A program made the translations under genes and the position numbers. From assembly GCF_003852425.1 (NCBI RefSeq), contig NZ_QAJN01000007.1, forward strand, positions 300,329 to 364,328: a stretch of 64,000 nucleotides of DNA, given 5' to 3'. This document shows positions 1 to 64,000 of this stretch, piece after piece. Positions within the stretch are counted from its first letter, which is position 1; each line of letters begins with the position of its first letter. Source of the DNA: Paucibacter sp. KBW04 (GTDB taxonomy: Bacteria; Pseudomonadota; Gammaproteobacteria; Burkholderiales; Burkholderiaceae_C). The notes below the pieces were generated by a model. It was not told the origin of the DNA, did no database searches, and worked only from the letters and a program-made list of their open reading frames with translations.

Positions 1-38
1 TTAAATCACTCTGACCCCATTTTTTTAACCCCATTTTT
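1..38. repeat. TCTGACCCC-family extragenic repeat (copy 1, truncated by window edge)
   Basis: Positions 8-23 read ACTCTGACCCCATTTT, identical over 16 bases to 22090-22105. A shorter match, TCTGACCCCATT, lies at 19160-19171. It sits just downstream of the sulP-type stop codon and is followed by a second CCCCATTTTTTT run. The sequence shows a short dispersed motif; linking it to a REP-like mobile repeat is inference. Confidence 0.45.
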
Positions 39-1727
39 TTAGATCACCGGCGAAGGGTCATTGCGCAAGGGGCGCTCGCCTTCCACCATGCCTTGGTGGT
101 GGCTGAGAAAGACCTGACCCTCGAACCAGCGCTGCCAGTCGCTGGCACGCAGGCGGTCCAGCACCGGGCCTTTGACCTCGGACAGATCCAGGCGTCGGCC
201 TTGCGATTTGAGGCTGGCATGCAGCTCGCGCAAGGCCTCCAGGCCGCTGAAGTCGATGCTGTTGACCGGTGACATCAAGAGCACCACCCGGCGCACCAGG
301 GGCTGGGTCTGCAAATAGCCCTGCACCACATCGCTCAAGCCCCGCGCATTGGTGAACACCAGGCTCTCATCGATGCGCAAACCCATCACATCGGGCAAGC
401 ACTCGACCGCATGGCGGTCCACATTGCGGTAATGCTCGGTGCCAGGCACCCGGCCGATCTGCGCCACATGCGGGCGCGCGCTGCGCTGCAAGAGCAGGGC
501 GATGGAACCCACCACGCCCAGGCCCAAGCCCACGGCCAGATTGACGCCCAGCACCGTCAGACAGACCAGCAACATCAGCAAGGCCTCGGGCCGCGCATAG
601 CGCCAAGCATCGACAAAGGGCTGGAACTTCAGACCCGACAAAACCGCCACCAAGATGGTGGCCGAGAGCACCGCCTTGGGCAGCCAGGCCAAAGGTGCTG
701 CCAGCAGCAGCATGGCCAAGCCCATGAAGACCGCCACAAAAGCGCCGCTCAAACGACTGCGGCTGCCCGCGTCCTGCAACAAGACGCTGCGCGAAAAACT
801 GCCCCCCACCGGCATGCCGCCACTGAAGGCCGCGATCAGATTGGCCGCCCCCAGGCCGCGCAACTCGGCCGCCGGGTTGACCCGCTCGCCGCGCCGGCGC
901 GCCAGCGACTCGGCCACCACCAAGCTGCTGACGTAAGCCATCAGCGACAAGAGCAAGGCGTGCGGCAGCAAGCCCAGCCAGAGGGCGGCGTCCAGGCGCG
1001 GCAGGCTGGGCCGCAGATCCAGCGGCGGCAGCGTGCCCAGCACGGCCACGCCGTGGGAGAGTGCATCGGTCTGCCAGGCCAAGCCCATGGCCGCCAGCAG
1101 CAGGCCCAGCGGCGCCAAGCGCGCCAAGGTGGGCGGCAGCCAGCGCCGCCCGGCCAGCAGCAGGGCGCAAGCACCCAGGCCATAGGCCAGGGTCAGGTCT
1201 TGCCAGACCAGGCCATGGGCCCAAAATTCTTGCGCCAAGGAAGGCAGATCCACACCTTTGGCCGGGCTACCAATCAGCACCGGCAGCTGGCTGATCGCGA
1301 TGCTCAGCGTTGCACCGGTCTCAAAGCCGTAAAGCACCGGCACCGAGAGCAAGGAGGCCAGGGCATCCAGACGCAAGGCGGCAGCCAGGAGCAGGATCAG
1401 GCCCATCTCGGCCGCCAGCACCAGCGCCCCCTCGGCCGGGCTGACCCCGGCCGGCATGGCGCCCAGGGCTTGGGCAATCATCAGCGCCAGCACGGCCACC
1501 GGCCCCACCGCCAGCACCGGGCTTGAGCCCAGGGCGGCATAGGCCAGCAAGGGCAGCAAGCTGGCGTAGAGACCGATCTGCGGTGGCAGCCCGGCCAGCA
1601 TGGCATAGGCCAGGCTTTGCGGGATCAAGAGCACGCTGACGACAAAGGCGGCCAGCACATCCTCGCGCACATGGGGTTGACGCAGGTGGGAGTGCAGCGT
1701 TTCGAGCGTGGTCTTCATCGGCGCCAT
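39..1727 (-). CDS. SulP-family sulfate/anion transporter with STAS domain
   Basis: Predicted inner-membrane anion transporter or exchanger of the SulP/SLC26 family, 562 aa. The N-terminal two thirds hold about 10-12 hydrophobic helices, beginning with a segment rich in PQSLAYAMLAGLPP, the family signature. The last ~120 residues form a STAS domain (VVLLMSPVNSIDFSGLEAL) that would face the cytoplasm. I chose the ATG at 1727 (MAPMKTTLETLH); the reading frame extends 49 residues further upstream but that part is Arg/Cys-rich, lacks homology hallmarks and overlaps the upstream gene. An ATG at 1718 is an alternative. The start lies 22 bp after the upstream cyclase gene, so co-transcription is likely. 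The substrate (sulfate, bicarbonate or other) cannot be read from sequence. Confidence 0.9.
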   Translation of the reverse strand: MAPMKTTLETLHSHLRQPHVREDVLAAFVVSVLLIPQSLAYAMLAGLPPQIGLYASLLPLLAYAALGSSPVLAVGPVAVLALMIAQALGAMPAGVSPAEGALVLAAEMGLILLLAAALRLDALASLLSVPVLYGFETGATLSIAISQLPVLIGSPAKGVDLPSLAQEFWAHGLVWQDLTLAYGLGACALLLAGRRWLPPTLARLAPLGLLLAAMGLAWQTDALSHGVAVLGTLPPLDLRPSLPRLDAALWLGLLPHALLLSLMAYVSSLVVAESLARRRGERVNPAAELRGLGAANLIAAFSGGMPVGGSFSRSVLLQDAGSRSRLSGAFVAVFMGLAMLLLAAPLAWLPKAVLSATILVAVLSGLKFQPFVDAWRYARPEALLMLLVCLTVLGVNLAVGLGLGVVGSIALLLQRSARPHVAQIGRVPGTEHYRNVDRHAVECLPDVMGLRIDESLVFTNARGLSDVVQGYLQTQPLVRRVVLLMSPVNSIDFSGLEALRELHASLKSQGRRLDLSEVKGPVLDRLRASDWQRWFEGQVFLSHHQGMVEGERPLRNDPSPVI

Positions 1728-1749
1728 TGTCGGCACAAATTGCACAAGC

Positions 1750-3873
1750 TCAGTGCGGGCCCAATACCTCGCGCAAATGCACCCGGTCCGAGCTACAAGC
1801 CGCCTCGAAATCGGCCTCGATCTGCTGCAGGGCCGAGCTGTCGTCCGCCTGCACGGTGGCGATGCCCAGGGCACGGTTGCGGCCCTTGGCCTTGGCCATA
1901 TAGAGCGCCATATCGGCCCAGTTGACGGCTTGCTCCCAGTGCAAGGGCAGCTGGGCGGGCGGCAAGGGGAAATGTGCGAAGCCGATGGAGGCGGTCACGC
2001 GCAAGGGCCCGCCACTGCTTTGCACCGGCTCCCCGCCTATGCACATCAGCACCCGCTCGGCCAGCTGGCCGAGCTGCTCCTGGCTGACGTCGGCCGTGAA
2101 GACCAGGAACTCCTCGCCGCCCCAGCGCACCACCAGGTCCTCGTGGCGCACGGCATGGCTGATGCGCCGCGCCACCTCGCAGATCACGATATCGCCCACG
2201 GCATGACCGTACTCGTCGTTGACATGCTTGAAGTGGTCGATGTCTATCATCAGCAGGGCGCCGGTGAAACGGCTTTGCGCCTGCTGCTCCATCACCGCGA
2301 GGAAATGGCGGCGGTTGGCCAGATCGGTCAGCGGGTCGCGCTCGCTCTGGGCCCGCAGCAAGGCTTCGTTAGCCTTCAGGCGCTTGTTGGCGGCGCGCAC
2401 CCGGCGCACCATCACCGTGGTCAGGGCCAAGGAGAGCAGCAGCAGGGCCGCCACCGCCGCCCCCACCTGGGTGAGCAGATGACGGTTGCTGAGCTGGTGG
2501 TCTTTGAGGCTGTTGTCGCGCGCCAGCAGGTCCAGATCGCGCTGCTTGCGCTCGATGTCGTACTTGATCTGCAGTTGCTGCAGGGCGGCCTCACGATTGC
2601 TGGCATGCACCTGGGCGCTGAGCTTGCGCTCCTCGTGATAGATGGCAATCGCTTCCTTGGCCCGGCCGGCGCCCTCCATCGCCTCGCCCATCTCGCGCAG
2701 CTCCAGCATGCGCAGACTCTGGTCGGGCTGGCCCACGCGCAGCTCGTCCACCCGGGCGGCCTCGCGCTTGGCGTTCTCGAACTGGCCCAGATACACATAG
2801 GCCACCGAGAGGTTGTGGCGCAGACTTCGCTCTATGCGTAGATCAAAGCGCTGCAATGCCATGGGCAGGGCCTGCAGGGCCAAAGTTACGGCTTGAGCCG
2901 CCTGCCCTTGGTGCATCAAGGTGTCCACCTGATTGGCACGGATTTGCAAGCCCACACGAATCGCATCGGCTTGTTCAGCGAAGGTTAGACCGTCCTCTAG
3001 CGCTTGCAACTGGGTCGGAAGATCGCGGCGAATCGAAGCCAAGGTCGCTTCATATACCTTGATTTGAGCCATCGCCAGCGGATCGCCCTGGGCGGTCTGC
3101 AAGGCTTGGACCAGCCAACGCCGCGAGGCCGCGTCCTGGTCTTGGGAATGCGCCAGCAAGGCCAGCGAGCCCATGCTGATGGCACTCATAAACGCGTCGC
3201 CCCCGGCTTCGGCCAGCTCAAGGCCGTATCGCGCAGTAGCCTCGGCAAAAGGCAAGGTACCCTCATTGCGCTGCTTGCGCTCCAGCACCCGCAAGGCATA
3301 CCAGAGGCTGCGGAAATCACAGCCCTTGGCAATGCTGGCGCGCAAATCACTGCGCACGCAGGCCTTCTCCAGCCCTGCCACGGCGCGTTGAGCCAGGGCG
3401 GCGGCCGGCAAGGGCTGGCCCTGGCGATCGGCAATCTCGGCGCGCAGCAGATCCAGTCGGTTGCCAAACAAAGGGTCGGTCGACAAGCTATTGGCCAGGC
3501 GCTCGGCCGTGACGAAATCGGCGGCCTGGACGGCGATGCGGGCTTCGACCCAGCGCATCTGCTGCTGATGTTCGGTGTTAGCTGGGTCGCGCTGCAGCTG
3601 GTGCAGGCCGCGCAAGGCCTCGTCCGGCCTGTCGTAGGCGCGGCGCAGCAAGAGGCTCAGGCTGGCATCCAGCTTGGGATCGGGCGGGGCGTCGGGCCGC
3701 AGATCGGCCAGCAAAGAACTCGCCGAGGCGGCGGTCAGGGCCGGCGGAGGCGCGGTGGCGGAGACGCTGCGGGCATCGGCCCACACCGGCAGCACGCCCA
3801 AGCTGGCCAGCAGGCACGCGCAGCCCAGGGCTTGCAAGACGCGCGGCGCCACCCAGCCGGCTCGCACACTCAT
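1750..3873 (-). CDS. TPR-repeat diguanylate cyclase (GGDEF), membrane anchored
   Basis: Predicted diguanylate cyclase making c-di-GMP, 707 aa. An N-terminal signal-like hydrophobic stretch (residues ~10-32) is followed by a periplasmic helical TPR-like region (~60-430), a coiled coil, one transmembrane helix (~470-492) and a C-terminal cytoplasmic GGDEF domain. The active-site motif is GGEEF at residues 585-589, preceded by the DIDHFKHVND substrate motif, so the cyclase should be active. No RxxD inhibitory site stands directly before the motif. It overlaps the upstream paralog by 4 bp (ATGA), indicating translational coupling. The two proteins share architecture from the TPR region through the GGDEF, pointing to an old tandem duplication. 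The sensed signal is unknown. Confidence 0.88.
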   Translation of the reverse strand: MSVRAGWVAPRVLQALGCACLLASLGVLPVWADARSVSATAPPPALTAASASSLLADLRPDAPPDPKLDASLSLLLRRAYDRPDEALRGLHQLQRDPANTEHQQQMRWVEARIAVQAADFVTAERLANSLSTDPLFGNRLDLLRAEIADRQGQPLPAAALAQRAVAGLEKACVRSDLRASIAKGCDFRSLWYALRVLERKQRNEGTLPFAEATARYGLELAEAGGDAFMSAISMGSLALLAHSQDQDAASRRWLVQALQTAQGDPLAMAQIKVYEATLASIRRDLPTQLQALEDGLTFAEQADAIRVGLQIRANQVDTLMHQGQAAQAVTLALQALPMALQRFDLRIERSLRHNLSVAYVYLGQFENAKREAARVDELRVGQPDQSLRMLELREMGEAMEGAGRAKEAIAIYHEERKLSAQVHASNREAALQQLQIKYDIERKQRDLDLLARDNSLKDHQLSNRHLLTQVGAAVAALLLLSLALTTVMVRRVRAANKRLKANEALLRAQSERDPLTDLANRRHFLAVMEQQAQSRFTGALLMIDIDHFKHVNDEYGHAVGDIVICEVARRISHAVRHEDLVVRWGGEEFLVFTADVSQEQLGQLAERVLMCIGGEPVQSSGGPLRVTASIGFAHFPLPPAQLPLHWEQAVNWADMALYMAKAKGRNRALGIATVQADDSSALQQIEADFEAACSSDRVHLREVLGPH

Positions 3874-6053
3874 ACCGTTGGCTCCAAGACTGGCCCTTGC
3901 AGGGTTTGCAGGCTGATCTGCCCCTCGCGCCAGGAGGACTCCATCTGCGCCGTCAGCTGCTGCAGCTGCGGTTCGTCCTTGGCGTCCACGCTTTCAATAC
4001 CGTAAGCCTTGTTGCGGCCATGAGCCTTGGCCAGATACATGGCGGTGTCCACCAGATCGATGGCCCGCTCCCAGCTGGGCACCAAACCGTGCGGCATGAT
4101 GGGCAGGCAGGCAAAGCCGATCGAGGCCGTCACCCGTATGGTCTCGCGCCCATGCACGATGGGCTGGCTGGCGATCTGGTCCAGCAGGCGCTGAGCCAGG
4201 GCCTTGGCATCGGCGGACTCATGGGAAACAAACGCCGGGCCGCCCCAAGTTGTTTCCCCTCCCCCTCGGGGGGCCTGACGCGCAGCGACAGGTCGGGGGG
4301 CTTCGGTTGCAGCTACCAGGATCAAAAACTCCTCGCCACCCCAGCGCACCACCAGGTCCACCTCCCGCAAGGCCGAGCGCAGGCGCTTGGCCACTTCGAC
4401 CAGCACGCTGTCACCGGCCGCATGGCCGTAGTTGTCATTGATGCGCTTGAAGTGGTCGATATCGATCAGGAATAGCGTGCCGCTGAACTCGCCATCCTCG
4501 GGCTGGCGCTTGATGGCGGCCTGGAAGTAGCGGCGATTGGCCAGGCCGGTCAGCGGGTCGCGCTCGCTCTGGTGCTTGAGCGCCTCATTGCTGCGCGCCA
4601 AGGCATGGTTGGTCTTGCGTATGCGCTGATAGGCCAGGCCCAGCAAGATGGAGGACAGGACGACGCAGCCGCCCATGGCCGCCCACAGCTTGATTTGCAG
4701 ATCGCGGGAGCGCAGCTGCTCGGCCTTGAGGCTGTTATCGCGGCCCAGCAGATCAATCTCCTTGGCGCGCTTGTCGTCGTCGTAGCGCGCCTGCGTTTCC
4801 AGCATGGCTTTGCGGGTCTCGGCCCGCAGGGCCTGATCGTCCCAGCGCCGGTGCTGGTGATAGGCCTTGACGGCGCCGGGCAAATCGCCGGCGCGCTCCA
4901 GATACTCGCCCAGCTCCAGCCAACCCAGGGCGGCGTCGCCCACGGAGCCCAGCCTCTCGTCGGTGGCAATGGCCGCCATCACCTCGCGTCGGCCTTCGTC
5001 CACGCGCTTCTGGGAGATCTTGGCAAAGCCAATGTTGTAGCGGGCAACGGCCTCCGAGGTCGGGTCTTTGGCCTTCAGGGCCAGGGGCAGGGCTTCTTCC
5101 GCGACTTGCTGGGCCTGCGAGTAGCTGCCGCGCTTGAGCAGCAGATCGGCGTAATTGGCCAAGGCCAGGGCGAGGAGCTTGTCGGAGCCGGTCTGGCGGG
5201 CATAGGCCTGGGTCTTTTGCGAGGCCTTCAGCGCCAGCTCCATCTGGCCGCGTTCGCTGAGCACGATGGCCAGGGAGTTGTGGATCTGGTACATCAGCGC
5301 CGGGTCCGGGTCCTTGGCCGCCTCGGCCAAGGCCTGCTCGGTGAACTGCAAGGCTTGATCCAATTGCTGGGCCTGTGCATAGGCGTAGGACAACATGCTC
5401 AGCGTTAAGGCCCGGCGCCAGCTCTGGCCCATCTGATCGGCCAGCTTGAGCGCCTCATGCCCCGCCTCGACGGCGCCGTCGAAGTCTCCCGCGTCGCCGC
5501 GCATATGCATCTGAAACTGGTAGCAGCGGATCAGCAAGTCCTTGGGCGCATTGCTGCCCGAGAACGCCGGCAGGGCCTGCAAGGTCTTTAGCGCCTCGCG
5601 CCGCTGGCCCTTCAAGACCAGGATCTCGCCCCTGACAACGTCGGCCGCCAACTGGGCAAGCGAAGACCAGGGGCCTTCGGGCCAGGCCTGTAACTCGACC
5701 AACATCTGCTGGGCAAGGCTCTCATCATGGCTGCGCGCCGCCGCCGCGCCGCGCAGGGCCAGCACCTGCAAACGCTCCAGACTGCTGGGGGCTGTTCTGA
5801 GCTGCAGCTCGCGCAGCTTGCGTTCGTTCTCGTCGTTACTCAGCAAGCCACCACGCTCGATAGCCTCCAGCTCGCGGGCAAAGCTCTGTGCCTCCTCGCC
5901 ACTGAGGCGCAAGCCTTGCAGCGAGGGTGGTGGAGCTGCGGCCTTGGCGCCGACGGCGGCCGAGGGTTCGGGTTGGCAGGCCGTTAGCGAGCACAGCAAA
6001 CCCAGGCTGAGCAGCGCACGGTTCAAGGCCTGGATCAAGGGCCGCCGCGCCAT
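3870..6053 (-). CDS. TPR-repeat diguanylate cyclase lipoprotein-like paralog with insertion in GGDEF domain
   Basis: Second TPR-GGDEF protein, 727 aa from the ATG at 6053. The start is chosen because it gives a lipoprotein-like signal, with hydrophobic LLSLGLLCSLTAC and a potential lipidated Cys; the frame extends upstream to 6131. TPR-like repeats fill ~60-440, then a TM helix and the GGDEF domain with motif GGEEF at 572-576. Between GGEEF and the conserved RVTASIG strand this copy is 29 residues longer than its neighbour: 69 residues to the Ser versus 40. The extra DNA (4228-4310) resembles a palindromic intergenic repeat. Whether the cyclase still folds and works is uncertain. A perfect 12-bp palindrome lies 77 bp upstream of the start. 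Confidence 0.85.
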   Translation of the reverse strand: MARRPLIQALNRALLSLGLLCSLTACQPEPSAAVGAKAAAPPPSLQGLRLSGEEAQSFARELEAIERGGLLSNDENERKLRELQLRTAPSSLERLQVLALRGAAAARSHDESLAQQMLVELQAWPEGPWSSLAQLAADVVRGEILVLKGQRREALKTLQALPAFSGSNAPKDLLIRCYQFQMHMRGDAGDFDGAVEAGHEALKLADQMGQSWRRALTLSMLSYAYAQAQQLDQALQFTEQALAEAAKDPDPALMYQIHNSLAIVLSERGQMELALKASQKTQAYARQTGSDKLLALALANYADLLLKRGSYSQAQQVAEEALPLALKAKDPTSEAVARYNIGFAKISQKRVDEGRREVMAAIATDERLGSVGDAALGWLELGEYLERAGDLPGAVKAYHQHRRWDDQALRAETRKAMLETQARYDDDKRAKEIDLLGRDNSLKAEQLRSRDLQIKLWAAMGGCVVLSSILLGLAYQRIRKTNHALARSNEALKHQSERDPLTGLANRRYFQAAIKRQPEDGEFSGTLFLIDIDHFKRINDNYGHAAGDSVLVEVAKRLRSALREVDLVVRWGGEEFLILVAATEAPRPVAARQAPRGGGETTWGGPAFVSHESADAKALAQRLLDQIASQPIVHGRETIRVTASIGFACLPIMPHGLVPSWERAIDLVDTAMYLAKAHGRNKAYGIESVDAKDEPQLQQLTAQMESSWREGQISLQTLQGPVLEPTV
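4228..4310. repeat. Palindromic intergenic-type repeat inserted in-frame in a GGDEF gene
   Basis: The 17-mer CGCCGGGCCGCCCCAAG at 4233-4249 recurs exactly, inverted, at 56745-56761 in an intergenic repeat. It is followed by CCCCCTCGGGGGG (4261-4273), the counterpart of CCCCCGAGGGG in that copy, and by a second GGGGGG run near 4295. The stretch coincides with the 29-residue excess over the paralogous GGDEF domain and keeps the reading frame. The shared 17-mer and palindromes are seen; insertion of a mobile repeat is inferred. Confidence 0.65.
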
Positions 6054-6129
6054 GCGCGCCGCCCCCGACCCGGACGCGCGTCCAGGGTCGAGTCGACCCG
6101 ACTCAGCAGTAAACCAGCAAGCCATGCTC

Positions 6130-6141
6130 ATTCGTACGAAT
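6130..6141. promoter_or_regulatory. 12-bp perfect palindrome, candidate operator
   Basis: ATTCGTACGAAT is its own reverse complement and lies 77 bp upstream of the chosen start of the first cyclase gene. It could be an operator for a dimeric regulator, but a 12-bp palindrome may also occur by chance. Confidence 0.25.
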
Positions 6142-6350
6142 ATCGGCGGCGTTGGTCTTGGCTTGACAGATCAGATGCGCTTGAATGTGCAGTAATTGTC
6201 AAACCGACGAGCGCACATCCTAGGGCATGGCGAGCATCTGACAGGGGGCCCTTGGCTCAACCGCGGGTTTACCGCGAGTCGGCCTGTGCGGCTGGCGTTG
6301 CGCCAAACCCATAGCTGGCCAGCAAGCCGCAGCCCTAGGACTTGCTGAAG

Positions 6351-6384
6351 CGAGCGAGGCGGCGATGAATGCCGCCCTCGCTCG
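6351..6384 (-). terminator. Hairpin 3' of the ABC importer operon
   Basis: The arms CGAGCGAGGCGGC (6351-6363) and GCCGCCCTCGCTCG (6371-6384) pair over 13 bp with a single bulge and a 7-nt loop. The hairpin begins 16 bp beyond the ATPase stop codon. No clear U-tract follows on the minus strand, so it may act as a 3' stabiliser rather than a classical terminator. Confidence 0.5.
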
Positions 6385-6400
6385 AATTGGGCCTGAGGCC

Positions 6401-8107
6401 TCAGGCCGCCAGACCGGCCGCCGTCGTGGCTTCTTGGTAGCCGCGTGGCACGGCACCCAGCAGGCGCCGGGTGTATTCCTGCTTAGGTGCGTGCAGCAGG
6501 GCCTGGGTTTCGGCTTGCTCGACCACATCGCCGTTCTGCATCACCAAGACCTCGTCGGAGATGAACTTGACGACGGCCAGGTCATGGCTGATGAAGATGT
6601 AGGACAGACCGAACTCGTCCTGCAAGTCCTTCAGCAGATTCAGCACCTGGGCCTGCACCGACACGTCCAGGGCCGAGACGGCTTCGTCCAGCACCAAGAC
6701 CTCGGGGTTCAGCGTCAGGCAGCGCGCGATGGCGATGCGCTGGCGTTGGCCACCGGAGAACTCGTGCGGGTATTTGTTCAGCACGGTGTCGTCCAGGCCC
6801 ACCTTCTTCAGCAAGGCGCTGGCGCGCGCCAGGCGCTCGTCGTGGTCCTTGCCGATCTTGTGGATCTCCATGGGCTCGACCAGGGTCTGACCGATGGTGA
6901 AGCGCGGGTTCAGCGAGGCATAAGGGTTTTGGAACACCACCTGGATGCGGCGGCGCATCTTCTGCCAGTCGTTGCCGCTCATCTTGAGCAGGTCCTGGCC
7001 CTCGAACAGCACCTCGCCGCCGGTGGGCTCGTGCAGACGCAAGAGCGTCAGGCCCATGGTCGTCTTGCCGGAGCCGGACTCACCCACCACGCCCAGGGTA
7101 TAGCCCTTGCGCAGCTTGAAAGACACTTCCTTGACCGCCTTGAATTCCTTCTTGCCGAACAGGCCGCTGCCGAAGAAAAAGCTCTTCTTCAGAGCGCGAG
7201 CTTCCAGAATCACCGGCGCGTTCGGGTCCTTGGCCTTCTCGACCGCGGCGGCCTTGCCCTGGCCCATCTGGTTGGCGATGTGATCGTCGATCACCATCAG
7301 CCGCGCCGGGTTCTCCGTCAGGCTGGGGCGGCAGGCCAGCAAGGCCTTGGTATAGCTGTCTTGCGGGTTCTTGAAGATCTCGGCCACGGGAGCTTTTTCG
7401 CGGATCTCGCCATGGCGCATCACCACCACCTGGTCCGAGATCTCACCCACCACGCCCAAGTCATGCGAGATGAACAGCAAGCTCATCTTGTGCGTGTCCT
7501 TGAGCTTGGCCATCAACTCCATCACCTGGCGCTGGATGGTCACGTCCAGCGCCGTGGTGGGCTCGTCGGCGATCAAAAGCTTAGGGCTGCAAGCCAGGGC
7601 TACGGCAATCATGACCCGCTGCTGCTGGCCGCCCGACATCTCGTGCGGGTAGGCCTTCAGACGGCGCTTGGGTTCGGGGATGCCAACCTCGTTGAGCAAC
7701 TCCTCGGCTCGCACCAGGGCCTGACGCTTCGTCATGCCCATGTGCTTGATCAGGGGCTCCATGATCTGGTCGGCCACGGTGAACACCGGGTTGAGCGAGC
7801 TCATCGGGTCCTGGAACACGCAGGCGATGTCGCGGCCGCGTATGGCTTGCAGCTCGGGCAGCTTGGTCTGCAAGAGGTCACGCCCCTGGAACAGGATCTT
7901 GCCCTGGCGCTCGGCGTTGTCCGGCAGCAGGTTCAGGATGGACATGGCGGTCACGCTCTTGCCCGAACCCGACTCGCCCACCAGGGCGACGGTGGAGTTC
8001 TCTGGCACATCGAAGCTGACGCCCTTGACGGCCAGGGTGCGCTGCATCTGGCCACCCACCTTGCCCATGCGGAAGGCGACCTTGAGGTCTTGAATACTTA
8101 GCAACAT
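6401..8107 (-). CDS. Peptide-type ABC importer, fused double ATPase
   Basis: ATP-binding component of a dipeptide/oligopeptide or microcin-C-type (YejF-like) importer, 568 aa. It is two complete ABC-ATPase modules in one chain. Each has a Walker A (GESGSGKS in the first, GESGSGKT in the second), an LSGGQ-type signature (MSGGQQQR and FSGGQRQR), and a Walker B (LLIADEPTTALD and VLVLDEAVSALD). The ATG at 8107 (MLLSIQDLK) is chosen because the ABC fold begins there; 18 upstream residues overlap the permease gene. It is the last gene of the importer operon, 7 bp after the permease. A fused ATPase fits the YejF group, but the substrate remains unknown. Confidence 0.92.
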   Translation of the reverse strand: MLLSIQDLKVAFRMGKVGGQMQRTLAVKGVSFDVPENSTVALVGESGSGKSVTAMSILNLLPDNAERQGKILFQGRDLLQTKLPELQAIRGRDIACVFQDPMSSLNPVFTVADQIMEPLIKHMGMTKRQALVRAEELLNEVGIPEPKRRLKAYPHEMSGGQQQRVMIAVALACSPKLLIADEPTTALDVTIQRQVMELMAKLKDTHKMSLLFISHDLGVVGEISDQVVVMRHGEIREKAPVAEIFKNPQDSYTKALLACRPSLTENPARLMVIDDHIANQMGQGKAAAVEKAKDPNAPVILEARALKKSFFFGSGLFGKKEFKAVKEVSFKLRKGYTLGVVGESGSGKTTMGLTLLRLHEPTGGEVLFEGQDLLKMSGNDWQKMRRRIQVVFQNPYASLNPRFTIGQTLVEPMEIHKIGKDHDERLARASALLKKVGLDDTVLNKYPHEFSGGQRQRIAIARCLTLNPEVLVLDEAVSALDVSVQAQVLNLLKDLQDEFGLSYIFISHDLAVVKFISDEVLVMQNGDVVEQAETQALLHAPKQEYTRRLLGAVPRGYQEATTAAGLAA

Positions 8108-8114
8108 TTTCAAA

Positions 8115-9176
8115 TCACTCCAGGCCACGCAGCTTGGGATCCAGCGCGTCGCGCAAGGCATCGGTGAACAAGGCGAAGGCGGTCACAAAAACAGCCATCA
8201 CCGCCGTCACGGCGGCCAGCTGCCACCAGTAACCCAGGATCAGCTCGCTTTGCGACTCAGACAGCATGGTGCCCCAGGAGACCTGGTCCACGCCCACGCC
8301 CAGACCCAGATAGGACAGGATCACCTCGCTCTTGATGAAGCTCACCACATGCAGGGAGAGCTGCACCAGGGCCACATGCGAGACATTGGGCAAGATGTGC
8401 TTGAACATGCGCGAGAACTTGGAGGCGCCGATGGCCTCGGCCGAGCGCACATACTCACGCACCGAGTGCTTCATGAACTCCGCGCGAATCAGGCGGTAGA
8501 TGCCGGTCCAGCCCGCCAGGCCCAGAATCATCACGACCGACAGCACGCCGCGGCCGAAGATCACCGCGAAGGCAAAGATCAGCAAGATGCTGGGGATGGC
8601 GGTGAAGACGTTGTAGACCCACTCCAAGAAGTCGCCCACCTTGCCGCCGAAGAAGCCCGACAGGGCGCCCAGCACGGTGCCGATGATGGTGGCCACCACG
8701 GCCGCCAACACGCCCACCAGGATGGAGACTTCCGCGCCCTTGATCACCTTGGACAAGACATCGCGGCCCAGGCGGTCGCCGCCCAGGGGCAGGGTCTCGG
8801 CCTTGACGATGACCTCGGTCTTGTAGGTCTTGGCGCGCTCTTCCCACTCGGCGTACTTGGGCGCCAGGGGGTCGATATCGCTCAGGTCCACATTGGGGCC
8901 CTTGGGTGCGGCCAGCACGCTGTTTGCCTCAGCAGGTGCGGGGCCGACGAAAGTCGGCGGCGCATTGGGCACGCCCACTTCTTTTTGCCAGTTCTTGGCG
9001 ATCAGGCCGGTGCTGGAGGCGAACACCAGCAGCAGGAAGAAGCCCACGATGACCATGGACACCATGCCCACCTTGTCGCTGCGCAGGCGGCGCCAGGCGG
9101 CCGACCAGACGCCTTCGGAGCGCTGGGCGCTCTTGGGCGCCGCGGCATTGTTGTTATTGGAGATGACCGCACTCAT
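8115..9176 (-). CDS. Peptide-type ABC importer permease (OppC/YejE-like)
   Basis: Inner-membrane permease, 353 aa, BPD_transp_1 family. An N-terminal TM helix (~32-55) is followed by a ~90-residue periplasmic loop rich in Pro/Ala, then the conserved core with five to six helices. The ATPase-coupling EAA-like loop is visible (EAIGASKFSRMFKHILPN). The motif GGDRLGRDVLSKVIKGAEVS is typical of OppC/DppC/YejE. The start overlaps the stop of the partner permease by 4 bp (ATGA). Together with that permease and the fused ATPase it would form a complete membrane complex fed by the divergently encoded binding proteins. Confidence 0.92.
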   Translation of the reverse strand: MSAVISNNNNAAAPKSAQRSEGVWSAAWRRLRSDKVGMVSMVIVGFFLLLVFASSTGLIAKNWQKEVGVPNAPPTFVGPAPAEANSVLAAPKGPNVDLSDIDPLAPKYAEWEERAKTYKTEVIVKAETLPLGGDRLGRDVLSKVIKGAEVSILVGVLAAVVATIIGTVLGALSGFFGGKVGDFLEWVYNVFTAIPSILLIFAFAVIFGRGVLSVVMILGLAGWTGIYRLIRAEFMKHSVREYVRSAEAIGASKFSRMFKHILPNVSHVALVQLSLHVVSFIKSEVILSYLGLGVGVDQVSWGTMLSESQSELILGYWWQLAAVTAVMAVFVTAFALFTDALRDALDPKLRGLE

Positions 9177-10111
9177 TTAAGCACCACCCGTGGGTCGACC
9201 AGCTTGTACAGCAGGTCAGTAATCAAGTTCACAACCATGGTCAGGAAAGCGATATAGATCGCGAAGGCCTGAATCACCGGATAGTCGCTGCGATTCACCG
9301 CCAGCAAGATCTCACGGCCCAGGCCCGGGATGGAGAAGAACACCTCCAGCAAGAAGCTGCCGACGAAGACGCCAGGCAGGGCCACCGAGATATTCGTCAT
9401 GATGGGGATCATGGCGTTGCGCAGCACGTGCTTGAGCAGGATGGTGCGCTCGGTCAGACCCTTGGCGCGCGCGGTGCGCACATAGTCATGGCCGATTTCG
9501 TCCAGGAAGAAGGTGCGATACAGACGGGTGTAGGGCGCAATCGCCACCGCCACCGCCACAAAAATAGGCAGGGGGGCGTAGGTGGTCAGATTGGTCCAGA
9601 CGCTGTCCGTCCAGCCCTGCACCGGGAACCAGCCCAGGCGGAAGGCGAACACATACTGGCCCACGATCACATAGACCAGCAGCGAGATGGAGACCGCCAC
9701 CGTGCTCAGAATCATCACCGTGCGGTCGGTCAGGCTGCCGCGCACATAGGCCACGGCCAGGGCGAAGGGAATCGCCAGCAGGACTTCCAGGATCAGGATG
9801 GGCAGCATGACGGTCAGCGTCGCCGGCAGGCGGCTGGCAAACAGGCTGGAGACCTGTTCATTGGTCGCCCAGCTCTTGCCCCAGTCAAAGGTCACGATCT
9901 GCTTGATGAAGATCAAGAGCTGTTCCCAGACCGGCTTGTTCAGACCCAGCTGTTCGCGAATCGCATTGATCTGCTCGGGGCTGGCATTCAGGCCCCCCAT
10001 GATTTCGGCGGGATCACCACCGAAGTACTTGAAAAGAAAGAACACCAGCAGCACGACGCCGAGCAAGGTCGGAATCATTTGCCACAAGCGCCTGAACAGG
10101 TAGGCCACCAT
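9173..10111 (-). CDS. Peptide-type ABC importer permease (OppB/YejB-like)
   Basis: Inner-membrane permease, 312 aa, of the DppB/OppB/YejB group. It opens with MVAYLFRRLWQMIPTLLGVVLL, the classic first helix, and has about six TM helices. The coupling loop is RTARAKGLTERTILLKHVLRN. It is the first gene of the minus-strand importer operon and is translationally coupled to the next permease. The 280-bp gap upstream separates it from the divergent binding-protein genes and must hold both promoters. Confidence 0.92.
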   Translation of the reverse strand: MVAYLFRRLWQMIPTLLGVVLLVFFLFKYFGGDPAEIMGGLNASPEQINAIREQLGLNKPVWEQLLIFIKQIVTFDWGKSWATNEQVSSLFASRLPATLTVMLPILILEVLLAIPFALAVAYVRGSLTDRTVMILSTVAVSISLLVYVIVGQYVFAFRLGWFPVQGWTDSVWTNLTTYAPLPIFVAVAVAIAPYTRLYRTFFLDEIGHDYVRTARAKGLTERTILLKHVLRNAMIPIMTNISVALPGVFVGSFLLEVFFSIPGLGREILLAVNRSDYPVIQAFAIYIAFLTMVVNLITDLLYKLVDPRVVLK

Positions 10112-10255
10112 TGCTACGGGTCTCCGGGTATCAGATCGCGAAAGCGAAATTGAAAAGCTTGCTCAAACCGGCGCCCGCTTGTGATGGGGCCTAGGCTCGA
10201 ATAAGTTTCATGAAAGAAATGTGGCGCGAGTCTAGTCGACGACGCGCCCGAAATC

Positions 10256-10313
10256 CCCCGGCATTTGTCCGGGGACCCTGAATTCATCGGCCTTGTGGGC
10301 GGCGTTCGCCCAC
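10256..10313 (+). promoter_or_regulatory. Two consecutive perfect hairpins in the divergent importer / binding-protein promoter region
   Basis: CCCCGG (10256-10261) pairs with CCGGGG (10269-10274) across a 7-nt loop. GTGGGCG (10295-10301) pairs with CGCCCAC (10307-10313) across a 5-nt loop. Both lie in the ~130 bp before the first binding-protein start. They could be a leader attenuator, protein-binding sites, or by-products of high G+C. Confidence 0.35.
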
Positions 10314-10391
10314 ATAAACCCCGCCGTGGCACTAGACTTCGCGACTGCGCGCAGGGCCACGAGTTCTGTCGTCCGTCTCTCTATTCCAAGA

Positions 10392-12335
10392 ATGAAACCC
10401 GTGAATAAAGCCCGTCCGGCCCACTCGGCCTGGCCCCAAGCCATGCACAAGACCACCCCCACCGCCCAGCCTCCCGCCCGCTCATTGGGCCTGCAAAAAT
10501 TGATGGCCTGCCTCAGTTTTTCTGTGGCTGCGGCCGCGGTCTTTAGCGCCACGGCAACGAGCGCCAGCGCGCAAGCCGCCGCCGCGGCGGCGCCCAGCAG
10601 CGAGCCCAAGGTCTTGCGCTATGCCTTCCGCGTGGCCGAAACCGGCTTCGACCCGGCGCAGATCTCCGACACCTATTCCAAGACCGTGGCCGCCGGCATC
10701 TTCGATGCGCCGCTGAAGTACGAGTACCTGTCCAAGACGCCCAAGCTGCAGCCCAACACCTTGGTGGCCTTGCCGGAGATCTCGGCCGACTTCAAGACCC
10801 TGACCTTCGAAGTCAAACCCGGCATTTACTTCAACGACGATGAGGCCTTCAAGGGCAAGAAGCGTGAGCTGACGGCGGCCGACTACATCTACTCCATCAA
10901 GCGCCATTACGACCCGCTGTGGAAGAGCCCCAATCTCTATCTGCTGGAGAACGTCAAGATCCTGGGCCTCTCAGAGCTGCGCCAGAAGTTGATGAAGGCC
11001 AAGAAGCCTTTTGACTACGACCAGCCGGTGGAAGGCTTGCAGGAGCTCAGCCGCTACAAATTCCAGATCAAGCTGGGCGTGGGTGACCCGCGCTTCGTCT
11101 ACCAGTTTGCCGACCACGCCTTCCTGGGCGCCGTCGCCCGTGAGGTGGTGGAGTTGTATGGCGACAAGATCATGGAACACCCGGTCGGCACCAATGCTTG
11201 GCGCCTGGCCGAGTGGCGCCGCAGCTCACGCATCGTGCTTGAGAAGAACCCCAACTTCCGCGAGGAGTACTACCGCGAGCAAGCCCCTGCAGACAAGCCC
11301 GAGCTGGCCGCCCAGGTCAAGGCCTTGCAAGGCAAGCGCGTCCCCATGATCGATCGGGTGGAGATCGCCATCATCGAAGAAGCCCAGCCGCGTTGGCTGT
11401 CCTTCCTGGGCAACGAGGCAGAAGTCTTGCCCGAGGTGCCGTTTGAATTCGCCGGCATCGCCTTCCCCGGCGACAAGCTGGCCCCCAATCTGGCCAAGCG
11501 CGGCATTCAGATGACCCGCTTCATCTACCCCGAGATCGCCTTCTCCTATTTCAATATGGAAGACCCGATCGTGGGCGGCTACACGCCGGAGAAGATCGCG
11601 CTGCGCCGCGCCATCTCCCTGGGCATGGAGGTGGACAAGCAGATCCGCCTGGCTCGTCGCGGCCAGGGCATCCCGGTGCAAGGCCCCACCATCCCCGGTG
11701 TGTTCGGCTATGACCCGAGCTTTAAATCGGAGATGAGCGAATACAACCTGCCCAAGGCCAAGGCCTTGTTGGACCTGTACGGCTATACCGACAAAAACGG
11801 CGACGGCTGGCGCGATATGCCCGACGGCTCACCCCTGCGCATCGAGTACGCCACCCAGCCCAATAGCGACAGCCGCCAGCTGGCAGAGCTTTGGAACAAG
11901 GGCATGGACGCCTTGAAGATCAAGATGGTGTTCAAGACCGCCAAATGGCCGGAGAACCTCAAGTCCGCCAACGCGGGCAAGCTGCAGATGTGGGGCGTCA
12001 GCTGGGTCGCGAGCACCCCGGACAACGACACCTTCATGGCGCTTGCGGATGGCGGCGCCATCGGCAAGGCCAATAAGGCGCGCTTCAATCTGGCGGCCTA
12101 CAACGCCATCTACCAAAAGCAAAAAGCCCTGCCCGACGGCCCCGAGCGCCTGGCCGCCATGCGCGAAGCCCAGCGCCTGATGATCGCCTACATGCCCTAC
12201 AAGATGGACATCCACCGCATCTTCACCGACTTCTCCCAGCCCTGGGTCAAGGGCTATGAGCGCAATGTCTTTGTCCGCACCTTCTGGAACTATGTGGACA
12301 TCGACGCCGAGGCACAAAAGCCCTTCCTGAACTAA
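10392..12335 (+). CDS. ABC transporter solute-binding protein, family 5 (copy 1 of 4)
   Basis: Periplasmic solute-binding protein of the SBP_bac_5 (DppA/OppA/YejA-like) superfamily, 647 aa from the ATG at 10392. An ATG at 10443 gives a shorter, more conventional leader and is a fair alternative. A Sec-type signal (LMACLSFSVAAAAVFSATATSASA) precedes the mature start. The family core begins at PKVLRYAFRVAETGFDPAQ, and the C-terminus carries the block shared by all four copies (QPWVKGYERNVF, then FWNYVDID). It lacks the KGRRLPMLDR-type wording common to copies 2-4 and its lobe II is the most divergent, so it may recognise a different ligand. It reads away from the importer operon, whose subunits it probably feeds. 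Confidence 0.88.
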   Translation: MKPVNKARPAHSAWPQAMHKTTPTAQPPARSLGLQKLMACLSFSVAAAAVFSATATSASAQAAAAAAPSSEPKVLRYAFRVAETGFDPAQISDTYSKTVAAGIFDAPLKYEYLSKTPKLQPNTLVALPEISADFKTLTFEVKPGIYFNDDEAFKGKKRELTAADYIYSIKRHYDPLWKSPNLYLLENVKILGLSELRQKLMKAKKPFDYDQPVEGLQELSRYKFQIKLGVGDPRFVYQFADHAFLGAVAREVVELYGDKIMEHPVGTNAWRLAEWRRSSRIVLEKNPNFREEYYREQAPADKPELAAQVKALQGKRVPMIDRVEIAIIEEAQPRWLSFLGNEAEVLPEVPFEFAGIAFPGDKLAPNLAKRGIQMTRFIYPEIAFSYFNMEDPIVGGYTPEKIALRRAISLGMEVDKQIRLARRGQGIPVQGPTIPGVFGYDPSFKSEMSEYNLPKAKALLDLYGYTDKNGDGWRDMPDGSPLRIEYATQPNSDSRQLAELWNKGMDALKIKMVFKTAKWPENLKSANAGKLQMWGVSWVASTPDNDTFMALADGGAIGKANKARFNLAAYNAIYQKQKALPDGPERLAAMREAQRLMIAYMPYKMDIHRIFTDFSQPWVKGYERNVFVRTFWNYVDIDAEAQKPFLN

Positions 12336-12352
12336 GCCTCCGCGCCGGCCCG

Positions 12353-12374
12353 GCCTCGGCTCAAGCGCCGAGGC
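12353..12374 (+). other. Intercistronic hairpin between binding-protein genes 1 and 2
   Basis: A perfect 8-bp stem, GCCTCGGC (12353-12360) with GCCGAGGC (12367-12374), encloses a 6-nt loop. It lies 18 bp after the stop of copy 1. No U-run follows, so full termination is unlikely. A role as mRNA stabiliser or partial attenuator that raises copy 1 relative to copies 2-4 is inference. Confidence 0.5.
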
Positions 12375-12446
12375 CCGCCTCTCTCGCCAAGCCCCTCACC
12401 GGCGCCGCCTGCAGCACCAGGCGCTGGCAACAGGATTTGTCTCTTG

Positions 12447-14306
12447 ATGAAAAAGAAGATGATGACGATGTTGTCCTGCCTGAAGCTGCTGCCCCTGGCC
12501 GTCGCACTCTGGCTGCCCTTGACTGGGCATGCACAAAACGCCGCAGCGGCGGCTGCTGCTGCTACGAGCCCAAGCGAGCCCAAGGTCTTGCGCTACGCCT
12601 TCCGCGTCGCCGAGACCTCGTTTGATCCGACCCAGATCAACGACATCTACTCCCGCGTCATCACCGCCCATGTGTTCGAAACGCTTTATGCCTACGACCA
12701 CCTGGCCCGGCCCATCCAGATACGCCCGCTGATCGCTCAGGCCCTGCCTGAGACGAATGCGAATTTCACCCGCTTCACCATCCGCATCCGCCCCGGCATC
12801 TACTTCGCCGACGACCCGGCCTTCAAAGGCCAGCGCCGCGAACTGACTGCGCAGGACTTCGTCTACACCTTCAAGCGCTTTGCCGACCCGCGCAACAAAA
12901 GCCCCAACTGGGCGGGCTTTGAAGAGGCCGGGCTCTTGGGCCTGGCCGAGCTGCGCCAGCAAGCCTTGAAGAGCGGCAAGCCTTTTGACTACGAACGCGA
13001 GATCCCCGGCCTGCGCGCCCTGGACCGCTACACCTTGCAGCTCAAGACTGCCGAGCCCCGCCCGCGCTTGCAGGAGCTGATCCTGACCGGCAACGACCTC
13101 TACGGCGCCATGGCGCGTGAGGTAGTGGAGTTCTACGGCGACAAGATCGGTGAGCACCCGGTCGGCACCGGCCCCTTTGTGCTCAAGTCCTGGCGGCGCT
13201 CCTCGCAAATCGTGCTGGAACGCAACCCCGCTTATCGCGAGCGTTACTACGACGCCCAGCCCGCCGCCGAAGACGCCGAGGGTCAGGCCTTGCTGGCCCG
13301 CCTCAAGGGCCGCCGCCTGCCCATGCTGGACCGGGTGGAGGTCGCCATCATCGAAGAGAACCAGCCGCGCTGGCTGTCCTTTCTGAATGGCGAGCACGAC
13401 TTCATGGAGCAGTTGCCCGAGGACTTCATAGGCCAGGCCATGCCCGGCGGCCACCTCGCCCCCAACCTGGCCAAGAAAGGCCTGCGCGCGTATCCAGCCG
13501 TGGGCTCGGATGTGACGCTGACCGCCTTCAATATGGAGGACCCGCTGGTAGGCGGCTACACGGCGCCCCAAGTCGCCTTGCGTCGGGCCATCTCCCTGGC
13601 CCTGGACATCCCGCGCGAGATCCTGCTGGTACGGCGCGGCCAGGCGATTCAGGCGCAGAGCAATATCGCCCCCTTCACCACCGGCTACTCGGCCGAGTAC
13701 AAAAGCGATATGGCCAGCCATGACCTGGCCCGCGCCAAGGCCTTGCTGGACGTGTATGGCTATGTGGACCGCGATGGCGATGGCTGGCGTGAACGCCCCG
13801 ATGGCAGCCCGCTGGTCCTGCTGCGCAACACCCAGTCCGACTCGCAGTACCGCCAGCTCGACGAGCAGTGGCAAAAAGCCATGAACGATCTGGGCTTGCG
13901 CCTGGAGATGAAGGTGGCGAAGTGGCCGGAAAACCTCAAGGCCGCGCGCGCTGGCCGCTTCATGACCTGGAGCGTGGGCTCGCGGGCCGAGCAAAAAGAT
14001 GGGCTGAAGTCTTTGCAAAGACTCTATGGCCCGGCCAGCGGCGGGCAAAACCTCTCGCGCTTCAACCAGCCCGAGTTCAACCGCATCTACGAGCAGATGC
14101 AGAGCATGGCGGATGGCCCAGCCCGTGAGGCCTTGTTCCTACAAGCCAAGCGCCTGGCCGCGGTCTACGTTCCGTACAAACCCCATGTGCACCGGCTTTA
14201 CACCGATATGGGCCAGTCTTGGCTGTTAGGCTACCGGCGCCCCGTGTTCTGGCTGGATTTCTGGCAGTACGTGGACGTCGATAACAGCCTACGCCCCAAG
14301 CCCTAG
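12447..14306 (+). CDS. ABC transporter solute-binding protein, family 5 (copy 2 of 4)
   Basis: Periplasmic SBP_bac_5 protein, 619 aa. The ATG at 12447 is preferred over the TTG immediately before it. A Sec signal (LKLLPLAVALWLPLTGHAQ) is followed by an Ala-rich linker and the core starting at PKVLRYAFRVAETSFDPTQ. Conserved landmarks shared with copies 3 and 4 are HPVGTGPF, the RRSS.I.LERNP strand, LDRVEVAIIEENQPRWLSFLNG and the C-terminal FWQYVDVDN block. It is separated from copy 1 by 111 bp containing a hairpin, and from copy 3 by only 2 bp, so copies 2-4 form a tight unit. The copies diverge throughout rather than repeating exactly, so this is not an assembly duplication. Confidence 0.9.
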   Translation: MKKKMMTMLSCLKLLPLAVALWLPLTGHAQNAAAAAAAATSPSEPKVLRYAFRVAETSFDPTQINDIYSRVITAHVFETLYAYDHLARPIQIRPLIAQALPETNANFTRFTIRIRPGIYFADDPAFKGQRRELTAQDFVYTFKRFADPRNKSPNWAGFEEAGLLGLAELRQQALKSGKPFDYEREIPGLRALDRYTLQLKTAEPRPRLQELILTGNDLYGAMAREVVEFYGDKIGEHPVGTGPFVLKSWRRSSQIVLERNPAYRERYYDAQPAAEDAEGQALLARLKGRRLPMLDRVEVAIIEENQPRWLSFLNGEHDFMEQLPEDFIGQAMPGGHLAPNLAKKGLRAYPAVGSDVTLTAFNMEDPLVGGYTAPQVALRRAISLALDIPREILLVRRGQAIQAQSNIAPFTTGYSAEYKSDMASHDLARAKALLDVYGYVDRDGDGWRERPDGSPLVLLRNTQSDSQYRQLDEQWQKAMNDLGLRLEMKVAKWPENLKAARAGRFMTWSVGSRAEQKDGLKSLQRLYGPASGGQNLSRFNQPEFNRIYEQMQSMADGPAREALFLQAKRLAAVYVPYKPHVHRLYTDMGQSWLLGYRRPVFWLDFWQYVDVDNSLRPKP

Positions 14307-14308
14307 AG

Positions 14309-16171
14309 ATGATGAAACGATCGCAAGCCCGTCGAAATTTCTTGACCCGAACGGCCTCCCGAGGTCTTGCGATCACGGCACTGCTGAGCGGCCTCGGCCT
14401 GGCGGCTTCGCCAGCCCAGGCCGCTGCGCCGCAAAAAGAGGCCGCAGACGAGAAGGTGATGCGCTATGCCTTCAAGATCGCCGAGACCGGCTTTGACCCG
14501 GCCAAGGTGCAAGACCTCTACTCCCGCATCATCACCCAGCAGATTTACGAGGGCCTCTACACCTTCGACTATCTGGCCCGACCCTTCAAGCTCAAACCCC
14601 TGACGGCCGCCGCCCTGCCCGAGCACAGCGCCGACTTCAAGACTTGGACGATTCGGATCAAACCCGGCATCTACTTCGCCGAGGACCCCGCCTTCAAAGG
14701 CAAGAAGCGCGAGCTGACGGCGGCCGACTACGTCTACAGCTTCAAGCGCTTTGCCGACCCGGTGACCAATAGCCCCACCTGGGATGGGCTGGAAGAACAG
14801 CATCTGCTGGGCTTGAACGAGTACCGCGCCGAGATCGAGAAAAGCAAAAAGCCCTTCGACTACGACAAGGCCATCCCCGGCCTGCTGGCCCTGGACCGCT
14901 ACACCTTGCAGCTCAGGCTGGCCGAGGCTCGACCCCGCCTGCCCCAGGTCTTGGCCGACGGCAGCTTGCTGGGCGCCGTGGCCCGCGAGGTGATCGAGAC
15001 CTATGGCGACAAAAGCATGGAGCACCCGGTGGGCACCGGCCCCTTCAAGCTGGGCAATTGGCGGCGCAGCAGCCTGATCGAGCTGGTCCGCAACCCCGAC
15101 TATCGCGAGCGCTATTACGACGCCGAACCCAATGCCGATGACGCCGAGGGTCAGGCCTTGCTGGCCCGCTTCAAGGGCCGGCGCCTGCCCATGCTGGATC
15201 GGGTCGAGGTGGCCATCATCGAAGAGAACCAGCCACGCTGGTTGTCCTTTCTGAACGGCCAGTTCGACCTGCTCTACACCTTGCCGGAGGACTTCACCTC
15301 GCAAGCCATCCCCGGCGGCAAGCTGGCGCCGACCCTGGCCAAGAAGGGAATGCACAGCTACACGGTGGTGGCTTCCGATGTGCTGTTCACCGTCTTCAAT
15401 ATGGAAGACCCGGTGCTGGGCGGCTTTGAGCCCGCCCACATCGCTCTGCGCCGCGCCATCTCGCTGGCCACCAATGCCGAGCGCGAGATGAAGATCGCCC
15501 GCCGCGACCAGGCCATCAGCGCGCAGTCCATCATGCTGCCCCACACCACCGGCTACGACGCGCAGTTCAAGAGCGAGAACGGCGACTTTGACCCGCAACG
15601 TGCCCGCGCCCTGCTGGACCTCTACGGCTATGTGGACCGCAACGGCGATGGCTGGCGCGAGCAACCCGATGGCAGCCCCCTGCTGCTGGAGAGCTTGACC
15701 ACGCCGGACAGCTTCCAGCGCCAGATCGATGAAATCTGGGCCAAGAGCCTGGCTCAGATCGGCCTGCAGGTGAAGTTCAAATCGGCCAAATGGCCGGAAA
15801 ACCTGAAAAGCTTGCGCGCCGGCAAGTTCCAAATCTGGTCCTTGGGCAGTTCCGCCTCCTCACCCGATGGGCAGGACGCGCTGGGCTTTTTCTACAGCCC
15901 GCGCATCGGCGGCCAGAACTACGCCCGTTTCAATCTGCCCGCCATGGACAAGCTCTACGAGCAGGCCAACAGCATGCCGGACGGCCCAGAGCGCGAGGCG
16001 GTGTTCCGCGATGCCAAGCGTCTGGGTGTGGCCTATGCGCCTTATCGCGCGCGCGGCCATCGCCTGATCACCGACATCGCCCAGCCCTGGCTGATCGGCT
16101 ACCGCCGCCCGCAGTTCGCGCAGGACTGGTGGCAGTACGTGGACATCGACAACAGTCGCAAAAAGCCCTGA
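14309..16171 (+). CDS. ABC transporter solute-binding protein, family 5 (copy 3 of 4), Tat-type leader
   Basis: Periplasmic SBP_bac_5 protein, 620 aa. Its leader differs from the other three: SQARRNFLTRTASRG precedes a mild hydrophobic stretch ending SPAQA, which matches the twin-arginine consensus S/T-R-R-x-F-L. This suggests folded export through Tat, whereas the sister proteins have plain Sec signals. The core runs from EKVMRYAFKIAETGFDPAK to FAQDWWQYVDIDN and shares HPVGTGPF, LPMLDRVEVAIIEENQPRW and the calcium-loop-like DRNGDGWREQPDG segment with its neighbours. It starts 2 bp after copy 2 and overlaps copy 4 by one base (TGATG). Confidence 0.9.
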   Translation: MMKRSQARRNFLTRTASRGLAITALLSGLGLAASPAQAAAPQKEAADEKVMRYAFKIAETGFDPAKVQDLYSRIITQQIYEGLYTFDYLARPFKLKPLTAAALPEHSADFKTWTIRIKPGIYFAEDPAFKGKKRELTAADYVYSFKRFADPVTNSPTWDGLEEQHLLGLNEYRAEIEKSKKPFDYDKAIPGLLALDRYTLQLRLAEARPRLPQVLADGSLLGAVAREVIETYGDKSMEHPVGTGPFKLGNWRRSSLIELVRNPDYRERYYDAEPNADDAEGQALLARFKGRRLPMLDRVEVAIIEENQPRWLSFLNGQFDLLYTLPEDFTSQAIPGGKLAPTLAKKGMHSYTVVASDVLFTVFNMEDPVLGGFEPAHIALRRAISLATNAEREMKIARRDQAISAQSIMLPHTTGYDAQFKSENGDFDPQRARALLDLYGYVDRNGDGWREQPDGSPLLLESLTTPDSFQRQIDEIWAKSLAQIGLQVKFKSAKWPENLKSLRAGKFQIWSLGSSASSPDGQDALGFFYSPRIGGQNYARFNLPAMDKLYEQANSMPDGPEREAVFRDAKRLGVAYAPYRARGHRLITDIAQPWLIGYRRPQFAQDWWQYVDIDNSRKKP

Positions 16172-18003
16172 TGAAAAACATGCGGACCTCTTTCGCTTCT
16201 TGCTTGAAAAAGTTTTTCGGGGCCGCCGCACTGCTGGCTGCGTTGCCGCTGAGCTTGGCCCTGGCCGCTGAGGCGAAGCCCGCGCCCAAGGTGCTGCGCT
16301 ATGCCTTCGAGATTGCAGAGACCAATTTCGACCCGGCGCAGATCAGCGACACCTACTCCCGCACCATCACCCCGCATATTTTTGAGGCGCTCTACGCCTT
16401 CGACTACCTGGCCCTGCCGGTCAAGGCCAAGCCGCTGACGGCGGCCGCCTTGCCCGAGGTTACGAACGACTTCAAGACCTGGACCATCAAACTCAAGCCC
16501 GGCATCTACTTCGCGGACGACCCGGCCTTCAAAGGCAAAAAGCGTGAGCTGACGGCGGCCGACTACGTCTTTAGCTTCAAGCGCTTTGCCGACCCCAAGA
16601 TCAAGGCTCCCCTCTACGCCAGCCTGGAGGAGATGGGCATCCAGGGCCTGCGCGCCCTGCGCGACAAGGCCATGGCCGAGAAGCGCGCGCTGGACTACGA
16701 CGCGCCCCTGCCCGGCCTGCGCGCCCTGGACCGCTACACCTTGCAGATCAATCTGGACCAGCCTCGGCCGCGCCTGCTGGACAACCTCGCCAGCAACGAC
16801 CTGCTGGGTGCTGTGGCCCGCGAGGTGGTGGAGTATTACGGCGACCGCATCACCGAGCACCCCGTGGGCACCGGCCCCTTTGTGCTCAAACAATGGCGGC
16901 GCTCCAGCCTCATCGTGCTGGAGAAAAACCCGGGCTATCGCGAACGCTTTTACGAGGCGGAACCGGCCGCCGACGATGCCGAGGGCCAAGCCCTGGTCGC
17001 CCGCTTCAAGGGCCGACGCATCCCCATGATCGACCGGGTGGAGATTTCCATCATCGAGGAGTCCCAGCCCCGTTGGCTGAGCTTCTTGAATGGCGAGGCC
17101 GACCTGTCCTTCATCGTGCCCAATGACTTCATCAACACCGCCCTGCCCGGTGGCAAGCTGGCACCCAATCTGCTCAAACGCGGCATGCATCTGCACCGCA
17201 TCTTGGCGGCCGATGAAGCCTTCACCTTCTTCAATATGGAAGACCCGACGGTAGGCGGCTACACGCCGGCTCAGGTAGCGCTGCGCCGTGCCATCTCCCT
17301 GGGGCTGGATGTGGAGAAAGAGATCCGCCAGGTGCGGCGCGGCCAGGCCGTGCTGGCGCAAAGCCATGTGGTCCCGCATACCTCGGGCTACGACCCCAAG
17401 TACCGCTCCGAGATGAGCAACTACGACCCGGCTCGGGCGGCTGGCTTGTTGGATGCCTACGGCTTTGTGGACCGCGACGGAGACGGCTGGCGCGACCGGC
17501 CCGATGGCTCGCCATTGCTGCTTGAGGTGGCGACGCAACCGGATTCGCAGTCCCGCCAGTACGACGAGTTATGGCAGCGTTCCTTTGATGCCCTGCACAT
17601 CCGGGTCAAGTTCTTTGCCGGCAAATGGCCAGAGCAAATGAAGGCAGCCCGCGCCGGCAAGCTGATGCTGTGGATGATGGGCAATCAAGCCGACTCGCCC
17701 GATGGCCTGGAGACCTTGCAATACATGTACGGCCCCCAAGCGGGCAACCAGAACATCTCACGCTTTAGGCTGAAGGAGTTCGACGATTTGTACGAGCGCA
17801 TGTTGGTGATGCCCGACGGCCCCGAGCGCGAAGCCCTGCTCCTCCAGGCCAAGCGCATCCAGGCGGCCTACATGCCCATCAAGACCCATGTGCACCGCAT
17901 CCGCAACGACATCTCGCAGCCCTGGCTGATCGGCTATCGCCGCCCCATGTTCCGCAATGAGTTCTGGCATTTTGTGGACATCGACAACAGCCTGCGGCCT
18001 TGA
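16171..18003 (+). CDS. ABC transporter solute-binding protein, family 5 (copy 4 of 4)
   Basis: Periplasmic SBP_bac_5 protein, 610 aa. The ATG at 16171 overlaps the TGA of copy 3, giving direct translational coupling; the frame is open further upstream only because it runs inside copy 3. The Sec signal is FFGAAALLAALPLSLALAA. The core begins PKVLRYAFEIAETNFDPAQ, and the protein ends with FRNEFWHFVDIDNSLRP. The DRDGDGWRDRPDGSP loop is shared with copies 2 and 3. It is the last gene of the binding-protein operon; no clear terminator was seen in the 149 bp that follow. Confidence 0.9.
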   Translation: MKNMRTSFASCLKKFFGAAALLAALPLSLALAAEAKPAPKVLRYAFEIAETNFDPAQISDTYSRTITPHIFEALYAFDYLALPVKAKPLTAAALPEVTNDFKTWTIKLKPGIYFADDPAFKGKKRELTAADYVFSFKRFADPKIKAPLYASLEEMGIQGLRALRDKAMAEKRALDYDAPLPGLRALDRYTLQINLDQPRPRLLDNLASNDLLGAVAREVVEYYGDRITEHPVGTGPFVLKQWRRSSLIVLEKNPGYRERFYEAEPAADDAEGQALVARFKGRRIPMIDRVEISIIEESQPRWLSFLNGEADLSFIVPNDFINTALPGGKLAPNLLKRGMHLHRILAADEAFTFFNMEDPTVGGYTPAQVALRRAISLGLDVEKEIRQVRRGQAVLAQSHVVPHTSGYDPKYRSEMSNYDPARAAGLLDAYGFVDRDGDGWRDRPDGSPLLLEVATQPDSQSRQYDELWQRSFDALHIRVKFFAGKWPEQMKAARAGKLMLWMMGNQADSPDGLETLQYMYGPQAGNQNISRFRLKEFDDLYERMLVMPDGPEREALLLQAKRIQAAYMPIKTHVHRIRNDISQPWLIGYRRPMFRNEFWHFVDIDNSLRP

Positions 18004-18152
18004 ACCGGCACGGCTCGCACAAATGGGCAGAGGACTCTAGAACTGAGGCCGAGCGGCGCGGAGTGGCTAATATCGAAGCCGTGTCCATCCATCCTGGTGC
18101 CACTGTCGGCTCGACCTGAGGGTCTGCTGCCACGCGCCACCCCCAGCCCAGC

Positions 18153-19052
18153 ATGCCAGCCGCCTCTCCACGCAAGCCACGCAGCAGCGCCACCCTGTCC
18201 AGTCCAAGCAAGCAGCGCGGCCTGCGCGAAGGCCGGGCCGGGCAAGCCAAGGCTGAGGCTTCGGCGCCGCCCCAGCATCACCCTCACCACTCTCATCACC
18301 TGCTGGACCTGAGCGCGCCCAATGCCTTGTTGCTGATGCTGGAGGGCCGCGCGCCCTGGGAGTTCGCCGCCTTGCTGGCCGCCTCGCCCTGGTTGCGCCG
18401 ACTGCCGCGCGGCGACGGGCATCCGGTGATCGTCTTCCCTGGCCTCGGTGCCAACGACCTCACCACCAAGCCGCTGCGCAATTTTCTGGATGCCCTGGGC
18501 TACGAGACCCATCCCTGGGGCCAGGGCTTCAACTTCGGCCCCCGCCACGGCGTGCTGGAGCAATGCTCCGCCGATGTGAAGCGCTTGTTCAAGCATCATG
18601 CCCAACCGGTCAGCCTAATCGGCTGGAGCCTGGGCGGCATCTACGCCCGCGAACTGGCCAAGGAGCTGCCCGACCACGCCCGCTGCGTCATCACCCTGGG
18701 CACGCCCTTCACCGGCCACCCACGCGCCACCAATGCCTGGCGCTTCTTCGAACTGGTCAGCGGCCAAGACACCCACGACCCCGCCTTGATGGCGCAGATC
18801 CGCCAAACGCCGCCGGTGCCCACCACGTCGATCTACTCCCGCAGCGACGGCATCGTCTCCTGGCGCTGCAGCATCAACCCCCCCAGCGACCACAGCGAAA
18901 ACATCGAAGTGCCGGCCAGCCATATCGGCTTGGGGATGAACCCGCTGGCGCTTTACGCGGTGGCAGATCGGCTGGCGCAGGGGGTGGGGGCCTGGAGCCC
19001 GTTTGATGCGGGGGGGGTGCGGAGGTTTTTCTTCAAGACCGGCCGCCCTTAA
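18153..19052 (+). CDS. Alpha/beta hydrolase (lipase/PGAP1-like fold)
   Basis: Predicted serine hydrolase, 299 aa. The nucleophile elbow is GWSLGG with Ser159. The likely acid residue is in SRSDGIV and the His in SHIGLG near the C-terminus. A GLGAND oxyanion-hole region follows strand 3. The first ~50 residues are low-complexity and His-rich (HHPHHSHH), so the true start may be further in; no signal peptide is evident. Lipases and esterases acting on lipid or polyhydroxyalkanoate-type substrates show this layout, but the substrate cannot be assigned. The gene is transcribed alone, before the A+T-richer pilin region. Confidence 0.82.
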   Translation: MPAASPRKPRSSATLSSPSKQRGLREGRAGQAKAEASAPPQHHPHHSHHLLDLSAPNALLLMLEGRAPWEFAALLAASPWLRRLPRGDGHPVIVFPGLGANDLTTKPLRNFLDALGYETHPWGQGFNFGPRHGVLEQCSADVKRLFKHHAQPVSLIGWSLGGIYARELAKELPDHARCVITLGTPFTGHPRATNAWRFFELVSGQDTHDPALMAQIRQTPPVPTTSIYSRSDGIVSWRCSINPPSDHSENIEVPASHIGLGMNPLALYAVADRLAQGVGAWSPFDAGGVRRFFFKTGRP

Positions 19053-19156
19053 GAACCAGTCGGAAACCCCTATTCTGCTGGAATCAAGGTTGAAAGCCTT
19101 GAGACAGAAAAAGTTGCTCGACTTGGAAACTAGTGTGCAGGCACGTCAAGCAAAGA

Positions 19157-19172
19157 TCGTCTGACCCCATTC
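19157..19172. repeat. TCTGACCCC-family extragenic repeat (copy 2)
   Basis: TCTGACCCCATT at 19160-19171 matches the motif at the window start and at 22094-22105. It sits at the left edge of the A+T-richer pilin block, which suggests, but does not prove, that related repeats bracket that block. Confidence 0.35.
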
Positions 19173-19290
19173 TCCAACTGAAGCCGTAGTGCATTCGTAA
19201 GCGTCCCCTGACGACCAAACTCCTTCCAGTGCTGCGCTGACACTTGCGCACCAGCCAACACGGTCTGCGCAATACCTCACGACTGAAGAT

Positions 19291-19551
19291 TTAGAGCTTT
19301 GACTCGGAAGAATGCAACAAACGGGCTAGCACATAGACGGACAAAGCCATCATCAATAAGCCGACTATTTCCATCTTAGGTGATTTTTGAAACGATAGTG
19401 CCAGTGCTCTTCCACTTGATGTCTTCTTCCCCATCATGATTGCAACATCTTCACGATAGTTTCGAGAGAAATGTATCTTCAAAAACCTAACGGTTATTGG
19501 ATATTCATCAAGTGCTCGGTCCTGTCTCGTTGAAGAGCACGCGCAGCCCAC
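19291..19551 (-). CDS. Small hypothetical membrane protein, doubtful
   Basis: Open frame of up to 86 aa starting 26 bp after the glycosyl-ligase gene on the same strand. The C-terminal part (MEIVGLLMMALSVYVLARLL) is a plausible single TM helix with a short charged tail. The N-terminal 38 residues look non-coding, and an internal ATG at 19437 would give a 48-residue protein. I do not recognise the family. If it is not real, 19053-19577 holds no gene, only the short repeat at 19157-19172. Confidence 0.3.
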   Translation of the reverse strand: MGCACSSTRQDRALDEYPITVRFLKIHFSRNYREDVAIMMGKKTSSGRALALSFQKSPKMEIVGLLMMALSVYVLARLLHSSESKL

Positions 19552-19577
19552 TTCTCAACTAGTCAAAAGAATAAAAA

Positions 19578-21044
19578 TCACTTGCCTAGCCATCCGTCCA
19601 GCCAGTACCTTGGCCGCCATAGCTCACTGGGTTCTGTCGTTTGACTCCTTACACCAATTCTCGGCTCTGGTTGCATAACCTCCTTAAGGCTTTGAATGGC
19701 CATCCACAATTGGGAACAAAGGAGCAACACCAGAAATCCCCGCCAAAGTAGATTGGATGAACCTTGACGACGCAGCCCTGACAATTCAACAAGACAGCGC
19801 TGCCGGGCCAAGCTCGCGAGGAACAAACCCAAGGTCAAGGCAATCCAAACTTGGGAAGTTGGCATGACAAAGTTGCCTGAAAAAATACCGTCAATTGCAG
19901 CAGCTACTAAAGCCAGAAAGCTACCAAGTGCAATTCCACTGGTTGCAAAATGCTGCAAATTAAGTTTCAAATACTGAGTTAGTCGAACGACTTGAACGAC
20001 TAAAGATCCAAAAAATAGTAGAAAAAATGGCAGGCCAAATTCTGATAAAACTTGCAAGTAAATATTATGCGGATGTGCCCCTTTGGGATTCTTAAATTCC
20101 GCAAAGTTCATCGGACCTACACCGAGAATTGGTGACGATTTAAAATATTCAATCGCCAAATTCCAAAGTAGAAATCGTGAATGATCACTACCAGCCTCCG
20201 AGGAATTTTTAATTTGCGCGGCAATTGACAAATCACGCCAAGCAGGCACCACTTCGAATATCAAGTGAAAAAACAAGTATCCAAACATTCCGGCCAAAAT
20301 AATCACAGCTGCAAGCTTTCGACCAATTTCTGCAAAGACAAGTGCTGAAAGGACGGCAATACAAAGTAAAGCCAGAATAGTTGCGCGGCCAAAAGTCATT
20401 GCCAGCAACATAAAATTCACAACCAAAGCAAACGCAGCAATTCCTCGCCACGGAAAACTGAGCTTTTTGTTTAGGCAAATGCCTGCCAACAATGGCAATG
20501 CAATTGTTTGGGAATGATTAAGAAATCTCGGATTGTCAAATCCTGAAATTAAAAGCCACGCATTTGGACGCTGGCCATCTACTAATACCATTGCAAGCAT
20601 TAAAAGAAACTTCAACGAATACAGTGCCCAGCCAGCAATAATTATTTTAACTAGTCTTTGCTCGAAACCCGAGCGAAAGCAAATGTGTACGATGGCAATA
20701 ACAAACCCAGCCACACCGAGAAAAAGCCCCAACTCTCGTAGTGAGGCTGCTTTGTTTATTGCGTGGACGCCAGATGTAACTGAAAAAATTACCAGTAGGC
20801 CGAATACTAGCTTTGCACTTTTTGTGAGATGCAAAGGTAGATTCCAACGCCTCAATGCGATATACAAGGCAGCGAGAGAGAAGAGGAAGGTTTGCGCAAT
20901 TCGAGCTTGATTGTGAAATGACCCACCAACGAAAACAGGGAATAGAAACAGCGCGCAAATAAAGAAGCAGAGCCCGCTAAACATCAAGCCATCAAAAAAG
21001 CCAAATGAAAGCTCACTTCTTCCAGCTTCATAACTTTGAATCAT
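19578..21044 (-). CDS. O-antigen ligase-like pilin glycosyl-ligase (TfpO/PilO/PglL-type)
   Basis: Polytopic inner-membrane protein, 488 aa, with about 11-12 TM helices and a Wzy_C-type periplasmic loop. The loop carries the motif NPKGAHPHNIYLQVLSEFG, including the H-P-H-N and E-x-G positions typical of O-antigen ligases and of O-oligosaccharyltransferases that glycosylate pilins. The ATG at 21044 is chosen over one 12 residues upstream. The gene lies directly downstream of pilA on the same strand, the order seen for tfpO/pilO in Pseudomonas group I and Acinetobacter; that context, rather than sequence alone, favours pilin glycosylation over LPS ligation. It is noticeably A+T-richer than surrounding genes, consistent with horizontal transfer. 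A terminator separates it from pilA, so it needs read-through or its own promoter. Confidence 0.75.
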   Translation of the reverse strand: MIQSYEAGRSELSFGFFDGLMFSGLCFFICALFLFPVFVGGSFHNQARIAQTFLFSLAALYIALRRWNLPLHLTKSAKLVFGLLVIFSVTSGVHAINKAASLRELGLFLGVAGFVIAIVHICFRSGFEQRLVKIIIAGWALYSLKFLLMLAMVLVDGQRPNAWLLISGFDNPRFLNHSQTIALPLLAGICLNKKLSFPWRGIAAFALVVNFMLLAMTFGRATILALLCIAVLSALVFAEIGRKLAAVIILAGMFGYLFFHLIFEVVPAWRDLSIAAQIKNSSEAGSDHSRFLLWNLAIEYFKSSPILGVGPMNFAEFKNPKGAHPHNIYLQVLSEFGLPFFLLFFGSLVVQVVRLTQYLKLNLQHFATSGIALGSFLALVAAAIDGIFSGNFVMPTSQVWIALTLGLFLASLARQRCLVELSGLRRQGSSNLLWRGFLVLLLCSQLWMAIQSLKEVMQPEPRIGVRSQTTEPSELWRPRYWLDGWLGK

Positions 21045-21263
21045 GTCAAACTCACAGCAAAGCGCCGCGCTTGAGAGCACTCGTGGAACTTACAATTCAT
21101 CGCCAAATTCCTTGAGAATCCGTTGCTGCCGCGCGGGGAGTTTAAAGGACTCGTCCAAACCGTTTCACTTACATTGAAACCTTGGTCAAACTCGTGCATT
21201 TTCTTTTTTTCGGTCAACTCAGAGTAGGACTGGCACCCCCGAATTGCGCCCGTGCAAGGCACG

Positions 21264-21291
21264 AAAAAAGGCGCCATATAGGCGCCTTTTT
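21264..21291 (-). terminator. Rho-independent terminator downstream of pilA
   Basis: The stem GGCGCC (21270-21275) / GGCGCC (21281-21286) has a 5-nt loop and is flanked by A6 on one side and T5 on the other, so it can work on both strands. It lies about 50 bp past the pilA stop codon and would separate abundant pilA mRNA from the downstream ligase gene. Confidence 0.85.
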
Positions 21292-21339
21292 ACTTCGAGT
21301 AAATAGTTTTATTTACTCAAACAAGTCTAGATACTAAGC

Positions 21340-21795
21340 TCAGGTACCAGCTGCAGTAGAGTTCTTAATGATCGAGTCCTTGATCGCGCCGGCGGCAACG
21401 CTGGTGGTAATCGTCCAAGACAAACGAGACGCATTCAGAGAGGGCGCAAAGGTGATCGTCTGGTCGCCCAAATCGGCACCAACCTTAGCCGCTGGAGTAA
21501 ATGTTGCAACGATGGTGCCATCAGTTGCCACCACTGTGGTCAATACATCAGTTGCGCTCCACGCGGGAATACCGTTAGTACCGGAGCTACAGCCGGTCGT
21601 GGTTCCATTTTCTTGAGCGCACAAGGCCACAGCCTTCTTCACACCATCCATGCTAGACACCGCCGAGGCGGCCTTCGTCTTCGCCGTGTAATCCTTGTAC
21701 TGCGGAATCGCCACAGCCGCCAAAATACCAATAATCGCCACGACGATCATCAGTTCGATCAGGGTGAAACCTTGTTGAACGCGCTTCATGCTCAT
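21340..21795 (-). CDS. pilA: Type IV major pilin (PilA-like)
   Basis: Prepilin of type IVa pili, 151 aa. The leader MSMKRVQQG is cut before Phe by prepilin peptidase; [24 protein letters not shown] is the class hallmark with Glu5. The rest is a compact globular domain with one close Cys pair ([11 protein letters not shown]) and no C-terminal disulfide loop, ending KNSTAAGT. Ser/Thr-rich stretches and the terminal Thr are possible glycan sites for the neighbouring ligase, though P. aeruginosa group I pilin uses a C-terminal Ser. The start at 21795 is fixed by AGGAG six bases upstream. Expression probably depends on RpoN, as described in the upstream sites. Confidence 0.95.
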
Positions 21796-21866
21796 GATGT
21801 GCTCCTAGAAAGGGAAAAGTGTAGGGACCAGAAAAATCAAAATTCGGATCAGACGCACCCCCTTGA

Positions 21867-21884
21867 ATGCAGGGGTCGTGCCAG
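21867..21884 (-). promoter_or_regulatory. Sigma-54 (RpoN) promoter of pilA
   Basis: The minus strand reads CTGGCACGACCCCTGCAT, with the invariant GG (-24) and GC (-12) separated by exactly 10 bases; it differs from TGGCACG-N4-TTGC at one position. Predicted transcription start is near 21857, leaving a ~60-nt leader. RpoN control of type IV pilin genes is well established in Pseudomonas. Confidence 0.85.
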
Positions 21885-21903
21885 CTTTTTGGGGTCCGAC
21901 TTC

Positions 21904-21919
21904 TGTGACTTTTCTCACA
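21904..21919. promoter_or_regulatory. CRP/Vfr-like box upstream of pilA
   Basis: TGTGA-CTTTTC-TCACA is a perfect TGTGA-N6-TCACA inverted repeat, the consensus for CRP-type cAMP receptor proteins. It lies 20 bp upstream of the sigma-54 -24 element, centred about 54 bp before the predicted transcription start. It could recruit or block a CRP homolog. Confidence 0.6.
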
Positions 21920-21944
21920 TCTTTGAGACTCCGGGCTGCCTGAT

Positions 21945-21961
21945 CTGACAATTTTTGTCAG
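21945..21961. promoter_or_regulatory. Enhancer-type palindrome 1 upstream of pilA (candidate PilR site)
   Basis: CTGACAATTTTTGTCAG is a perfect inverted repeat with 7-bp arms around TTT. It recurs identically 51 bp further upstream. Its TTTTTGTC half resembles PilR half-sites reported for Pseudomonas pilA. It is centred about 96 bp before the predicted start, within the usual reach of a sigma-54 activator. Confidence 0.6.
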
Positions 21962-21995
21962 TCCCGCCCTCCAAATTTTGTCGCCCACCTCGGGC

Positions 21996-22012
21996 CTGAC
22001 AATTTTTGTCAG
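21996..22012. promoter_or_regulatory. Enhancer-type palindrome 2 upstream of pilA (candidate PilR site)
   Basis: Second identical copy of CTGACAATTTTTGTCAG, 51 bp from the first, so both lie on roughly the same DNA face. A degenerate half-site (AAATTTTGTCG, around 21973-21983) lies between them. Two ordered sites fit cooperative binding of a bacterial enhancer-binding protein. Confidence 0.6.
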
Positions 22013-22060
22013 CTGTTCCATGGGCACCAAAACCCAGCACGTCCCAACAAGAATGAATTT

Positions 22061-22100
22061 GGGGTCAGAGTCAATTAATTGGTTAATTGACTCTGACCCC
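22061..22100. repeat. Perfect 18-bp inverted repeat, TCTGACCCC family (copy 3)
   Basis: GGGGTCAGAGTCAATTAA (22061-22078) is followed by TTGG and the exact reverse complement (22083-22100). It lies between pilA's upstream sites and the 3' end of the phosphodiesterase gene. As RNA it would fold into a long hairpin and might end transcripts. The same outer motif occurs at the window start and at 19160. Similar extragenic palindromes in proteobacteria are linked to Y1/RAYT transposases, but no such gene is present here. Confidence 0.7.
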
Positions 22101-22127
22101 ATTTTGAGGGCTGTGTGCAAAGAGGCA

Positions 22128-22916
22128 TCACAGCGCCATCACATCCCCCGCCTGCAGCGGCCTGAGCGTATGCCCGGTGCTTAGGGACGCGATTTCTTGC
22201 ATCACGGCTTCGACTTCGCCTGGCTTGATGTGGGTGATATGAACAGACACCGGGCCGTCCAGATGCGCCAACTCGCGGGCCAGGGCGGCAGGGCAGAGGT
22301 GTTGGCTGAGGCTGGCGAGTTCGTGTTCTTCGTTGCTGAACGCCGTTTCAATCACCAGATGCGAGAGCTTGAGTTGGGCCAAGCGCTGCCACAGGGCCGG
22401 GTTGGGGCCGGTGTCGCCGGTGAAAACCCAATGGGCGTGGCCTGAGGCCGGGCCGGCGTCGACGGCAAAGCCCACGGCAGGCACGGTGTGGGCGGCGCTC
22501 AAAACCTCGATGCTGCGGCCCTTGCCCAAATCCAGGCGCTCGCCGATCTCAAAGGGATGCAGGCTCAGCACCGGGCTCTCGGCCTTGGGCAGGCGGGTGA
22601 AGTCGGGCCAGATCACGCCGTTGAAGATATGGCGGCGCAAGGCCTCCAAGGTTTGCGGCAGGGCGTGAACCTGGATGGGCGGGCGGCCGGCGGCGGCGCG
22701 CAGGCGCAGCACCGAGTCGGCCAGCAAGGGGATGGACAGCACATGGTCCAGATGGGAATGGCTGACCAGGATGTGATCGATGCGGGCCAGGGCGTCCAGC
22801 GGCAGATCACCCACCCCGGTACCGGCGTCGATCAACACATCGTCGTCCAGCAGGAAGGCGGTGGTCTTGTAACCGGCGGCTATGGCGCCAGAACAGCCAA
22901 GGACGCGAATTTTCAT
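22128..22916 (-). CDS. Class-II cyclic-nucleotide phosphodiesterase-like metallohydrolase
   Basis: Cytosolic metallo-beta-lactamase-fold enzyme, 262 aa. The metal site VSHSHLDH (His53, His55, Asp57, His58) fits the PDE1/CpdP class-II phosphodiesterase pattern H-x-H-L-D-H. Further ligands are likely in FTGDTGPN (His/Asp region) and near HITHIKPG at the C-terminus. The ATG at 22916 (MKIRVLGCSGAI) is preferred because the fold starts there; 16 residues upstream look spurious. Such enzymes hydrolyse 3',5'-cAMP, but related folds include RNase Z and other hydrolases, so substrate is inference. It lies directly upstream of pilA on the same strand, and a CRP-like box lies in between, suggesting a local cAMP link. 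Confidence 0.78.
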   Translation of the reverse strand: MKIRVLGCSGAIAAGYKTTAFLLDDDVLIDAGTGVGDLPLDALARIDHILVSHSHLDHVLSIPLLADSVLRLRAAAGRPPIQVHALPQTLEALRRHIFNGVIWPDFTRLPKAESPVLSLHPFEIGERLDLGKGRSIEVLSAAHTVPAVGFAVDAGPASGHAHWVFTGDTGPNPALWQRLAQLKLSHLVIETAFSNEEHELASLSQHLCPAALARELAHLDGPVSVHITHIKPGEVEAVMQEIASLSTGHTLRPLQAGDVMAL

Positions 22917-23180
22917 GAAAAGCAGGGGTCGGAGAGAGGGTGGGGAGGAACCCTGTCGCGGCACACATATGCTGCGCTCAGGGATGCCAATGTACGCAGG
23001 CTTCTGGGCCGCGCTAAGTGAGCATTACCGGGTTTTTTCACTCACAGCGATACCCGGCACAAGCCCCGGCCGCTAACGTGATTTTGTGCACAGGCAATTC
23101 GTCGGTCTCGTGCCTGGCCGTCGGCAAGGGCGTGTTTGGCCCGGCCTTGGCATACTGCGCCCTTCACAGCAAAGCCCTCC

Positions 23181-26100
23181 ATGAGCAGCAGAACACCGAG
23201 CGACGGCAAGGACAAGAGCCCACCCACAGCAGGGCCGGGCGGCCCAGGCGAGGCGGCGCAGCCCGCTGTGCCCAAGAAGCTCAGCATCGAACAATTGGTG
23301 GAAGAGGCCAAGCGCATCAAGCAGGCCAATCTCGCGGCCAAACTGGCCGGCATGGTCAAGCGGCATGGCAGCGCCAGCAAAGTAGAAGCCACGGGCAGCG
23401 CAAACGCGCCCCTGGGTGAGCACGCCAGCCCCGGCATCTCGGCCGATGAGCAAATCGTGCTGGACGCCTTGCTGCTGGCCGGTGGCTCGCGCGGTGTGGA
23501 CGGCCTGCGCCTCTGGCTCAATGCCAGGGGCGCCATCCGCGCTGCCAACGGCCGCCCCTTCATGCCGGCCGATATCGCCCTGGCCCTGAAGTCGCTGCAC
23601 CGCCAGGGCTTTTTGCATCTGCAGACTGGGCGCGGCCATGTGGCCGATCTGGCCCGCCATGCGGCGCGCCTGCAGACCTTGCTGATGCAGGCAGCGCCGG
23701 CACAGCCTGAAGCCCTGCCCGTCTGGCGCTGCTTGGCCTGGATGCTGGCCGGCGGCATTGGCGAGCCGCAGCGCGCGCAGAATTGGCTGAGCTTTCGCGG
23801 CGCGGACGAATGCCTGCGCATGCTGCGCGCCCTGATTTTCTCGGGCATGGGCCTGGCCGAATTTGAAGAACGTCTGAAGTACTGGACCGAGCTGCAAGAG
23901 CCCACGCTTTGGGCCGAGGCCTTGTGCCGACCTTGGATGCCCGAGGCCATCGCCCGCATCGCGCCCGACTTGTTGCAATCCTTGCTGCCGCAAATCATCG
24001 CCGCCCTGCCCGCCAGCGACGCCCGCGTCGGCCAGCTGCAGCAATGGTTGATGGATGGCTTTGAGCACCAGCCCCAGCGCATCGCCCCGGCCTTGCGCGC
24101 CCTGCTGGCCGAGGCCCAGGCCCTGGCGCTGGACTTCCCCGCCATGCGCCGGTTGACGGCCGATTTAAAGCTGCCCGCCTCCACCAGCTTTAGCGCCCTG
24201 GAACTGGCCGCCCAAGGCCAGTGGGCCGCCGCCGCCCAGGATTTTGAGCAGGCCATCAAGGAGGTGCGCAAGGCCAGCAAGCTGCGCCGCGGCGGCCTCA
24301 GCCCTGAGCTGACTCGCCTCTACATCGCCAGCCTCTTGGCCCAGGACGACCCCAAGCTCTGGGACGCGGCGCGCAAATACTGCATCGGCGAATCGGGCTC
24401 GCGCAACCCCTCGCCGCAAGAGCTCTGGGGTCGTTGGGCCCATGTGATCGGCGCCCGACTGGGCGAGACCTCCTTCGAGCCCAGCAGCCTGCAATACCTG
24501 CCCGCCCTGGAGGAGCGCGAAGACGGCCTGGCCCAGGCGGCCGACCGCCTGCTGCTGGCCGCCTGGCTGGGCAAGGCCGCCAGCGGCTGGGGCCCACAGG
24601 CCACGCAAAAGCTGATCCATCGCCTGGCGGCATCCGGCCAGCGCTGGCTGGCCGCCTGGACGGCCCAGGCCGCGCCCTTGCTGGAGCTGGGCACGCCCGA
24701 TCTAGATCTGGCCGGGCAGCCGACGCCGCCGGCCTTCTTCGGCCAGCCCCGCGAAGCCTGGCGCGATGCCCTGGCCGCCATCTCGGCCCTGGCCGTGGCG
24801 CCCGAGGCCAAGAGCGGCGAGGGCCGCAACAGCGAACTGGCCTGGTCGCTGCAGCTGGACGAGGAAGGCCGGGTGCAAAACATCACGCCGCTTGAACGCA
24901 GCGTTAGTGCCAAAGGCGTGGAGAAGCTCAAACCCGTCACCCTGGCCAAGCTCAAAAAAGGCAGCGAGCTGGCCGCCGCGCGCGACAACGCGGTGCTGCG
25001 CCATATCGAACGCAGCCCTTACAGCGGCGCCAACAGCTTTCAGCTCGATGTGACGCAGGCAGCCATCGCCCTGATCGGCCATCCGGCGGTGATGCTGGAG
25101 GACGCGCCGGGCCAGTGGATAGAGCTGGCCGAGGCCCAGCCCGAGCTGGAGGTCTTGCGCAAGCCCGGCAGCACGGCCAGCGAAGACTGTTTTGAGTTCC
25201 GCCTGCACCCGCCTCTGCTGGCCCGCAACAGCCCCAGGCTGACGGGCTGGATGGGCACGAATTACGAGTTGGAAATCGCCAAGCGCGAGGCCTTGCGCAT
25301 CGTGCGCGAGGGCCCGCAGCGCGCCCGCTTGATCCGCATCAGCAGCGCCCAGCGCCGGGTGGCCGAGCTGGTGGCCCAGGGCTGGACGGTGCCGGCCAGC
25401 GCCAGCGCCGAGCTGGGCGCGGCCCTGCAGGTGCTGAGCGCCCACTTCCAGCTGCACAGCGATGCCCAAGCCGGCCAGCGCGTGCCCGGCGACAGCCGCC
25501 TGCACGCCCAGCTGAAACCCCAGGGCGATGGCCTGCAGCTGCAGCTGGTGGCCCAGCCCTTTGGCACGTTCGGCCCCGCCGTCACCCCCGGCCAGGGCCG
25601 CGCCCAGCTGATGTGCATGCACGAGGGCGTGAGCCTGACGACCGAGCGCGATCTGGCCGCCGAGACCGCCGCCCGCCAACAAGTGCTGGAGGCCCTGCCT
25701 TTTCTCGACCCCGAACTCAGCCCGGCCTCGCCCTGGAATCTGAGCGACGCCGAAGAAGCCTTGCACGCCGTGGAAGTGCTGCCTGGCTTGAGCGGCATCG
25801 CCGCCCTGGCCTGGCCCAAGGGCAAGCCCTTGCGCGTCAGCCCGGTGAACAGCACGGCCGTCACGGTGCAGGTCAGCAGCGGGCGCGACTGGCTGGCCCT
25901 GAACGGTGAGGCTCAGCTGGACGAACAGCGCGTGCTCAGCCTGCAAGAGCTGATGACGCTGGCGCGTGCCTCGCGCAGCCGCTTTGTGCGCCTGGGCGAG
26001 GGCGAGTACCTGGCCCTGAGTGAGCAGCTGCGCCAGCAGCTGCGCGACCTGGACGCCCTGGGCCAGAGCAAAAAAGACCAGCTCTTGCTGCCCCAAGCCA

Positions 26101-27602
26101 GCGCCTCCTGGCTAGACGCCACACTCAGCGAGATGCATTTGCAGGGCGACTCGCCCTGGCTGGCTCGCATGGAAGCCCTCGGCCAAGCCGCCGCTCTGCA
26201 GCCCAGCGTGCCGCCGGGCCTGCGCGCCGAGCTGCGTGGCTATCAAATGGAAGGTTATGCCTGGATGAGCCGTCTGGCCCACGCCGGCCTGGGCGCCTGC
26301 CTGGCCGACGATATGGGCCTGGGCAAAACAGTGCAGACCCTGGCGCTTTTGCTGGACCGCGCCGCGAAGGGCCCGGCCCTGGTGCTGGCGCCCACCTCGG
26401 TGTGCGGTAACTGGTTGAGCGAGACCAATACCTTCGCCCCCGGCCTGCGCTGCCGCATCTATGGCGAGGACGCCGACCGCGCCGCCGCAATTGCCGAGGC
26501 CGGCCCCGGCGATGTGCTGGTGGTGTCCTACGCCCTGGCCCAAATCGACGGCGAGGCCCTGGCCGAGAAGAGCTGGGCCACCCTGGTGATGGACGAGGCC
26601 CAAGCGCTGAAGAACGCCGCCACCAAGCGCGCCAAATCGGTGGGCGAGTTCAAGGCGGACTTCCGCCTCGCGCTTTCCGGCACGCCGGTGGAAAACCGCC
26701 TGGCCGATCTCTGGTCCATCATGAACTTGATCAACCCCGGCTTGCTGGGCGCGGCGAATCAGTTCAGCGAGCGCTTTGCCAACCCGATTGAAAAGCAGCA
26801 GGACGCGGCCGCCCGCCAGCGCCTGCGCCGCCTGGTCTCGCCCTTTTTGCTGCGCCGGACCAAAACCCAGGTCGTGCAAGACCTGCCGCCGCGCACCGAG
26901 ATCGTCCATCTGGTGCAACCCAGCAGCGAGGAACGCAATTTTCTGGAGGCCTTGCGGCGCAGCGCGCAGGAAGCCGTGGCCAAGGCCGCCAGCCAGGGCC
27001 AGGCCGCGCCCATGCAGGTGCTGGCCGAGCTGATGCGCTTGCGTCGTGCCGCTTGCGACCCGCGCCTGGTCTCGCCCGAGCTGGGGCTGATGGGCAGCAA
27101 GATGGCCGAGTTCGAGCGCATCGTGCGCGAGCTGGTCGAGGGCTCGCACAAGGCCCTGGTGTTCAGCCAGTTCACCGACAATCTCAAGCTCTTGGCCGAG
27201 CGCCTGGACGCCATGGGCGTGAGCTACCAATACCTCGATGGCAGCACGCCAGCGGCCGAGCGAACCAAACGCGTGGCCGCCTTCCAGCGCGGCGAGGGCG
27301 AGGTGTTCTTGATCAGCCTCAAGGCCGGCGGCTTTGGCCTCAATCTGACCATGGCCGACTATGTGCTCATCGTCGACCCCTGGTGGAACCCCGCCGCCGA
27401 AGACCAGGCCACCGGCCGCGCCCACCGCATGGGGCAAAAGCGGCCGGTCACCGTCTACCGCCTGGTGACGGCCGGCTCGGTGGAGGAGCGCATCATCGAT
27501 CTGCACCGCGACAAACGCGGCCTGGCCGATGGCATTCTGGAAGGGCAGGAGGAGGCGACGGTGCTGGACGCGGCAGCCCTGGCCAATCTCTTGCAGGGCT
27601 GA
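23181..27602 (+). CDS. SNF2-family DNA/RNA-dependent ATPase (helicase-like), very large
   Basis: SWI2/SNF2-type motor of 1473 aa from the ATG at 23181; an upstream TTG would add 15 unlikely residues. The C-terminal ~460 residues are the double RecA motor: motif I DDMGLGKT, motif [11 protein letters not shown], motif [13 protein letters not shown], and helicase-C motif [16 protein letters not shown]. The first ~1000 residues are helical and beta-rich, Ala/Leu-dominated, with no domain I can name. Bacterial relatives such as RapA recycle RNA polymerase, and others serve defence or repair; the motor is too general to choose. No methyltransferase, nuclease or defence partner is adjacent, so a housekeeping chromatin or transcription role seems likelier than phage defence. 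Confidence 0.88.
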
Positions 27603-27718
27603 GGCGGGCTCCGGCGAAAGGGCAAATTGCCAACTAAGTCCGTGTCAGCTGCGGGGCAAAGGGCTATGCTGATTGCCCAGCGCCGCTCAGTCCCGCGCTG
27701 CCTCTCACCAGACTGCTT

Positions 27719-28477
27719 GTGAGCCCTTCTCAACCCCGTTCACCGATACGCCTGCTGCTCGGCGCCCTGGCCCTGGCTGGTGCCTGCACGTCGCCGCGGG
27801 CAGACCCCGGCTACTACTTGGTCACGCCCTATAGCCAGGCTGGGCAGCTGGCCCTGGATCTGCGCTACTGGACGGTCAAAGCCCCCGGCTCGGCCGCCAT
27901 GCTCTGGCCCGAGCTGGGCTTGCGTTACGGTGTCAACAGCCGCTGGACCAGTGAGTTATTTCTCAGCGGCATAGGCACGGCCAGTTCCGGTTTCAGCCAG
28001 AGCTCCTGGAACTGGCAGAACGATGTCTTACTGACCCAGGGCGAGTCGCCCTTCGACCTGGCCCTGCACAGCCAGCTGATACGCAATCTGGGCGATCAGC
28101 CCAGCAATGCCCTGGAATGGGGCCCGGCCCTGCAGACCGAATGGGGCCTGACCCAACTCAATCTGAACCTGATCCTGGCCCATGAACAGGGCTCCAGCAA
28201 GGGTACCCAGCTCAAGTACCAATGGCAGGCTCTTTACCGTTTGGACACGGGCTTGAGATGGGGTGTGCAGGGCTTTGGTGAGCTGGGCAATTGGCGGCAT
28301 TGGGCGCCCCAGGCCAAGCAATCGCACCGCGCCGGGCCGGTGCTGCATCTGGGCTTGCCCAGCCTCTTCGGCAGCGGCACACAAGCCGCCAGCGAGCTGA
28401 GCCTAGCCTACCTCTTCGGCAAGACCTATGGTCACGCGGGCGATATGTTCAGCGCCCAGCTGCTCCTGCCTTTTTAG
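27719..28477 (+). CDS. Predicted outer-membrane beta-barrel protein
   Basis: 252 aa from a GTG start at 27719. An N-terminal signal (RLLLGALALAGACTSPRA) contains a Cys, but the -3 residue is not a good lipobox, so ordinary signal-peptidase-I cleavage near RADPGYY is likelier. The mature part alternates aromatic and polar residues in strand-like blocks (LALDLRYWTV, WPELGLRYGV, TELFLSG, LALHSQLIR) and ends with LLLPF, a C-terminal Phe typical of barrels folded by the BAM complex. No specific family was recognised. It converges on the pseudouridine synthase, with stop codons overlapping by 4 bp. Confidence 0.7.
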   Translation: MSPSQPRSPIRLLLGALALAGACTSPRADPGYYLVTPYSQAGQLALDLRYWTVKAPGSAAMLWPELGLRYGVNSRWTSELFLSGIGTASSGFSQSSWNWQNDVLLTQGESPFDLALHSQLIRNLGDQPSNALEWGPALQTEWGLTQLNLNLILAHEQGSSKGTQLKYQWQALYRLDTGLRWGVQGFGELGNWRHWAPQAKQSHRAGPVLHLGLPSLFGSGTQAASELSLAYLFGKTYGHAGDMFSAQLLLPF

Positions 28478-29403
28478 GCGGCTGCAGAAGCGGCCAGCGC
28501 CAGCCGGCTCTTGAAGCAACGGGCCTGGCCGGTGATGGGGTCGGTGAAGCTCAGCTCACGCGCCAGCAGCTGCAAGGGGTGGCTGTAGTCGGGTTCGCTT
28601 TCCTGCGGCAGCAGGCGCGGGTAGATGCGGTCACCCACGATGGGCAGGCCCAAGCCATTCATATGCACGCGCAGCTGGTGCTTCTGGCCGGTGCTGGGCT
28701 GTAGCTCATAACGGGCCAAGTACCCGGTGGGCCCCAGGCGCTCCAGCAGGGCGATGCGGGTCTCGGCATTCACCTCACCCGCAAGCTCCTGCATCTGCAT
28801 AAAGGCCTCGCTGCGCTCCTCCATGCGGCTGCGCCGCAGCAGGGGCCAGCTCAGGCTGCCATCAAAGGGCGCAATCGCCTCGTAGACCTTGTGGACCTGC
28901 CGATCTCTGAACAGGTTTTGATAGGCGCCCCGCGTCTGCGGCTGGATGCTGAACATCACCAGGCCGGCCGTCTCGCGGTCGATGCGGTGGGCGGGAGTCA
29001 GGGTCTCCAGGCCGGTGGCTTTTTTGAGCCGAGTCAGCAGGGTTTGCTGCACATAGCGGCCGGCCGGCACGACGGGCAGAAAGTGCGGCTTGTCGGCCAC
29101 CAGCAAGAACTCGTCCTGGAACAGGATTTGCGCCTCAAAGGGAATGGGCGCCTCCTGGGCCAACCAGCGCCAGTAGTAGATGCGGCGGCCGGGGCGATAG
29201 GGTGCGTCGGCCGGCAAGACCTGACCCTGCTCGTCCAGCACCTCGCCAGCGGCCAGGCGTTGCAGCCAGTCGGCGCGCGTCACCGTGGGCAGGCGTTCAC
29301 ACAGAAACTCCAGCAGCGAGCCCCATGCCCCGGCCGGGCATGCCAGGGCACTGGCGCTGACGCCTTCGCGCAGGGGCAGCTGGAGTTTGGCGGGACGGCT
29401 CAT
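28474..29403 (-). CDS. RluA-family pseudouridine synthase
   Basis: Predicted RNA pseudouridine synthase, 309 aa. The catalytic loop HRIDRETAGLVMFS carries the nucleophilic Asp, and KHQLRVHMNGLGLPIVGDRIY is the second family signature. The N-terminal ~90 residues contain an S4-like region (LAAGEVLDEQG). It resembles the Pseudomonas/Burkholderia RluA-like proteins that modify 23S rRNA or tRNA; the target site cannot be told. It lies 13 bp downstream of a periplasmic binding-like gene on the same strand, probably a two-gene transcript with no obvious functional link. Confidence 0.9.
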   Translation of the reverse strand: MSRPAKLQLPLREGVSASALACPAGAWGSLLEFLCERLPTVTRADWLQRLAAGEVLDEQGQVLPADAPYRPGRRIYYWRWLAQEAPIPFEAQILFQDEFLLVADKPHFLPVVPAGRYVQQTLLTRLKKATGLETLTPAHRIDRETAGLVMFSIQPQTRGAYQNLFRDRQVHKVYEAIAPFDGSLSWPLLRRSRMEERSEAFMQMQELAGEVNAETRIALLERLGPTGYLARYELQPSTGQKHQLRVHMNGLGLPIVGDRIYPRLLPQESEPDYSHPLQLLARELSFTDPITGQARCFKSRLALAASAAA

Positions 29404-29416
29404 GGCGGGTAAGCGC

Positions 29417-30373
29417 CTACTCGATTTGCGGCCCGCCGCGGGCGCGTTCGTCCATGAAGCGCTTGAGGTTCTGGCGGTCCTGCTCGTCCAGATGCGGGCC
29501 GCGCCAGTTGCGTATCCAGACCTCGCGCTGCGGGTCTGCCGCCAGCTTGCGCACGGCTTGGTCTATGGCCTCGATCTGGCGCCGCCCTTCCGGCGTGCGG
29601 CTGCAGGCAGCGGTGGCCACGGCCGTGCTGCGGCCTTCGGCAATCGGCAGGCTGAGCAGCTCTACCCCGGCGGAGGCCGTGCTGAGATAGTCGTTGACCA
29701 CCGAGGGGTATTCCAAGGTGTAGTCCATGCGCTGGGCGCGCAGCATGCTGAGCAAATGGGTGCCTCGGCCGGTGACCATGGTCTTGGGTGCTTGCTCACC
29801 GGCGGCCTGCAAAAGCCCGTCGATGCGGGGGCCGAACGCACGACCCCGCGGCAGCAGGCCGACCAGATCCTGGCGCTGCAGAATCTCCGCCAGACTGAGC
29901 GGCTGACCCGGCGCATCGGTTTGCTCAAACTGAGCCAGGCGATCGCGCCGCACCACCACATGCAGCTGGCGTGAGAACAGCGGCGCATGCAGGCTGGTGA
30001 AGTAAAGCCAGGACAGGCGCTCAGGCGTGCGCACATGCAGGGTGGAACACAGGGTCTGGCCCTGGCGCACCAAGGCCTCGAAGCGCGGCAGGCCGGCATC
30101 GACAAACTCGTGGCGGTACTGCGGGATGCGCTCGATCAGCAAACGCAAAAACCCGTCCACCTCGCCGTTGCCCAGATCGCGGGGCCGCTGCGGCGCGCGG
30201 CCGGCCTTGAAGCTGAAATGCGGGGGCAGGTCTTGCACCAGCCAGTGAATGGTGCCGACGGTGTCGATGACCTCGCCGGGCACGGCGGCCCGGGCGGCGG
30301 GGCCGGCCAGACCCAGCAGGGTGGTGGCGGCAATCAAAGCAGCCGGCAGCAGCCGGCGTAGAAACTTAGGCAT
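29417..30373 (-). CDS. Periplasmic solute-binding-like protein (TIGR02285-type)
   Basis: Exported protein, 318 aa, with a clear Sec signal (LLPAALIAATTLLGLAGPAARA). The mature part starts EVIDTVGTIHWLVQDLPPHFSF, matching a family of stand-alone periplasmic proteins with the SBP_bac_3 fold. Two lobes are evident, hinged around LRAQRMDYTLEYPSVVNDYL. No permease or ATPase gene accompanies it, so it may be a sensor input or orphan binding protein rather than part of an importer. Ligand unknown. Confidence 0.7.
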   Translation of the reverse strand: MPKFLRRLLPAALIAATTLLGLAGPAARAAVPGEVIDTVGTIHWLVQDLPPHFSFKAGRAPQRPRDLGNGEVDGFLRLLIERIPQYRHEFVDAGLPRFEALVRQGQTLCSTLHVRTPERLSWLYFTSLHAPLFSRQLHVVVRRDRLAQFEQTDAPGQPLSLAEILQRQDLVGLLPRGRAFGPRIDGLLQAAGEQAPKTMVTGRGTHLLSMLRAQRMDYTLEYPSVVNDYLSTASAGVELLSLPIAEGRSTAVATAACSRTPEGRRQIEAIDQAVRKLAADPQREVWIRNWRGPHLDEQDRQNLKRFMDERARGGPQIE

Positions 30374-30451
30374 GAATCAACAGGGCTTGAGCGGGCGTTC
30401 CGGCCGGGGACGCCCCGCCGATTCACTGGCTTGTGGCGAAGACTGGGGGGC

Positions 30452-31756
30452 TTACTCGCTATCGACCCACTCGATGCGGGCGCCCAGGCTGCAGATGTTC
30501 TCGACAAACTGCGGGTGGGCCCGGCGGATGGGCGTGGCATTGCGGATCACCGATTTGCCCGGAATGCTGGCCGCCACCATCAGCAGGGCGATGGCCACCC
30601 GGATGATGTAGGGGCTCTCCACCTCGGCCGCATGCAAGGGCTTGCCGCCGAAAGTAACCATGCGATGCGGGTCGGACAAAAAGGCATGGCCACCGAACTT
30701 GCTCAGCTCCGAGGTCCAGCCCATGGCGCCGTCGTAAATCTTGTTCCAGAACATCACGCTGCCTTCGGCCTTGATGCCCAGCGCCACAAAAATGGGCAGC
30801 AGGTCCACCGGCACATAAGGCCAGGGCGCCGCCTCGACCTTTTGCAGGATGTTGCGGGTGAAGGGTTCCTTGACCTTCAGCGGGCCCTGGGTGACGGCGC
30901 GCGACCAGCCGTTCTCATGCACGATCTCGACGCCGAATTTGGCGAAGGTGCGGTCCAGCAGCGGGAACTGCTCGGGCGTGGAGTTACGCACCTCGACCTC
31001 ACCGCCGGTGATGGCGCCCAGGGCGAGAAAGGTGACGATCTCGTGGAAGTCTTCGGCAAAGGTGAATTCGCCGCCGCCCAGGCGGTCCACCCCGGTGATG
31101 GCCAGGCGCGAGGTGCCCAGGCCCTCGATCTTGGCGCCCAGCAATTGCAAGAACTGGCAGAACTCCTGCACATGGGGCTCGGAGGCCGCATTCATCAGCG
31201 TGGAGCGGCCTTCGGCCAGGGCGGCGCAGAGCACGAAGTTTTCGGTCGTGGTGACGGAGGCGTAGTCCGTCCAGTGATTGTTGGCGCGCAGCTTGCCTTC
31301 GGCCACATGCAGGACCAGGCCATCGGGCTGCCGCTCCACCTGGGCGCCGAAGCGCTGGAACACCTCCACATGGGGGTCGATCTCGCGCACGCCCAGGGTG
31401 CAGCCGGTCACATCGTCCTCGATGCGGGCGGCGCCAAAACGCGCCATCAGGCCCGGCACCAGCATGATGGAGCTGCGCATCTCCTCGGGCAGCCTGTCCT
31501 TGGCCGCGTCGAAGTGCGTGTCCTTGTGGTGCACGTCCAGCACGCCAGTCTCGTAGTCCATGGACACCAAGCTGCCCAGGCTGCGGAAGACCTCCAAAAT
31601 CTTCCTAACGTCGGTGATCTCCGGCACCCCGCGCAAACGCACCGGCTCGCGCGTCAACAGGGTCGCGCACAGCACCGGCAGCACGGCGTTCTTATTGGCC
31701 GAAGGAATGATGCGGCCCTTCAAAGGGGTGCCGCCGTGGACGATGAGGTTGGACAT
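30452..31756 (-). CDS. murA: MurA-family UDP-GlcNAc 1-carboxyvinyltransferase, possibly a divergent paralog
   Basis: EPSP-synthase-fold enzyme, 434 aa, slightly longer than E. coli MurA (419). MurA would transfer enolpyruvate from PEP to UDP-GlcNAc, the first committed step of peptidoglycan synthesis. Lys22 and Asn23 (SANKNAVLP) and the catalytic-loop Cys119 (VTGCTLG, the fosfomycin target Cys115 in E. coli) are present, as is the Asp305 equivalent (VPVDLLP). Counted back from the C-terminus, the E. coli Arg397 position holds Gln (RRAHPQFVEN). The usual Burkholderiales murA, as I recall, sits next to hisG, which is absent here, so this may be a second copy. It diverges from hipBA. Confidence 0.8.
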   Translation of the reverse strand: MSNLIVHGGTPLKGRIIPSANKNAVLPVLCATLLTREPVRLRGVPEITDVRKILEVFRSLGSLVSMDYETGVLDVHHKDTHFDAAKDRLPEEMRSSIMLVPGLMARFGAARIEDDVTGCTLGVREIDPHVEVFQRFGAQVERQPDGLVLHVAEGKLRANNHWTDYASVTTTENFVLCAALAEGRSTLMNAASEPHVQEFCQFLQLLGAKIEGLGTSRLAITGVDRLGGGEFTFAEDFHEIVTFLALGAITGGEVEVRNSTPEQFPLLDRTFAKFGVEIVHENGWSRAVTQGPLKVKEPFTRNILQKVEAAPWPYVPVDLLPIFVALGIKAEGSVMFWNKIYDGAMGWTSELSKFGGHAFLSDPHRMVTFGGKPLHAAEVESPYIIRVAIALLMVAASIPGKSVIRNATPIRRAHPQFVENICSLGARIEWVDSE

Positions 31757-31885
31757 GGAGTTTGAGCGGGTTCTTTGCGATGCGACGCGAGGCCTACTGA
31801 TGGCAAGCGATTATCGGGGGTCTGTCTGATGGGCTTATTCGGCTTCAGTGTAGAGGCCGCACGATGCCTACTGAATTTTCAGAAA

Positions 31886-31899
31886 TTACCCAACGGTAA
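31886..31899. promoter_or_regulatory. hipBA operator site 1
   Basis: TTACC-CAAC-GGTAA, a perfect inverted repeat with 4-bp spacer, is the first of three sites at exact 50-bp steps upstream of hipB. HipB-type antitoxins repress their own operon by binding such repeats. Confidence 0.75.
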
Positions 31900-31935
31900 C
31901 TTTTCGACTCAATACCAAGCCAGAGCTAGAAAAAA

Positions 31936-31949
31936 TTACCAATCGGTAA
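31936..31949. promoter_or_regulatory. hipBA operator site 2
   Basis: TTACC-AATC-GGTAA, with the same arms as site 1 and exactly 50 bp downstream of it. The flanks also agree (AAA before, TTT after), extending the conserved site to about 20 bp. Confidence 0.75.
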
Positions 31950-31985
31950 TTTCTTAGGCAGATGTCGGCGATGAATGATGATAAA

Positions 31986-31999
31986 TTACCCATCGGTAA
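31986..31999. promoter_or_regulatory. hipBA operator site 3
   Basis: TTACC-CATC-GGTAA, 50 bp after site 2 and 16 bp before the hipB start, where it would cover promoter or leader. A degenerate fourth site (TTCCC-GCTC-GGTCA) falls at 32036-32049, again exactly 50 bp on, inside the start of hipB. Confidence 0.75.
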
Positions 32000-32014
32000 C
32001 TTTAGGGTCTAAGC

Positions 32015-32287
32015 ATGTCGGAAACACCCTTGAATTTCCCGCTCGGTCATTCTGGAGCGGCCCTCATCGTCCGCTCGGCTGCCGAACTTGGGACCATTGT
32101 GCGTGAGCAAAGGCGCGAGCTGAAGCTGCGCCAAATCGATCTGGCCGGCATTGGCAACACCGGCAATCGCCTAATCGTTGACATCGAAAAGGGCAAGCCC
32201 ACGGTGCAAATTCAAAAAGTGCTCGATGTGCTGGACTTGCTCGGACTGGAGCTGATCGTCAGACCGAAAACGCCGAGCTCGCTGTGA
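32015..32287 (+). CDS. hipB: HipB-like antitoxin, Xre-family helix-turn-helix
   Basis: 90-aa DNA-binding antitoxin. The HTH spans about residues 24-78 (LGTIVREQRRELKLRQIDLAGIGNTGNRLIVDIEKGKPT), with the usual ending LGLELIV. It should repress the operon and hold HipA inactive in a complex. The first ~20 residues (LNFPLGHSGAALIVRSAA) extend beyond the minimal HTH. Three operator-like repeats lie just upstream, and the stop codon overlaps the GTG of hipA by 3 bases, the usual coupled antitoxin-toxin order. Confidence 0.9.
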   Translation: MSETPLNFPLGHSGAALIVRSAAELGTIVREQRRELKLRQIDLAGIGNTGNRLIVDIEKGKPTVQIQKVLDVLDLLGLELIVRPKTPSSL

Positions 32288-33540
32288 ATCCAAGACCACG
32301 CGCACTGGATGTCTTTTACGGCACCGAGCTCATGGGGACGGTGCAAGACAGCTCACCCCTGGCATTTGAATACGCACCCACTTGGCTGGCACGTCAAGCC
32401 GCCTTCCCTCTGTCCGTGATTGCCTTGCAGGCGGGCAAGATTGACAGCCCGCATGTGCGGGCCTTTTTTGAGAACCTCTTGCCCGAGGGCGAACTGCGCG
32501 TCTACCTGTCGGAGCAGCGCAAGGCTTCCACGCTGTTCTCACTGCTGCTTGAGGTGGCGGGCGACACCGCCGGTGGCTTTGTCATGCTGCCCCATGGCCA
32601 GCGCCCCTCGCCCCCTGAGTACCAGACGACGAGTTGGGAAGCACTGGCCACCACGATCAAAAACAAAAGTGCCGGGGCCATTCAAATCCAAGGCGAGAAC
32701 ACGCGGATTTCCCTGGCCGGCGCACAGGACAAGGCCTCCATCGCCATCTTTGACGGCAAAACGCCGCTCTTGCCAAAGGGCTCGGCGCCCTCCACCCACA
32801 TCCTCAAGCCCGATATCCGGCGCTTGGCGAAAGTCAGAGAATCCGCCGCCAATGAAACCCTCATCATGCGCACGGCCGCCTTGTGCGGACTCAACACGGC
32901 CAAGGTCTTTTACGAACCCCTGACCAAAGCCTGCGTCGTCGAACGCTTTGACCGACAGACGCTGGCCGACGGCTCGCTGGGGCGCTTGATCCAGTACGAT
33001 TTTTGCCAGCTCGCGGGCCTAGGGTCTGAGCGAAAGTACGAGAAAGAGGGGGGCCCCGGCGCAGCGCAATGCGCGCAAATCATTCGCAAGTACAGCTCGT
33101 CCCCCGCCCTGGATCTGCAAGCCTTTGCGCAATGGATCTTCTTCAACCTTTTTGTCGGCAACAACGACAGCCACGCCAAAAACCTCTCCATCTATCAGCG
33201 GCCAGGACAAGGGGTACGACTCACGCCCTTCTACGACATGATGTGTACCCGCATCTACACCGGCTTATCGAGGGAATTTGCCTTCAGCATTGGCGGCGAG
33301 CTTGAGCCCGGAAAAATCGGCAAGGCTCAGCTGCAAGGCCTGGCAGCGCAAATCAGCATGCAGCCCAAGTATCTGCAATCGCTTGCCCTGGCCTTGGCGA
33401 ACAAACTGCCCGAGGCCATCGACCAAGCTGTGCAAGACCTCCAACCCATGCTCAGCCCTGGCGGCCAAACATTTACCAACAAACTCGCGCTGGACTTGAA
33501 GTCACAAACAAAAAAAGTGGCCCGGCGCCTCAGCGCATAG
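32284..33540 (+). CDS. hipA: HipA-like serine/threonine kinase toxin
   Basis: Type II toxin kinase, 418 aa, full length compared with E. coli HipA (440). The regulatory/P-loop segment RISLAGAQDK contains Ser143, equivalent to autophosphorylated Ser150. The catalytic loop VGNNDSHAKN supplies Asp295, and YDM (Asp318) is the metal-binding DFG equivalent. The N-terminal couple-HipA subdomain (LPEGELR) is present. E. coli HipA phosphorylates glutamyl-tRNA synthetase and causes growth arrest; the target here is not known. The start is the GTG at 32284, overlapping the hipB stop. All catalytic residues seem intact, so the module should be functional. Confidence 0.93.
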   Translation: MNPRPRALDVFYGTELMGTVQDSSPLAFEYAPTWLARQAAFPLSVIALQAGKIDSPHVRAFFENLLPEGELRVYLSEQRKASTLFSLLLEVAGDTAGGFVMLPHGQRPSPPEYQTTSWEALATTIKNKSAGAIQIQGENTRISLAGAQDKASIAIFDGKTPLLPKGSAPSTHILKPDIRRLAKVRESAANETLIMRTAALCGLNTAKVFYEPLTKACVVERFDRQTLADGSLGRLIQYDFCQLAGLGSERKYEKEGGPGAAQCAQIIRKYSSSPALDLQAFAQWIFFNLFVGNNDSHAKNLSIYQRPGQGVRLTPFYDMMCTRIYTGLSREFAFSIGGELEPGKIGKAQLQGLAAQISMQPKYLQSLALALANKLPEAIDQAVQDLQPMLSPGGQTFTNKLALDLKSQTKKVARRLSA

Positions 33541-33626
33541 GAATCAAAGGCTGGGCATTGCCATTGAGCAAGACGGTATTGCCGGACTTGCCGGAGACGG
33601 CGATGGTCCAGGTGCACGACCCGAGC

Positions 33627-34541
33627 TCAGAGCAAAAGCAGGCGTTCCAGCAAGAAGTCGATCAAGGCTCGCACAGCCGCAGGCTGCAGGCGCGAAGCCA
33701 TCACCGCGTGGACCGGTAGAGGCTCGAAGCGCCAATCCGGCAATACGCGCACCAGCTCACCGGCTGCCACGGGCGCACGGCTCAAGCGCTCAGCCAAAGC
33801 CGCAATACCCTGCCCCTGAACCGCCAGCTGCGCCATCAGGCCAGGGTTGTTGAGACTGAAGCGTCCACGCACCTCCACCGCCACCCGCGTCGGGCCCTGG
33901 CACAAACGCCATTGCGCCGCCGCGGCACCGGCCGGGGCGAAGAACAGGCAGTCATGCTGCGCCAGCTCGCTGGGATGGCGGGGCGCGGCATGGCGCGCCA
34001 GATACTCAGGGGAGGCAAACAACTGCCTTTCGATCTGCCCCAGCTTGCGCGCCACCAGATGCTCGCCGCGCAACTCACCCAGACGAATGGCGACATCGAC
34101 GCGCTCACCGATCAGGTCGGAGTAACGCGGTGAGAGGTCCAGGTTCAGGCTGATCTCGGGATAGGCCGCCGCAAATTCGGGCAGCAAGGGCCCGATGTAA
34201 GCCAGGCCCAGATCGACCGGCACCGACAGGCGCACATGGCCGCTGGGCTGCTCCACCAAGGCGCGCAGCTCGGCACTGGCCTGGCGGGCCTGATCGACCA
34301 GGGGGGCGCAACGCTCGAAGTAAAGCTCGCCCGCATCGCTGAGCATGACGCGCCGCGTGCTGCGTTCAAACAGGCGCAGGCCCAGCTGTCTTTCCAGCGC
34401 CTTGATGCGCCGCGACAAGGTCGCACCCGGCATGCCCAGCACCAGGCTGGCGCGGCTGAAACTGCCCGCCCGCGCAACTTCCACAAACAAGGCCATCTCG
34501 TGCAGCGCGGCCAAATCGCTGGTGCTCGTGCTCTCCCTCAT
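33627..34541 (-). CDS. LysR-family transcriptional regulator
   Basis: 304 aa. The N-terminal winged HTH (HEMALFVEVARAGSFSRASLVLGMPGATLSRRIKALERQLGLRLFERSTRR) is followed by a periplasmic-binding-like effector domain. The HTH and the ALSEYLARH-type effector region match the CrgA/AaeR-like group common in betaproteobacteria. It is divergent from the oxidoreductase gene across ~140 bp, the classic arrangement for a LysR protein controlling its neighbour and itself. The 86 bp between hipA and this gene hold nothing recognisable. Effector unknown. Confidence 0.93.
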   Translation of the reverse strand: MRESTSTSDLAALHEMALFVEVARAGSFSRASLVLGMPGATLSRRIKALERQLGLRLFERSTRRVMLSDAGELYFERCAPLVDQARQASAELRALVEQPSGHVRLSVPVDLGLAYIGPLLPEFAAAYPEISLNLDLSPRYSDLIGERVDVAIRLGELRGEHLVARKLGQIERQLFASPEYLARHAAPRHPSELAQHDCLFFAPAGAAAAQWRLCQGPTRVAVEVRGRFSLNNPGLMAQLAVQGQGIAALAERLSRAPVAAGELVRVLPDWRFEPLPVHAVMASRLQPAAVRALIDFLLERLLLL

Positions 34542-34684
34542 CGCAGCTTCACTCCCACCCTCTCGTGCCCCTCATTCAGGCGATTTTTGGAAAAAACAAA
34601 TCCAAGACTGGCGCTAGGCATGGCGCAGGGCCAAGCCTAGCATCCGGCCACCTACACAAGCGCTTGCCCCAGTCAGCACAGACC

Positions 34685-35629
34685 ATGAGAGCCATTCAGA
34701 TCGACGCCTACGGCGATGCCTCACAACTGCAACTCAAGGAAGATGCCCCCATCCCGCTGTGCGGCGACGAAGACCTGCTCGTCAGCCTGGTCGCCGCCGG
34801 GGTGAACCCGGTGGACTGGAAGATGCGCTCAGGCGCCATGGCCCAGATGCTGAACAAGCCCTTCCCCATCACCCTGGGCTGGGACGGCGCGGGCGTGGTG
34901 ATCGCCGTGGGCCGCAAGGTCACGCAGTTCAAGGCCGGCGACGAGGTGTTCTTCTACGCCGAATTTGCGCGCGGCGGCTGCTACGCCCAGTTCGTCGCGG
35001 TGGCGGCCTCGCAGGCAGCGCGCAAGCCCAGCTCGCTCACCTTTGCCACGGCCGCAGCCATGCCCACGCCTTGCCAGGCGGCGTGGACGGCCTTGATCGA
35101 GATCGCCCAGCTGCAAGCAGGTCAACAGGTGCTGATCCACGGCGGAGCGGGTGCCGTCGGCTCGGCCGCCATTCAATTGGCCCGCTGGCGTGGCGCAGAA
35201 GTCAGCACCACAGCTACGGCTGCCGGCCTGGACTGGGTGCGCAGCCTGGGCGCACAAACCGTGATCGACTATCGGGAACAGAAGTTCCAGGAGCAGGTGC
35301 GGGAGATGGACGTGGTCCTGGACACCTTGGGTGGCGCCACTCAGGAGGCTTCCTGGGCCACGCTCAAGCGCGGCGGCCTGCTGATCTCGACCACCGAGCC
35401 GCCTTCCCAAGAACGCGCCGCGAGCCTGGGCCTGCAAGCCCGCTTCGTCTTCACGCAAGGCCGTGGCGAGGTGCTGCAAAGCCTGGCCGACTTGGCGGGC
35501 AGCGGCCAGCTACGCGTTCAGATCGGCCAGGAGTTTGCGCTGGCCGATGCGGCACTGGCCCATCGCCTCGGTGAGAGCGGCAAGGCCAAGGGAAAGATGG
35601 TCTTGCACATCGACCCGCCGCACCCTTGA
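34685..35629 (+). CDS. NADP-dependent quinone/alkenal-type oxidoreductase (MDR superfamily)
   Basis: Medium-chain dehydrogenase/reductase without structural zinc, 314 aa. The N-terminal GroES-like domain (~1-125) is followed by a Rossmann domain with the nucleotide motif HGGAGAVGSAAIQLARW. The Cys ligands of zinc-dependent alcohol dehydrogenases are absent, as expected of quinone oxidoreductases. The start is the ATG at 34685 (MRAIQIDAYGD), where the family begins; the frame is open 40 residues further upstream. Probably regulated by the divergent LysR protein. Substrate may be a quinone or reactive alkenal. Confidence 0.9.
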   Translation: MRAIQIDAYGDASQLQLKEDAPIPLCGDEDLLVSLVAAGVNPVDWKMRSGAMAQMLNKPFPITLGWDGAGVVIAVGRKVTQFKAGDEVFFYAEFARGGCYAQFVAVAASQAARKPSSLTFATAAAMPTPCQAAWTALIEIAQLQAGQQVLIHGGAGAVGSAAIQLARWRGAEVSTTATAAGLDWVRSLGAQTVIDYREQKFQEQVREMDVVLDTLGGATQEASWATLKRGGLLISTTEPPSQERAASLGLQARFVFTQGRGEVLQSLADLAGSGQLRVQIGQEFALADAALAHRLGESGKAKGKMVLHIDPPHP

Positions 35630-35749
35630 GCGAGAAAGACAAGAAGTCAATACCGGCGCCCACGAACCCTGTTTCATCGCGCGACAGGCGCGAGGCGGCG
35701 CCTAGCATGAACCGCACGATCAACCATTTTTGAGCAAGGAACAAACCCC

Positions 35750-36160
35750 ATGCGTATCCAACAAAACCTGTTGTCAGGCCTCGCCCTCAGCCTGGCCCTT
35801 TGCCTGCCCCTCGCCCTGGCCCCCCAGTTCGCCCAGGCCCAAAGCAAAGCGCCTGCCGCAAGCGAAGGCATCACCATCGTCATCCCCGTCAACAGCGCGG
35901 CGGGCAAAAGCCGTGAGGAGGTCAAGCAAGCCATGGCCGCGATGAACGAGGTGATCCGCAAACAGCCGGGTCTGCTCGATGAGCAACTGATGGAAAACAA
36001 GAACCCCGCCAACAAGCCCAACTACGTCCATGTGATGCGCTGGCGTGCGCTGAAGGACTGGGAAGCGGTGTTCGCCAAGCCCGAGTTCCAGAAGGCCATC
36101 GCCACACACTCCAGCACCATCACGGTTGACGGTGCCGGCCTCTACACCCCGGTCAAATGA
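35750..36160 (+). CDS. Exported small alpha/beta-barrel (ABM-like) protein
   Basis: 136 aa with a Sec signal (GLALSLALCLPLALAPQFAQA). The mature ~105 residues (ITIVIPVNSAAGKSREEVKQAMAAM, then YVHVMRWRALKDWEAVFAKPEFQKAI) look like the dimeric alpha/beta-barrel fold of antibiotic-biosynthesis monooxygenases and EthD-like proteins. A periplasmic location is unusual for that fold. It overlaps the cytochrome b561 gene by 4 bp, suggesting that the two act together, perhaps in a periplasmic redox step; this is inference from context. Confidence 0.65.
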   Translation: MRIQQNLLSGLALSLALCLPLALAPQFAQAQSKAPAASEGITIVIPVNSAAGKSREEVKQAMAAMNEVIRKQPGLLDEQLMENKNPANKPNYVHVMRWRALKDWEAVFAKPEFQKAIATHSSTITVDGAGLYTPVK

Positions 36161-36735
36161 GTGGCGCCGCACAAAGCGCACAGGCCGCACCCGCCTTGCA
36201 GCAGGCGCGTCCGCAGCGCTACCACCTGCTGCTGGTCTTGCTGCACTGGCTGCTGGCCTTGCTGATCTGCATGGCCTTGTTCATGGGCAGCCAGTCCATG
36301 GCGCCCATGGCCAATAGCGACCCGGCCAAGCTGGAGGCCTTGCGCGCCCACATGATGGTGGGTGGCGGGATCCTGGTGCTGATGGTGCTGCGTCTGCTGA
36401 TTCGCCTGCTCACCCGCCATCCGGCACCGGCCAGCACGGGCAACGCCACGCTGGACCGCCTGGCCCCGCTAATGCACTGGGCGCTTTACGGTCTGGTGTT
36501 TGTGATGGCGGGCAGCGGCATTGCGCTCTCCGTCATGGCAGGTCTGCCCGATATCGTCTTCGGCGGTGTGGGCGCCTTGCCGGAGAGCCTGCGCATCTAC
36601 CCTCCGCGCCTGGTGCACGGCCTGGTGTCCAAGCTCTTGATGCTGGCCATACTCGGCCATGTGGCGGCAGCGCTGTATCACCAGTTCTTCAAGGGTGACC
36701 ACCTGCTGCGCCGCATGGGCTTGGGCAAGCGCTGA
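36157..36735 (+). CDS. Cytochrome b561-family membrane protein
   Basis: 192 aa, four predicted TM helices, with His residues placed for two b-type hemes: LLLVLLHWLLALLI, EALRAHMMVGGG, HWALYGLVFVMAG and HVAAALYHQF. This pattern fits bacterial cytochrome b561 (CybB-like), which moves electrons between the quinone pool and the periplasm. The start overlaps the exported ABM-like protein's stop (ATGA). A quinone-type oxidoreductase two genes upstream gives the cluster a redox theme. Confidence 0.88.
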   Translation: MSGAAQSAQAAPALQQARPQRYHLLLVLLHWLLALLICMALFMGSQSMAPMANSDPAKLEALRAHMMVGGGILVLMVLRLLIRLLTRHPAPASTGNATLDRLAPLMHWALYGLVFVMAGSGIALSVMAGLPDIVFGGVGALPESLRIYPPRLVHGLVSKLLMLAILGHVAAALYHQFFKGDHLLRRMGLGKR

Positions 36736-36741
36736 GACAAG

Positions 36742-37593
36742 TCAACCGGCGGGGTCCAGGCGCTTGGCCCGCGCCAGCCGCCAGGCCTCGTCGGGCAGGC
36801 CTGCGTAGACCTGTTCGGCGGTGGTGGCGGTCTCTTGCAATTGGGTGTCGATGGCGATGCGTTTGTCGAACACAAACAGCTCGCCGTCCCAGTCGGCGGC
36901 GGCGTCTTCACCACGGGCCTGCATGGCCTCGAAGTAGCTGACGATGCCGCCGTCCAGTTGGTAGACCTCCAGGCCTTGGTCTTGCATCCAGGCGCTGGTT
37001 TTTTCGCAGCGTATGCCGCCGGTGCAATACATGGCGACCTTTTTGCCTTGTGATTTCCACTCGTCCGCATGGGCCTCGACATAGGCCGGGAAATCGCGGA
37101 AATGCGCCACCTGCGGATCCACCGCGCCCTTGAAGCGGCCCAGGCGGAACTCGAAGCTATTGCGGTTGTCCAGCAGCACCACATCGGGCTGCTGAATCAG
37201 CTCGCGCCATTGCTCGGGCGGCACATGGGTATTGGCCTTGGCCGGGTCAGGCAGGCCGCTGACGCCGGGCACACCAAAGGCCACGATCTCGGGCTTGGTG
37301 TGCACCTTGATCAGGGTGAAAGGCCTGGTCGCGCAGGCACTGTGCTTGAACCACATGCCCTCAAACGCGCCGCCGAACACTTCATCGTGCTGCAGGGCTT
37401 GCTCGAAGTCAGCCAAGTCTTGAGGCAGGCCAGCTATTGCCGCGCTGATGCCCTCAGAAGCAACCAAGATATTGCCGCCCAAGCGAGTGCTGATCTCGCG
37501 CAGGCGCTGGGCAATGCGCTCGGGCTCGGCCAGGGCGACGAAGCGGTAGAAAGAGCTGTGAACGTGAGCTTCTGACATGGGGAACAAGATCAT
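36742..37593 (-). CDS. trhO: tRNA uridine(34) hydroxylase TrhO (rhodanese-like)
   Basis: 283 aa from the ATG at 37593, which overlaps the TGA of the upstream desulfurase-fusion gene by one base; an ATG at 37578 is the alternative. TrhO-family proteins hydroxylate U34 in a set of tRNAs with O2. The N-terminal acylphosphatase-like domain (FYRFVALAEPERIAQRL) and a rhodanese domain are visible. The rhodanese active-site loop is YCTGGIRCEK with its catalytic Cys, and DNRNSFEFRLGRFKGA is the family signature. Coupling to a cysteine desulfurase carrying its own rhodanese suggests a shared sulfur or tRNA-modification context. Confidence 0.92.
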   Translation of the reverse strand: MILFPMSEAHVHSSFYRFVALAEPERIAQRLREISTRLGGNILVASEGISAAIAGLPQDLADFEQALQHDEVFGGAFEGMWFKHSACATRPFTLIKVHTKPEIVAFGVPGVSGLPDPAKANTHVPPEQWRELIQQPDVVLLDNRNSFEFRLGRFKGAVDPQVAHFRDFPAYVEAHADEWKSQGKKVAMYCTGGIRCEKTSAWMQDQGLEVYQLDGGIVSYFEAMQARGEDAAADWDGELFVFDKRIAIDTQLQETATTAEQVYAGLPDEAWRLARAKRLDPAG

Positions 37594-39632
37594 CAAACCA
37601 TCAGGGCAGGGTCTTCGGTGGCAAAAGCCGGCAGCAAGGCCAGGCCCCCGTTAAGCGACCAGGCCTGGCTATGGCCCAAGCTGGCCAGGGCCGCGGCCGC
37701 TTGGCGGCTGCGATTGCCGCTGCGGCAGAAAAACAGCAGGGGCTGCTCGGGCTGGGTCAACCAAGCCGGCAAGGCATTCAGCAGACGCGACAGCGGCACC
37801 GCCTGCAAGGTGGCGCCCCACAGCGGCGGCGTGTGGCTGAGGAACTGCTCGTAGGGCTCGCGCACATCGATCACCAAGGCCTCGGGATGCGCTTGCACAA
37901 AGGCTTGCAGCTGGGCGCCGGGCAGCAGCCGCTCGCTGAGCGGCTTGGGCGCTAATGCTTGATTCAAACGGCGCACAAACTGCGCGCCTGCATCCAGGGC
38001 CGGGGCGCACAAGCAGGCCAGCTCGGCGCATTCGGCACCCGGCTCGCCAAACAGCAGCAGGTCGCGGCCCGCTTCGCTCAAGACCAAGCCTTGTTGGCGG
38101 CCGCCTTGCAGGGGCAGGCGCCGCAGGCACTTGGCGCCCAGCTGCAGCTCGCTCATCTGCACGGGCCAGCCCAGGGCGTCGATCTCGGTCTGCGGGAACA
38201 AGGCCTCGCCCAGCTCCTCGGCCAGTGCCTGGCGTGCCTCGGCATGCAGGCCCGAGCCCTGGGTGCTGAGCACGGCGAGGAGCGGGTAGGCCTGGCATTG
38301 CAGGGTTTGGATCAGCCGTGGCAATTGCTCGGGCAAGGGGTCGATCAACACGCAGCGCTGGGAGGCCGCATCGGCCAGCAGATAGCAGCAAGCGCCATCC
38401 AGAGCGAAGCGGGTGATGCCCTCGCCCAGCGTGGGTTGGTTGTCCTGCGGGCTCAAACAATTCTGGCGCAGAGACTCGCCGCAGGCGCGGATGCGGGCGC
38501 AGGCCTCTTTGATAAAGGCCTCGTCCACGGCCGGGCCGATGGAGAGCCGCACCGCGCCGGCCGCCTGCCAGTCCGGCAAGCCCATGGCTTGCAAGACAAA
38601 GCTGGGCTGAGCCTTGGCGGCGCTGCAGGCCGAGCCACCGCTGATGCGCAGCTCGGCCGCGTCGAACAAGTCTTGCAGCAGGCGCGAGCTCAGGCCAGGC
38701 ACGGCGAAGTTGAGCGTGGTGGGAAGGGTCTGGTCCAGCGGCGCGTTGTAGACCAGGCCAGGGAAGGCCTCTTCCAGCGCCTCGGCCAGGCGGGCGCGGA
38801 AGGCATGCAGGGTGGCATGATCACGAAAGCTAACGCCGTCTTCCAGCGCTGCCAGCACCGCACCCAGGGCGGCGATACCGGACATATTCTCGGTGCCCGA
38901 ACGGCGGCTGCCCTCTTGCCCGCCACCGGCCATCAGCGGCGTGAAGGGCGCGCCCTCACGCACATACAGCAGACCGATTCCCTTGGGCGCGTAAAGCTTG
39001 TGGCCGGAGAAGGGCGCGTAATCGATGCGGGTCTGGGCCAGCTGCAGAGGGATCTTGCCCAGGGCCTGCACGCCGTCCACCATCCAGAAGGCGCGACTGC
39101 CGCTGCGCTGCAAAGTCGCCTCAATGCCGGCCAGATCGCTGATCACGCCCGTCTCGTTATTGGCGGCCATGGTGCAGACCAGGCCGGCGCGCGGCGCCTC
39201 GCGCAGCAAAAAGTCCAGATCGTGATGACCCTCGCGGTCCACAGGGATGGCGGCGATTTGCAGATTCAGGCCGAGGATTTGGTTCCAGTGCTTGAGCGCC
39301 TCGGGCACGGCCTTGTGTTCGGTGGCGCCGTAGAGCAGCAGCTCGGCCGTGTTGTCACCCGCTTGCCGACGCGCCAACAAGGCGTGCAGGGCCGAGAGCA
39401 CGGCGGTCTGAATGCCTTCGGTGGCGCCGCTGACGAAGAGCAGCTGGCCGCCGCCGGTGTGCAGCAGCGCTCTAGCGCGCTCGCGGGCGGCATCCATCAG
39501 GGCGCGGGCCTTCAGGCCGGTGCTGTGCACGCTGCTGGGGTTGCCAAAGTCGTCCGCCATGGCTTGCAAAGCGGCTTGAGCGGCTTGCGCCAGCACCGGG
39601 GTGGTGGCATTGGCATCGAGATAAATTTCCAT
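37593..39632 (-). CDS. Cysteine desulfurase - degenerate MBL/ETHE1-like - rhodanese fusion
   Basis: Three-domain protein, 679 aa from the ATG at 39632 (MEIYLDANATTP), where NifS-type proteins begin. Residues 1-385 are a PLP-dependent cysteine desulfurase: the PLP Lys212 is in FSGHKLYAPKG and the sulfur-carrying Cys336 in GGSACSAAK. Residues ~405-560 resemble persulfide dioxygenases of the metallo-beta-lactamase fold (CYLLADAASQRCVLIDP), but the metal motif is replaced by STQGSGLHAEA, so it should not bind iron. Residues ~575-679 are a rhodanese with active-site Cys636 (FFCRSGNRS). The layout implies that persulfide made on Cys336 passes to Cys636, with the middle domain as scaffold. It is coupled to trhO. 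Confidence 0.88.
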   Translation of the reverse strand: MEIYLDANATTPVLAQAAQAALQAMADDFGNPSSVHSTGLKARALMDAARERARALLHTGGGQLLFVSGATEGIQTAVLSALHALLARRQAGDNTAELLLYGATEHKAVPEALKHWNQILGLNLQIAAIPVDREGHHDLDFLLREAPRAGLVCTMAANNETGVISDLAGIEATLQRSGSRAFWMVDGVQALGKIPLQLAQTRIDYAPFSGHKLYAPKGIGLLYVREGAPFTPLMAGGGQEGSRRSGTENMSGIAALGAVLAALEDGVSFRDHATLHAFRARLAEALEEAFPGLVYNAPLDQTLPTTLNFAVPGLSSRLLQDLFDAAELRISGGSACSAAKAQPSFVLQAMGLPDWQAAGAVRLSIGPAVDEAFIKEACARIRACGESLRQNCLSPQDNQPTLGEGITRFALDGACCYLLADAASQRCVLIDPLPEQLPRLIQTLQCQAYPLLAVLSTQGSGLHAEARQALAEELGEALFPQTEIDALGWPVQMSELQLGAKCLRRLPLQGGRQQGLVLSEAGRDLLLFGEPGAECAELACLCAPALDAGAQFVRRLNQALAPKPLSERLLPGAQLQAFVQAHPEALVIDVREPYEQFLSHTPPLWGATLQAVPLSRLLNALPAWLTQPEQPLLFFCRSGNRSRQAAAALASLGHSQAWSLNGGLALLPAFATEDPALMV

Positions 39633-39945
39633 GGGGGAGCGGGTCGCAGCGAGCAATGCAGACTGAATGAAGAACAAGAGGCGCAATCCTACTCTGCCGG
39701 GCCTTGGGCCTATACTTTCCGCCCGGGTCGGCAGAACACCCAGGCCTTGCCGTGCGGCAGGAGTCATTGATCACTTCCTTCCGCAAGCTAAACCTGCCAG
39801 GCGAAACGTCTTTTGATTGATTCATTCAGCTTGAGCTCACCCAAACTTTTGTGTGCGCCCGGCTGGAAGTCGGCAAGCACCAGCACCGTCTGCGTCTGAC
39901 GTAGACGGCGGGTTAAAGCAGCACACGATTTGTGGAGAACTCGCC

Positions 39946-40542
39946 ATGCCTCGTGAATTGATCGCCCTGCACGCTCAGGACCTTTCTGCCTTCACCAAAG
40001 CCCTTCGCCAGGAGCTGAGCCAGCATCTGAGCGCCAGCCCAAGCCCCGAAGCCCCCAGCCACCTGAGCTTGATGAATATGCTGGCTCGCGCGGCCGGGCA
40101 TCGCAATCTTCAGGCACTGAGAGCGCTCAAGGCCGACGCGCCGGCAAAGCCGAGCAAGCTGACCCCCGTCCATGCCGCCCCAGCACGTGGCCCGCGCCAC
40201 CCCGACTTGAGCGAAGCCGCCGACCGCGCCCTGCGCCAGTTCGACGCCCAGGGCCGCTTGGCGCGCTGGCCCTCCAAGCGCCAGGTGCAGCGCCATGTCT
40301 TGTGGGGCTTGTGGCTGCACTTTGACAGCCGCCGCATCTACACCGAGCCCGAGGTCAACGAGGTGATCAACAAGCAGCATTGCTTTGGCGACCACTGCAC
40401 CCTGCGCCGCGAGCTGGTGGAGATGCGTTTGCTGGAACGCTGGGACGGCGGCCGCCAATACCGCAAGCTGGCGGCGAGGCCTGATGAGGAGCTGCTGCCC
40501 CTGCTGCGCGAGCTGCGCCAGCGGGCCACACCGAACGAGTAA
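39946..40542 (+). CDS. DUF2087-domain protein
   Basis: 198 aa from the ATG at 39946, preceded by GGAG. The C-terminal half (WPSKRQVQRHVLWGLWLHFDSRRIYTEPEVNEVINKQ, then HCTLRRELVEMRLLERWDGGRQYRKL) is the DUF2087 domain, a winged-helix-like module often found in putative transcription factors. The N-terminal ~90 residues are helical. It may bind nucleic acid. It is transcribed alone, divergent from the desulfurase fusion, with ~310 bp between the two starts that hold promoters but no other gene. Confidence 0.85.
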   Translation: MPRELIALHAQDLSAFTKALRQELSQHLSASPSPEAPSHLSLMNMLARAAGHRNLQALRALKADAPAKPSKLTPVHAAPARGPRHPDLSEAADRALRQFDAQGRLARWPSKRQVQRHVLWGLWLHFDSRRIYTEPEVNEVINKQHCFGDHCTLRRELVEMRLLERWDGGRQYRKLAARPDEELLPLLRELRQRATPNE

Positions 40543-40598
40543 GCCCATGAGCAGGCGGCTCGCTACAATCCGCCGCCTGCACTTTTACGGGAATCTCC

Positions 40599-41480
40599 GT
40601 GTCCGACCGCCTTGCCGTTTTGCCCCAATACCTGCTGCCCAAACAGGCCCTCACCTGGATTGCCAAGCAGATCGCCTCGGCGCGCATGGGTTCCCTGACC
40701 ACCTCGCTGATTCGCTGGTTTGTGGGCCGCTACCAGGTCAATATGGCCGAGGCGGCCGAACCCGATATCGCCGCCTACCCGACCTTCAACGAATTCTTCA
40801 CCCGCGCGCTCAAACCCGGTGCGCGCCCGCTGGCGAACGCCACGCTGATCTGCCCGGTGGACGGCGCCATCAGCCAGTTCGGCCGCATCCAGGGTGAGCA
40901 GATCTACCAGGCCAAGGGCCATCAGTTCAGCACCACCGCCCTGGTGGGTGGCGATGCGCAGCTGGCCGCGCAGTTCCGCGACGGCAGCTTCGCCAATATC
41001 TACCTCAGCCCCAAGGACTATCACCGCATCCACATGCCTTGCGCCGGTCGCCTGACCCGCATGATCCATGTGCCGGGCGAGCTGTTCTCGGTCAACCCGA
41101 CGACGGCTCGCGGCGTGCCGGGCCTGTTCGCCCGCAACGAGCGGGTGGTTTGCGTGTTCGAGGGCGAGCAAGGCCCTTGGGTGATGGTGCTGGTGGGCGC
41201 GACGATTGTGGGCAGCATGGCCACCGTCTGGCATGGCGTGGTCAACCCGCCCCGCCCCGGCCATGTGCGCGAGTGGACATACGCCGACAAGGAAGTGAAC
41301 CTGGCCAAGGGCGATGAGCTGGGCCGCTTTTTGCTCGGCTCCACCGTCGTGATGCTCTTCCCCGCCGCCCAAGCCCTGAGCTTCAATCCCGCTTGGTGCG
41401 GTGAGGAACGCGGCCAGGCCGGCAGCAGCGTGCGGCTGGGCGAGGCGATGGCGAACAGCACGGCCCTGTCGGCACGGTAA
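40599..41480 (+). CDS. psd: Phosphatidylserine decarboxylase
   Basis: 293 aa from a GTG start preceded by ACGGGAA. It converts phosphatidylserine to phosphatidylethanolamine at the inner membrane. The proenzyme cleaves itself at the LGST motif (Ser248), where the new N-terminal Ser becomes the pyruvoyl cofactor. The His/Asp elements are in CPVDGAISQFG and SPKDYHRIHMPCAG. Length and motifs fit the bacterial type-I enzyme. It stands alone downstream of the DUF2087 gene. Confidence 0.95.
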   Translation: MSDRLAVLPQYLLPKQALTWIAKQIASARMGSLTTSLIRWFVGRYQVNMAEAAEPDIAAYPTFNEFFTRALKPGARPLANATLICPVDGAISQFGRIQGEQIYQAKGHQFSTTALVGGDAQLAAQFRDGSFANIYLSPKDYHRIHMPCAGRLTRMIHVPGELFSVNPTTARGVPGLFARNERVVCVFEGEQGPWVMVLVGATIVGSMATVWHGVVNPPRPGHVREWTYADKEVNLAKGDELGRFLLGSTVVMLFPAAQALSFNPAWCGEERGQAGSSVRLGEAMANSTALSAR

Positions 41481-41545
41481 GAGTCCGCTTGCCCCGACCA
41501 GGGCTTGCGGAGAAGATGGCGCTCCCACTATCGAGGAGACGAGCC

Positions 41546-42319
41546 ATGAGCACCCCCGCCTGCCCCTTTGTTTGGTACGAGTTGATGACGACCGACGCCG
41601 CTGCCGCCACCGCTTTTTACAGCCAAGTGGTGGGCTGGTCGGCCGCCGACGCCGGCATGCCCGGCATGGACTACACCTTGCTGTCGATTGGCGGCAGCCA
41701 AATCGCTGGCTTGATGGCCCTGACCCAGGACATGCGCGCCGCCGGCGTCCCCTCTTGCTGGGTGGGCTATGTGGGCGTGGCCAACGTCGACGCCCAGGCC
41801 GAACGCATCGTCAAGGCCGGTGGCACCCTGCACATGCCACCCACCGACATCCCCGGCGTGGGCCGCTTTGCCAGCTTTGCCGACCCGCAAGGCGCCAGCC
41901 TGTGCATCTTCACCGGCAGCAGCGAGGAACAGCCCCTGCAGCCCCCCGTCGGCACACCCGGCACCGTGGGCTGGCATGAGCTGATGGCGCTCGATGGCGC
42001 CAAGGCCTGGGACTTCTATGCCGAGCAATTCGGCTGGCAGAAAAAAGAAGCCGTCGATATGGGCCCCATGGGCGTCTACCAATGCTTTGGCGGAGCCGAT
42101 CAAGCCTTTGGCGGCATGATGAGCAAGATGCCCGAGATGCCCGTGCCCGCCTGGGGCTACTACTTCAATGTCGAAGCCATCGATGCAGCTGTCGAGCGCG
42201 TCAAGGCCGGCGGCGGCCAGGTGATCAACGGCCCCATGCAAGTGCCGGGCGGCAGCTGGATCATCAATGCGATCGATCCGCAGGGGGCGATGTTTTCGCT
42301 GGTGGCAGAGAAGCGCTGA
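41546..42319 (+). CDS. Double VOC-domain (glyoxalase/bleomycin-resistance fold) protein
   Basis: 257 aa from the ATG at 41546 with GAGGAG upstream. Two tandem vicinal-oxygen-chelate domains are visible: residues ~8-125 (FVWYELMTTDAAAATAFYSQVVGWS) and ~132-255 (VGWHELMALDGAKAWDFYAEQFGW). The duplicated layout matches the CFP-30/27-kDa-antigen type of VOC proteins. Such proteins bind small molecules or act as lyases and dioxygenases; no substrate can be inferred. The gene converges on the downstream LysR regulator. Confidence 0.88.
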   Translation: MSTPACPFVWYELMTTDAAAATAFYSQVVGWSAADAGMPGMDYTLLSIGGSQIAGLMALTQDMRAAGVPSCWVGYVGVANVDAQAERIVKAGGTLHMPPTDIPGVGRFASFADPQGASLCIFTGSSEEQPLQPPVGTPGTVGWHELMALDGAKAWDFYAEQFGWQKKEAVDMGPMGVYQCFGGADQAFGGMMSKMPEMPVPAWGYYFNVEAIDAAVERVKAGGGQVINGPMQVPGGSWIINAIDPQGAMFSLVAEKR

Positions 42320-42320
42320 C

Positions 42321-43256
42321 TCAGACCTCGCGCAGCATCTCAATAAAAGCCCGCAGCGCCGGGCTGGCCTGGCGCCGCCCGGGGTAGTAGAGCGAGAAGG
42401 CCGTGCCCACGGGGCAGAAGTCGGCCAAGACCTCTTGCAGGCGGCCGCTGGCCAAATGCTCGCGCGCGGCCTGCTCATAAACGTAGGCAAAGCCCAGGCC
42501 CTCCAGCGCCATGGGCAAGACCACGCTCTGGTCGTCCACCGTCAGCGGGCCTCGCACATCCAGGGTCAGGTCTTGCCCCTGGCTGACGAACTCCCAATGG
42601 AAGAGCGCCCCGCTGGCAAAACGCTGGCGTATGCAAGGGCGGGTGAGCAAGTCTTGCGGCGTCTGCGGCAGGCCCACACGGCTCAATAAATCAGGCGTGG
42701 CCACGACGATGAAGCGCTGGGCCGCGCTGAGCGGCACGGCCACCATATCGGCGGGCAGGCGTTCAGCGAAACGCACGCCGGCATCGAAGCCGCGCTCGAC
42801 GATGTCCACCATCTCGTCCTGGGTCGACAGCTCCAGCTGCACCTGCGGATACGCCCGCACATAGCGCGCCACGAGCGGCGCCAGCAGAAGACGCGCCGCA
42901 CTGCGCGGCACGCTCAGGCGCAGGCTGCCGCTCAGCTCAGCGCCCAAGGCCCGCACGCTGGCAAAAGCCTGTTCCAGCTCAAGCAGCGCCGGCAGGCTTT
43001 GCGCCAGCAGGCGCTCACCCGCCGCCGTCAGCGCCACGCTGCGGGTGCTGCGATTCAGCAGCGGCAGGCCCAAGCTCTCTTCCAAGCGCCGCATGGCCTG
43101 GCTGACGGCCGAGGGGCTGAGGTTGAGAACGGTGGCGGCACGCCGATAGCTGCGTGCCTGGGCCACGGCGGCAAAGATGCGCAGCTGCTGAAGTTCGGGT
43201 TGTTGGATCACATCGTTATTCACCGCGCGATTGTGAAGCAGGACTGCACGGACCAT
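42321..43256 (-). CDS. LysR-family transcriptional regulator
   Basis: Up to 311 aa; the ATG at 43256 is the first, but GTG codons at 43223 and 43211 would give a start nearer the HTH. The HTH is LQQLRIFAAVAQARSYRRAATVLNLSPSAVSQAMRRLEESLGLPLLNRSTRS, followed by the effector-binding domain. The frame stays open far upstream through the aldo-keto reductase gene, but that part is antisense and not coding. It shares the 72-bp divergent promoter with the reductase gene and is the likely regulator of it. Confidence 0.92.
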   Translation of the reverse strand: MVRAVLLHNRAVNNDVIQQPELQQLRIFAAVAQARSYRRAATVLNLSPSAVSQAMRRLEESLGLPLLNRSTRSVALTAAGERLLAQSLPALLELEQAFASVRALGAELSGSLRLSVPRSAARLLLAPLVARYVRAYPQVQLELSTQDEMVDIVERGFDAGVRFAERLPADMVAVPLSAAQRFIVVATPDLLSRVGLPQTPQDLLTRPCIRQRFASGALFHWEFVSQGQDLTLDVRGPLTVDDQSVVLPMALEGLGFAYVYEQAAREHLASGRLQEVLADFCPVGTAFSLYYPGRRQASPALRAFIEMLREV

Positions 43257-43328
43257 GCAGCGCTGCGAGGCTTGTGGCCACCCCTCGCTACCGCGAGGAT
43301 GCATGCCAACACGCAACAGGAGTTTTCC

Positions 43329-44351
43329 ATGAACAAAACCACCCCCGCCCTGCGCCATTTGGCTGGCCACAAGCTCCCCGCCCTTGGCCTGGGTTGCATG
43401 GGCATGAGCGAGTTCTACGGCGTGAGCGACGACGCCGAATCGTTGGCCACCTTGCATGCCGCCCGCGAACTGGGCCTGCGCCACTTCGACACGGCCGACA
43501 CCTATGGCAGCGGCCATAACGAGCAATTGCTTGGGCGCTTTTTGGCCCAGCTGAGCCCGGCCCAAAGAGCCGAACTCTGCATCGCGACGAAGTTCGGCAT
43601 CAAGCGCCCGCCCGGCACCTACGAGCGCCACATCGACAACTCCCCGGCCTACATCCGCAGCGCGTGTGAGGCTTCGTTGCAACGCCTGGGGGTGGAACAG
43701 ATCGGGCTCTACTACGTGCACAGGCGCGACCCGGCTCAGCCCATCGAGGCGGTGATGCAAACGCTGGCCGAGCTCAAGCGTGAGGGCAAGATAGGCGGTA
43801 TCGGCCTCTCCGAAGTCAGCCTGGAAACCTTGGAACGCGCCCATGCCGTGCATCCGGTGGCGGCCCTGCAAAGCGAGTACTCCTTGTGGGAGCGTGGTGC
43901 CGAAGCACAGATGCTGCCCGCCACCGCTCGCTTGGGCGTCGCCTTCGTGGCCTACAGCCCCCTGGGCCGCGCCCTTCTCAGTGCAGCCCTGCCTGCGAGC
44001 GATGCCTTGGCCGCGAACGACTTCCGTCGCGTCTTGCCCCGCTTCAATGGCGAAGCCGGTGAACAAAACCGCGCCCTGGCTCAACGCCTGGCCGAACTGG
44101 CCGAGGACTGGGGCCTGGCAGGACAAGCCTCCCAGTTGGCGCTGGCCTGGATCTTGGCTAAACAGCCCCATGCCTTGGTCATCCCCGGCACAAGGCGGCA
44201 AAAGCACCTGGGCAGCAATTGGGCGGCGGGCTCTTTGAACCTGAATCCTGTGCAGGTTCAGACCCTGGACGATTTGTTTAAACCCGGCGCCGTGGCGGGG
44301 GAGCGGTATACCGAAGGGGGTTGGGTGGGGATTGAGTCACCGCGCGGGTGA
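43329..44351 (+). CDS. Aldo/keto reductase
   Basis: NADPH-dependent oxidoreductase with a TIM-barrel fold, 340 aa, from an ATG preceded by AGGAG. The catalytic tetrad is recognisable: Asp and Tyr in FDTADTYGSGHNEQLLG, Lys in CIATKFGIK, and His in YYVHRRD. The cofactor-binding end carries IPGTRRQKHLGSNW. It belongs to the YakC/AKR13-like group. Divergent from a LysR gene that probably regulates it. Physiological substrate unknown. Confidence 0.93.
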   Translation: MNKTTPALRHLAGHKLPALGLGCMGMSEFYGVSDDAESLATLHAARELGLRHFDTADTYGSGHNEQLLGRFLAQLSPAQRAELCIATKFGIKRPPGTYERHIDNSPAYIRSACEASLQRLGVEQIGLYYVHRRDPAQPIEAVMQTLAELKREGKIGGIGLSEVSLETLERAHAVHPVAALQSEYSLWERGAEAQMLPATARLGVAFVAYSPLGRALLSAALPASDALAANDFRRVLPRFNGEAGEQNRALAQRLAELAEDWGLAGQASQLALAWILAKQPHALVIPGTRRQKHLGSNWAAGSLNLNPVQVQTLDDLFKPGAVAGERYTEGGWVGIESPRG

Positions 44352-44355
44352 TGCC

Positions 44356-44691
44356 TCACTCTGCGGCGGCCTTTGTCGCCTTGATTTCTATGGCGCGGAT
44401 CAGTAGTTGACGCTTTACGGCCAAGGCGCAGGAGACACCTGCAAATACCCAGATTCCGGGGGCGGCACTGTCTGTGACGAACATGAATGTCCCTGCCAAC
44501 AGACAAGTCGCGCCATGGAAGAAGTGAACGGCGGCGAACTGACGCCTAAGAAAGGCGGCTCCGGGAAGTGGGCCTGAACCGAATCGCACGAGGTCAACTC
44601 GCTTGTTGAATTGAATCTGATAAGCCGACCAAAGCAAGAAAGGGCCCAGCGCGACAAGTAGGCCGGTAAGTAGCAGCACTTCAGTTTTCAT
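44356..44691 (-). CDS. Small hypothetical membrane protein (3 TM)
   Basis: 111 aa from the ATG at 44691. Three hydrophobic segments are visible (LLLTGLLVALGPFLLW, VHFFHGATCLLAGTFMFV and GIWVFAGVSCALAV) and the C-terminal tail is basic. No family was recognised. It lies beyond the attC site of the neighbouring cassette, in the same orientation, but no second attC follows its stop codon; only 4 bp separate it from the convergent reductase. It could be a remnant of the same cassette insertion or an ordinary gene. Confidence 0.6.
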   Translation of the reverse strand: MKTEVLLLTGLLVALGPFLLWSAYQIQFNKRVDLVRFGSGPLPGAAFLRRQFAAVHFFHGATCLLAGTFMFVTDSAAPGIWVFAGVSCALAVKRQLLIRAIEIKATKAAAE

Positions 44692-44836
44692 TGTGGTTCG
44701 TGCGATTGAGTCTTGGGGTTTCGCCTTCGGGGAGAGCGGGAAGGCGAGGAGAGTCCGTGATTCTGAGGGGGCTGCGGGCTCGAACAGTGAGCTTGGCCGT
44801 TGAAAGTGCAAGCGCGCCAGGGATGACTACTGTCAG

Positions 44837-44905
44837 GCCCAACGTCAAAGTTCAGCGGACCAGCCAGCGGAGCTGGCGCAGGTCCGCTGCAATGTTCGGT
44901 TGAGC
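44837..44905 (-). other. Integron attC recombination site
   Basis: 69 bp. On the minus strand it opens with R'' GCTCAAC and ends with R' GTTGGGC, matching RYYYAAC and GTTRRRY. Inside are perfectly paired arms, CAGCGGACC with GGTCCGCTG, and an inner hairpin GCCAGC-GGA-GCTGGC. This combination of degenerate core boxes and imperfect palindrome defines attC sites. It begins immediately after the stop of the 88-aa ORF and in the same orientation, as in a gene cassette. Confidence 0.8.
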
Positions 44906-44906
44906 A

Positions 44907-45173
44907 TCACGCGCCGTCCGCCGTCATGCGCATGGCACTGAAAGCGATGTACTCGTCGGAGTAGGCCGGCCCAAACGATTCCGTGCCTGCCAACCATGCA
45001 TCGAGTTCATCGTCGTGCCGACGAACCGACTCACGAAGGTGCTGGAGCTCTTCTGGAGTGGCGGACCTTCGTACGAGCTCGCGACCTCGGTCATCGGCGA
45101 CACCGAAACGCTCAGCAAGCTCGACGAGCGAGTGAAGCTTTTCGGGAACCTTTGAAAGGTGTAGCCGCTTCAT
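44907..45173 (-). CDS. Gene-cassette ORF, hypothetical protein
   Basis: 88 aa, highly charged and mostly helical (KLHSLVELAERFGVADDRGREL, then LRESVRRHDDELDAWL). No family was recognised. The ATG lies 7 bp after a GTTGAGC core motif (minus strand, 45187-45181), and the stop directly abuts an attC site, so the ORF fills a ~350-bp unit with the size and layout of a mobile integron cassette. No integrase gene or attI site is in the window. Confidence 0.65.
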   Translation of the reverse strand: MKRLHLSKVPEKLHSLVELAERFGVADDRGRELVRRSATPEELQHLRESVRRHDDELDAWLAGTESFGPAYSDEYIAFSAMRMTADGA

Positions 45174-45337
45174 GTCTGATGCTCAACTTTGTTTTCGGCA
45201 ATTCGTTAACGATTTGTGCGCGAGATTTAAGCACGCGATTGAGACACGCCCAATCCGCTGAATTCACCGCACTGGAAACGTGCTCAAACCCGCGCTAGGC
45301 AGCAGACGATATTCCTTTGCCTAACTCGGCAATGAAT

Positions 45338-46840
45338 TCACACAATCTGGCTTGTCGCCTGCCCCCCAGGCGCCTTTTCCCTTCGCATGCTGCGCAGCAA
45401 TGAAACCACCATCCCGCCCAAGATCAATACAGCGAGCCCCAAGGCCGCCCACAGCCAGGCGCGCTGCGGCTTGGCACTCGCCTGCGGGTCCTTCGCCTTG
45501 GGGGCCGAAGAAGCCGCGGGCTTGGGCGGATTCATGCGCACATGCGCCCAGTCCAGGCTGGCCTGACCTGCGGTGCGCAGGGCGGCGGGGCCGGCGGCAG
45601 CGTCGCCCGGCACCAGGCTGGCCAGGCTAAGCGGCAGGCCGCTTGGCACTGAAGCATTGGCCGCACCCGGCTCGACTGGCCGCTGCCAGCTCAGGGCATA
45701 AGGCCCGGGCCCGCTGGCCAGCAAGAGCAGGCTGCGGGTCTGGCTGGCTACTTTCAGCAGGGGCGGGCGCGCGCCCAGCTGGCTGATGGGGCCGGCGCTT
45801 GTGCGCAGGCGCAGGGTGTGAAAGCTGGGGCCGTCCAGGACCAGATCGGGGGTGCTGGTCTCGGCGCCGCCATGCTGGATGCGATAGGCCATGCTGCTGG
45901 CCAGGCCTTCTTCTTGCTCGGGCACGGTCCAGCTCTGCGCCTCTTTGTGGCGCAGGGCATAGAGTGGGTTGCGGCTGTGGCCGCGCAAGGTGGGCGTTAC
46001 GGTATAGCTGGAGCGCAGGCCGCTCAGCGTCACCGGCGCCAGCACATTGGGCTCCTGCAACTCGATGCGCACAGCGTGCAGGGGCAAGGGGCCGGGCAGG
46101 GGGTAGTCGCAGCTCTGCGGGCCGCAGCTGCTGGGCGCGATGGGGGCCGACCATTGCAGGGCGGGCAGGGCTTGGGCGCTTTGCACGGCGTCGATGCGCA
46201 GGGCTTGCAGGCGCGCGCTCTTGGCGGGGTCCAGCCAGCGCAGGCGCAGATAGCGAGACTTGCGGCCTTGCAGGTCCAGCTGCAGGCGCTCGATCTGGGC
46301 AGCGCCACTGCGCAGGCGCGCCAGCTGCTCCGTCCCCGTCAAGACCTGCCAGGTCTTGAGGTCCTCGCTGCCTTCCAGCTGGTAGGCGAACAAGCCCTCG
46401 ACCTCGGGCGCCAGCTCAAACGTCGCTTGCAGAAATTCGCCCTGCACCCGGGAGGCGTCGAAGATCAGGTCGGCGCCTGCAGGCGCGGGCTCGCCCAGCG
46501 CGATCAGGCTCAGGCGGCCGTCCTTGCCCACGCGCAGGCCCAGGGTGTCGGCCCCCGCCTTGGGCTGACGCGGCAGGCTGAACTGAGGCAGCAGATAACT
46601 TTTTCTTTGAGCGGTCTCCAGCGCCGTGTCGGTCCAGGGGTCCAGCCAGGCGAAAGGCATGTCCCGCCCCGCCGCATTGCGCAGGCGCAAATCGCTCAGG
46701 GACGGGTCGGTCACGCCCTGGTAGATGCTCAGCGGCAATTCCAGGCGGTAGTAAGGCCCATGGCCCTGCAAGAGCACCGGCACCTCGTGCGCAAAGGCTG
46801 GCAAGCCAGCCAAGCAAACAAGCGACAACCAACGCTTCAT
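45338..46840 (-). CDS. DUF3999 exported membrane-anchored protein
   Basis: 500 aa. A Sec signal (RWLSLVCLAGLPAFAHE) is followed by a long beta-rich periplasmic region (~20-430) and one C-terminal TM helix (WLWAALGLAVLILGGMVVSLL) with a short basic tail. The segment YYRLELPLSIYQGVTDPSLSDLRLRNAAGRDMPFA is typical of DUF3999. Two Cys residues sit close together (SSCGPQSCDYPL). It overlaps the DUF2339 gene by 4 bp; these two families are usually encoded together, and their function is unknown. Confidence 0.85.
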   Translation of the reverse strand: MKRWLSLVCLAGLPAFAHEVPVLLQGHGPYYRLELPLSIYQGVTDPSLSDLRLRNAAGRDMPFAWLDPWTDTALETAQRKSYLLPQFSLPRQPKAGADTLGLRVGKDGRLSLIALGEPAPAGADLIFDASRVQGEFLQATFELAPEVEGLFAYQLEGSEDLKTWQVLTGTEQLARLRSGAAQIERLQLDLQGRKSRYLRLRWLDPAKSARLQALRIDAVQSAQALPALQWSAPIAPSSCGPQSCDYPLPGPLPLHAVRIELQEPNVLAPVTLSGLRSSYTVTPTLRGHSRNPLYALRHKEAQSWTVPEQEEGLASSMAYRIQHGGAETSTPDLVLDGPSFHTLRLRTSAGPISQLGARPPLLKVASQTRSLLLLASGPGPYALSWQRPVEPGAANASVPSGLPLSLASLVPGDAAAGPAALRTAGQASLDWAHVRMNPPKPAASSAPKAKDPQASAKPQRAWLWAALGLAVLILGGMVVSLLRSMRREKAPGGQATSQIV

Positions 46841-49800
46841 GCCGCTTGCTCCTTGTTCTCAACAACCTTGCCCGGCACCGGCGCAAAGTAACCCACCACC
46901 AGGATCAACACGCCGACACCGATGAAGGACACGATGCGGTAAAGGCCGCCGCGGTCCGCCATCTCCACCAGCAAGAGCTTGGCCACCACCACGCCCAGCA
47001 GCACCGCGCCTGCGGCCCAGGTCGCACGGGTCTGGCGGCGATTGCCCCAGACCATGGCCAGCACCCCGCACAAGGCCCAGACGATGGACACCGCCGCCTG
47101 CGCCAGACGCGAGGCCCACAGCGCGTCCCAGTCCCAAGCCACGCCCGCCAGATGATGGACGCTGCGCAGCACCAGGCCGGTGATCAAGGCCAGGGCCGTG
47201 GCAGCCAGCAGGGCCTGCACCTCTGGCCTCAAGGCCCCGTACAGGGCCCGCCACCAAGCCAACAAAGCGGCCAAGCTCAGCGCCTGAGCCAGCTCCAGCG
47301 GGTTGAGCAGGGGCAGATAGGGCAGGGGCGCGGCCGAGCCCTCGCAAAGCACATTGCCCAGCCACAGCCACAGCATCAACAAAGCAGCCACGGGTGCCAT
47401 GGCCAGTTCCAGATAAGTCTGGCGCCAAGCTTGCAGCGGCCAGCGGGCTTGCAAGGCGGGGCGGCTCAAGGCCCAGGCCAGGAGCGCCGGCACGGCGGCC
47501 CAAGCGGCCACGGTCCAGCCGGAAGTCTCGCCAAACACCAAGCCTGCACGGCGCCCCGCCTCCAGCATGGCCAGGGCGGCAAAGAACCAGAAGCCCAGCA
47601 CATGCACGCCGGCACACAGGCGGGCGTCGAGCCAGCGCGGCAGCTCGCGCAGCAGGCGCAGATGCCAGACCAGAGCCAGCGGCCACAGCAGCCAACCCCA
47701 GTGTTGCGAAGGCAGCTCGCCGCCGTAGGCCAGGGCCGCCACCATCAGGCCCGGCACGGTGGCCGCCGTGATGGCGCCCAGCTCGGGCCAGTCGCGCCGC
47801 CGCGCGATCCAACTCGCGAGAACCGAGCTGCACAGGATCAGCCCCACATCCAGAGCCAGGGCCCAATCGCCCTCGGGCGCGGCCAGGCTCAGCATGCGCC
47901 AGCCTTCCAGATGCCAGGCCAGCAGCCAGGCGGCCAGGCCCCAGCCGGGCAGCAGCCAGGGCAGGGGCTGCTGCCTCGTCCAGAGGTTGGCCCAGCCGGG
48001 CGGGCGCTTGTGATGCCGCTCGCCCGCCATCAGCCACGCCTGAGCCAGCAAGCCCAGGCCGAGCGCCAGCAAGGCGTAGAAGAGGCGATGGGCGGCCTGC
48101 TGTGCCGGGCTGGGCCAGTCCATCAGCAAAAAGCCCAGGGCCGACACCGGCAAGGCCAGGGCCAGCCAGGCCGTGGCGCTATGGCTCATGCGCAGGCTCA
48201 AGGCCAGCACGCCCACGGCCGTCAGCGGCCACAGAATCGCCGCCTCATTCCAGCCCAGGCCGAACAGGGTGGCCAGATGCAACAAGGCCAGGCCACCGGC
48301 CAGACCCAGCTGCTGAGCCCAGCTCCATTGCGCGGCCTGCTGCGCGGCCAGCCAGACGCGGCGCTGCGCCAGCATGCTCCACAGGGCGCCGCCCAGAATG
48401 CTCAGCGCGATCAGGCCGGCCGCGAGCGCACCGCGCCAGCCGCTGGCCAAGGCGGCCGCCTCGGCACCCGCATCGACCGGCCTATGCAGGGTGAACAAAA
48501 AGCTGCCCACCGCCAGCAGACGCAGGACATGGCTCAAGGGCAGGAACTCCGCCAAGCCCCGCTGCTGCCACAGGTATTGCAAGGGCAGGGCCAGCAAGGC
48601 CGTGGCCACCGCTGCAAAAGGCGGCGACAAGAGCTGCCAGGGCAGCATCAGGCCGGCACCGACGCCCAGCCACAGGGCCAAAAGACCCAGCGGCCGCTGC
48701 AGCGCCGAGGCCCGCTCGGCCTCGGGCAGGCGGCGATGCAAGGCCCACACCACCAGCGCGCTCAGGCTCAAAAGGATGGGCCCGATGAGCGAACCCATCA
48801 ACAAGGGCGTGCCCGGCGTGAGGTCCACAACCGTCGCGCCCAGCAGCTTGAAGGCCGCACCGAACAAGACCAGCAGGGCCAGCAGGCGCGCGTACGGCCG
48901 CTGCTGGCGCGCACCCAGCCAGAACATGCCCGCGCCTTCAACCGCCCAGGCCGCGCTGGTCCACTGGCCTTCCAGGCCCAGCGGAATCGCGAGCGTGACG
49001 AAGATGCCGGCCACGATGGCATAGGCCTCGGCCAGCAAGGACAAACCACCCTTTTGACGCTGGAACACCAGGCGGGCAAGCAACAAATAAAACGCTGCCA
49101 GCCCCAAGGCCGAGAAGGCCGGGCCGTTGTGCCATTCCTTGCTCAGCAGGTACTGCAGGCCGAAGGCGGTGATGGGCGTGCCGAAGACCAGGGCGCTGTC
49201 CACCCGGCCCACGGCCTTCAGCGCTTGCAGCGGCGAGGCCCCGACCTGGCTTTCGGCCAGGGTGCGGCGCGCAAACAGCAGGCCGATCAAGGCGAACAGC
49301 AGGAAGAACAAGATCAAAAAGGGCTGGGCAATGCCGTATTGATCGGGGCTGTAGTACTTGTCGGCCCAGCCGGCGGCGAGGGCAAAGGTGCCCACAAAGC
49401 CGATCAGGTTCAGCACCCGCCAGGCCTTGAACCAGGCGATGGCGAAAATGCCCAGGTCCAGAATCGTCAGGTAGAGGAAGAGCGGCACCGGCCGGTTGCT
49501 GCCGGTGGACATCAACACCGGCGAGGCAAAGCCCTCCAGCGCGGCGATGATGGCCAGCACCGGCGCGTTTTGCAGCACGGCCAGGGCAGCGCCCAGCATG
49601 GCAACCAGGGCCAGCAGGCCGAAGCCGGCCTCGGGGGCGATCAGGCCATGCATCTTCACGGCCGCCAGGCAGGTCAGGTAAAACACCCCCACGCCCATGC
49701 CTTGCAAGGACAGGGCGTAGTCGCGCCGACGCTCCCGCAGCCACCAGCCCAGGGCCAGGATGGCGGCACCGGCCAAGGCCACACCGGCATAGCGCAGCTC

Positions 49801-50475
49801 GATGGGCACGGTGACCCGCTCGGCCGTATAGCGCAGCAGGAAAACAAAGCCCAGGAAGAGGATGAAGACGCCGATCTTGACCAGGGTGTTGCCACCCCAG
49901 ATCAGATTGGCGATGGGCGCGGGCAGACGTTCGCGCAAGGGCTTGGCCGGCACGGGCGGAACTGCAGGCGGGCGCACGGGCCGGGGCTGAACCGGAGGCG
50001 ATGGTGGCAGCTCCAGCGGCAGGGGCAGGTCGATCTCGGCTTTGGCTTCGGCATTAACCTCAGCCTTTGCCACTGCCGGTGTGGCGGCAACCACAGGAAG
50101 GGTCACGCTGGGAGGGGCAGGCACCTTGGCCGGAACCGCGGGGCTGGCGGTGCTGGGAGCCTGCACGGGCTTCGGCGAAGCGCTTTCGCCACTCGCGGCC
50201 GGCGCCGACCCTGCTTGCATCTGCTGGCGCAAGCTGCGCAGCTCGGTCTCGGCCTTGGAAAGGCGGCGCTCCAGGGTCTGCACCAGGGCGCGCAGCTCGG
50301 CAATGGCGATCTGGGTTTGCGAAGCGTCCGCCGCCCGCTGGCCCGAGGCCTCAGCGCCGCGTTTGGCCCAGGCATAGCCGCCGACGCCGCCCAGCAGGCC
50401 TAGCAGCAAGGCGCCCGGCACACCGCCGAGCACGGCGCCCAATAGCAACCCAATGACTCCACCCAACAACCCCAT
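46837..50475 (-). CDS. DUF2339 giant multi-spanning membrane protein
   Basis: 1212 aa. It has a Gly-rich N-terminal hydrophobic hairpin (LLGGVIGLLLGAVLGGVPGALLLGLLGG), a coiled coil (ALVQTLERRLSKAETELRSLRQQMQ), a Pro/Ala-rich linker (~95-185) and then roughly 28-30 TM helices to the C-terminus. This is the DUF2339 architecture. Function is unestablished; large size and pairing with the exported DUF3999 protein suggest an envelope complex. The two genes form an operon starting ~100 bp from the EAL gene's 3' end. Confidence 0.88.
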   Translation of the reverse strand: MGLLGGVIGLLLGAVLGGVPGALLLGLLGGVGGYAWAKRGAEASGQRAADASQTQIAIAELRALVQTLERRLSKAETELRSLRQQMQAGSAPAASGESASPKPVQAPSTASPAVPAKVPAPPSVTLPVVAATPAVAKAEVNAEAKAEIDLPLPLELPPSPPVQPRPVRPPAVPPVPAKPLRERLPAPIANLIWGGNTLVKIGVFILFLGFVFLLRYTAERVTVPIELRYAGVALAGAAILALGWWLRERRRDYALSLQGMGVGVFYLTCLAAVKMHGLIAPEAGFGLLALVAMLGAALAVLQNAPVLAIIAALEGFASPVLMSTGSNRPVPLFLYLTILDLGIFAIAWFKAWRVLNLIGFVGTFALAAGWADKYYSPDQYGIAQPFLILFFLLFALIGLLFARRTLAESQVGASPLQALKAVGRVDSALVFGTPITAFGLQYLLSKEWHNGPAFSALGLAAFYLLLARLVFQRQKGGLSLLAEAYAIVAGIFVTLAIPLGLEGQWTSAAWAVEGAGMFWLGARQQRPYARLLALLVLFGAAFKLLGATVVDLTPGTPLLMGSLIGPILLSLSALVVWALHRRLPEAERASALQRPLGLLALWLGVGAGLMLPWQLLSPPFAAVATALLALPLQYLWQQRGLAEFLPLSHVLRLLAVGSFLFTLHRPVDAGAEAAALASGWRGALAAGLIALSILGGALWSMLAQRRVWLAAQQAAQWSWAQQLGLAGGLALLHLATLFGLGWNEAAILWPLTAVGVLALSLRMSHSATAWLALALPVSALGFLLMDWPSPAQQAAHRLFYALLALGLGLLAQAWLMAGERHHKRPPGWANLWTRQQPLPWLLPGWGLAAWLLAWHLEGWRMLSLAAPEGDWALALDVGLILCSSVLASWIARRRDWPELGAITAATVPGLMVAALAYGGELPSQHWGWLLWPLALVWHLRLLRELPRWLDARLCAGVHVLGFWFFAALAMLEAGRRAGLVFGETSGWTVAAWAAVPALLAWALSRPALQARWPLQAWRQTYLELAMAPVAALLMLWLWLGNVLCEGSAAPLPYLPLLNPLELAQALSLAALLAWWRALYGALRPEVQALLAATALALITGLVLRSVHHLAGVAWDWDALWASRLAQAAVSIVWALCGVLAMVWGNRRQTRATWAAGAVLLGVVVAKLLLVEMADRGGLYRIVSFIGVGVLILVVGYFAPVPGKVVENKEQAA

Positions 50476-50521
50476 CCCAGCCCCCAGTCTTTGTCTTGGA
50501 GCGGCATGCTACGCGTAAAGC

Positions 50522-50540
50522 GCGGGCGGCGATGCCCGCC
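50522..50540 (-). terminator. Hairpin 3' of the EAL gene
   Basis: GCGGGC (50522-50527) pairs with GCCCGC (50534-50539) with a 6-nt loop, about 35 bp past the EAL-protein stop. On the minus strand it is followed only by GCTTTA, so terminator strength is doubtful. Confidence 0.35.
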
Positions 50541-50574
50541 CAAAAGGGTGGGGCCGCCAGGCCGGGGCGGGCAC

Positions 50575-52878
50575 TCAAGTCCGGCCGGATTCGCTGGGCA
50601 CAGGCGCCAGCGAGGCCGCCCAATCGTCCAGCAAGGCCTGGGCCTTGGCCACCGGCAGGGGGCGGCCGAGGTAATAGCCTTGCAGCTGGGTGCAACCCAG
50701 GCTTTCGGCGGCCTGGGCTTGCACCTCGGTCTCCACGCCCTCGGCCACGATGTCCAGCTTGAGCGCCTGGCCCAGGGCGCAAGTCACCTGCACGACGGCG
50801 CGGGCATTGGACTCGGGCAGGGGGGCGATCATGCTGCGGTCCAGCTTCATCGTGGAGATGGGCAGCTGACGCAACATGGTCAGCGAGGACTGGCCGGTGC
50901 CGAAATCGTCCAGCGCGCACAGCACGCCGGCGCCGCGCAAGAGGCTGAGCTGGGGCATGACCTGGTCGAGGTGGGCGATGGCGGCCGTCTCGGTGATCTC
51001 GATCTCCATCAGCTCCGGTGGCAAGGCGCGTGCCTTCAGCTCGCCCAGCAGGCCGGTGGCAAAGCCGCCGTCCTCGAACTGCACCGGCGAGACATTGACG
51101 GCCACCGGCAGAAAACGGCCGTGGCGGTCCAGCCAGCTGCGCATCTGCGCCATCACCATGTCCAGAATCAAGGCGCCCAGGGCGTGGATCTGGCCGGTGC
51201 GTTCGGCCGCCGGCACAAAGTCCGCCGGGCTGACCCGGCCCTGGCCCGGCCGCTCCCAGCGCACCAGGGCCTCGAAGCCGCAGAGCTGGCGGCTGTGGGC
51301 CAGGAACTTGGGCTGGTACTCCAGCACGAACTGGCGCTGCACGATGGCGTGGCCTATGGCCTGCTCCACCTCCAGCCGAGAGCGCGAGTCGCTCTTCATG
51401 CTGGACTCAAAGAAAACATAGGAAATGCCGGCCCTGGCCTTGGCCCTGCGCATCGCGGCGTCACCCGCGCGCAGCAGGCTGTTGGCGTCGCGCCCATCGC
51501 GTGGGAACTGGGCCACGCCGACCGACATATGCACGAAGAGTTCCGCCCCCTGCACCAGAAATGGCGTGTGCAAGAGCGCCAGCATGGCCTCCACCGCCGC
51601 CTGCACCTCGGCGCGCTCGGCAACGCCCTCCAGCAGCACCAGGAATTGGTCTTCACCCAGGCGCGCGAGCGTCGCGTTGACAGGCAGCTCCTGGCACAGG
51701 CGCTGGGCCACGGCCTGCAGCAAGGCATCCCCGACCTCATGGCCCAGGCTCTCGTTGACCAGCTGAAAGCGGTCCAGATCGGCCGACAGAATAGCGAAGG
51801 GCGCGGCGCCGGTGTAGGTGAGTTGGTGCAGGCGTTCGACCGCGAAATTGCGATTGGGCAGATCGGTCAGCTCGTCATGCAGGGCCTGGCGGCGCAAGGC
51901 GTCCAGCGCGGATTGGCGGGAGCTGTCGTCGATCATCACCATCAGCTCGGCTGGCTGGCCATCCCAGTCGGTATGGCTGGACAGGCCGTGCACATGGATC
52001 TGCCGCCCATCCCGGGTCAGGCGGGTGGCCTGCCATTCCACCCGGGCACGCGGGTCGGCCAGCACCAGGCGGTTGCGGGCCAGCACTTCCTCCTGCTGCT
52101 CGGGCGGCAGCAGCTGCTCGAACACGCCCGGCCGCGTCGCCTCTTCCAAGCTGGCAAAGCCATAGATCTTCAAGGCCGCCGGATTGGCATAGACCAGATG
52201 CCGCTGCTGCACCACCGCCAAGCCTTGCAAGGAGTTCTGCGCCAGCAGGCTGAAGCGCTGGGCCTGCTGGCGCGCCTGACCATGGGCGCGTTTGACCGAC
52301 AGCAGGATCAGGCCCAGGGACAGCGTGGTCTGCACGAACAGGCCCGCCACATGGGGCACGGCCGAGCGGCCCAGGGGATCGAACGCGGGCGTCAGCCCGT
52401 GGACGAAACCGGCGGCGACAAAACACAGGGCCACAAAGCGTTCGCCCGAATCGCCGCCCCGGCCTATCCACCAAGCGCATTGCCAGGCGCCGATGGCCAG
52501 ATAGATGGAGGCGGCCAGCACGGCATAACGGTGATCCAGCTCGGCCAGCCACATCAGGCTGCCCATCATGGCCAGATAAAGCGGCAGCCAGACGCGGCGC
52601 TCCCAGGGCAGCTGGCGGTAGATGCGTGCACCCGCCGTGCGCAAGGCCATGGAGCCCATGGCAAAGGCCGCCGCCGAGCCCACCATCAGCTTGTGAAAAA
52701 CACTACCGTCCTGATCGGGCAATAGGCCCAGGCCCAGGGACAAAGCGCCCGACAGCAAGATCCAGCTCCAGCCCCAATAGCGCACATAGAGGTGCTGCGG
52801 CGCTTGGCGCCACAACATCAGCAAGGCCAAGCCCAAGAGGGCGTTGAGTCCAGAACCAATCAGGATCAGGGCGGTCAT
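50575..52878 (-). CDS. Membrane PAS-GGDEF-EAL protein, predicted c-di-GMP phosphodiesterase
   Basis: 767 aa from the ATG at 52878 (MTALILIGSGLNALLG); the open frame further upstream is not membrane-like and is rejected. About seven TM helices (~1-215) precede a PAS-like domain (~235-340), a GGDEF domain and an EAL domain. The GGDEF signature is GEDQF, so cyclase activity is unlikely. The EAL domain keeps its key residues: FEALVRW, NVSPVQF, EITE, DDFGTG, KLDRSMI and VAEGVET. It should hydrolyse c-di-GMP, perhaps with the degenerate GGDEF as a GTP sensor. It opposes the three predicted cyclases in the window and diverges from trpS. Confidence 0.92.
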   Translation of the reverse strand: MTALILIGSGLNALLGLALLMLWRQAPQHLYVRYWGWSWILLSGALSLGLGLLPDQDGSVFHKLMVGSAAAFAMGSMALRTAGARIYRQLPWERRVWLPLYLAMMGSLMWLAELDHRYAVLAASIYLAIGAWQCAWWIGRGGDSGERFVALCFVAAGFVHGLTPAFDPLGRSAVPHVAGLFVQTTLSLGLILLSVKRAHGQARQQAQRFSLLAQNSLQGLAVVQQRHLVYANPAALKIYGFASLEEATRPGVFEQLLPPEQQEEVLARNRLVLADPRARVEWQATRLTRDGRQIHVHGLSSHTDWDGQPAELMVMIDDSSRQSALDALRRQALHDELTDLPNRNFAVERLHQLTYTGAAPFAILSADLDRFQLVNESLGHEVGDALLQAVAQRLCQELPVNATLARLGEDQFLVLLEGVAERAEVQAAVEAMLALLHTPFLVQGAELFVHMSVGVAQFPRDGRDANSLLRAGDAAMRRAKARAGISYVFFESSMKSDSRSRLEVEQAIGHAIVQRQFVLEYQPKFLAHSRQLCGFEALVRWERPGQGRVSPADFVPAAERTGQIHALGALILDMVMAQMRSWLDRHGRFLPVAVNVSPVQFEDGGFATGLLGELKARALPPELMEIEITETAAIAHLDQVMPQLSLLRGAGVLCALDDFGTGQSSLTMLRQLPISTMKLDRSMIAPLPESNARAVVQVTCALGQALKLDIVAEGVETEVQAQAAESLGCTQLQGYYLGRPLPVAKAQALLDDWAASLAPVPSESGRT

Positions 52879-53140
52879 GGAACTCCCAAATCGTGGCGGC
52901 CCGGGCGCGCTAGGCAAAAAGGCACAAAGGGCGCAAAGAGCCACCACAGCATTGAAGGGCGGGGTGGCGCACATCCTAGCCCTTGAAATGGGAACGTACA
53001 CCCGATTCTTGACGGTAAATCCAGGCCCGGCGTGAATCTGCATCGCAGCCGGCTGAAATTTCAAGCCGTCCACATGCTGAGACAATGCGGGCTGACAGGG
53101 CGACCGCCCGATCTCAAGCAAAGCAGCAGCCAGACCCACC

Positions 53141-54448
53141 ATGACCCAACGCGTTCTGACCGGCATCACCACCACCGGCACCCTGCACCTCGGCAATTTC
53201 GTCGGCGCGATCCGGCCCGCCATCGCGGCCAGCCGGGAAGACGGCGTGGAGAGCTTCTTCTTCATGGCCGACTATCACGCCCTGATCAAGTGCGATGACC
53301 CGGCCCGTATCGCCCGTTCGCGCCTGGAAATTGCCGCCACCTGGCTGGCCGCCGGCCTGGACACCTCGCGCGTCACCTTCTACCGCCAGAGCGACATCCC
53401 CGAGATCCCTGAGCTGACCTGGCTCTTGACCTGCCTGACCTCCAAGGGCCAGATGAACCGCGCCCATGCCTACAAGGCCGCCACCGACGCCAATGCCGCG
53501 GCCGGTGAAGACCTGGACGCGGGCGTGACCATGGGCCTGTACAGCTACCCCATCCTGATGGCGGCCGACATCCTGATCTTCAACGCCCACCGCGTGCCGG
53601 TAGGCCGCGACCAGGTCCAGCACATCGAGATGGCTCGCGATGTGGCCCAGCGCTTCAACCACCAGTTCGGCGGCGGCACCGAGTTCTTCGTCCTGCCCGA
53701 GGCCAATATCGAGGAAGACGTGGCCCAGCTGCCCGGCCTAGACGGCCGCAAGATGAGCAAGAGCTATGACAACAGCATCCCGCTGTTCGAAGGCGGCGCC
53801 AAGGCGCTGAAGGAAGCGATTGCCCGCATCGTCACCGACTCCAAGCTGCCCGGCGAGCCCAAGGAGCCCGAAGGTCAGGCCCTGGTGACGATTTACGACG
53901 CCTTCGCCAGCGCCGAGCAGCGCAGCGAGTTCCGCGCCGCCCTGCGCGCCGGCCTGGCCTGGGGCGAGGCCAAGCAGCAGCTGTTTGACTTGATCGAAGG
54001 ACAGATCGGCCCCATGCGTGCCCGTTATGCCGAGCTGATGGCCCACCCGGAGCGCATCGAGGCGATTCTGCAAGAAGGCGCGGCCAAGGCCCGCAAGCTG
54101 GCCGGCCCCCTGCTGGCCCGTGCCCGCGAGGCCGTGGGCCTGCGCAGCTTCATCGCCGCCCCCCAGGTGGCCGCCAAGGCCAAGGTGGCCAAGGCCGCCC
54201 TGCCGGTGTTCAAGCAGTACCGCGAGGCCGACGGCCAGTTCTACTTCAAGCTCAATGCCGCCGATGGCACGCTGCTGCTGCAAAGCCAGGGCTTTGCCGA
54301 GGGCCGCGCCGCCGGTCAGTGGGTGGCGCGCCTGAAGCGCGAGGGCACAAGCGCCCTGGCCGAGCTGCCCCTGAGCGCCGAGCTGAAGCTGGATGCGGAC
54401 GCCGTCGGCGCCGCCCTGGCCGCCTTGCAAGCCGCCGAGGCCGAGTAA
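53141..54448 (+). CDS. trpS: Tryptophan--tRNA ligase with C-terminal extension
   Basis: Class-I aminoacyl-tRNA synthetase charging tRNA-Trp, 435 aa, about 100 longer than E. coli TrpS (334). The HIGH-like motif is TLHLGN (14-19) and KMSKS is at 204-208 ([10 protein letters not shown]). After the anticodon-binding helices, residues ~355-435 form an extra domain. It starts [20 protein letters not shown], resembling the YegP/DUF1508 fold, with strands around a turn and a short helix. Such a domain is not needed for catalysis in other bacteria. Starts at the ATG at 53141. Confidence 0.95.
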
Positions 54449-54927
54449 GCCGGCTCGGCCCGCCGCCCGGCCCCCAGCGCTGAATCAAAGCCTGGGGCTG
54501 GGGTGGCTCATGGCCGCCAGGCAGCGGACTAGTGCCTGACACCAAGGCGGCAGCGCTGGTGGCTTGGCGAGCGCTTTCGCCGGACTTGACCCGAGGGACA
54601 GCATGGGGCGAGGCAAGTTCATGGCGCAACTCCTTGGAAATTGAGCGGGCGAAGACGCCCACTCCTCCTCAAGGGCCCCAGCCCCACGCCGCCTATCAAG
54701 CCCGCGGGTGAAAAGGGAATATCTCGCGCTGGGAAACCTGCCGCCGCCAGGCTTGAGTCAGATCAAAGCGCAGGCGTTTAGCGCCCCCGGCTGGCTTCTC
54801 GTCTGTTCGAGGGGCGGCTCTAATCGAAGCCCATCCCCCCATTTACCCGCTCTTGCCGCCTGCCGGGACTTGCTAGGCTTGCGGCGCGAGCCGATTCGAC
54901 AAAAACAGACCCCGGAGACAAGACCTC
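54449..54927 (+). other. 479-bp intergenic region between trpS and an acyl-CoA synthetase gene
   Basis: No convincing gene. Near the trpS end, CCCCAGC (54472-54478) can pair with GCTGGGG (54497-54503) across an 18-nt loop, a weak terminator candidate without a U-run. At the other end, CCCCGGAGACA just before 54928 provides the RBS of the synthetase. Nothing recognisable lies between. Confidence 0.45.
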
Positions 54928-56628
54928 ATGCCCACCATCGCCGCCGACAGTCTGGCCCTGCAGCGCTTTTATCACTGGGAGCGCCAAGCTCCGACACGCG
55001 TCGCCCTGACCCAGCCCATGGGCGGGGCCCAGGTACAGGAATTCACCTGGGCCCAGGTCAGCGACCAGGTGCGCCGCATGGCCAGCCATCTGCAGACCCT
55101 GGGCCAGGCCCAGGGCTGGGAGCCCGGCGCCAAGGTCGCCATCCTGTCCAAGAACTGCGCCTGGTGGCTGATGAGCGATCTGGCCATCTGGCTGGCCGGC
55201 TATGTGTCCGTGCCGCTCTACCCGACGCTGGCGCCGGAGACGATTCGGCAGATCCTGACACATAGCGAGGCCAGGGCCTGCTTCATCGGCAAGCTGGACG
55301 GCTGGGCCGGCATGAAGCCCGGCCTGCCCGCAGGCATGCAGTGCTTCAGCTACCCGCTGTCTCCGGCCGAGGCTTTGCAGGACTACGAAGGCTGGGACGC
55401 CATCTGCGCCCGCAACCAGCCGCTGCAGGGCGAGCCCATGCGCCAGGCCGATGAGCTGGCCACCCTGATCTACACCTCGGGCACGACCGGCGCACCCAAG
55501 GGCGTGATGCACAGCTTTGGCGCCTTCGCCTGGGCCATGAGCGCGGCGCTCAAGCGCATCCCCATGAGCCAAGAGGACCGCATGCTGTCCTATCTGCCCC
55601 TGGCCCATGTGGTGGAGCGGGTGCTGGTCGAGCATGGCTGGCTGCACACCGGCTTCTCGGTCTACTTTGCCGACAGCCTGGACAGCTTTGCCAACGATTT
55701 GCAACGCGCCAGGCCGACCATCTTCTTCTCGGTGCCGCGCCTGTGGGTGAAGTTCCAGCAAGGCGTGCAGGCCAAGATGCCAGAGCACAAGCTGGCCTTG
55801 CTGCTGTCTCTCCCCATCATCGGCGGCCTGGTGCGGCGCAAGATCAAGAAGGCCTTGGGCCTGGATCAATGCCGCATCGCCGCCGGCGGCGCAGCCCCTA
55901 TGCCGGTGGCCTTGCTGGATTGGTACCGCCGCCTGGGCCTGCCCATCAACGAGGGCTATGGCATGACGGAGAACCTGGCCGTCAGCAATATCACCCTGCC
56001 GGGTCAGAACCAGACCGGCACCGTCGGCCCCACTTACGCCGGCGTGGAAGCCCGCATCGCGCCCGAGAACGGCGAGCTGCAGATGCGCAGCCCGGCGGTG
56101 ATGATGGGCTATTACAAAGAGCCCAAGCTGAGCGCCGAGACCTTCACCGAAGACGGCTGGCTGCGCACCGGCGACAAGGGCCAGATCGATGCCCAAGGCC
56201 TTTTGCGCATCACCGGCCGGGTGAAGGATTTGTTCAAGACCAGCAAGGGCAAGTATGTGGCGCCGGCCCCCATCGAGGACCGCCTGGGCGAGTTCCCCGC
56301 CGTGGAAGCCTGCGTGGTGGCCGGCGCGAATATGGGCCAGCCGGTGGGCATCGTGATGCTCTCGCCCAATGCCGCGGCGCACAGCCAGAGCGAGGCCGAG
56401 CAGGCCGCTTTGAGCAAGGCCTTGTCCGCCCATCTGGACGATATCAACGCCAAGCTGGACCCGCATGAGCAGATGGACTGCGTGGTGGTGATACGCCAGC
56501 CCTGGACGGTGGACAACGGCTTCATCACCCCCACCTTCAAGGTCAAACGCAATCGCATCGACGAGGTCTACGGCCCCAAGCTGGAAGGCTGGGTGGCGCA
56601 GCGCAAGCCGGTCATTTTTGGAGACTGA
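54928..56628 (+). CDS. AMP-dependent acyl-CoA synthetase (long-chain, FadD/ACSL-like)
   Basis: 566 aa, adenylate-forming family. The P-loop-like motif is LIYTSGTTGAPKGVMHSFG. Further motifs are YGMTENLAVSN, the TGDKGQ motif with its catalytic Asp (DGWLRTGDKGQID) and the hinge GRVKDLFKTSKGKYV, which matches long-chain acyl-CoA synthetases more than acetyl-CoA synthetases. It activates fatty acids with ATP and CoA at the inner face of the membrane. RBS GGAG lies before the ATG. The adjacent patatin gene, same strand ~190 bp on, suggests a lipid-recycling context. Confidence 0.92.
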   Translation: MPTIAADSLALQRFYHWERQAPTRVALTQPMGGAQVQEFTWAQVSDQVRRMASHLQTLGQAQGWEPGAKVAILSKNCAWWLMSDLAIWLAGYVSVPLYPTLAPETIRQILTHSEARACFIGKLDGWAGMKPGLPAGMQCFSYPLSPAEALQDYEGWDAICARNQPLQGEPMRQADELATLIYTSGTTGAPKGVMHSFGAFAWAMSAALKRIPMSQEDRMLSYLPLAHVVERVLVEHGWLHTGFSVYFADSLDSFANDLQRARPTIFFSVPRLWVKFQQGVQAKMPEHKLALLLSLPIIGGLVRRKIKKALGLDQCRIAAGGAAPMPVALLDWYRRLGLPINEGYGMTENLAVSNITLPGQNQTGTVGPTYAGVEARIAPENGELQMRSPAVMMGYYKEPKLSAETFTEDGWLRTGDKGQIDAQGLLRITGRVKDLFKTSKGKYVAPAPIEDRLGEFPAVEACVVAGANMGQPVGIVMLSPNAAAHSQSEAEQAALSKALSAHLDDINAKLDPHEQMDCVVVIRQPWTVDNGFITPTFKVKRNRIDEVYGPKLEGWVAQRKPVIFGD

Positions 56629-56674
56629 ACGCTTGACCCCTCGTCCAATCTCGCCCCGCTGAACGCGGGCGTGC

Positions 56675-56765
56675 CTGGCCGGTCCCCCGAGGGGACGGCG
56701 CTGCTTGCCAGTTCGACTGGCAAGCCATCGCCATTGCGAGCCGGCTTGGGGCGGCCCGGCGCTCG
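56675..56765. repeat. Palindromic intergenic repeat between acyl-CoA synthetase and patatin genes
   Basis: It contains GTCCCC-CGA-GGGGAC (56682-56696), CTTGCCAGT-TCG-ACTGGCAAG (56704-56724), and the 17-mer CTTGGGGCGGCCCGGCG (56745-56761) that recurs inverted within a GGDEF gene at 4233-4249. The nested palindromes are typical of extragenic repeats in Burkholderiales genomes. Confidence 0.7.
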
Positions 56766-56814
56766 TCCCGCGCCAAGGGCTCACAATGGCCCAAGCCCAC
56801 CACACGCCATCGCC

Positions 56815-57912
56815 ATGAACACTGCTAGCGCTCACAGCATCAACCTCGCCCTGCAAGGTGGCGGCTCCCATGGCGCCTTCACCTGGGGCGTCTTGGACGC
56901 CTTGCTGGAGGATGGTCGTATCGGCTTTGAGGGCATCAGTGGCACCAGCGCAGGGGCCATGAATGCGGTCGCCCTGGCCCATGGCTTTGCCCAGGCCCAT
57001 GCCAAAGGCCAGGCCGATCCGCGCGATGCCGCACGCGAATCGCTGAAAAAGTTCTGGGACGGCATCGTCGCCATGGGCGCGCTGAGCAATACGCTCAGCG
57101 AGGCGCAACGCGCGCCCTTTGCCTTCTTGTTCGGCCCCTGCGCCAGCGAGAACTCACCGGCCTCGCTGTGGATCAACGCGATGAACAGCTTTTGGTCCAG
57201 CACGCTCTCGCCCTACCAGGCCAACCCTTTTGACATCAACCCCCTGCGCAGCTTTGTGGCCGAGCAGATCGACTTCGAGGCCTTGGCGCGCCTGGAGGCG
57301 CCCAAGGTCTTCGTCGTCGCCACCCGGGTCAAGAACGGCAAGGCCGAGGTCTTTTCCGGCAAGCGCCTGAGCGTGGATGCGGTGATGGCCTCGGCCTGCC
57401 TGCCCACCTTGTTCAAGGCGGTGGAGATCGAGGGCGACCACTTCTGGGACGGGGGCTACTCGGGCAACCCGGCCATCCACCCGCTGATCTACAACTGCCA
57501 GGGCCGCGACATCCTGCTGATTCAGATCAACCCGATACGCCGCGAAGAATTGCCCACCACCAGCGCGCAAATCATGGACCGGCTCAACGAGGTCACCTTC
57601 AACGCCGGCCTGATCGCCGAGATGCGCGCCGTCGACTTCGTCAAACGTCTGATCGCCGAGGGCAAGCTGGACCCCGCGCACTACAAGGATGTGTTGATGC
57701 ACCGCATCGACGGCGGCGAGGCACTCGACGCCTTCGCGGCGTCCACCAAGAGCTCCACCGATGCGGGCTTGATCACCACCCTGCATCAGCTGGGCCGCCA
57801 ACACGCCAAGACCTGGTTGACCCATCACTTCGACGCGCTGGGCGTGAAGAGCACGGTCAATATCAAGCAGGACTATCTGGACGATATGCGGGTGCCGGTG
57901 CGAAAGGGCTGA
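56815..57912 (+). CDS. Patatin-like phospholipase
   Basis: 365 aa from the ATG at 56815. The oxyanion hole is LQGGGSHGAF (residues 13-22), the nucleophile Ser45 is in GTSAG, and the catalytic Asp is in WDGGYSGNP. All parts of the Ser-Asp dyad of patatins are present, so lipid acyl-hydrolase activity is likely. No signal peptide is visible; a cytosolic role in phospholipid turnover or polyhydroxyalkanoate-granule metabolism is possible. Upstream of the start, the open frame covers the palindromic repeat and is not coding. Confidence 0.92.
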   Translation: MNTASAHSINLALQGGGSHGAFTWGVLDALLEDGRIGFEGISGTSAGAMNAVALAHGFAQAHAKGQADPRDAARESLKKFWDGIVAMGALSNTLSEAQRAPFAFLFGPCASENSPASLWINAMNSFWSSTLSPYQANPFDINPLRSFVAEQIDFEALARLEAPKVFVVATRVKNGKAEVFSGKRLSVDAVMASACLPTLFKAVEIEGDHFWDGGYSGNPAIHPLIYNCQGRDILLIQINPIRREELPTTSAQIMDRLNEVTFNAGLIAEMRAVDFVKRLIAEGKLDPAHYKDVLMHRIDGGEALDAFAASTKSSTDAGLITTLHQLGRQHAKTWLTHHFDALGVKSTVNIKQDYLDDMRVPVRKG

Positions 57913-57932
57913 GACCCTGGCCGGGTCTGAAT

Positions 57933-59075
57933 TCAGACCGGCGCCTGCACAAACCCCGGCCGGTACAGCACCACCCGGTTGCGGCCCTCGTTCTTGGCCT
58001 GGTAGAGCGCCTTGTCGGCGGCACGCAGCACCTGCTCCTCATCGTCGGCGGCCTCCAGCCTGGCCAGGCCTATGCTGACGCTGATAGCCAGGGGCTGGCT
58101 GACGGTGCCAAAGCGATGCCGTGACACGGTGATGCGCAAGCGCTCGCAGATCAGCTGGGCCTGCTCCAGCTCGGTTTGCGGCATCAGCAAGGCGAACTCC
58201 TCGCCGCCCACCCGCGCCACCAGATCGCTGGCGCGCAGCTGCTCGCTCAAGACCTGAGCCAGCAGGCGCAAGACATGGTCGCCCATGGGATGGCCGTAGG
58301 CATCGTTGATGCGCTTGAAATGGTCCACATCGAGCATGCCCACGATCAGCGGGCTGTCCTCGCGCCGGGCGCGTGCCACCTCGCGGCTGTAGTTCTGCCG
58401 GAAGGCACGCAGATTGGGCAGCTGGGTCAGCGAATCGGTGCTGGCCATGCGCTGCAACTCCGCCTCTTTTTTCACGGCCGAGTACTCGGCCTGAATCATC
58501 AGAAAGGCGACGATGAGCACGCAGGAAATCACCATCACCACCCGCATGGCATGCACCGTCTCGGCTGAAAGGGTCAGCATGGCCGGATGCGGCGTCCAGT
58601 CGTGCAACTCGAAGAAGGCGAACATGGCCAGATTCAATCCCGACAGCAACAAGGCTTCGCGCCATTTGCTGGCGGGGAAGAACACCGTGGGAACGATGGC
58701 AAACAGCAGATAGTAAAAATGGATGCCTATGACCTGGCCCTGGGCCAGCATCAGCGCCGAGGCCGCATCGGCCATCACGCCCAGCAACAAGAACCAGCGC
58801 GCCAGATTCAGATGGCCGGCATGCTGTGCGCGGTTGACGGCAACAAGGGTCGCCAAGGACCAGGGGATCTGCACCAAGCCGGAAAGAATCAGGCCTTCAT
58901 TGCCCACGCCAAGAAAGAAGAGCAGAAAGACCAGCACCGTGGCCTGCATCATCAGCACGCCGATATTGACCTGTACGGCCTTGCGCTGCAGGCTGGGGTC
59001 CGCCGTGTGCTGGCAGCCCTCCTGCATAAAGGCAATCAGGCTTTGTTTCGTTCGCTGATACAACATGGCGAGCAT
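57933..59075 (-). CDS. Membrane diguanylate cyclase (GGDEF)
   Basis: 380 aa from the ATG at 59075; an ATG at 59066 and a GTG at 59087 are alternatives. Six hydrophobic helices lie in residues ~40-205, followed by a short coiled coil and a GGDEF domain with VGGEEFALL. Substrate motifs (DVDHFKRINDAYGHPMGD) are intact, so it should make c-di-GMP. The membrane part is not a named sensor such as MASE1. The gene converges on the patatin gene with a 20-bp gap. Confidence 0.9.
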   Translation of the reverse strand: MLAMLYQRTKQSLIAFMQEGCQHTADPSLQRKAVQVNIGVLMMQATVLVFLLFFLGVGNEGLILSGLVQIPWSLATLVAVNRAQHAGHLNLARWFLLLGVMADAASALMLAQGQVIGIHFYYLLFAIVPTVFFPASKWREALLLSGLNLAMFAFFELHDWTPHPAMLTLSAETVHAMRVVMVISCVLIVAFLMIQAEYSAVKKEAELQRMASTDSLTQLPNLRAFRQNYSREVARARREDSPLIVGMLDVDHFKRINDAYGHPMGDHVLRLLAQVLSEQLRASDLVARVGGEEFALLMPQTELEQAQLICERLRITVSRHRFGTVSQPLAISVSIGLARLEAADDEEQVLRAADKALYQAKNEGRNRVVLYRPGFVQAPV

Positions 59076-59354
59076 AGGGTTCGGCACGCCGCCCGAAGGC
59101 GACCATTCCGTTGCAAAGGCCTGAACAAAAGTCGAGTCCCTATTTTGCGTTTCAACTCAGCCGAGCCCACCATCTATCCCAGGGGGCTGCACAAGCCAGC
59201 GGCGAACTATGTCACGTCCAAGGGGGGCAAAAGCTGGAGAGCTCAGCCAAAAATGGTCTGAGCATTTGTCATAGCCCACGCGCAGAATGAGTACAGGCTC
59301 GGCGCTCTGCCGAGCTTGGCCAGCAACTCATTCATCAACAGACGGAGGAAAGCC

Positions 59355-59699
59355 ATGTCGGATCTGTGGAACAAGGTCAAGGGAGCGGCGCAGGAAGCCG
59401 GTGCCGCGGTCACCGAGGCCGGCAAGGCCGTGGCCGAAGCGGCGGGTGAGCTGGGCGACAAGGCCCAGGCCGCCGCCAGCAGCGCCTGGGATCACACCAA
59501 GGAGGCCACGCACACGGCGGTGGAAAGCGCCACCGAGCTGGCGCATGAGGCCGGCGAGGCCCTCAGCAAGGCCGGTGACAAAACCGCCGAGGTGGTGGGC
59601 AAGGCGGTGGACAAGAGCAGCGAAGTCGCCGGTGCCGCGGTCGAGAAGACCAAGCAGGCCGTGGACAAGGTCGGCGAAGCGATCGCCAAAAAGGAATGA
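59355..59699 (+). CDS. Alanine-rich amphipathic-helix (LEA/apolipoprotein-like) protein
   Basis: 114 aa from the ATG at 59355 with a strong RBS (GGAGGAA). Composition is dominated by Ala, Lys, Glu and Val in ~11-residue periodic units (KVKGAAQEAGAAVTEAGKAV, EVVGKAVDKSSEVAGAAVEK), as in LEA group 3-like or YtxH/CsbD-like stress proteins. It has no signal peptide or TM helix and should form one long amphipathic helix on dehydration or membrane contact. A clean terminator follows, so it is monocistronic. Function inferred only from composition. Confidence 0.75.
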   Translation: MSDLWNKVKGAAQEAGAAVTEAGKAVAEAAGELGDKAQAAASSAWDHTKEATHTAVESATELAHEAGEALSKAGDKTAEVVGKAVDKSSEVAGAAVEKTKQAVDKVGEAIAKKE

Positions 59700-59742
59700 G
59701 GCCCCAGGCCTAGGCCGGGACCTCATCTCACACTTGCATCAA

Positions 59743-59766
59743 GGACGGCAGCCGCCGTCCTTTTTT
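59743..59766 (+). terminator. Rho-independent terminator after the alanine-rich protein gene
   Basis: GGACGGC (59743-59749) pairs with GCCGTCC (59754-59760), enclosing a 4-nt loop, and is followed by T6 on the plus strand. It lies 44 bp after the stop codon, just before the 3' end of the convergent protease gene. Confidence 0.88.
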
Positions 59767-59770
59767 CCTT

Positions 59771-62395
59771 TTAGCGCAGACCTGCGCCAGGCCAGCAGCT
59801 TTCATCGTGCTGATGGCCGCTGCCATGCTCATCGGCTAAGCCTCGGCCGGGCAGGCTCAGGGGCGCAGCAGCCGAAGCAGCCGGCAGACCACGCGGGTCC
59901 AGCGCGCGGTTGACCAAGTCCAGCAACTCATCGGCCTGAGCGCGTGCGCTGCGGTCCAGGCCCGTGCTGGCGGCCTTGCCAGCGAACAAGCTCTTGAGCG
60001 TCTTCAGCTCGGCGCGGATCGCCGGCTTGCTATCGTCCGTGCCCGTGCCACCGGCGGCCACCAGGCGCTCGCCCAGCTGCTCGATATAGGCCCGCTGCAG
60101 ATTGCGGCGCGGTGCCGTGATCTTGGCGCCAGCGCCTTGCAGCTCAGTGAAGATGCCGCCGCGCAAATCGGCTAACAGCTCATCGACACGGTAGGCCTTG
60201 CCCTCGGCCGCGGCCGCTTCCTGGGCCTGCAGACGCGCGATGCGGCTACGGTCCAGCAGGGCACGCAAGGTGTTGCGCTGAGCGGCCAGGAGTTGATTGG
60301 CCGGCTCTTGCGGGCGCACGCGCTCGACGATGGCAGGCTCGAACAACCAGCTCGGCGTCTTGAACAGCTGCTCATTCAACAAGGCCACGGCCTGCGCCTG
60401 CTTGGCCTTGGTCGCAGGGGTGTAGACCGCACCGGCTTGCTCGCCATGCTTGTTGTGGAAGCTGTAGCCGCCGACGATAGCCGTCACATGGCCAAGCTCG
60501 CGACCCCACTGGCCCCAGGTGGCGCGGTAGAGCTCTTCCAAAGCCTTGTCGTCCTGGCCGGCCTTGAGCGTCATCTTGGGCAGGTTCTTGATGATGCGCT
60601 GCAGGTTTTTGATGCCCAGCGTGGTGGCGTAGACCGCGTCGGCATCGCCAACTGCCTCGGTCGTGTCGCCATACTCGCCCTCACCCTTGGGCGAGGTGAA
60701 GCGCAGCCAGGGCTTGCTGTCCTGCTCACGGATCCAGGCATCCAGCACCGGCTTTTCGGCCGCAGCCGTCTTGGCCTCGGGGATGGGCGCATAGCCCCAT
60801 TTGGTGGCGAAGATGTCGTAGGGGCCGATCTTGGGGATCAGCAGCGCCGGGTCGATCTTGTCCTCGGGCTGGACCAGATAGTTGATGCGGCTGTAGTCCA
60901 TCAAGGTGGGCACATGGCCCATTTCCTTCAGCCATTTGGCATCGCGCAGCTTGTCCACCGGGTAGGTGGAGCTGGCCTTCATATTGTGCGGAAAGCCCAG
61001 CGAGTGGCCCACCTCATGCGTCACCACATAACCCACCAACTCGCCCATCAAATCATCGGGCAGGGGCAGCTGCTGGGCACGCGGATCGACGGCACCGGCT
61101 TGCGTGATGTACCAGTCACGCTGCAGCTGCATGATGTTGTGATACATCACGATATTGGCGTTCAGAATCTCGCCGCTGCGCGGGTCGCTCAGGTGCGGGC
61201 CATAGGCATTGGCGATGGGCGAGGGCACCCAACGGATGATGCTGTAACGCACATCGGCGGGGTCGAACTCGGGGTCTTCTTCCTTGGTCGGGAAGGGGCG
61301 AGCCTGCACCGCGTTCTTGAAGCCGGCCGCCTCGAAGGCCACGTTCCAGGCCTCGATGCCCTTCTTGACGTAGGGCACCAAGGCGGTGGGCGTGGTCTTG
61401 TCGATGTACCAGACGATGGGCTTGACCGGCTCGCTGAGGGCGGCCGTCGGGTCCTTTTTCTCCAGGCGCCAGCGGGTGATCAGGCGCTCGCGCTTGCTCT
61501 CATGCGCGTCGGTGCCAAAGTCGACCCGGGCGATGCTGAAAAAGCCCACCCGGTCATCCATCACCCGCGCCTGCATGGGCTGCTCGGGCAGTTGCACGAT
61601 GTTGTAGGCGATGCTGACGCTGGCGCTCTTGGGCGGCTGCGGCGGCAGGCTGAAGCCGGGCGGCAGGCCAGGCGGCAAGACCGGCGGCGTGTTGATCAAG
61701 CCATAGGTTTGCACCGCGTCGATGCGCAAGCTGGTGGGGAAGGCACGGCTGTCCTCCACATAGCTGCGCGAGGCGTCGACGCCGCTGCCCTTGAGGATGC
61801 CGCGGGCCGAGAAATCACCCACCTCGCTGCTGAACAAACGGCTCACCTCGATCACCGGCGCGCCGTTCTTGCCAAAGGCTTCGATGGGGAAGCTGCCGAG
61901 CACGGTGTCGCGCTGCGAGGCCTCGACCGCGCTGGCGATGGGGCGGTTCGGGTCGGCCGCGAAGTTATAGGACACGGCCTGGAAATAGACCTTATTGCCC
62001 TGCTGCACAAAGCGCACCACGTCTTCGTTCAGGGCCTTGCCCACATGGTCCACATTGGCCGGCACGGCGGTGGCCGTGGCCACCATCAGCAAGGGCTTGT
62101 CCAGCAAGGCTTTGGGGATCTCGAAGTAAAGCTTGCCCTTGACCTTGTGCAAATTGAACAGGCCTTGCTGGGACTTGGCATCGGCGGTGATGACCTTGTC
62201 AAAAGGCTTGGGGTCTTGCGCATCGGGCGCGGCCGCCGGGCGGGCGGCGCCTGCGGGCGCCGAAGCGGGGGTGGCCGACGGCGCTTCCTGGGCAACTAGG
62301 CTCAGCGGCATCAGCAGGGCGGCAACGGCGAGCGCCAGAGCGTGCGGGCCCGTGCCCGGTGTTTTACGTGTCATGGAGTGGGACATGGAAGTCAT
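59771..62395 (-). CDS. Large exported zinc metalloprotease (HExxHxxGxxH; DUF4953/DUF5117 type)
   Basis: 874 aa from the ATG at 62395; ATGs at 62386 and 62374 are possible, and none has a clear RBS. A Sec signal (HALALAVAALLMPLSLVAQ) leads to a long region like the DUF5117/DUF5118 modules found in this family. The metal site is THEVGHSLGFPHN: two His and Glu of HExxH, plus the third His, as in metzincin-like peptidases. It therefore probably binds zinc and acts in the periplasm or outside the cell. It diverges from an outer-membrane barrel gene. Confidence 0.88.
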   Translation of the reverse strand: MTSMSHSMTRKTPGTGPHALALAVAALLMPLSLVAQEAPSATPASAPAGAARPAAAPDAQDPKPFDKVITADAKSQQGLFNLHKVKGKLYFEIPKALLDKPLLMVATATAVPANVDHVGKALNEDVVRFVQQGNKVYFQAVSYNFAADPNRPIASAVEASQRDTVLGSFPIEAFGKNGAPVIEVSRLFSSEVGDFSARGILKGSGVDASRSYVEDSRAFPTSLRIDAVQTYGLINTPPVLPPGLPPGFSLPPQPPKSASVSIAYNIVQLPEQPMQARVMDDRVGFFSIARVDFGTDAHESKRERLITRWRLEKKDPTAALSEPVKPIVWYIDKTTPTALVPYVKKGIEAWNVAFEAAGFKNAVQARPFPTKEEDPEFDPADVRYSIIRWVPSPIANAYGPHLSDPRSGEILNANIVMYHNIMQLQRDWYITQAGAVDPRAQQLPLPDDLMGELVGYVVTHEVGHSLGFPHNMKASSTYPVDKLRDAKWLKEMGHVPTLMDYSRINYLVQPEDKIDPALLIPKIGPYDIFATKWGYAPIPEAKTAAAEKPVLDAWIREQDSKPWLRFTSPKGEGEYGDTTEAVGDADAVYATTLGIKNLQRIIKNLPKMTLKAGQDDKALEELYRATWGQWGRELGHVTAIVGGYSFHNKHGEQAGAVYTPATKAKQAQAVALLNEQLFKTPSWLFEPAIVERVRPQEPANQLLAAQRNTLRALLDRSRIARLQAQEAAAAEGKAYRVDELLADLRGGIFTELQGAGAKITAPRRNLQRAYIEQLGERLVAAGGTGTDDSKPAIRAELKTLKSLFAGKAASTGLDRSARAQADELLDLVNRALDPRGLPAASAAAPLSLPGRGLADEHGSGHQHDESCWPGAGLR

Positions 62396-62581
62396 GATTT
62401 TTACGGTGCCGCGATTCTGAACGAGGTCAGCACCGGGGTCGAAAGTCACTGCCCTGGTGAAGACCCTTGGCTGCCTTCCTGCCCATGGTGCAAAGTGCCA
62501 GAAAACACCGGTGCAAAACGGGGAGAGAGCCAATTTCCCGATGCTAGAGTGCGCGGGCATCACAACAGGGAGAGTAAAAAA

Positions 62582-63127
62582 ATGTCCGTCCAATCATCCT
62601 TCAAAGCCAAGGCCGTGGCGCTGAGCTTGCTGGCCTGCGCGGCAAGTGCCTGGGCCGCCGAGCCCAAGGACGCGTCGGGAATTTACGTCGGCGCCACCGT
62701 GGGCTACGCCAGTGGCGCTTCGAGCGAATACAAGACCAGCGCTAGCCCCTCACTGGGCTTTAACGCCGGCTATCGCTTCAATGAAAACTTCGCCGTCGAG
62801 GCCTTCAGCCGCACGCTGAGCTTCGAGCTTTTCGCCAATCTGTTTGAGAACAATCCCGGCTACTACCCCGAGGACCATATCGGCGTGGCCCTGTTGGCTG
62901 GCCTGCCGGTGAGCGACAAGTTCAGCGTCTACGGTCGACTCGGCACCGGTCGCACCAGCATGAGCACGGGCACCAACCTCAAGCCAAACTACAAACTCAC
63001 CGAACCCACCGCCGGCCTGGGCCTGGCCTATGCCTTCACCCCTCGTTTCGGCGCCAAGCTGGAGTACCTGCGCTTCACCCGTAACGATGTGAATCTGCTG
63101 ACTTTCGGTTTGGAATACCGCTTCTAA
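62582..63127 (+). CDS. Small outer-membrane beta-barrel protein (OmpA/OmpW-like)
   Basis: 181 aa from the ATG at 62582, with RBS GGGAGAG. A signal peptide (AVALSLLACAASAWA) is cleaved before AEPKD. The mature part alternates polar and aromatic residues over about eight strands (GIYVGATVGYAS, LGFNAGYRFNENFAVEAF, ... FGAKLEYLRF) and ends LEYRF with a terminal Phe, the BAM signal. It is shorter than most OmpW proteins and has no peptidoglycan-binding tail. It converges on the hybrid-kinase gene with overlapping stop codons. Confidence 0.88.
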   Translation: MSVQSSFKAKAVALSLLACAASAWAAEPKDASGIYVGATVGYASGASSEYKTSASPSLGFNAGYRFNENFAVEAFSRTLSFELFANLFENNPGYYPEDHIGVALLAGLPVSDKFSVYGRLGTGRTSMSTGTNLKPNYKLTEPTAGLGLAYAFTPRFGAKLEYLRFTRNDVNLLTFGLEYRF

Positions 63128-64000
63128 GTCGTCGGCGCGGCCTGACTCTCGGCCGCCTCTCCCACCGTGCGCCGCAGCACGGCCAGGCATTGGTCGAACT
63201 GCTGCATGGCCCGCTCCAGGGCGGGCGAGCCGCTATCGCCATCGACGATGATTTGCTCGATCTTGGCCGCGGCATTGGCCAGGACCTTGACGGCCAGATT
63301 GGCCGCCCCGCCCTTGGCGCTGTGCGCGTGTAGGCGGGCCTGCTCGGCCTCGCCCGCCGCCAAAGCCGCGCGGATGCGGGCGGTGCAATCCGCTTCGGCC
63401 TGGGCCAGCTTACGGAGAAAGCGGATGTAGGTCGAGGCATTGCCGCCCATGCGCGGCAGGGCGCTGGCCACGTCCAGGCCCACCACCCCGTTCCAGCTCT
63501 GCAGCAGGGCCAGATCGCCCTGTGGCGGCAGCGGCGCCTGCGCAGGGCTGGCTGGCGGCGGGGCGATCGGTTTTTCCGCCAGGGCGGCAGGCATGGGGGG
63601 CACCCATCTTTGCAAAGCGCGTTCCAGCACCTCGGGCTCGATGGGCTTGCTGACGAAATCATTCATACCCACCCGCTCGCAGCGCTGCCGGTCTTCGTCC
63701 ATGGCATTGGCCGTCATGGCGATGACGGGCAGGCGGTCGAAGAAGGGTTCGGCGCGAATCTTCAAGGTGGCGGTGAGGCCGTCCATCACCGGCATCTGCA
63801 TATCCATCAACACAACCTGGTAGGCGCGCCGCTTGCCGGCTCGCGTTTCTTCCAGCATTTCCAGGGCGATGGCGCCATTGGCCGCGACCTCGATCTCGCA
63901 CAAAAACTCCTGCAGCAACTCGGTCGCCACCATCTGATTGAGCTCGTTGTCCTCCACCAGCAAGATGCGAGCACCGCGCAGATGGGCGGTCAGACCGGCC
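63124..64000 (-). CDS. Hybrid sensor histidine kinase, C-terminal part (REC-HPt); 5' end outside window
   Basis: 292 residues are visible and the frame is open to the window edge, so the gene begins beyond 64000. A receiver domain (ILLVEDNELNQMVATELL; phosphoacceptor Asp in VVLMDMQMPVMDG; Lys in NDFVSKPIEPE) is followed by a Pro/Ala linker and a histidine phosphotransfer domain with HSAKGGAANL, its phospho-His. The layout matches tripartite hybrid kinases that relay His-Asp-His to a separate regulator. The kinase and sensor domains are not in view. Confidence 0.9.
   Translation of the reverse strand, partial: AGLTAHLRGARILLVEDNELNQMVATELLQEFLCEIEVAANGAIALEMLEETRAGKRRAYQVVLMDMQMPVMDGLTATLKIRAEPFFDRLPVIAMTANAMDEDRQRCERVGMNDFVSKPIEPEVLERALQRWVPPMPAALAEKPIAPPPASPAQAPLPPQGDLALLQSWNGVVGLDVASALPRMGGNASTYIRFLRKLAQAEADCTARIRAALAAGEAEQARLHAHSAKGGAANLAVKVLANAAAKIEQIIVDGDSGSPALERAMQQFDQCLAVLRRTVGEAAESQAAPTT

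Follow-up and report, generated by a model that had tools for sequence, protein, structure and literature searches.

The window analysed here is a stretch of 64,000 nucleotides from Paucibacter sp. KBW04. Its minus strand carries a gene for a three-domain fusion, in which a former persulfide dioxygenase (PDO) lies between a cysteine desulfurase (CD) and a rhodanese (Rhd), and trhO follows downstream (Table 1). The mechanical ORF of the fusion extends upstream to an ATG at 39767. The start was placed at MEIYLD, the point from which homologues align. The annotated neighbours at about 32.3-42.3 kb are HipA, LysR, ADH, ABM, cytochrome b561, trhO, DUF2087, psd, and glyoxalase. The fusion also matches the DndA/SspA profiles with 284-287 bits. 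A role in DNA phosphorothioation was set aside because no dnd or ssp partner genes are found among these annotated neighbours.

Table 1. Features of the fusion locus, in window positions
Feature	Position	Strand	Remarks
CD-(former PDO)-Rhd fusion gene	37593..39632	minus	679 aa open frame
Type I (IscS/NifS-like) cysteine desulfurase, residues 1-388	38469..39632	minus	Pfam Aminotran_5, Lys and Cys conservation, dN/dS
Lys212 codon of desulfurase	38997-38999	minus	
Cys336 codon of desulfurase	38625-38627	minus	
Degenerate MBL/PDO domain, first half, residues 400-472	38217..38435	minus	Alignment with intact relatives, dN/dS
Former metal motif STQGSGLHAEA, residues 456-466	38235-38267	minus	In first half of degenerate domain
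Degenerate MBL/PDO domain, second half, residues 473-566	37935..38216	minus	Has lost the PGHT and GD ligand motifs
Rhodanese, residues 572-668, CRSGNRS loop	37629..37919	minus	Pfam Rhodanese, Cys conservation
Cys636 codon of rhodanese	37725-37727	minus	
trhO, tRNA uridine(34) hydroxylase	36742..37596	minus	NCBIfam NF001133, 230 bits (cut-off 170); overlaps fusion stop

The desulfurase and rhodanese domains

The two outer domains are readily recognized. Pfam Aminotran_5 matches residues 3-372 (5e-53), and Pfam Rhodanese matches residues 583-664 (2.1e-7; 31.8 bits, cut-off 22.2). The PLP lysine (Lys212) and catalytic cysteine (Cys336) of the desulfurase and the rhodanese cysteine (Cys636) are invariant in all 81 aligned fusions. 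The preliminary description of this DNA had named a NifS-type desulfurase and an intact rhodanese, and both assignments hold. The class V aminotransferase fold with its PLP lysine, together with Cys336 in a SGSACS-type loop (GGSACS), makes the first domain a type I cysteine desulfurase. The last domain has the rhodanese active-site loop starting at Cys (CRSGNRS). Both domains are on one chain with both catalytic cysteines in place, as in a CD-Rhd fusion.

The top Foldseek matches of the fusion are IscS/NifS. In the Foldseek lists (PDB, BFVD), desulfurases and other PLP enzymes come first, and the lists are uninformative on the middle domain. The fold, the PLP lysine, and the catalytic cysteine loop are common to IscS, NifS, DndA, SspA, and the fusion desulfurase. 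Unlike these enzymes, the window desulfurase is fused to two more domains and does not reach the NCBIfam cut-offs for NifS, DndA, and IscS; the top NCBIfam match, NifS, reaches 265 bits against a cut-off of 531. In a tree with seven other desulfurases, the fusion desulfurases form a group of their own on long branches.

The closest described system is the CD-Rhd of Pseudorhodoferax strain Leaf274 (WP_056898193.1), which is reported to be bifunctional, with evidence for a Cys-to-Cys relay (Selles et al. 2022, PMC8931425). In that study, changing the rhodanese cysteine led to an approximately ten-fold loss of CD activity with GSH or beta-mercaptoethanol. The Pseudorhodoferax protein has the same order on one chain, desulfurase then rhodanese. 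However, it has no middle domain, whereas the window protein retains approximately 170 residues of the former dioxygenase. The words "lactamase" and "dioxygenase" do not occur in the main text of PMC8931425. Two relatives from other Pseudorhodoferax strains (L068 and L072) fall inside the fusion-family tree. The preliminary description had also proposed an internal persulfide relay. Support for this part comes by analogy, from the loss of CD activity in the middle-less relative when its rhodanese cysteine is changed. Release of sulfide or alanine from cysteine has been measured in the Pseudorhodoferax relative, and by the same analogy Cys-to-Cys transfer may be expected in the window protein.

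Descent and decay of the middle domain

No significant Pfam match lies between the Aminotran_5 and Rhodanese domains of the window fusion. Since a search with the middle region by itself gave no PDB chain at E values up to 10, its descent has to be argued through relatives. Intact middle domains match ETHE1/PDO structures, namely 4ysb (2.7e-25), human ETHE1 4chl (1.1e-16), and BpPRF (6e-16). The first His, the PGHT His, and the GD Asp of these intact middles align with the ETHE1/PDO structures. A profile built from 15 degenerate middle regions only, with frames set by tblastn, was compared with a second profile, drawn from 21 separate PDO-rhodanese proteins. The two match with 94% probability (E 1e-7, score 56), and the maximum score in 100 column shuffles was 20. 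At the level of sequence, MBL descent of the window middle region is confirmed, with the metal ligands gone. The preliminary description had read this segment as an MBL-fold region, formerly an ETHE1-type persulfide dioxygenase, in which STQGSGLHAEA replaces THxHxDH, and this reading is borne out.

In the alignment, STQGSGLHAEA stands opposite THSHGDHA of relatives. The iron-ligand positions read Q, G, and a gap, so that the 2-His-1-Asp triad, as reported for PaPDO (PMC12856154), is lost. None of the three iron ligands is present in the window protein or in L007. The window middle falls short of its intact relatives by about 65-80 residues, and its C-terminal part is missing. Thus, the window domain shares descent and ancestral motif positions with ETHE1/PDO (4chl, 2gcu, 4ysb) but differs from them in lacking the ligands and this part. 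PDO-rhodaneses of the BpPRF type (PDB 5ve3-5ve5) have no desulfurase and show the MBL-then-rhodanese order in which the triple fusions end. The dioxygenase site of BpPRF is reportedly functional.

Related fusions do retain the HxHxDH motif. An ETHE1-type PDO motif is kept in 42 of the 81 aligned fusions, and eight more have the iron triad only. The middle is degenerate in 22, the window among them, and absent in nine, two of which are inside the window's own clade. The reading frame is open over the full length in 22/22 degenerate rows. Decay of the middle domain arose several times. The combined tree left out L083, whose match is split over two frames, two short genome-bin contigs (L009 and L015), and 27 repeats. 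Because several basal lineages of the family have no middle domain, the ancestor may alternatively have been a CD-Rhd that gained the dioxygenase once. A rhodanese-domain tree, made to see whether CD-Rhd forms come from triple fusions, is based on 101 columns and has stars on 13 of its 55 inner branches. It is poorly resolved, with separate PDO-rhodaneses in two far places, and carries no weight here.

Selection was estimated from dN/dS in eight close pairs of degenerate forms and ten of intact forms. The degenerate pairs gave 0.104 for the desulfurase. Purifying selection acts on the first half of the middle domain (0.138, 95% 0.100-0.194), and in close pairs it is about as strong as in intact forms (0.122). 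It is somewhat weaker over the whole clade, with a pooled value of 0.315 in all 105 window-clade pairs against 0.238 in the intact group and 0.184 for the clade desulfurase. Selection on the second half is relaxed (0.386, 95% 0.326-0.453, vs 0.202 in intact pairs), with pooled values of up to 0.548 in the window clade. The rhodanese is tighter in degenerate than in intact forms, both in close pairs (0.096 vs 0.208) and pooled (0.199 vs 0.339).

These values bear on what the remnant does. The relaxed second half, and the lineages without the domain, would suit a mere linker free of selection. However, dN/dS is well below 1 in both halves, and Asp431 and Leu455 are invariant in all 72 rows with a middle domain (Ala453 in 71). 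AlphaFold2 also predicts the fold with confidence (mean pLDDT per block 89-96 over residues 401-530 and 83 over residues 531-540), although its input alignment included intact relatives. A linker is thus very unlikely. The remnant could instead be a sensor or regulator, for example through a thiol or persulfide at Cys415 or Cys446, and selection on the first half is consistent with this. Cys415 and Cys446 are each kept in 20/22 degenerate rows, and the tighter rhodanese may mean a changed function. However, neither cysteine is new, since intact relatives already have them: Cys415 is kept in 49/50 intact or triad-only rows, and Cys446 in 38/42 intact and 0/8 triad-only rows. Relaxation of the second half and absence of the whole domain elsewhere in the family and in the window's clade also argue against a sensor, which we regard as rather unlikely. 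The preliminary description had the domain "kept as a scaffold". This agrees with the first half but not with the relaxed second half or with the lineages that lack the domain. Selection on the first half would most likely serve folding, spacing, or contacts within the dimer.

Association with a separate PDO-rhodanese

The window genome encodes its own separate PDO-rhodanese of the BpPRF type with intact motifs (THVHADH, GHT, GD, GRTDF), next to a DUF6691/sulfur-transport-like gene. At E < 1e-50, such a protein accompanies 24 of the 31 decayed or domain-less rows, against two of the 50 others. The exceptions are L009, L024, L058, L060, L061, L063, and L074 on the one side and L035 and L051 on the other. 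A set of 399 family genomes was also searched, in which 61 genomes hold a fusion and 27 of the 62 fusion genes repeat the first set. There, a PDO-rhodanese occurs with 31/36 decayed or domain-less genes (five without) vs 5/26 intact genes.

The link between decay and a separate PDO-rhodanese is supported by likelihood tests on single trees. A Pagel-type test on 113 rows gave LR 22.5 and p 1.6e-4, with variants from p 0.026 to 7e-8, all on single quick trees. An independent-pair test on well-supported branches had four usable pairs, too small a number, with 2.7 on average in agreement and no opposing pair (p 0.25). Single pairings in another independent-pair run included one opposing pair. The Fisher value for the row counts (p 3e-12) ignores kinship and was not used.

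Gene neighbourhood and proposed function

The fusion stop codon and a trhO ATG share TGATG, and other in-frame trhO starts are close by. The overlap behind the translational coupling claimed earlier is real. A supply of sulfur by the fusion to tRNA modification with TrhO would fit this overlap and the presence of trhO downstream in 17/80 related loci. However, 16 of these loci belong to the window clade (the other is L046), and the adjacency is independent of the middle-domain state. Of the 41 intact loci with enough flank, 28 lack a downstream trhO and instead have an upstream, divergent gene for an Lrp/AsnC-type regulator. The window genome also has TusA as well as a second IscS-like desulfurase, and TrhO, a tRNA hydroxylase, has no known requirement for sulfur. 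The proposed sulfur relay to tRNA finds no support here and is extremely unlikely.

The window protein is probably a CD-Rhd persulfide-transfer enzyme derived from a CD-PDO-Rhd triple fusion. The desulfurase would convert L-cysteine and leave a persulfide on Cys336. Cys636 of the rhodanese would then take the persulfide and pass it on, either to small thiols or to other acceptors. Relatives whose middle is intact would oxidize the glutathione persulfide so formed to sulfite on the same chain. With its iron ligands and the C-terminal part of the dioxygenase gone, the window protein would leave this step presumably to the genome's separate PDO-rhodanese.

A broader scheme can be proposed tentatively, at somewhat less than even chances. 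Using glutathione and oxygen, the triple fusion would turn L-cysteine into alanine and sulfite on one polypeptide, and its gene would often lie next to one for an Lrp/AsnC-type regulator. As to the direction of cause, a genome that has a separate PDO-rhodanese would lose its fused oxygenase to inactivation or deletion, and persulfide would replace sulfite as the output. The window protein would then represent an intermediate stage, at which one half of the inactive domain has been retained for a structural role.

A middle-less CD-Rhd fusion was characterized in 2022, and one of the known CD-Rhd fusions now serves in a cysteine biosensor, as described in PMC12319549. No paper on the desulfurase-dioxygenase-rhodanese triple fusion or its decay was found in the open-licence PMC literature. 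Within the fusion family, the dioxygenase is intact, decayed, or absent. If the proposed scheme is true, the family extends the known CD-Rhd fusions by a domain that would decide the chemical product, and it would include single-chain enzymes, making sulfite from cysteine, that are open to direct assay. It would also be an experiment of nature, with one catalytic step switched off repeatedly and the other two kept under strict selection. The active, dead, and absent forms would provide a series for asking what a dead enzyme domain still does.

Domain architecture and ancestry of the middle region

Cysteine desulfurase-rhodanese fusions are already known, and the window protein is one variant of them. 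Pfam detects the two outer domains and gives no significant match between them. The architecture in the preliminary description, a desulfurase, a metallo-beta-lactamase (MBL)-like region and a rhodanese on one chain, is confirmed. Among curated models NifS scores best, with 265 bits, which is half of the NCBIfam cut-off. A second, IscS-like desulfurase in the same genome is 33% identical to the fusion across residues 3-389.

Features of the fusion and its surroundings
Feature	Position	Strand	Remarks
Fusion gene	39632 to 37593	minus	679 residues encoded
Aminotransferase class V domain	residues 3-372		Pfam 5e-53
Rhodanese domain	residues 583-664		Pfam 2.1e-7
Cys415 codon	38388-38390	minus	MBL half
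Cys427 codon	38352-38354	minus	MBL half
Cys446 codon	38295-38297	minus	MBL half
HipA-type kinase gene	32284-33540	plus	HipA_C 1.2e-47; Couple_hipA 2.6e-13
DUF2087 protein gene	39853-40542	plus	beside the fusion; relatives in 9/80 loci

Relatives were collected by scanning genome contigs with patterns from the window protein, and the best 80 of 99 were aligned with it (81 rows). Since the patterns came from the window protein, this 80-locus set is biased to window-like sequences. Source genera include Roseateles, Paucibacter, Pelomonas, Variovorax, Comamonas, Inhella, Massilia, Alishewanella, and Rheinheimera. The fusions cluster mainly at about 750, 680, and 510 residues, and these size classes differ in the middle region. 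Long fusions carry, in order, THSHGDHA, PGHT, VGDT, GRSDF or GRTDF, and PGHDY. The window form has STQGSGLHAEA in place of THSHGDHA and has lost the remaining persulfide dioxygenase (PDO) motifs, and short fusions have no middle domain. Every one of the 81 rows retains the Lys and Cys of the desulfurase as well as the rhodanese Cys.

The state of the middle was assigned by scoring ligand columns and then grouping. On the question raised earlier, whether related fusions keep HxHxDH, 42 of the 81 are intact, 22 (the window protein included) are degenerate and 9 lack the domain. The other eight, from Alishewanella and Rheinheimera (L064, L066, L069, L070, L073, L076, L077, and L082), are altered in the last residues of HxHxDH and keep the iron triad. 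Because all three iron ligands remain, these triad-only fusions may have kept their activity. Upstream of them is a GntR/FadR-type gene.

The middle of an intact fusion, L025, matches persulfide dioxygenases and their kin in the PDB (4ysb, 2.7e-25; 9rhq, 2.4e-19; 2gcu, 1.4e-18), including human ETHE1 (4chl, 1.1e-16) and BpPRF (6e-16). Its three iron-ligand positions align with those of solved persulfide dioxygenases; for PaPDO, PMC12856154 names His71, His146, and Asp163 as metal ligands. Searched by itself, the window middle gave no PDB match at E values up to 10. A profile made from degenerate middles only (n = 15) matched one built from 21 separate PDO-rhodanese proteins with 94% probability and E 1e-7. 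The match spans 89 columns in the first half and scores 56.4, against a maximum of 20.2 for 100 column-shuffled control profiles. THxHADH and PGHT occur in 21/21 of these separate proteins and all five motif patterns in 19, the other two missing one each. The ETHE1-like origin first proposed for the middle is thus right.

In AlphaFold2 models of the window protein and L025 (mean pLDDT 86.6 and 84.2), strands and helices follow each other in the same order across the first half of the middle and in the strands just beyond. The L025 helix 548-561, strand 567-570, and the helices between 582 and 612 are absent from the window model. Over the shared part, the suggested structure prediction agrees with the intact form in element order, but it does not prove the fold independently, because the input alignment for the window protein contained intact relatives. 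The top Foldseek matches are desulfurases. Three cysteines of the MBL half are conserved in fusions. Cys415 is present in 20/22 degenerate and 49/50 intact or triad-only rows, and the aligned PDO-rhodanese L117 has no cysteine there; Cys427 is present in 20/22 degenerate versus 19/42 intact rows.

Decay of the middle and the separate PDO-rhodanese

Paucibacter sp. KBW04 also encodes a separate PDO-rhodanese with intact motifs, adjoining a DUF6691/Sulf_transp gene. Such a protein was searched for in 50 + 28 genomes behind the fusion loci, with L035 assigned to the genome of L019 and L059 to that of L026. Counting matches below E 1e-50, it accompanies 18/22 degenerate, 6/9 absent, 2/42 intact, and 0/8 triad-only rows. 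In a second set, 399 genomes sampled evenly from the family, a fusion (E 1e-110 or better) is present in 61 genomes (62 genes). Here the separate enzyme accompanies 5/26 intact genes, intact meaning only that THxHxDH is present, 11/12 degenerate, and 20/24 absent genes. The rhodanese Cys-loop pattern is found in 60 of the 62, L160 and L187 giving no match. The two sets are not independent because 27 of the 62 genes recur from the first.

A Pagel-type likelihood test on a tree of 113 fusions preferred dependence (LR 22.5, p 1.6e-4). So did its variants, all based like it on single quick trees: irreversible loss (p 7e-8), omission of domain-less rows (p 0.026 reversible, 3e-5 irreversible), omission of the Alishewanella group (p 7e-4), and the 399-genome set alone (p 6e-4). 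Independent pairs across well-supported branches number only four; on average 2.7 of them fit the association, with no opposing pair (p 0.25). The association is therefore strong in count and supported by the model test, but the strictest test does not show it. Roseateles toxinivorans DSM 16998 (L019, L035) holds a degenerate and an intact fusion plus a separate PDO-rhodanese, a ready paralogue comparison. Our literature search of open-licence PMC papers found none on the triple fusion, nor any on repeated decay of that fusion in company with a separate enzyme.

History and constraint

In a desulfurase-domain tree, the 81 fusions form one group against seven other desulfurases, with long branches. 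This tree requires 5 changes for the degenerate state and 6 for the absent state. With 113 fusions, the numbers rise to 7 and 9, and well-supported branches by themselves demand 4 and 5 of these changes; in this larger tree the window clade comprises 13 degenerate rows and 2 without the domain. Since basal branches include several domain-less forms, the root history is compatible with one gain followed by losses or with losses only. Because the remaining motif positions match the PDO family, we infer that degenerate middles descend from active ones.

dN/dS by region (middle halves: residues 400-472 and 473-566 of the window protein)
Pairs	Desulfurase	First half	Second half	Rhodanese
8 disjoint close degenerate	0.104	0.138	0.386	0.096
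10 disjoint intact	0.106	0.122	0.202	0.208
105 window-clade, pooled, not mutually independent	0.184	0.315	0.548	0.199
351 intact-form, pooled, not mutually independent	0.196	0.238	0.340	0.339

By these close-pair and pooled figures, the first half of the degenerate middle is constrained about like an active domain in close pairs and somewhat less across the whole clade. The second half is relaxed, yet not free. The rhodanese seems to be under firmer constraint after oxygenase loss, tentatively so because the comparison is between different clades.

Gene neighbourhood and proposed sulfur transfer

A divergent Lrp/AsnC-type regulator, assigned by Pfam, lies upstream of 28/41 intact loci (those with enough upstream flank), 6/9 absent, 2/19 degenerate, and 0/8 triad-only loci. 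None of the window-clade loci with flank has one upstream. In the window, DUF2087 and psd genes are upstream of the fusion and trhO is downstream; the nearest relative of the regulator in this genome, 68% identical, is on another contig. The fusion, earlier described as translationally coupled to trhO, does overlap it in the window, at TGATG, and trhO is downstream in 17/80 loci; the middle is degenerate in 14 of these, absent in 2 and intact in 1. The sulfur relay to tRNA suggested from this coupling is unsupported, as trhO linkage does not follow middle-domain state and TusA is present in the genome.

For a Pseudorhodoferax relative, PMC8931425 reports measured desulfurase and thiosulfate sulfurtransferase activities, and an approximately ten-fold loss of desulfurase activity with GSH and beta-mercaptoethanol in the rhodanese variant C466S. 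That protein lacks the middle, whereas the window protein has a degenerate PDO there. By analogy, the simplest reading is that the window protein uses the same relay, in which a persulfide would pass from Cys336 to Cys636 and on to a thiol. In intact fusions, the resulting glutathione persulfide would be the substrate from which the PDO domain forms sulfite. In Paucibacter sp. KBW04, judging from its motifs, the separate PDO-rhodanese could perform this sulfite-forming step.
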